DNA from: a virus
DNA length: 21,275 nt
Virus record (IMG/VR): IMGVR_UViG_3300009165_000047
Span: 1-21,275 of that record
Reading direction: 5' to 3' (one strand)
A program made the translations under genes and the position numbers. This document shows, piece after piece, positions 1-21,275 of this stretch. Within the stretch, counting starts at the first letter, position 1, and every line of letters begins with the position of its first letter. The notes under the pieces were generated by a model. It did no database searches and had not been told where the DNA came from. It saw nothing but the letters and a program-made list of their open reading frames with translations.

Positions 1-1004
1 CCATCTTGTTTTGGTATATATGCAACTTGAGTAAACGGAGAGAATATAGAATACTCGCCATCATCAAATCTAAATCTATAACTGAATCTAACAAACTTAT
101 CTTCTAAATAAGTGGGATCACCAACATAATTAGCATCGTAATAAGGGTTTGCGTTAAATGTTATTACCGCATTATCAGCCAATGTTAATGCTACAGATGC
201 CGTAACGGTAAATGTTATATCATTATATGATACTACTTTTGTACCAACTGGTATTCCTGCTCCTGTTAATATTTGTCCAGGAGTTATAAACTCAAGCGCT
301 GGCGCGTCTATTATAAAAGTAATACTAGCTGTAGTTGCTCCATTAACAACAGCTGTTCCTCCTCCTCCTGGCAGGTATATATTTGAAACATCATACATTG
401 TGGTTTCATATTCTCCTTCTACTGAGCTTTCTTTATATAACTCTATTGGTAAGTACGGATTTAATTTCGCTACTGATAACTGCGCTTCAGAAGTATAATA
501 ATCTGGGATAGCTATATTCTGAGGGTTAGCTAGTGATACATTTATTTTTCTAGGTTGATTTCTATTGTCTGTCCAGAATAATAATTTCTCTAATAAGTTT
601 ACCCCTGTTATTCTATTTGTAGTTGAGAAGTTTAAGAATGCTCCCTCTACTAATCTTACAACATCGCCTGTTAAAGTATTTAATACATAAATAAAATTCT
701 CGGCCGCTGGATTATAAACCATTGGCCCAGTAGGATTGGTGTAATTAGTTAAAAAAAAGTATATATTATTACTGTTTTCATCGCAATAATAACCTATACT
801 TTCTAAGTCTTCTACTTCTGTTAACTCTCTAAAACTAATAACTAATTCATTTCCTAATACATTTTGCAATGTTCCTACATTGGCTCCTTCTGAACGGCTT
901 ATTTGCATATTTAATGCAGTTCTATATTGACCATTAGGCAACAACCTATCATCAATATCCTGGTTCATTTTAGCCTGTAGAAAATTATTTTTTATTTCCG
1001 CCAT
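1..1004 (-). CDS. Large tail (muzzle-like) structural protein, N-terminal part
   Basis: The open frame starts at the ATG whose first base is 1004 and runs off the left edge with no stop, giving about 334 residues of a longer protein. It begins MAEIKNNFLQAKMNQDIDDR and later contains LFWTDNRNQPRKINVS and a GEYSIFSPFTQ segment near the edge. I recognise this opening from large tail proteins of environmental Bacteroidota crAss-like phages, where the gene follows the ring/connector genes and is thought to form the distal tail nozzle or muzzle. The 'TDNRNQPRKI' type segment resembles a beta-propeller-like strand pattern. The start lies 6 bases after the stop of the 401-aa connector gene, so the two are probably co-translated. 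The full length and C-terminal domains cannot be seen here. The family assignment is by memory; the structural role is inferred from gene order. Confidence 0.75.
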   Translation of the reverse strand, partial: MAEIKNNFLQAKMNQDIDDRLLPNGQYRTALNMQISRSEGANVGTLQNVLGNELVISFRELTEVEDLESIGYYCDENSNNIYFFLTNYTNPTGPMVYNPAAENFIYVLNTLTGDVVRLVEGAFLNFSTTNRITGVNLLEKLLFWTDNRNQPRKINVSLANPQNIAIPDYYTSEAQLSVAKLNPYLPIELYKESSVEGEYETTMYDVSNIYLPGGGGTAVVNGATTASITFIIDAPALEFITPGQILTGAGIPVGTKVVSYNDITFTVTASVALTLADNAVITFNANPYYDANYVGDPTYLEDKFVRFSYRFRFDDGEYSIFSPFTQVAYIPKQD

Positions 1005-1010
1005 TATATT

Positions 1011-2216
1011 TTAGTGTTTAATCCATTTAGATTTGCCTCTCATTACTTGAGTAATCTCTTCTATTTTTATATTTGATAAACGTATCTTAGCGTTTCTTAG
1101 CTTAGACCATTTTTCTTTATTTAATCTTTGTACCAAATACTCTGGGTAATTTGATCGAGTTGAAATAACAGCATGAGATATATAAGCATACATTGCATCT
1201 TCAGCCATTTTAGGTAATCTAGCATCTCCGTCATAAGCTAAGTTGTCTGATATATATTCTAATATAATTAGCTTATCAACCAAGTCACTAGAGAAAGACA
1301 TTTTACCTTCCCTATTGTTTATAGTAAACCAGCCATTCCTTTGTGCATATTGTGGATCTAGACCGTATCTTTCTCCTAATCCGTAAGTTCCTTCGTTGTA
1401 TAATGTATTGTTAAAGTCTGGGCTGCTATTACTATCGTATATTAAACTGTCTTTTGCTTTTCTCCATCTTTCTTCTATAATCGATGTACCTTCAATATTT
1501 TCATTAAAGTTGTCTTGCATTTCAACTCCAGCAGCATCCTGTATTGGCATTTCACCAGGATTGATTGTTAAGTTGTTTGCTGGATATATAGGATGTTTAA
1601 CGCCTTGTTTATCTACCCAGGATACTTTAACATAGTTAACGTAGTCTTGAGGCAACACAACACTTAATGAATGCGGCACTGTTAGTTCTTGAGACTTCTC
1701 GCTTCTAAGAGTATCGTAACTAAATTCTTGTAATCCACGTTTAGCATGGAACAACAAATCTGTTTTCTTTATACTTGGTATTAATTTTCCGGCGCCAACA
1801 TAAGCAACATAGAAATTATTAACAACGTCGTTCAAAGATATATATGAGTAATCGCCATAGTTTTGTTCAACAACAGTTCCATAAGCATCTCTATCGCCAT
1901 AAAGGCCTCCATCTATTTTCTTTAATTGAACAACAATTATACCAGAAACTGGAACTGGTTCAAATGTAATAGTATTACCAATTACACTATAGTATCCAAT
2001 GTACTCATCATAAGTTCCTGGAAAACCACTTGGACTTAGATATAATTTAAAATTGTTTAAAGCGTATTCGGTAATACTTGGATCGGAATTACCAAACACT
2101 AAATCTGTATTAAATGTAACAGTATAACTACTTGCTTCAGTTAAAACAAAACTTTGAGCACCTTCGTAATATTGTCTATTTGTTTCGGTAATTAAACCTC
2201 CATTTGGGATTGCCAT
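1011..2216 (-). CDS. Head-tail connector / ring (tail stabilisation) protein, 401 aa
   Basis: I read this as a crAss-like ring protein of the podoviral connector that sits between the portal and the distal tail. The core begins near residue 120 (GDYSYISLNDVVNNFYVAYV) and includes DLLFHAKRGLQEFSYDTL and VVLPQDYVNYVKVSWVD, motifs I associate with the tail stabilisation (P22 gp4-like) protein of this phage group. The first ~115 residues form a separate beta-rich N-terminal region (AIPNGGLITETNRQYYEGAQ) with many aromatic and Thr/Val residues. The C-terminus is basic (MRGKSKWIKH). The ATG at 2216 lies just after the stop of the 254-aa gene at 2224, so the pair is translationally linked. Identity as a connector protein is fairly secure from order and motifs; the exact ring it forms is not determinable. 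Confidence 0.75.
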   Translation of the reverse strand: MAIPNGGLITETNRQYYEGAQSFVLTEASSYTVTFNTDLVFGNSDPSITEYALNNFKLYLSPSGFPGTYDEYIGYYSVIGNTITFEPVPVSGIIVVQLKKIDGGLYGDRDAYGTVVEQNYGDYSYISLNDVVNNFYVAYVGAGKLIPSIKKTDLLFHAKRGLQEFSYDTLRSEKSQELTVPHSLSVVLPQDYVNYVKVSWVDKQGVKHPIYPANNLTINPGEMPIQDAAGVEMQDNFNENIEGTSIIEERWRKAKDSLIYDSNSSPDFNNTLYNEGTYGLGERYGLDPQYAQRNGWFTINNREGKMSFSSDLVDKLIILEYISDNLAYDGDARLPKMAEDAMYAYISHAVISTRSNYPEYLVQRLNKEKWSKLRNAKIRLSNIKIEEITQVMRGKSKWIKH

Positions 2217-2223
2217 GTTCTAT

Positions 2224-2988
2224 TTAGCTTTTTGAATTAATATCTTCTGCTTGTGCTTGTTGTGATGCTACTTGAATTATAGTTGGGTCGTTTATAACTA
2301 TACCAGCATATAATAATATTTTTGTTATAACTAATGTTTGTTCTGATCCATTCAATTCAAAGTCTCTTGAGCCAGTAGGTTCATCTACTACATCATAAGG
2401 AACATCATTGTATACATATTGCCCAAGACCTCCAACAGTAAAACCCCATATTGGATCTTTTGGCTTTCTAACGTAGTTAACAGCGATGTTACTAGTTATA
2501 CTCGTAGGAGCAACAAATAGTTTATTGTTTTCGTATAAATAAGTTGGGTATGTTTTTGTCGATGCTGTTAAAGGAGAATTTTGTATATAATAAAACTCAC
2601 TACGTTGTAGCCTTTCAAGTTCTATCTGGCTATTAAAGTCATTTGTATATACCACCGATCCAAGCCTATAGAAGCTAACTGGATCCGCATAAGCATCAAC
2701 TGTAGGTAATAAAAAATATTTTAAAGCACCACTGACTGTATAAGTAGTATTGCCAAAAGTTTTAAATACCTCTATTTTTTCATCAATATTGGCAACACGG
2801 TCAGCATAATCAAAATCAGTTTGTGCTACTCTTAATTGTTGATTTAGATCATCAAAATACTTTTCGAATATTTCTAATTGAACTTGGGTTGCGATACTAT
2901 TGAACTCTTGTGGTGTCATATAACCACGTTGCTCTTTATTAAGTATTAATAAAACTGTTTTATAAACTGTATTTACATTTATTGCCAT
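2224..2988 (-). CDS. Head-tail connector / ring protein, 254 aa
   Basis: The protein starts MAINVNTVYKTVLLILNKEQ and continues with RGYMTPQEFNSIATQVQLEIFEKYFDDL, an opening I recognise from a highly conserved structural protein of crAss-like Bacteroidota phages that lies immediately before the gp4-like ring protein. The N-terminal ~55 residues look helical and amphipathic, followed by beta-rich sequence (YVRKPKDPIWGFTVGGLGQY) and a helical C-terminus (IIQVASQQAQAEDIN). This layout suits a ring component of the portal-tail junction. It is separated from the upstream gene by a 76-base gap holding a long hairpin, and from the next gene by only 7 bases. The virion role is inferred from conserved position; I see no enzymatic motif. 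Confidence 0.7.
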   Translation of the reverse strand: MAINVNTVYKTVLLILNKEQRGYMTPQEFNSIATQVQLEIFEKYFDDLNQQLRVAQTDFDYADRVANIDEKIEVFKTFGNTTYTVSGALKYFLLPTVDAYADPVSFYRLGSVVYTNDFNSQIELERLQRSEFYYIQNSPLTASTKTYPTYLYENNKLFVAPTSITSNIAVNYVRKPKDPIWGFTVGGLGQYVYNDVPYDVVDEPTGSRDFELNGSEQTLVITKILLYAGIVINDPTIIQVASQQAQAEDINSKS

Positions 2989-3003
2989 CTTGTATCTTTA
3001 TTA

Positions 3004-3054
3004 TAATATTTAGGCAGTTACTGTACTCTATGTACAATAACTACCTATATATTA
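3004..3054 (-). terminator. Long stem-loop between the 254-aa genes (terminator or processing hairpin)
   Basis: Arms 3011-3026 and 3032-3047 pair around the 5-base loop 3027-3031. Read as minus-strand RNA, all 16 positions pair, including two G.U wobbles. As plus-strand RNA the same two positions would be A-C mismatches, so the structure favours the transcribed strand. Beyond one mismatch the stem continues for six more A-T pairs (3004-3009 with 3049-3054). No run of U follows on the minus strand, so this is not a classical intrinsic terminator; it could be a bidirectional pause, an RNase processing site or an mRNA-stabilising element between two structural genes. Confidence 0.6.
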
Positions 3055-3064
3055 GTATTACGTA

Positions 3065-3829
3065 TTATTGAAATTTTTTCTCAATAGATTGGTATATTTC
3101 TATACCTTCATCTGTCTTGAAAAATGAAGCCATTGCTGAGTATGGATTTTCATCAAATGGAACTGTCATTAATTTTTTGCCATTAGAAGCCCATTTAAAA
3201 TCACGTTGATCTTGTGATAATTTTATAATGTTTGCTTCACAAGCTTTGATAGCAAAATTACGAAGTTGTATGTTTTCGTCATTAGCCAAATCTAAGAACA
3301 ATTCTGGATTGTTTCTAGCGTATAATAGTAAATCTCTTTTTATCTCCTTAGAAGTCATCTTTGATACCTTAGATCCAAGTTCAACTCTTAAAACCGCTTC
3401 TGCTTGATCAACGTCCATCGCCATTGCAGCTGTCATTGCTTCTACTTGTAATTCTAAAGTGTCTAATTCATTTACCGCTACAACAGCAGCGTCAAATTCT
3501 CGATACTTTTTATTTAGCATCGGGTGATAAATAGATAATAATTTTTGTAAGTTTTGTTTTTCTTTTGAAACGGTTAATACTCCATTTCTAAACATGATAT
3601 GCCCAAGAGTAGCTTCTCCCTTTTGTTCTTCAACAAATGGACTATTCTGATTTGTTGCATACCTTAATTCTTTTTGATCTTTAGTTTCCTCATCAAACCA
3701 TAATAGAGGAAATCTTCTAGAGTGTCTGGAAGAGATTGTATATGTTAATGGACTATGTGATCCATTTAAGATATAAGTTCTATCTTTTACTTCCCAATTT
3801 TCTAAATGCGTATTTTTTGTTTTTGACAT
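3065..3829 (-). CDS. Conserved crAss-like phage protein next to capsid gene, 254 aa
   Basis: I do not know the function. The N-terminus (KNTHLENWEVKDRTYILNGS) and the following ISSRHSRRFPLLWFDEE and ELRYATNQNSPFVEEQ segments resemble a protein that I recall lying just downstream of the capsid gene in many marine Bacteroidota phages. The first ~100 residues look beta-rich and compact. Residues ~110-200 are helical, with Ala/Met/Glu-rich sequence (LQVEAMTAAMAMDVDQAEAV) that could form a coiled coil. There is no signal peptide, membrane segment or catalytic motif. It lies between a terminator after the capsid gene and a long hairpin, so it may have its own expression level. A minor virion or assembly protein is the likeliest role, by position only. 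Confidence 0.6.
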   Translation of the reverse strand: MSKTKNTHLENWEVKDRTYILNGSHSPLTYTISSRHSRRFPLLWFDEETKDQKELRYATNQNSPFVEEQKGEATLGHIMFRNGVLTVSKEKQNLQKLLSIYHPMLNKKYREFDAAVVAVNELDTLELQVEAMTAAMAMDVDQAEAVLRVELGSKVSKMTSKEIKRDLLLYARNNPELFLDLANDENIQLRNFAIKACEANIIKLSQDQRDFKWASNGKKLMTVPFDENPYSAMASFFKTDEGIEIYQSIEKKFQ

Positions 3830-3861
3830 GATATAATATAATTAATTAATTTTTAAAAGGT

Positions 3862-3893
3862 AAAAATTACCCCCGTAGTTTCAACAGGGGTAA
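3862..3893 (-). terminator. Intrinsic terminator after the major capsid gene
   Basis: Arms 3867-3873 and 3887-3893 form a perfect 7-bp GC-containing stem (TTACCCC / GGGGTAA) around a 13-base loop. On the minus strand the stem is followed directly by a run of five T (complement of 3862-3866), the layout of a rho-independent terminator for leftward transcription. It lies 22 bases past the capsid stop. A partial terminator here would make capsid mRNA more abundant than the connector genes beyond it. Confidence 0.75.
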
Positions 3894-3914
3894 GATTTAC
3901 AATACTTGTGTAGA

Positions 3915-5387
3915 TTATACTACTGAAGTGAATAACACGAAGTTATTAGCTCCTTGAACACATAAACATCTTTCAGACAAGAAGTTTACCTCCATTGCAT
4001 CAAGATCAGATGTATATGCTCCACCAACAGATCCAAGTACCCATGATTTCATTCTTCTGTCATCAGCTTGTGAAGCTCTATAACGTACGTGTAAGAATGG
4101 TCTACGGATATTTGTTCCTAAAATTTGATCGTAAACTGTAGAAGTTCCAGCAGGAACAAGTACACCATCAATACCAGAATTTGCAACAGCTCCACGAGTA
4201 GATGCATCGTTTAAGTATTTCCAGTCAGTTTTGTAGAAATCGTAAGAACCTCTTCTGAATCCAGAGAATCCTAAGTTCAAAGCCATTTCTTCAGAGTTTT
4301 CAAACAAACCGTAAGCAACCCCACCAGCGGCTCCAGAAGATAATGCAGCAAGCATATCATCAAAGTCAAGAGATGTTTGACGGTTTAAGAATAACATATT
4401 TTCTTCGATAGCTCCTTGAGTATCTAAGTTTTTCAAGATTGAATCAAATTCAACTAATCCAGAAGCAGCAGAGAAGTTATTCAATACATTACCTCTATCT
4501 TGAACAGCAGCAAAGAAACCTTCAGTTCCTTTTTTACCAGCTGTTAAAGCAGCAGATCCAGCAGCAGCTAATTCACCCTCAACAACAGACATTTCAAGAT
4601 AATCTTCAAAACGTAATCTTGTTTCAGATTCTGCTTTTAAGTACCACATGTACCCGTCAGCTCCATCTTCAGTAGCAATTTCAACCCATCCAATCTGAGC
4701 AGTGTCAGATCCATTAACTACATATTTATTACGGATAATAATAGGAGAGTTAGAGAATTGAGTGAATGTAGGTGTAATGCTAGTATAATCATCATTTACT
4801 AAAGTAGAACCTTTAGCATATTCAGAACCGTAAACGAAGATTTTTAAATCATCCATTCCGTCTGTAAATCCAGCAGCAGCTAATGTAGCAGCAGTATATG
4901 GAGCAACAGTTAAAGCACCATTTGCAGCATCAGAAGAAGTATCATTAGCTCCAGAAAGAGTAACAATAGCTTTTACTTCTAATCCTGTAGCAGGGTTCAT
5001 AATAACAATAGTTTGATTTTTAGAAATAACGTTAGCAACATACGCATCAGCAGTAGCAGGAGTTAAATCAGATTCGATCAATAAAGTATTACCAGCAGCA
5101 CTAACTACATTTACTCCTGTGTAAGCAACGTGTAATCTATTTTGTTCTGACCAGATAACTTGATCAGAAGCCATTGGCATTTCAGCTCCAACCATACGTA
5201 AGAATCCAGAAAGAGTTCTGTTTCCGTAACGCTCTACTTCTTGTTCGTAGATTTCAGGTAAATATTGTTGAGCAAAAGATACAAAATCCGCGTTAGTAGG
5301 ATCTGTAAAGTTTAAGTAGTTCGTGTCTAGAGCTTGTTGCTTCTGAGACGGTTTAATCGAACCGAAAGTAGGCGTAACATTTGCCAT
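3915..5387 (-). CDS. Major capsid protein (crAss-like, HK97-fold expected), 490 aa
   Basis: This is the shell-forming capsid protein. Its length (490 aa) and N-terminus (MANVTPTFGSIKPSQKQQAL) followed by FAQQYLPEIYEQEVERYGNR and LSGFLRMVGAEMPMASDQVIW match what I remember of crAss-like capsid proteins. Residues ~95-200 are rich in Ala, Thr, Val and Asp and look like an inserted beta domain or long loop. The C-terminal half contains MLFLNRQTSLDFDDMLAAL and DDRRMKSWVLGSVGGAYTSD, and ends in SERCLCVQGANNFVLFTSVV. No separate prohead protease is visible in the window. It follows the scaffold-like gene by 12 bases and is followed by an intrinsic terminator, which fits very high expression. HK97 fold is known for the family, not visible directly. 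Confidence 0.88.
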   Translation of the reverse strand: MANVTPTFGSIKPSQKQQALDTNYLNFTDPTNADFVSFAQQYLPEIYEQEVERYGNRTLSGFLRMVGAEMPMASDQVIWSEQNRLHVAYTGVNVVSAAGNTLLIESDLTPATADAYVANVISKNQTIVIMNPATGLEVKAIVTLSGANDTSSDAANGALTVAPYTAATLAAAGFTDGMDDLKIFVYGSEYAKGSTLVNDDYTSITPTFTQFSNSPIIIRNKYVVNGSDTAQIGWVEIATEDGADGYMWYLKAESETRLRFEDYLEMSVVEGELAAAGSAALTAGKKGTEGFFAAVQDRGNVLNNFSAASGLVEFDSILKNLDTQGAIEENMLFLNRQTSLDFDDMLAALSSGAAGGVAYGLFENSEEMALNLGFSGFRRGSYDFYKTDWKYLNDASTRGAVANSGIDGVLVPAGTSTVYDQILGTNIRRPFLHVRYRASQADDRRMKSWVLGSVGGAYTSDLDAMEVNFLSERCLCVQGANNFVLFTSVV

Positions 5388-5399
5388 AATTTTTTAATT

Positions 5400-6596
5400 T
5401 TAATTGTTAAATTTGTTTTTGATTTTCAATTTTGTAGAATCAACACCGTTTATTGCTTTCACTTTAAAACCATTAACAAAGATTTCTCCAGTAGACGTTT
5501 GTCTAGGAGCAGTCTGAAAGTTATTTGATTTTGCAGTAATCTCTTTAATAGCGTCTGCTTTACCTTGCTCATAAAAATGGCCCGCTAAAGTATCTACGTT
5601 TTCAGCAGCATACATCGCCTTATGATAACCTTTCAAATCTGTTACTTCACCTTTTTCATTCAAGAACTTCTTGACTAAGTTTGTAATATTTGATTGTTTA
5701 TCCGCTACAACATCTGCATTCTGAACGCCATATCTAAAATTCTTTTCTCCCACTTTAAAATCAAAACCTTTGAAATCTTGAGAGAAGAAACTTTTTGTGT
5801 CATCCTTAAATTTTGAATGTTGAGTTTCAACTGTTTGCTGGTCTGCTTGGTATCTATTGAAAAAGTCCATAGCCTTTTGTTGATCTTTATTCACTGTTGG
5901 TCGTAACTTTACTTCCTCATAGTATTTAGATTTAAGATCTTCTAAAAAGCCTTTAGCTTTTGCAACTTCTTCCTTAAATGCGAGTTTCTTTTTTCTAATG
6001 TCTCGCTCATCATCTTCGTCTTCGTCATAACTAAATTTATCCTCCATTAAGAACTCAATCTCTTCGGCATCCAAATGTGGTCGTGATTTTTTATAATATT
6101 CTTTTAATAATGTTTGGTTATTAACCGTAGAATAATCAGCATTTAATCTAACATAGTCTTCTACCGTTCCACCTGTATCTTCCATAAATGAAATCAACTT
6201 TTCTACATTTTCTGGTAATTGTCTACCTGTTGCTTGAGCATCTTCAATAGCTTGCTCTACTTCAGTTGTTAAAGCTTGAGACGCATTAGCAACTTCTTCA
6301 TCAGTTACTTCTTGCATTACTCCAGCATTAACTACAATTACTTCTTCTTGGCTTTCATTGTTTTGGGTAATGATTGCGGGTTTGGCGTTTCCTTCATCCA
6401 CTTTCGGCAATCCCATTTGGGACTCTTGGCTGCCCAACACGCTTTCATCTGTGATTTGCTTTTGAACGGCATCTTCTTCTAGTTTTTTATTTGTTAAATC
6501 TACTTTTGAAATAACCGCTGGTTTGTTTAGTTTTTTCATTGGAGTTCTTTTCTTTTGAAGTTTAAAGGCTCCTTCTTGTTGTACTTCTTGTGACAT
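5400..6596 (-). CDS. Putative capsid scaffolding protein, 398 aa
   Basis: The protein is strongly charged and Glu/Gln/Lys-rich with almost no aromatic clusters before residue ~150, then helical, coiled-coil-like segments such as KKKLAFKEEVAKAKGFLEDL and a very acidic patch (DEDEDDERDI) near residue 190. The C-terminus (NGFKVKAINGVDSTKLKIKN) is basic and compact, a common layout for scaffolds whose C-terminal tail binds the capsid protein. It lies exactly where tailed phages place the scaffold, between portal and major capsid protein. I see no serine-protease triad, so I do not call it a protease. No signal or membrane segment is present. The role rests on position and composition. Confidence 0.65.
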   Translation of the reverse strand: MSQEVQQEGAFKLQKKRTPMKKLNKPAVISKVDLTNKKLEEDAVQKQITDESVLGSQESQMGLPKVDEGNAKPAIITQNNESQEEVIVVNAGVMQEVTDEEVANASQALTTEVEQAIEDAQATGRQLPENVEKLISFMEDTGGTVEDYVRLNADYSTVNNQTLLKEYYKKSRPHLDAEEIEFLMEDKFSYDEDEDDERDIRKKKLAFKEEVAKAKGFLEDLKSKYYEEVKLRPTVNKDQQKAMDFFNRYQADQQTVETQHSKFKDDTKSFFSQDFKGFDFKVGEKNFRYGVQNADVVADKQSNITNLVKKFLNEKGEVTDLKGYHKAMYAAENVDTLAGHFYEQGKADAIKEITAKSNNFQTAPRQTSTGEIFVNGFKVKAINGVDSTKLKIKNKFNN

Positions 6597-6632
6597 AATA
6601 TAATAATATAAAATTGGTTAATAATGTATTTT

Positions 6633-9035
6633 TTACATAAACCCTAACCCTAATTCTTCAAGTCCTTGATTCTCAAAGTCTTTAGGTGTAGAATTATTTT
6701 TTCTTTGATCTATTAATTCTGATTGTTGTGTGGCTTGTATCTTTGTTCTTTGATCTTTTCTATCTTCTGCTTGGTTTTGTTTTTGCTGTGCAACTTGTAA
6801 TTGAGTCTGGGCTAACTGTAAGTCATAACCAAATTGTTCTGCCATTAATTGTTTCTTAATTAATAACTCTTGTTGCATTCTTTGTATTTCAAACTGAGAT
6901 TTAGATTGTAATACTTGTATCTCTGTTTGCGCTAATGCTTGTTGCTTTTGAACTTCTGCTAATGCCGCTGCTTCTGACGCTTGAGCATTTGCTTGGGCTT
7001 GCGCTTGTATATTTGCTTGTTGATTTGCTTGATCTCTTTCAGCTTTCTTTTTACGTTTAAACTTTAAAGATTGATTAGCTAAATCTATATTTGTTATTTG
7101 TCTTAAATCTATTACATCTTCTAAGTCGATGCTTCCTGTTTGTAAAGCTACTTGTACGTTTTGTTCAAACTTAGCTTTATCTTCTTCTTCAGGTTCCATT
7201 TCTAAATAGATGCCAAAATCATGTAGGTTTAAAGTTTCTATTTCTTTTAATGTTTCAACATTGAATAAAGATATACTTTCTATTAATGATTGTCTTGTTA
7301 ACGGGAAGTCTAATGAATCTGCAACGCGTAAAGATACATTCTCGCAAGTTTTCAATGTTAAATACAAACTAGCATCCTTAATATGTCTTGTAGCGGTATT
7401 TGAATTTGCTGCTGCCATTTTTTGTAATCCTACTAAAGCATCGACATCTGGTGAACTACCGTCTCTTGCTTCATTCAATCCAGTTACATCCCGGATCATT
7501 TGTAAGTAATATTGATATGTTCCAATAAGCGCTTGTATCTTAGCGTTACCATTAGACGTTTGTAATTCTTGAATCGGCACTTTGCCCGGATTCATTCCGC
7601 CATCTTGGGATTGAGATCTACCAACTATACTACCAGTTTGGAAATACATATTTAATGCTTCAGCAGCATTGTAATTTGTTCCATTCCCTAAATCAACTTC
7701 TGCTAATCCATCAACATCTACGAATACTCCATCTGGAACCATTCTAGATAATACTTGTTGTAACTTTAAATGTGTTAACTGAATCATATCAGCAAACGTG
7801 GTTGCTCTACTTACTAATGATTCAATTTTACCTTTGTACATTCTTGGTGCACAAATATTATAATTCATTTCAACTTTTGTAGTATCAGCAAATGGTCTAG
7901 TCATATTCTCAGCTAATTTCCAATCTAGCATTTTTTCAAATCCTAATATCTTTGCCCCTGAATATAAAACCTCTATACTTCTTGATACTCTATTAAAGTT
8001 ATCATTCTCTGGTGGATTAAAGCTATCGTCTTTTTCTAATGCTTTCTCTAGTCCAGTTTCTGTTTTCTTTATTTTAAATACTTGGTTTGAATATGTTTTG
8101 TATTCAAAGTATAATACTTGTACGGTATTATCATTAGTATCTTGACCATAATAATTACGAACATAGTTTGAATCTCCTGGATATTTTTCAATCTCTTTTA
8201 AATCTTTATCAGATAAATAAGGAAATTGCTTTTTAAGTTCTTCTAAACTAATTGATTTTACTTCTCCAACATAATATATGTCTTCGAAGTTAGGATCTTC
8301 TGTGTATGAATAAACTAGGTTAGCTGGGTCTACATAATCAATTACAACTCCGTTTGCTGGGTTCCAAGATGTTTTTGTAGCGCCAATACCAATAACTGTT
8401 AAATCGTAATTTACTCTTTTATTAGTTAATGTATATTTGTTTCTATCTAGTATTTGATTTATAACTTCTTCTTCTGCTATTTCAATTGATGGTTTATAAT
8501 CTAATTGTAATCGCATCTCTAATTCCTCTTTTGATTGAGGTAATGAATTAGGATCTGTTGTATTATATAAGTTAGCTCCTAGTTTCGCTTGTATCTCATC
8601 AAGCAATTCTTTAGCCATCATATCTCTAATTATGTTTTCCGCATATTTAGTCTTTGCTTTTGTCGATGCTGGATCCTGAGCGAATGCTTTTATCTTATAT
8701 AGTTTGCTTGATATACCATTAACAACAATATCCACAAACTTAGGTAATATTGGAACCGGTTTCCAGTCTAAATTAAGATATGACAAATCACCGTTTATAG
8801 ATAATTCATCTTTATATTTCTGCACTGACTGTTCTCCTCTAGCATAGAGTCTTAGTCTGTGGAAGTTTTGCCAGTTAGATCCAAATCTATTACCAGCTCC
8901 TCCTCCAACTCTATCGCCTCTAAACCATTCGTTCTCTATAGCTCTACCAACCGCATAGCCATATTCAATTGTTTGTTTTTCTGAATCAGGTACTACCTGG
9001 CTTGGGAAAGAACTATTACTATTAGTATAAATCAT
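6633..9035 (-). CDS. Portal protein (crAss-like), 800 aa
   Basis: This is the dodecameric portal through which DNA enters the capsid and to which TerL docks. Recognition rests on RLRLYARGEQSVQKYKDELS and INGDLSYLNLDWKPVPILPK followed by FVDIVVNGISSKLYKI near residues 60-120, which I strongly associate with crAss-like portals, and on the length near 800 aa. The middle contains LSRMVPDGVFVDVDGLAEVD and the helical region around IRDVTGLNEARDGSSP. The last ~150 residues are unusually Gln/Ala-rich (QANIQAQAQANAQASEAAAL onward), predicting a long helical barrel or coiled coil. TerL ends 4 bases before its start, and the scaffold follows, the standard packaging-capsid order. Confidence 0.9.
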   Translation of the reverse strand: MIYTNSNSSFPSQVVPDSEKQTIEYGYAVGRAIENEWFRGDRVGGGAGNRFGSNWQNFHRLRLYARGEQSVQKYKDELSINGDLSYLNLDWKPVPILPKFVDIVVNGISSKLYKIKAFAQDPASTKAKTKYAENIIRDMMAKELLDEIQAKLGANLYNTTDPNSLPQSKEELEMRLQLDYKPSIEIAEEEVINQILDRNKYTLTNKRVNYDLTVIGIGATKTSWNPANGVVIDYVDPANLVYSYTEDPNFEDIYYVGEVKSISLEELKKQFPYLSDKDLKEIEKYPGDSNYVRNYYGQDTNDNTVQVLYFEYKTYSNQVFKIKKTETGLEKALEKDDSFNPPENDNFNRVSRSIEVLYSGAKILGFEKMLDWKLAENMTRPFADTTKVEMNYNICAPRMYKGKIESLVSRATTFADMIQLTHLKLQQVLSRMVPDGVFVDVDGLAEVDLGNGTNYNAAEALNMYFQTGSIVGRSQSQDGGMNPGKVPIQELQTSNGNAKIQALIGTYQYYLQMIRDVTGLNEARDGSSPDVDALVGLQKMAAANSNTATRHIKDASLYLTLKTCENVSLRVADSLDFPLTRQSLIESISLFNVETLKEIETLNLHDFGIYLEMEPEEEDKAKFEQNVQVALQTGSIDLEDVIDLRQITNIDLANQSLKFKRKKKAERDQANQQANIQAQAQANAQASEAAALAEVQKQQALAQTEIQVLQSKSQFEIQRMQQELLIKKQLMAEQFGYDLQLAQTQLQVAQQKQNQAEDRKDQRTKIQATQQSELIDQRKNNSTPKDFENQGLEELGLGFM

Positions 9036-9038
9036 CTA

Positions 9039-11258
9039 TTATATTATTTTTGAACTATTGCCGTTGTTATCGTATTTTTTAAAGTTTAATGCTACTGCTA
9101 TTTTTTCAATTGCATAAACTGGAGTATACATGTGTTTGTTACATGCCATTATTGCCAATCCTGAACTAATAGAAGCATCATGCTTTGTTCTATCATTGAT
9201 ATTAAATCTAGCCCAATCATTTAATGTTTTCTGGAAATACATAGTCCCAAAGTTATCGCCTACAATTCCAACATAAGTTTCAATATAGGTTTCAATTGCT
9301 GCAGCATGAGCTTGTATAATATCTTGTCCTGAGTTTGGTATACCGCCTATTTCTTTTTCAGCTGGTGATAACTTATTCCACGTTTTATCTGGTCGATTCA
9401 TAGAGTAACCTCTATAACCTCTCCTTTTAAAATGATATAATAGTCTAGCTTTGTTATTCTCTGCTAATATAGGCATACCATAAAAAATACAAGCCATTAG
9501 TATTTCTTCGAAGAAGATCTCTGCTGTTTGTGGTCTAGCTATATATTCTAAAAAGAAATGATTAGCTGGTATGTCTTCCATTGAGAACTTTGTTAATCCG
9601 TGTAATGCTCCATTGGATCCACGGTTATCAACTGTTCCTGATATATCATAACTATCACATCCAAAGGCACCACAGTGCTCATTACCTGGGTATTTCATCC
9701 CATCCTTTATTATTACACGGTTTTGCATGTATTTAGGGGGAACCCAACTAATTAAGAACCTGCCGTCTTTATTTGGATAGAATATTACTTTTGAATCAAC
9801 TATTCCGTTCTCCCATTGAAAACTTCCTTTAGTTAATATATTTGTATTTCTTAGATCTTCATTGTAATCAATCTGTTCATATATTTTTGTAAGATTGAAT
9901 AAAGATTGTTTTGTTTCATCTCTAAAGGCATGTTGCTCTGTTCTTGGAAACTGTCTGTAGTATTCATTTAAAGCATCTGAATCTGATTTTAAACCATCAA
10001 CTTCATTTTGCCAGTGCTCAATAACACCATATTCAATCCAACTCCCATCTACCCCTTTTACAGGTTTTTCTGGCGTATCGAATACAGGTAAGCCATAAGT
10101 ATCAATGAATCCTTCGTAGGACCATTCCATAGGTATGAACAAACTATATAATCCTGAACTAGTCTGTCCGTTGCGGGTTCTTTTTTTAACATCAGAATTA
10201 TAATAAAGTTTCTTAAAGTTATCTCCTCCTTTATCTAAAGCGTTTGAGGTTGATCCCATCATACACTTACCAATAATCCTACTACCTAATCGTAAACAAG
10301 TTTTTGTAACTCGCCAGTTATTCAATATATTATCTGGACGTTCCCATTTACCACTCTCATCGTGTACTAAAAGTTTTAACTTTTCACCATCATAAGAGTT
10401 ATCTCCCGTGTTTTTCCAGTCAATTGTAGTGTCTAATCCATCAAGTTCATCTAGCTTCTCATTATTATCTAATTTTCTTCTAGTAAGTTTTGATGCGGGT
10501 ATTCTATAAGCTAATTCTGTTTTAGGCCTATCCATACCGTCTTGTATTGGCTTAAAGAAGAAAGGATAGTTTATTGATATTGGTACAACCTTATCCGTAA
10601 ACATCTTTTTAGCATCCGCTCCAGACTTTGATAATATACCAAATCGTGAGTCACTTGATATTGTAGCTTGATTAACTAATTCAGCGGATGACATAAATGA
10701 AAAACCAGAACGTCTATTCTTTAAATAGGTCATTCCATAACATCTACTATCCGCTTTACAGGCTTCCCAGAATATAAAGAACAATCTATTTGACTCTCTA
10801 AAATCTGGCGCTCCAACGTCTATCTTACTCCATTGCAAGTACATATAATGCGTACCTGTTATATAAGTGGCTTTGCCGTTATTATAAAACGACATACCTT
10901 CTTCTCTTCTTTTGAACTCTTGGTCAATGTAATCATACCAATGCTCTTTAAATGCATCTGGATATTTATTCCAATCGAATACATTCTTTATCTTTTCTAT
11001 TTCTTTGTTAACAGGTATCTGCTCCCAATATTGCTCTTCTTTTTTATCGGATCTTTTATATGTATCTTCCGCTAAAGGTAAAGCTATTTTTAAATTCTGT
11101 ATTTCATATATCTCGCCAATCTTACCGCTACGGCTTATTACAACCATATCGTATTCTTTGTTATAGCCATACTCCCATTTATTATAACGGTTCTTTTGCT
11201 TAACAACATTTGGCTTTACATGATCTGTAACTATTTTGTATAAAGCTTGTTCGTACAT
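9039..11258 (-). CDS. Terminase large subunit (TerL), 739 aa
   Basis: TerL is the ATP-driven packaging motor and DNA-cutting nuclease. A degenerate Walker A of the 'KNRRSGFS' type lies near residues 180-187, a Walker B with catalytic acids (KLLVHDES, D300 E301) near 296-302, and a coupling motif candidate (MMGSTSN) near 333-339. RNase H-like nuclease acids are plausible at D535 (FGCDSYD), E600 (MPILAENN) and D646 (NSGQDIIQAH). The length is large but typical of crAss-like TerL. The ATG overlaps the stop of the 91-aa gene (TAATG), indicating translational coupling. It is followed directly by the portal gene. Confidence 0.92.
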   Translation of the reverse strand: MYEQALYKIVTDHVKPNVVKQKNRYNKWEYGYNKEYDMVVISRSGKIGEIYEIQNLKIALPLAEDTYKRSDKKEEQYWEQIPVNKEIEKIKNVFDWNKYPDAFKEHWYDYIDQEFKRREEGMSFYNNGKATYITGTHYMYLQWSKIDVGAPDFRESNRLFFIFWEACKADSRCYGMTYLKNRRSGFSFMSSAELVNQATISSDSRFGILSKSGADAKKMFTDKVVPISINYPFFFKPIQDGMDRPKTELAYRIPASKLTRRKLDNNEKLDELDGLDTTIDWKNTGDNSYDGEKLKLLVHDESGKWERPDNILNNWRVTKTCLRLGSRIIGKCMMGSTSNALDKGGDNFKKLYYNSDVKKRTRNGQTSSGLYSLFIPMEWSYEGFIDTYGLPVFDTPEKPVKGVDGSWIEYGVIEHWQNEVDGLKSDSDALNEYYRQFPRTEQHAFRDETKQSLFNLTKIYEQIDYNEDLRNTNILTKGSFQWENGIVDSKVIFYPNKDGRFLISWVPPKYMQNRVIIKDGMKYPGNEHCGAFGCDSYDISGTVDNRGSNGALHGLTKFSMEDIPANHFFLEYIARPQTAEIFFEEILMACIFYGMPILAENNKARLLYHFKRRGYRGYSMNRPDKTWNKLSPAEKEIGGIPNSGQDIIQAHAAAIETYIETYVGIVGDNFGTMYFQKTLNDWARFNINDRTKHDASISSGLAIMACNKHMYTPVYAIEKIAVALNFKKYDNNGNSSKII

Positions 11259-11533
11259 TACTTAGATCTCCCTTCTGCAAACCCTCTAAATGGTTTTGCT
11301 TCAACAGCCTTTTCGGATTCATTGATCATCCGTTCTTCCTCTTGAATCCTAGTTAGTATTTCAAATGCATCGAAGATAGCTAGCTTTTTAGTAGCCGCGG
11401 CATTCTTTAATTTTTCAGGTTCAGGATCATCTTCATTGCCTGCTAATATTGGTGATTTTGCAACTTTAATTAACTCTCCTACTGCTTGCCTACCGGCTTC
11501 AATAATAGCCTGCTTTGTTTCTTTTGTATTCAT
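11258..11533 (-). CDS. Small terminase-adjacent protein, candidate TerS-type partner, 91 aa
   Basis: This 91-residue, highly charged and mostly helical protein (KQAIIEAGRQAVGELIKVAK; then LKNAAATKKLAIFDAFEIL) ends in a basic tail (FRGFAEGRSK). Its stop codon shares one base with the TerL start, the usual position for a small terminase subunit, and a conserved protein of this type precedes TerL in related phages as I remember them. It is shorter than most TerS proteins and I cannot see a clear DNA-binding helix-turn-helix, so it might instead be another packaging accessory factor. A 53-base AT-rich gap separates it from the double GroES-like gene upstream. Confidence 0.55.
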   Translation of the reverse strand: MNTKETKQAIIEAGRQAVGELIKVAKSPILAGNEDDPEPEKLKNAAATKKLAIFDAFEILTRIQEEERMINESEKAVEAKPFRGFAEGRSK

Positions 11534-11586
11534 AAAATTAAATATAAAATGATTAGTTTTTATTGCGTTTTGTATGTTTATATATT

Positions 11587-12183
11587 TTATGTCCAGCGAC
11601 TATGATATTCCTCTTCGTCTCCTTTATATTCATATTTAATTACAATATCATTAGATTTCATACAATATAATCTCTGGTTATCTATGATAAACTCAAACTC
11701 TCCGTATGGTTTATATCCTACTAAGTCCCCAGGATTGATTTCAAGCTTGTTTAAGGCTTCGTTTCCGTATTTTAATATTCCAATATGCTTTCGTTCTTTA
11801 TCAAGCTTAAATTGGTTATTATTTTTTAACGGTTTTACAAAACAACGATCACCAAATGACAACCATTCAGTATCGGGTTTGTATAAATATATTTGATCAG
11901 GATCACAAAAATATAAATCTTCTTTGAAATAAGCTCTACTATTTTTTTGTTTACCTTTAATGTCATAAAAACGTCTAAACACGTTGTGATGTATTACTAT
12001 CGTATCACCAACTTTTATATCTGTTTTATATGCTAATGGTATTGCTACTACTTCAGCTATATTATTTACAGATTTAAAACTCTCTATACGAGTGTTTAAG
12101 ATTAACTCTTTACCTTCTACATCAATTTTGTTATCGTATCTAGATCCTACCGGTTTAACTATAAAATTAAATACGCTTGTCAT
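11587..12183 (-). CDS. Tandem GroES-like (double co-chaperonin-fold) protein, ~198 aa
   Basis: I read two GroES-type beta barrels in a row. The second is clearest: FGDRCFVKPL, then IGILKYGN, then LEINPGDLVGYKPYGEFEF, IDNQRLYCMKSNDIVI, matching the GroES order 'DRVLVKP... GxVxxxG ... VKVGDxVxYxKYxG... ..Y.I....DIL'. The first is looser: FNFIVKPVGSR, LILNT, NIAEVVAIP, DIKVGDTIVIHH, then LYFCDPDQIYLYK. The second barrel lacks a normal-length mobile loop; the first retains a long segment there. Chloroplast Cpn20 is a known tandem co-chaperonin, so the architecture is not without precedent. I prefer the ATG at 12183 (MTSVFNF), one base after the upstream stop, over the in-frame ATG at 12213 that overlaps the previous gene. 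Assignment is by eye and has not been tested by a profile search. Confidence 0.6.
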   Translation of the reverse strand: MTSVFNFIVKPVGSRYDNKIDVEGKELILNTRIESFKSVNNIAEVVAIPLAYKTDIKVGDTIVIHHNVFRRFYDIKGKQKNSRAYFKEDLYFCDPDQIYLYKPDTEWLSFGDRCFVKPLKNNNQFKLDKERKHIGILKYGNEALNKLEINPGDLVGYKPYGEFEFIIDNQRLYCMKSNDIVIKYEYKGDEEEYHSRWT

Positions 12184-12184
12184 A

Positions 12185-12412
12185 CTAATACTCCAGGTCG
12201 TATTCAATAGCAATGCTCATGTTGGAATTAAATTTCTTCCATGGCATAACCTCGTTCTCTTTCTTTATGTAAATATTATAAGAATTATCTACAATGTCTA
12301 AAAGTATATGAGAGATCTTATGTCCACCATATACTTCTTGTCCCACAGAATAATGCATGGCATCGTCTTTGTAGTTTGCTCCTATACTTATTTTTCTAAC
12401 AACAGAATCCAT
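12185..12412 (-). CDS. Conserved small phage protein, 75 aa
   Basis: Function unknown. The sequence runs MDSVVRKISIGANYKDDAMH, then YSVGQEVYGGHKISHILLD, then alternating charged and aromatic residues ending VMPWKKFNSNMSIAIEYDLEY. The strand-like spacing suggests a small all-beta domain. I recall similar small proteins (with VRKISIG... and VGQEV) upstream of the terminase in environmental Bacteroidota phages, so it belongs to the conserved pre-packaging block. Its ATG overlaps the stop of the 82-aa gene by one base and its TAG stop lies one base before the tandem GroES-like start, so all three are probably translated as a unit. No membrane or catalytic motif is visible. Confidence 0.65.
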   Translation of the reverse strand: MDSVVRKISIGANYKDDAMHYSVGQEVYGGHKISHILLDIVDNSYNIYIKKENEVMPWKKFNSNMSIAIEYDLEY

Positions 12413-12660
12413 TATTCTTTTGTTTCTTTTTCAATTACTGTATACGATCCGTCTTCTAAACTAATATTAACTGCTCCATATTCATTCTCTAATTCTAATT
12501 TAAAGTTTTCAATAGATTCGTTTAATGTAGCTAGGTTATGTAAGATAGCGTGTTTCTGTGATTCTAATACACCAATGTTTGTTAACATAGCTAATAGATT
12601 CTTTTGATCCGCGTTTACTCTTTCTAGTTGTTCTGGTGTAATCTTGTTTACTTTTTCCAT
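12412..12660 (-). CDS. Small coiled-coil phage protein, 82 aa
   Basis: Function unknown. Residues ~5-60 are a continuous predicted helix rich in Leu, Glu, Asn and Gln with heptad-like spacing (TPEQLERVNADQKNLLAMLT and LESQKHAILHNLATLNESIE), ending in a short strand-like acidic tail (AVNISLEDGSYTVIEKETKE). The coiled coil suggests an oligomer or a binding partner of another virion-assembly protein. It is the first gene after the tRNA-like locus, has an AAATAAA leader rather than a Shine-Dalgarno site, and overlaps the next start by one base. Confidence 0.65.
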   Translation of the reverse strand: MEKVNKITPEQLERVNADQKNLLAMLTNIGVLESQKHAILHNLATLNESIENFKLELENEYGAVNISLEDGSYTVIEKETKE

Positions 12661-12685
12661 TTTATTTAATTTGATTGTTTATTAG

Positions 12686-12759
12686 TAGCAATGTATCAGA
12701 GTCGAACTGATTTGAACGGGCTTATGAGACCCGTGAGATACCTTACCTCCCACTTGCTA
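12686..12759 (-). tRNA. tRNA-Met (anticodon CAU)-like gene with imperfect acceptor stem
   Basis: Reading the minus strand, a 5-bp anticodon stem (CGGGT / GCCCG, one U.G pair) closes the loop CTCATAA, placing the CAU anticodon correctly between U33 and A37. A T-arm with stem ATCAG / CTGAT and loop TTCGACT is canonical, the variable loop has 5 bases, and a D-arm GAGG / TCTC with a GG in the loop is present. The ends TAGCAA and TTGCTA pair over 6 bp but are out of register with the T-arm by about two bases, and the base of the acceptor stem is mismatched. No CCA is encoded. It may still be functional, be an Ile2 (CAU, lysidine) tRNA, or be decaying. It lies between the fibre block and the packaging block. 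Confidence 0.65.
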
Positions 12760-12771
12760 TTTATTATTTAA

Positions 12772-13125
12772 TTACGTGGTTATAGTGTTTTCTACTACAA
12801 CGTCTTCTGGTATATATCCATCAGCGTTTTGAGCATATCCTAAAAAACTATGTACGCAGTCAACAGGGAATATTTCACTTTCAAAAACAATTTCTTGCTC
12901 TGACATTACATCATAAGCATATCCATCGTAGTATATTGGCTCTGTAATTACGTTAAAATCTGAATCATAAGTTCCATTTTCTAAAACAATTTTACCTATT
13001 TCAACAATTGCTTGAATGCCTTGTCCGTATACAAGTCTATCTTCTGTTTCTACATAAACTCCTTTAGCAATTAAATCAGCTATTGCAGTTTCTTTGTCTG
13101 TGTAATTTAATTTGTATATGTTCAT
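12772..13125 (-). CDS. Fibre-associated protein of unknown function, 117 aa
   Basis: The protein is acidic and starts MNIYKLNYTDKETAIADLIA, with Val/Ile/Tyr-rich strands and an FPVDCVHSFLGYAQNADGYI segment at its C-terminus. A very similar motif (NSFLGYALNQNLYVP) appears at the N-terminus of the fibre encoded just upstream in transcription order, so the two proteins share a module. It ends before the tRNA-like gene and starts one base after the stop of the 574-aa fibre gene. Position suggests a fibre assembly chaperone or a fibre-tip/attachment adaptor, but nothing in the sequence identifies the activity. Confidence 0.6.
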   Translation of the reverse strand: MNIYKLNYTDKETAIADLIAKGVYVETEDRLVYGQGIQAIVEIGKIVLENGTYDSDFNVITEPIYYDGYAYDVMSEQEIVFESEIFPVDCVHSFLGYAQNADGYIPEDVVVENTITT

Positions 13126-13126
13126 A

Positions 13127-14851
13127 TTATAGTGTTGTTAATTGTGCAAGTTCAGCGTTTGTTAAACGTGTTTTATAAAGTTGTGATGAGTTATTTTTTC
13201 CTAAAAATGGGCTTCCACCTGAACCTGCATCGTATGAAAATACACTACAAGTTGGTACAGTTCCAGTTGAGCCAACGGCAATTTGATTTCCATTTACATA
13301 AAAAGCAAAATCACTTCCTTTATATGCAATTGCAGCCTTATATCGTGTTCCTACTAACACAGGTGTATTATAAAAAAATTGACTTACATTACCTACTCGA
13401 ACTTGCGCAAAAAGCAATCCAGAACCGCTAAAAACAACAACTCTATCTGAACCCGTACCATTATTAATACCTATTGCATTAGCCGTTGTTACATCGATAA
13501 ATACAATATCAACAAACAAAGTCCCCTCTGTTTGACCAATTAAACTACTTATTCCTGTTTTAGAAATAACATCAGCGTTACGTGTTACTGTTGATGCTAC
13601 TGTTGGTATGTATGATGTTTGGTAAGAACCTACTTCTAATTGTGCACCCCATATATCCACATTTCCAATACAATCAGTATCCCCAGTGCCATCTTGTTTA
13701 ATTCCTCCTAAAATTAGGTATGATGAAACACCTATTGTTATTAAATTTCCACTATAAGTAAATTTTTGCCAATTATCATTAAGTGTGTATTTAGTTGAGA
13801 AACCAGTATTCCAAATTGAAGTATTGTTTGTGGTAAATCTAATTGAATTTGCACCACCTGAAACTGATTTTTTAGCATAAAAAGAAAAAGTATAAATTGT
13901 ACTTGATGTAATCGAATTGACGCCTTGCCTAACAGCACTATTTAAAAGTAAAATATTTAATGTGTTTGCATTTGTCAATCCACTTGGCGAAATAATTGAA
14001 GAAGAAGTTATAGAAGCAGAAGTAACTTTCTCCCAACTTGCATTGTCAAATTGTTCACTTCTTAAAGCTAAATTCGTTCTCTGCGGCTCAACTAATATAC
14101 TAGGTGTACCATTTGAGTAATCAACTCTTGGTACATCTAATCTATCAGTTGTTGGAAAATATTCTGTTGCTGATGAGCCTGATTCTAATTGAGCACCCCA
14201 CCATACAATAGAAGAAACACCATCTCCATTATATGTTTCACTTCCTGAAGTAGTTCCGTTTGTATTTGCTAAAAAAAATGTATTATTTCCTGTTAAATCA
14301 CAAACTCCTGTAGCAGTAATTTTATACCAACCATCTCCAACATTTGTTATAGTTCCTGTTCCGTTTACTTGACTGCCTACTGTTCCATTTGTTAAATCAA
14401 AATAAACTCTAATCCAAACTCCTGTTCCTGAACCCCCAAATTGAACATTTCTACTGCCAACTCCTCTTTTTACATAAGCACTAATCGTATAAGTAGTTCC
14501 ACTTGTTAATGATATTGAGAATTTTGCCATCCTATGTTGAGTAGCAGTTGCAGAATTTTCTATAACGCTATCAGCAGTTAAAGTTCCATCAGGAGCCGTT
14601 GTTGTATTGGTAGTTACAGAAACTCCTGCTTTTACCCAACTTGCGTCATTAAATTGCTCTGAATAAGTAAATAAATTCCTTGGTACTACTTCAATCAATC
14701 CTTGCTCGTTTACTCTCGTTGTAGTTGTAGCACGAACTACATCCATTTCTCTTGGTACGTATAAATTTTGATTTAAAGCGTACCCTAAGAAACTATTCTC
14801 CTTTACGGCAAAATTATCATTGCCTATTACTAAACTTGCTTGTTCTATCAT
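13127..14851 (-). CDS. Receptor-binding fibre with carbohydrate-binding-like and LamG-like domains, 574 aa
   Basis: A short N-terminal segment (KENSFLGYALNQNLYVPREM) leads into MDVVRATTTTRVNE, then two repeats of a jelly-roll-type module, each introduced by 'SEQF(N/D)(D/N)ASW' (near residues 64-72 and 265-273) and closed by 'WGAQLE(S/V)GS' followed by Tyr-Phe-Pro or Tyr-Ile-Pro (near 218-233 and 410-422). The C-terminal ~140 residues (SLIGQTEGTLFVDIVF; YKAAIAYKGSDFAFYVNGNQ; SQLYKTRLTNAELAQL) have the strand pattern of a concanavalin A-like/LamG lectin domain. This layout is common in Bacteroidota phage fibre proteins that bind surface glycans. Its ATG overlaps the TGA of the paralogous 631-aa gene (ATGA). 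Role as adsorption protein is inferred; it could decorate the head rather than the tail. Confidence 0.75.
   Translation of the reverse strand: MIEQASLVIGNDNFAVKENSFLGYALNQNLYVPREMDVVRATTTTRVNEQGLIEVVPRNLFTYSEQFNDASWVKAGVSVTTNTTTAPDGTLTADSVIENSATATQHRMAKFSISLTSGTTYTISAYVKRGVGSRNVQFGGSGTGVWIRVYFDLTNGTVGSQVNGTGTITNVGDGWYKITATGVCDLTGNNTFFLANTNGTTSGSETYNGDGVSSIVWWGAQLESGSSATEYFPTTDRLDVPRVDYSNGTPSILVEPQRTNLALRSEQFDNASWEKVTSASITSSSIISPSGLTNANTLNILLLNSAVRQGVNSITSSTIYTFSFYAKKSVSGGANSIRFTTNNTSIWNTGFSTKYTLNDNWQKFTYSGNLITIGVSSYLILGGIKQDGTGDTDCIGNVDIWGAQLEVGSYQTSYIPTVASTVTRNADVISKTGISSLIGQTEGTLFVDIVFIDVTTANAIGINNGTGSDRVVVFSGSGLLFAQVRVGNVSQFFYNTPVLVGTRYKAAIAYKGSDFAFYVNGNQIAVGSTGTVPTCSVFSYDAGSGGSPFLGKNNSSQLYKTRLTNAELAQLTTL
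13521..13619. repeat. 99-bp near-identical repeat, copy A (in 574-aa fibre gene)
   Basis: This stretch matches 15311-15409 with four differences in 99 positions by my alignment, in direct orientation. It encodes the conserved linker before the C-terminal lectin-like domain, from Thr-Val-Ala-Ser-Thr-Val-Thr-Arg to GQTEGT. Flanking sequence diverges quickly, so identity is restricted to this hinge. Confidence 0.85.
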
Positions 14852-16743
14852 TGTATGTTATAATTTAAAGCGATAGCCATTTTATCGTATGTGTAGAATG
14901 AATCACCTGTTAGTAATTCAAGTTGAGCGTTTGATAAACGTTCTTTCCAAAGTATTGCAGAATTAATTCTATCATTTAAGATACCTACGGTTGCTGGGCT
15001 CTCATTTTTTCCTAAATAAACATCAGAACAAGCGGGCACAGAATTAGAAGTGTTTGCGCCTATTTGTACTCCGTTAACATAAAAAACAAAATCGTTGGCC
15101 TTATATGCTAAGGCAAGTTTAAATGTGTTTCCAGAAATTGCAGAAGACGGAATAGTTACCTGCAAAACATTTGAAAGCCTACTAATCGCACGAATCGTAT
15201 TTACCGAAGTACCTTTTTGTAAAACCACAGTGTTGTTGTTAGTTCCGTCTGATATTCCAAAAATCCTCTCTCCAGAAGTCCAGTTTTGTATATCCACCTC
15301 TGCAAACATCGTCCCCTCTGTTTGACCAATTAAACTACTTATCCCTGTTTTAGAAATAACATCAGCGTTACGTGTTACAGTTGATGCTACTGTTGGAATA
15401 TATGATGTTGCGCTTGAGTCAGCTTCGAGTTGTGCACCCCAAAGATAAACGGATGTAGATAAAGAGTTTGATTGTGCTCTTCCTGAATTAGATGTATCAA
15501 TTAAAGCACAACTAATTCCTGATGTAGAGGTGCTTGTTGCTGTAAATGTTATAGAACATCTATACCATTCATTATTTGCGTTATTAATTAAAGCAATAAC
15601 TCCTGCCCCAACAGTTCCTAATACTCCTGTATTTAAATCAAAATTTGCAAAAGCATTTGTTCCAAAGGATGCATTTGGCAATATTAATTGTGCAAAATTA
15701 TTTGTATTCTTTTTTAAAAAAAAAGAAAGTGTATATGTTATCCCAACCGTGAAATTCAAAGTTTTTTGAATTGCGTGAAAACCATTTACACCATTTCCTG
15801 CAAGAGTATCAGCAACAATTAAACCTGATGGAGAATTTGTTGTGTTTGCAGTTATTAATATGTTTGTCTTATCGTAACTTGCATCATCAAATTGTTCTGA
15901 AAAAGTTAACAAATTAGTTCTCTGAGGCTCTACCAATAAACTCGGACAACTTCCGTTTGTGTAATCAATACGAGGAATGTTTAAACGCGTTGTTGTAGGG
16001 AAATATTCTGTTATTGTTGGAGACAATTCAAGTTGAGCTGCCGCAATACAAACCTTAGTTGCTGCTTCACTACTTAACGAAAGTAATCTAAAATAATTAC
16101 CAGTAAGTGTACTAGAAAAAACATCTATTCTTTGCCATTCGTCAGTTAATTCTAAACTAAGATATGGAGAAGAATTTGATATTTTAAATCCAAAAGTTTT
16201 ACCAATGTCTGATGCGTCTATTGCTTTTAGATAAAAAGAATAACTCGCATTTATTATTGTTCCCGTATCTTTTGTAATATATTTTAATGAATCTCCAATA
16301 TTTGTTAAATTGTACGTTTGAATATTTGGAAAAGGCGGTTCAATAGTTGAAAGAGCTATTGTAGCTCCTCCTGCTTTAACCCAACTAGCGTCACTAAAGT
16401 CACCAGAATAAGTCAATAAATTTCTAGGTACTATTTCAATAAGTCCTAATTCGTTTACTCTAGTCGCTGTTGTAGCACGAACAACATCCATATCGCCTAA
16501 CGTAGTGTTTGGAACTACTGAATAAAGTTTAGTTTCGTTATAAGCGTTAGGCGTAACAACAAGAGACGCATTGTCTAATAATCCAATAGCGTTTAATTCT
16601 TCTAATGTTGTATCTAAACAAGGACCGGCTTCAAATATACTACCTGGATATGTAGCCACTCTAGCTTTAAAATTAGCAATAATGTTATTTGCTACGCTAT
16701 ATATGGCTTTCGCCCATCCTATTCCGATCCCTATATTTATCAT
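14848..16743 (-). CDS. Receptor-binding fibre paralogue with LamG-like C-terminus, 631 aa
   Basis: It shares the architecture of the 574-aa gene. A different N-terminus (MINIGIGIGWAKAIYSVANN, residues 1-80, probably the virion attachment region) leads to DMDVVRATTATRVNELGLIE, then two jelly-roll-like carbohydrate-binding modules at roughly 107-255 and 277-450 (marks: TYSGDFSDASW, FSEQFDDASY, YLWGAQLEADSSATSYIPT), and a LamG/ConA-like domain near 465-605 (KLALAYKANDFVFYVNGVQI; LWKERLSNAQLELLTG). Residues 339-345 are encoded by a T9-A6-G tract that carries slippery heptamers. It starts one base after the 88-aa gene and overlaps the next fibre gene by four bases. The two fibres probably arose by duplication and may form a receptor pair or alternates. 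Confidence 0.75.
   Translation of the reverse strand: MINIGIGIGWAKAIYSVANNIIANFKARVATYPGSIFEAGPCLDTTLEELNAIGLLDNASLVVTPNAYNETKLYSVVPNTTLGDMDVVRATTATRVNELGLIEIVPRNLLTYSGDFSDASWVKAGGATIALSTIEPPFPNIQTYNLTNIGDSLKYITKDTGTIINASYSFYLKAIDASDIGKTFGFKISNSSPYLSLELTDEWQRIDVFSSTLTGNYFRLLSLSSEAATKVCIAAAQLELSPTITEYFPTTTRLNIPRIDYTNGSCPSLLVEPQRTNLLTFSEQFDDASYDKTNILITANTTNSPSGLIVADTLAGNGVNGFHAIQKTLNFTVGITYTLSFFLKKNTNNFAQLILPNASFGTNAFANFDLNTGVLGTVGAGVIALINNANNEWYRCSITFTATSTSTSGISCALIDTSNSGRAQSNSLSTSVYLWGAQLEADSSATSYIPTVASTVTRNADVISKTGISSLIGQTEGTMFAEVDIQNWTSGERIFGISDGTNNNTVVLQKGTSVNTIRAISRLSNVLQVTIPSSAISGNTFKLALAYKANDFVFYVNGVQIGANTSNSVPACSDVYLGKNESPATVGILNDRINSAILWKERLSNAQLELLTGDSFYTYDKMAIALNYNIQ
15311..15409. 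repeat. 99-bp near-identical repeat, copy B (in 631-aa fibre gene)
   Basis: Direct-orientation partner of 13521-13619, differing at four positions by my alignment. It lies at the same place in the protein, just before the lectin-like domain, so recombination between copies would exchange or delete whole C-terminal domains in frame. Confidence 0.85.
15709..15724 (-). other. Homopolymer tract with slippery heptamers inside fibre gene
   Basis: On the coding strand nine T are followed by six A and a G, read in frame as TTT TTT TTA AAA AAG. This contains both T_TTT_TTA and A_AAA_AAG in the zero-frame phase that favours -1 slippage; the second is the classical dnaX-type heptamer. A -1 shift at A_AAA_AAG would add Glu-Tyr-Lys and meet a TAA stop, giving a ~348-aa short form. 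I see no obvious strong downstream pseudoknot or upstream Shine-Dalgarno stimulator. Replication slippage in the T9 run could also switch the gene off. Confidence 0.35.
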
Positions 16744-16744
16744 A

Positions 16745-17011
16745 TTAGTATACTAGTAAAATATTTGCAGCTGAAACATTAACAGCTGATGTAATTCCAG
16801 AAACAATAACTGGTAAGAATGTACCGCTTGTTAACCCAGAGAATGTTACATCTGTGGTATTACCAACTGGTCTTACTGTTATTGTAGTATTAAGTAATGG
16901 ATCAACGACTGCTCCAATATAAATTGCAGCAGACTTGATATTAGCTAAAGGTAAAGTTGAAACAGTGTCAACTATAGTTGCAAAGTCTGGTTGATTTCCG
17001 TATTGTCCCAT
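16745..17011 (-). CDS. Small beta-type structural protein before the fibres, 88 aa
   Basis: The sequence starts MGQYGNQPDFATIVDTVSTL and continues with alternating hydrophobic and Thr/Val residues (SAAIYIGAVVDPLLNTTITV, VSGITSAVNVSAANILLVY), which suggests a small beta-sandwich or barrel. There is no signal peptide or membrane helix. Its stop lies one base before the start of the 631-aa fibre gene, so it may be a fibre base, adaptor or decoration protein made with the fibres. I recall similar short proteins beginning MGQYGNQPDF next to fibre genes in environmental Bacteroidota phages, but no function is established to my knowledge. Confidence 0.65.
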   Translation of the reverse strand: MGQYGNQPDFATIVDTVSTLPLANIKSAAIYIGAVVDPLLNTTITVRPVGNTTDVTFSGLTSGTFLPVIVSGITSAVNVSAANILLVY

Positions 17012-17017
17012 AATATA

Positions 17018-17455
17018 TTATTTAAAGCCTCCTCCGCGTTTTGCCTTACCAGTCTGAACAATTGCATTTGCAATACGTGATTCTTCTGTAGACCCTTTCA
17101 TTTTTGTGTACTCTTTACGTAATGCATCAATAGCTTTACTATTCATTGCGCTATAGGCTGCTTTTTTAATTGGCTTCCCACTAGCGTCTGTAATCATAGC
17201 CGGAGCGCCTGCTTTAGATTCAATAAATTTCTTTTCAAAAGGCTTAGCTTCTACTTGTTTGCTTTTAACATTTATTTCAGTTCCAGTTACCACACCAGTT
17301 CCTTTTTCTTTATTAGCAAATTTTTGAGTAGCTTTGGTTTCTTTGTAATCCATGCCTTCTTTTTCTTTTTTTGCAACATATTCTTTTGCTGCTTGGATTT
17401 TTTCTCCAATTTGTTTTAAAGGAGATTTACCCATGTGTTTTTGAGCGTAGGCCAT
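17018..17455 (-). CDS. Basic Lys-rich protein of unknown function, 145 aa
   Basis: The protein is very Lys/Ala/Glu-rich and low in hydrophobic core residues: MAYAQKHMGKSPLKQIGEKI, then a helical AAKEYVAKKEKEGMDYK stretch, then KAAYSAMNSKAIDALRKEY and a C-terminal GKAKRGGGFK tail. Such basic, probably partly unstructured proteins may bind DNA or be packaged inside the capsid, but no domain is recognisable. It has an ATTATG start context and lies 6 bases before the 88-aa gene. Function is open. Confidence 0.6.
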   Translation of the reverse strand: MAYAQKHMGKSPLKQIGEKIQAAKEYVAKKEKEGMDYKETKATQKFANKEKGTGVVTGTEINVKSKQVEAKPFEKKFIESKAGAPAMITDASGKPIKKAAYSAMNSKAIDALRKEYTKMKGSTEESRIANAIVQTGKAKRGGGFK

Positions 17456-17476
17456 AATTGTAGTTTTGTTTTTTTA

Positions 17477-17833
17477 TTATTTTATTCTTGTGTATATTAC
17501 TGTAGCTTCAATTTCACCTGTTACAGTACATTTTAAAGTGTCTTTATCTATAAAAGAATACTCTGATGTTGAATGGTAATTCATTTCTTCAAAATACGTA
17601 TCTATCACTAATGTCTTATCAAGTTTTACTATTTTAGAATCGAAAGCAGCGCCGTTTCCAGTGCTAAATTCAATTACTTGTAAGTTACCTTTTACATCTT
17701 TCCAAAATACTAATTGAGAAGAATGTCTATTTGGTTCCCAATAACCAATTAAATCATTTGTATTAATCTTTTCTTGGGCATTGACATTTAAACTAAACAA
17801 TAATGCTACGATAATTAAAATACAGTTTTTCAT
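17477..17833 (-). CDS. Secreted lipocalin-like protein with Sec signal peptide, 118 aa
   Basis: Residues 1-19 form a textbook signal peptide: a positive start (MKN), a hydrophobic core (CILIIVALLFSLNV) and a probable signal peptidase I site after Asn-Ala (VNA-QEK). The mature ~99 residues (DLIGYWEPNRHSSQLVFWKD onward) have the 'GxWxP' opening and eight-strand-like spacing seen in small lipocalin-like proteins of Bacteroidota. The Cys at residue 4 is too early for a lipobox, so it is unlikely to be a lipoprotein. This is cell-type cargo among virion genes: probably a host-derived accessory gene exported to the periplasm during infection. A role in superinfection exclusion or envelope modification is conceivable but not shown. 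Confidence 0.6.
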   Translation of the reverse strand: MKNCILIIVALLFSLNVNAQEKINTNDLIGYWEPNRHSSQLVFWKDVKGNLQVIEFSTGNGAAFDSKIVKLDKTLVIDTYFEEMNYHSTSEYSFIDKDTLKCTVTGEIEATVIYTRIK

Positions 17834-17877
17834 AATTAAATAATATTAGATTTATATAATATTATTATTACACGTTT

Positions 17878-18192
17878 TTACTGTTTTTTATATGCTTCTT
17901 GCTCCCACGGAAGGTTCTTAGCTCCTTCTTTCATAGTTCTTCTTTGGTATTTTTTACCTTTCCACATTACATGGTCATCAGTATACTCCAAGTCTCCCCT
18001 TTTCATTTGATCAATATGAACCATTTCATGTTCTATTGTTTTGCTTTTTTCTAACTCTGAAGGAGATATATTCTTATTTATCAATATGGATCCATTTGAC
18101 TGAGCCATTCCTAATATGTTATTATCCATATCAGTACTGTATATTGGTGTGTTATTCACGCCGTATGGAGTTCTAGCCATTTTAAATGCCAT
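17878..18192 (-). CDS. Small HExxH putative zinc metallopeptidase, 104 aa
   Basis: The central motif HEMVH at residues 55-59 is a zinc-binding HExxH helix, and the C-terminal PWEQEAYKK (Glu97 or Glu99) could supply the third ligand, as in other small phage peptidase-like proteins with a 'PWE..AY' ending. The N-terminal half (TPIYSTDMDNNILGMAQSNG, SILINKN) gives a few strands before the active helix. No signal peptide is present, so it acts in the cytoplasm or in the virion. Substrates could be a virion protein or host cell wall peptide. At 104 aa it is a minimal domain. It follows a strong hairpin, so it may be expressed less than the 92-aa gene upstream. Confidence 0.6.
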   Translation of the reverse strand: MAFKMARTPYGVNNTPIYSTDMDNNILGMAQSNGSILINKNISPSELEKSKTIEHEMVHIDQMKRGDLEYTDDHVMWKGKKYQRRTMKEGAKNLPWEQEAYKKQ

Positions 18193-18203
18193 ATCTATAT
18201 TTT

Positions 18204-18245
18204 TTAAAATTATTATATCCCCTATTGTTTTTATAGGGGATATAA
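18204..18245 (-). terminator. Strong 13-bp hairpin after the 92-aa gene (probable terminator)
   Basis: Arms 18213-18225 and 18233-18245 are perfectly complementary over 13 bp, including a CCCC/GGGG core, with a 7-base loop. It lies 8 bases past the stop of the 92-aa gene and 20 bases before the next ATG. The minus-strand tail is TAATTTTAAAA, weaker than a pure U run, so termination may be partial. The C4/G4 core resembles that of the hairpin after the capsid gene. Confidence 0.65.
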
Positions 18246-18253
18246 ATTAATCA

Positions 18254-18532
18254 TTATGCTACCGCAATAGCTGTACAAGTAACACCTGTAGGAAAATCAA
18301 CTAATACGTTAACTCCTCCTGGCACTGCTGAAAGAGCTGCGTTGATAGCGTCAATCGCGTTAGTCCCTGTTGCTCCTGCAATAGTTAATGTAACATTTTC
18401 ACCAGTTGTGTAAATAACAATAGTGGTTAAAGCTGTAGCGATTGCTGAAACAATTGTGTTTGCATTAACTACTTTAAGCCCTTCTGTATACGCAGTTGCA
18501 CTAGTAACAGGAATCGAAATAAAATTTGCCAT
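18254..18532 (-). CDS. Small beta-type putative virion protein, 92 aa
   Basis: The sequence is dominated by Ala, Thr, Val, Ile and Gly (MANFISIPVTSATAYTEGLK; TTIVIYTTGENVTLTIAGAT), predicting a compact all-beta or alpha/beta domain with few charges. There is no signal peptide or catalytic motif. It has a clean A-rich leader (CAAAACAAAAAACAAA before ATG) and a strong hairpin straight after it, the same arrangement as the major capsid gene, which suggests high expression. A capsid decoration, head fibre base or other abundant virion protein is a reasonable guess. It resembles the 88-aa protein in size and composition but I see no convincing alignment. Confidence 0.65.
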   Translation of the reverse strand: MANFISIPVTSATAYTEGLKVVNANTIVSAIATALTTIVIYTTGENVTLTIAGATGTNAIDAINAALSAVPGGVNVLVDFPTGVTCTAIAVA

Positions 18533-18577
18533 TTTGTTTTTTGTTTTGGTTTTGATTAATTATTTATAATATGCTAT

Positions 18578-18688
18578 TTAGCACTTTTTCATTTTCATTG
18601 GGCTTTTCATTGCTTTGCTTGGCATAGCTTTTGTACCCATTGCTTTTTCTACTACTTTCTTAACTGCTTTTTTAACTACTTTTTTCAT
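18578..18688 (-). CDS. Lys-rich 36-aa peptide
   Basis: A complete short frame runs from ATG at 18688 to TAA at 18578: it starts MKKVVKKAVKKVVEKAMGTK and ends in KSPMKMKKC. Fourteen of 36 residues are Lys, arranged with Val/Ala every third or fourth position, so the N-terminal half would be a strongly basic amphipathic helix. It lies between two genes on the same strand in an otherwise empty 163-base space. It could be a DNA-condensing peptide, a small capsid protein or a membrane-active peptide. Repetitive AAA-GCA codons could also make it a chance frame, but the tight fit between neighbours supports it. Confidence 0.5.
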   Translation of the reverse strand: MKKVVKKAVKKVVEKAMGTKAMPSKAMKSPMKMKKC

Positions 18689-18695
18689 AATGTTA

Positions 18696-18860
18696 TTATT
18701 CTTGGTTGTTTTTATTTTTTAAATGACTATGTATTCTAAGCGCTGTATAACCTATTGATAACAATAATAATACAATCTTCAGTACTGGCTCTAGGCTTGT
18801 TAAACTAGCGAATAACGCAGTTAAGTTTAAACCGTATAGTTTAGCATCGGTAGCATCCAT
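18696..18860 (-). CDS. 54-aa single-membrane-segment protein, holin-like candidate
   Basis: The frame starts at the ATG at 18860, which shares its A with the TAA stop of the 69-aa gene (TAATG), and stops at 18696. The sequence is MDATDAKLYGLNLTALFASL, then TSLEPVLKIVLLLLSIGYTA, then a basic tail (LRIHSHLKNKNNQE). Residues ~25-41 form one hydrophobic helix. A short N-outside, basic C-terminus layout fits a small holin, spanin-like or other membrane protein. The coupling to the upstream gene supports it as real. No lysis enzyme is recognisable next to it, so the holin idea is weak. Confidence 0.6.
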   Translation of the reverse strand: MDATDAKLYGLNLTALFASLTSLEPVLKIVLLLLSIGYTALRIHSHLKNKNNQE

Positions 18861-19069
18861 TACATTCTTGCTTTAGCACGTTGAGTAATAGGTCCTCCTT
18901 TATATTCACAAGGAGAATGCTTCAATTTCATGCCTTTACTTCCATTACTAGATCCTTTACCTAAAGGAAATCCAGTAACATCTAATGGTCCATCCCAAAG
19001 AGCGTTAGCTCCAGTGATACCATTGTTCTCTATCTTTTTTACAGCTGGAGTTGTTAGTCTCATATTCAT
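18860..19069 (-). CDS. Basic small phage protein, 69 aa
   Basis: Function unknown. It starts MNMRLTTPAVKKIENNGITG, contains a Gly/Ser-rich stretch (FPLGKGSSNGSKGMKLKHSP) and ends in a basic tail (GGPITQRAKARM). The Gly-Ser-Lys content predicts low structure with possible nucleic-acid or capsid contact. The stop overlaps the next start, and the gene lies 5 bases after the 81-aa gene, so it is part of the small-gene operon behind the chaperonins. Confidence 0.6.
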   Translation of the reverse strand: MNMRLTTPAVKKIENNGITGANALWDGPLDVTGFPLGKGSSNGSKGMKLKHSPCEYKGGPITQRAKARM

Positions 19070-19074
19070 ATCTA

Positions 19075-19320
19075 TTATTTAGCTAGTGCTTGATTGGTTA
19101 ATAAGTTAGGATCCATTAGTCTATCGTATGATCCATCCATTGGTGTACCAAACATATTAGTCATGGTTTTCTGTGCTCCAGGTTTAAAGTTCACGGGTGC
19201 TCCGCTTGGTTTTATCCCGGGGTTATAAGCATTAACAGTAGGGGTCAAAGGAGCAACTGGAGTGAATCCTTGTTGCATTGACTGGTTTACTGGAATAGGG
19301 TTTCCGTAGTTGTCTATCAT
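19075..19320 (-). CDS. Pro/Asn-rich small protein, 81 aa
   Basis: Function unknown. The sequence (MIDNYGNPIPVNQSMQQGFT; VAPLTPTVNAYNPGIKPSGA) is rich in Pro, Asn, Gln, Thr and Gly and has few charged residues, so it is probably mostly extended or disordered, with a short helical end (DRLMDPNLLTNQALAK). Disordered proteins of this kind can be capsid-internal or assembly linkers. It overlaps the stop of the 148-aa gene by four bases (ATGA), which supports the start. Confidence 0.6.
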   Translation of the reverse strand: MIDNYGNPIPVNQSMQQGFTPVAPLTPTVNAYNPGIKPSGAPVNFKPGAQKTMTNMFGTPMDGSYDRLMDPNLLTNQALAK

Positions 19321-19763
19321 CTTGTTTTATCTTTATTTACATTATTTATTGCTGATCGTAATACTATATCTGTATATGTATTATTTCTCATTATTTTATT
19401 ACTTCGTGTAGTTGTTGGTATATCTTCAGTACCAAGCATTATACGATACATTCTGCTTATTAGTTGTTTACACTTAAAGGAAACTTTGTATATATTATAT
19501 TTTTGGGTTGTATGGTTTCTATTTCGCCACACTACTATCCACCCTTCTTTTAATAAACTGTTCCAGCGTTTGTTGTCCCAACTATATGCGTATGTACCAA
19601 TCTTATAATCTTGTTTGGTAAAAAATTCCATACAATCAAAGTATATCAGTAATTCTAAATCAGCGTCTGTAAGATCATAATTTCTGCAAGCCCATCTACG
19701 GATTAATCTATAATGTTTTAGTAAGCCTAGATCTTTAATATCTTTTGCTTCTAATTTTCTCAT
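19317..19763 (-). CDS. Conserved phage protein, possible winged-helix type, 148 aa
   Basis: I recognise the sequence style (LKHYRLIRRWACRNYDLTDA, DLELLIYFDCMEFFTKQDYK, SYSWDNKRWNSLLKEGWIVV) from a protein found repeatedly in environmental Bacteroidota crAss-like phages, without a known function. The spacing of helices followed by a 'GWIVVWRNRN...KYNIYKVS' beta hairpin resembles a winged helix of the MarR kind, which would make it a DNA-binding regulator or packaging-recognition factor. The C-terminus is basic (TYTDIVLRSAINNVNKDKTR). Its start overlaps the GroES stop by four bases, so it is co-expressed with the chaperonins. The DNA-binding idea is inference from pattern only. Confidence 0.65.
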   Translation of the reverse strand: MRKLEAKDIKDLGLLKHYRLIRRWACRNYDLTDADLELLIYFDCMEFFTKQDYKIGTYAYSWDNKRWNSLLKEGWIVVWRNRNHTTQKYNIYKVSFKCKQLISRMYRIMLGTEDIPTTTRSNKIMRNNTYTDIVLRSAINNVNKDKTR

Positions 19764-20020
19764 AGAACAATAACTATATCCTGTAGCTTTATAACCTGAT
19801 AAGTATTCCCTTCAAACTCTATTCCGTGTCCAGCTGCTTTGTCATAATAAATAACGTCTGCTTGCTTTACACTTTTTATATCATCACTTACTGAAACTAT
19901 AATAGCTTCTTTGTAACGAATATTCTCTTTATCTTTTTCTTTTAAAAGTAAACCGTTTTCTGTTCTTGCTAATCCGACCTTCTTTGGTAAGATTATAATA
20001 TTATTACCTATTGCCTTCAT
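19760..20020 (-). CDS. groES: GroES-like co-chaperonin (HSP10), 86 aa
   Basis: This is a single GroES barrel that caps the GroEL cage. It shows NNIIILPKK at residues 6-14 for the first strand, a mobile-loop region ~15-35 with a hydrophobic tripeptide at 24-26 (GLLL, equivalent to the GGIVL of bacterial GroES that contacts GroEL), and the closing VIYYDKAAGHGIEFEG plus YQVIKLQDIVIVL, matching 'Y.KYAG.E....Y.I....DI.A'. At 86 aa it is about ten residues shorter than E. coli GroES (97), with the roof loop trimmed. The ATG lies within the 3' end of the GroEL frame (17-base overlap), so the two are translated together. Phage co-chaperonins such as T4 gp31 help fold the capsid protein; that role here is inferred. 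Confidence 0.85.
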   Translation of the reverse strand: MKAIGNNIIILPKKVGLARTENGLLLKEKDKENIRYKEAIIVSVSDDIKSVKQADVIYYDKAAGHGIEFEGNTYQVIKLQDIVIVL

Positions 20021-21275
20021 TGACTCTCAAGTTATTGATTACACAATCAGTTGATAATATTGTAACAGCTACAGAAGCTGCATTCTTTAAAGCTGATTTG
20101 GTAACTGATAGTGGATCAATAATTCCAGCATCTATCATATTAACAACATCTCCTGTTATTACATTTAATCCATACCCAGTTTTAGACACGCTTTCTAATG
20201 GTGTATATTCAATTCCGGCATTCCTTAATATTGTATGGAAAGGTGCTTTTATAGCATCTAACAATACTTCTTGCCCAACACCGAAAGAATCTATACTATG
20301 AGAAGCGTTCAATAAAGCAACTCCGCCTCCAGGTACAATACCTTCTTTAATCGCGGCTTTAGTTGCGCAAATTGCGTCTTCAACTCTATCTGCTTTTTCT
20401 TTTAATTCTATGTCAGATCCAGCGCCTACCTTAACTACCGCTACTTTTGCTGAAAGTCTAGCTAGTCTTCTTTCTAACCTAATTACTTCTGCTGGCGGTA
20501 AACTGCCTTCTAATTGATTATTTAATTCATCAATTAATTCTTGTACTTCTGTAGTAACTTCTCCAACGTGCAATATAGTTTCTGAATCATCAGTTATACT
20601 TTTTAAACAACTACCTAAGTAACTTGGATCAATTAAATCCATATCATCGCCTAAGTCTTCATTTATAATTGTAGCTCCGGTTAGTAATGCTAAATCAGAT
20701 AATGTATCTTTTTTGTTTACGCCATAGGTTGGAGCATTGACAACATTAACTTTTATATTGCCTTTTACCTTATTCATTGCTAGAGCAGCCAATACTGTTG
20801 TATCTACGTCTGCTATAATAAGCAAAGATTTGTTTGCTTTTATTACGTATTCTAATACCGATTGTATTTGTCTTATTGATTCAACTGGTGACTCTATAAG
20901 TAATACTGCTGGATTATCTAATTCAGCAACTCGTTTGTTTGGGTTAGTTATAAAATGTGAATTAACTAATCCTTTGTCGTATTGAACACCATCTATAATT
21001 TCTATTGAGGTTTCAGCGGCATCAGATGATTCCATCATTACAATACCTGTTTCTCCAACCGCTCTAAAAGCGTCGCCAATAATTTTACCTAATACAGGGT
21101 CATTGTTTGTGGATATTGTTGCAATGTGGTTTATCATATCTCCGGTGACTGGAATAGCTATTGATTCTAAATACTCAATAACTTTTTTAGTCATGGTTTC
21201 AATACCATCTTTTAATTCTCTTGTATTTACTTTAGATTGTACTTTGTAAGCTTCTTCTAAAATTGCATGGGCTAA
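20004..21275 (-). CDS. groEL: GroEL-like chaperonin (HSP60), C-terminal ~80%, cut by window edge
   Basis: The frame is open through the right edge (first visible residues LAHAILEEAYKVQSKVNTRE), so about 423 residues are present, corresponding to roughly residue 95 to the end of E. coli GroEL; the N-terminal equatorial part with the ATP phosphate loop lies outside. Visible landmarks are the apical segment (YDKGLVNSHFITNPNKRVAE; SLLIIADVD), the catalytic-Asp motif DRVEDAICATKAAI (equivalent of E. coli D398), IVPGGGVALL and DAGIIDPLSVTKSALKNAAS. The C-terminus ends INNLRVNEGNR and lacks the GGM-repeat tail. Divergence across the apical domain and retention of nucleotide-site residues suggest a working but specialised chaperonin. 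It stands before groES, the reverse of the usual bacterial order. Confidence 0.93.
   Translation of the reverse strand, partial: LAHAILEEAYKVQSKVNTRELKDGIETMTKKVIEYLESIAIPVTGDMINHIATISTNNDPVLGKIIGDAFRAVGETGIVMMESSDAAETSIEIIDGVQYDKGLVNSHFITNPNKRVAELDNPAVLLIESPVESIRQIQSVLEYVIKANKSLLIIADVDTTVLAALAMNKVKGNIKVNVVNAPTYGVNKKDTLSDLALLTGATIINEDLGDDMDLIDPSYLGSCLKSITDDSETILHVGEVTTEVQELIDELNNQLEGSLPPAEVIRLERRLARLSAKVAVVKVGAGSDIELKEKADRVEDAICATKAAIKEGIVPGGGVALLNASHSIDSFGVGQEVLLDAIKAPFHTILRNAGIEYTPLESVSKTGYGLNVITGDVVNMIDAGIIDPLSVTKSALKNAASVAVTILSTDCVINNLRVNEGNR

Follow-up and report, generated by a model that had tools for sequence, protein, structure and literature searches.

A tandem GroES-fold protein encoded shortly before the terminase gene in Bacteroidota phages: a candidate subunit of a chaperonin lid

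The window, meaning the whole stretch of DNA analysed here, is a 21,275-base IMG/VR virus record. On its minus strand lies an open reading frame (ORF) with an ATG start, 198 codons and a stop, exactly as an earlier note, made from the sequence alone, had given it; the encoded protein is predicted to consist of two GroES-like units (Table 1). Downstream on the same strand are a 91-aa ORF, the terminase large subunit gene (terL) and a gene for a protein with a weak P22-portal match, and upstream are ORFs of 75 and 82 aa. The earlier note had described the tandem gene as standing beside the terminase; terL is indeed close by, but the two are not directly adjacent because the 91-aa ORF intervenes. 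Genes for a single GroES and for GroEL are found about 8 kb further upstream. The single GroES, which the earlier note had also pointed out, is matched by the Pfam Cpn10 profile, and together with the tandem fold it makes up the three GroES barrels which that note had counted in this phage.

Table 1. Position of the tandem gene, its two domains and associated genes in the window
Feature	Coordinates	Strand	Basis or remark
Terminase large subunit (terL), 739 aa	9039..11258	-	PHROG 6681, E=5.8e-167
91-aa ORF between tandem GroES and terL	11258..11533	-	Position alone; no supported family match (Pfam, PHROGs)
Tandem GroES-fold protein, 198 aa	11587..12183	-	PHROG 13932, AlphaFold2, Foldseek
Domain 2, residues 107-198, Cpn10-like unit	11590..11865	-	Pfam Cpn10, E=6.6e-4; hhalign to single GroES, 93-95%
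Domain 1, residues 1-106, GroES-like unit, 31-residue mobile-loop-like segment (ELILN)	11866..12183	-	AlphaFold2 strands; no match from Pfam alone
75-aa ORF directly upstream of tandem GroES	12185..12412	-	Relative upstream in 181/187 loci
Single GroES, 86 aa, canonical-looking mobile loop (ENGLLL)	19760..20020	-	Pfam Cpn10, E=2.7e-9, above cut-off
Phage GroEL, cut by window end	20004..21275	-	Pfam Cpn60_TCP1, E=5.7e-37; PHROG 5725, E=1e-89

Elsewhere on the minus strand of the window, two adjacent large proteins (13127-14851 and 14848-16743) share repeated stretches (such as RNADVISKTGISSLIGQTEGT), and one of them has a weak carbohydrate-binding match that falls below the cut-off. They are likely duplicated fibre or appendage proteins.

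The profile of PHROG 13932 ("co-chaperonin GroES") spans the whole tandem protein (residues 1-182 versus 1-197/200, E=2.4e-25), and the two halves differ in how readily they are recognised. The C-terminal half matches the Pfam Cpn10 profile (PF00166) weakly in the window protein (20.1 bits against a cut-off of 21.1) and above the cut-off in three relatives (35.2, 27.1 and 25.1 bits). In profile-profile comparison with single GroES it reaches 93-95%, and it is the one half recognisably Cpn10 by sequence. The N-terminal half gave no Pfam Cpn10 match in the window protein or in any relative tested, phmmer against PDB sequences yielded no direct sequence proof that it is Cpn10, and in a family-profile search of the PDB the Cpn10 chains were matched by domain 2 only. 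Aligned to single GroES with hhalign, the N-terminal half reached probabilities of 33% and 14% against 1% for a reversed control, values that are suggestive only, and at this low probability its strands fall in the expected register. Comparison of domain 1 with domain 2 gave only 3-4%.

Structure prediction with AlphaFold2 (37 sequences; pLDDT 79.3, pTM 0.73) returns two successive six-stranded units, with strands at residues 7-11, 40-47, 61-65, 85-87, 90-93 and 98-102 in domain 1 and at 113-118, 134-139, 153-157, 163-167, 170-176 and 180-187 in domain 2. The order of the six main strands is identical in both halves, and confidence is low at residues 32-36 and 124-127, within the two loop regions. 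A Foldseek search of the PDB with the whole model places chains R and Q of 7ekq, which are Cpn20 and chaperonin 23 (Cpn23), at the top, aligned over 204 and 212 columns with TM scores of 0.54 and 0.50. The next matches are single GroES, Cpn10 and T4 gp31 (1g31_A) chains with TM of about 0.27, roughly half the value for the tandem chains. A relative with only 21-22% identity has the same top match. In the viral library BFVD the model retrieves phage relatives, including the chaperonin cpn10 of phi18:3. The 304-residue nameless viral protein A0A516L046 from the same library also aligns to the model and may be an extended form that carries an additional domain. The identification of the N-terminal half as a probable GroES unit thus rests on the fold, that is, on the full-length structural alignment and the repeated order of predicted strands. 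The earlier note had read two successive GroES-like units, the second more strongly, in a layout resembling plastid Cpn20, and it was borne out in each respect: prediction of the whole protein gives two such units rather than a single non-barrel domain, profile search matches the C-terminal half but not the N-terminal half, and the structural alignment to Cpn20 and Cpn23 runs over the full length.

Across the whole tandem gene, dN/dS is 0.076-0.103 against four relatives with 78-88% identity, and it is low in each half when the same four are compared; the gene is under strong purifying selection, with both halves constrained. Relatives of the protein occur in at least 498 IMG/VR stretches. More distant ones were recovered by scans with the Elemovirus, Callevirus and Bacelvirus proteins and, among the matches listed, by a family-alignment scan; a search of IMG/VR for Panino-type relatives confirmed none. 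Clustering at 60% identity sorts the 203 full-length tandem proteins, each about 180-215 residues long, into 20 groups. A chance resemblance to GroES is ruled out by the hundreds of relatives, the purifying selection and the fold. A scan of GTDB for cellular homologues found 11 loci, every one in contigs of metagenome-assembled genomes (MAGs), which are most likely phage contigs binned with them; the MAGs labelled Aliivibrio, Woesearchaeota and Desulfobacteraceae (L126, L128, L132) probably hold tandem genes in this way. The tandem GroES is carried by hundreds of related Bacteroidota phages. In GenBank and RefSeq tandem genes bear the labels co-chaperonin GroES or cpn10, and the core genes of the Pervagoviridae include cpn10 (PMC8776804); annotation as GroES is thus already known. 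In the literature searched we found no paper on the tandem layout in phages, on its tie to terL or on its companion, though an earlier description may exist.

The position of the tandem gene is fixed across the family. In all 184 loci with sufficient sequence, no more than 1.5 kb separates the tandem gene from a terL located downstream on its strand; upstream, 181 of 187 loci have a relative of the 75-aa ORF. The 75-aa protein (pattern RKIS-G-Y-AMHY-VGQ) has no family match in Pfam or PHROGs. Placement before terL suggests that the tandem protein may be made together with the products of the virion genes. The tandem gene of Elemovirus, Callevirus and Panino borders directly on terL, and their TerL is longer (877-880 residues), with additional sequence at the N-terminus; the window has instead, like the Manatee Spring phage and phi46:3, an intervening ORF of about 90-100 aa. 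Since the TerL of Elemovirus and Callevirus is longer at its N-terminus instead, our guess is that the 91-aa ORF and its counterparts may encode a small terminase subunit. In the crAss-like phage phi14:2, a 129-aa protein encoded two genes upstream of terL (L120:7767-8156) appears GroES-like by eye; it gave no Pfam Cpn10 or PHROG match.

Companion genes were counted as Pfam Cpn10 and Cpn60 matches over entire records, namely the 30 distinct ones that reach at least 45 kb and carry the tandem gene; this sample takes in close relatives and is not one of independent events. A separate single GroES is present in 30/30 of these records and GroEL in 25/30. GroEL is lacking in four Bacelvirus genomes that are nearly identical and in one Pervagoviridae-like contig, so that these five records represent about two lineages. 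Tenacibaculum phage Gundel_1, which has a related TerL, gave no tandem gene, PHROG 13932 match, Cpn10 or GroEL, and in Flavobacterium phage immuto both GroEL and a single GroES are present with no tandem match. In this sample, then, every tandem gene is accompanied by a single GroES, but a single GroES can be present with no tandem gene.

The segment between strands 1 and 2, which in GroES holds the mobile loop, is longer in domain 1 (median 31 residues) than in domain 2 (median 16), with E. coli GroES at 21. The loop core of domain 1 is hydrophobic in all 203 proteins (at least two of four adjacent residues; three of four in 172), with ELILN in the window, GLILN in Elemovirus and GLELH in Bacelvirus as examples. 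The domain 2 loop of the window protein has 16 residues and lacks, by sequence, the hydrophobic tripeptide of GroES. Bacelvirus (SLIYIPEDNKEK; SLIYIPEDNKE) and Pervagoviridae-like contigs (GSIIVPNSGE) have a long hydrophobic loop at this place, which is shortened elsewhere; from this it is reasonable to infer an ancestor with two gripping loops and later loss of the domain 2 loop in several lines. Domain 1 also contains a highly conserved HHN-F segment that is not present in E. coli GroES.

Among known systems, the plastid and apicoplast proteins Cpn20 and Cpn23 are like the phage protein in that a chain holds two GroES units, each of about 100 residues and joined head to tail, and in coexisting with a single Cpn10, a pairing seen in the phages at the level of encoded genes. 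They differ in that both Cpn20 domains are Cpn10 by sequence (two stretches), whereas phage domain 1 is not recognisable; that Cpn20 retains mobile loop, roof and beta structure in both domains (PMC3542282), whereas the domain 2 loop of the phage protein is shortened in the window clade; and that the phage gene is tied to terL. With no tripeptide in its domain 2 loop, the window protein is Cpn20-like in layout and is not filed as Cpn20. The named members of PHROG 13932 (Cellulophaga Callevirus and Bacelvirus, Flavobacterium Elemovirus and Maribacter phage Panino) share the family, a similar length and the place before terL, although Bacelvirus and the Pervagoviridae-like contig differ in having the long hydrophobic domain 2 loop and no GroEL. 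T4 gp31 is likewise a phage-encoded co-chaperonin of GroES fold, but it has a single domain, while the window protein is tandem and has a single GroES as companion. Compared with GroES/Cpn10 itself, both units share the predicted fold and domain 2 matches the profile, weakly in the window protein, whereas domain 1 does not and there are two domains per chain.

The reading we favour, at roughly even odds (a probability of about 0.5), is that the phage tandem co-chaperonin and the single GroES form a hetero-oligomeric 3+1 lid that closes GroEL for the folding of virion proteins. Of its seven barrels, six would come from three tandem chains and the last from one single phage GroES. The stoichiometry is proposed because the solved plastid complex has three tandem chains and one single chain: the co-chaperonin part of 7ekq consists of two Cpn20, one Cpn23 and one Cpn11 chain, making seven GroES domains. 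Functional assemblies of seven cpn10 domains also arise when plastid Cpn10 and Cpn20 hetero-oligomerise (PMC3542282), and Cpn11/20/23 is a heterotetramer (PMC8889267). The phage lid would close the phage's own GroEL where one is encoded and that of the host where it is not, and its clients would be virion proteins made from the neighbouring block of packaging and virion genes. Contact with GroEL in the window clade would be made by the hydrophobic mobile loops of domain 1 and of the single GroES, and domain 2 would have a mainly structural place in the ring. An asymmetric lid of this kind, in which only some barrels take hold of GroEL (here three domain 1 loops and the single GroES), is a tentative proposal that is somewhat more apt to be wrong than right. 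During phi38:1 infection the phage GroEL is produced, and it was detected in a preparation of free virions as well (PMC13288928).

The earlier note had left two roles side by side, a chaperonin cap and a GroES fold reused as a virion or packaging factor. The evidence leans to the lid, not decisively, since a single GroES always co-occurs, the mobile-loop-like segment of domain 1 is hydrophobic, and the virion proteins of the relative phi40:1 that carry MS/MS support include its portal and others but not the tandem protein; a lid would have no need to be part of the particle. The same annotations weaken the candidacy of the tandem protein as a virion component. Against the lid stand a domain 1 that lies beyond Cpn10 sequence recognition, a domain 2 loop that is short (16 versus 21 residues), a gene tied to terL and not to groEL, and the 5/30 long records without a phage GroEL. 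Its main rival remains reuse of the fold in DNA packaging or head assembly, for instance by forming a ring or adaptor that cooperates with TerL or the portal and does not bind GroEL, a reading which we regard as unlikely while giving it real weight. The constancy of terL downstream and of the 75-aa gene upstream (184/184 and 181/187 loci), the retention of the protein in phages without their own GroEL and the conserved HHN-F segment all speak for such a role; the constant company of a single GroES, the hydrophobic core kept in the domain 1 loop and the phi40:1 virion data speak against it, though TerL is likewise not listed by MS/MS in those virions.

The remaining alternatives concern the partners of the tandem protein. 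It may act without the single GroES, as a homo-oligomer that shifts the client range of host or phage GroEL in the manner of T4 gp31, which is among its structural matches. At-cpn20 and Pf-cpn20 function by themselves, mostly as tetramers (PMC3542282), and the phage protein is found even in phages that lack a GroEL; however, this model has no need of the single GroES found in 30/30 long records, and a tetramer in the window clade would offer only four full-length loops, so that we hold it to be rather improbable. The top structural match comes from the Chlamydomonas Cpn11/20/23 complex in 7ekq, which caps ClpP (PMC8889267), and so suggests that the phage protein may cap a protease of this kind. 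We give this very little credence: the match is readily explained by shared fold because 7ekq is the source of the top-ranking tandem co-chaperonin chains, and no ClpP was identified within the window.

Double co-chaperonins are known mainly from plastids, namely chloroplasts and the malaria apicoplast, where the fit of an even-numbered chain to a seven-fold cage is an open question. If the 3+1 lid is correct, the phages would provide a second instance, outside plastids, of this solution to seven-fold symmetry. The phage version is widespread, its hosts (Cellulophaga, Flavobacterium, Maribacter) can be cultured and its single-GroES companion is fixed; it would offer an independent and genetically tractable test of such a lid, and of why these phages would require one dedicated to folding next to the packaging genes.
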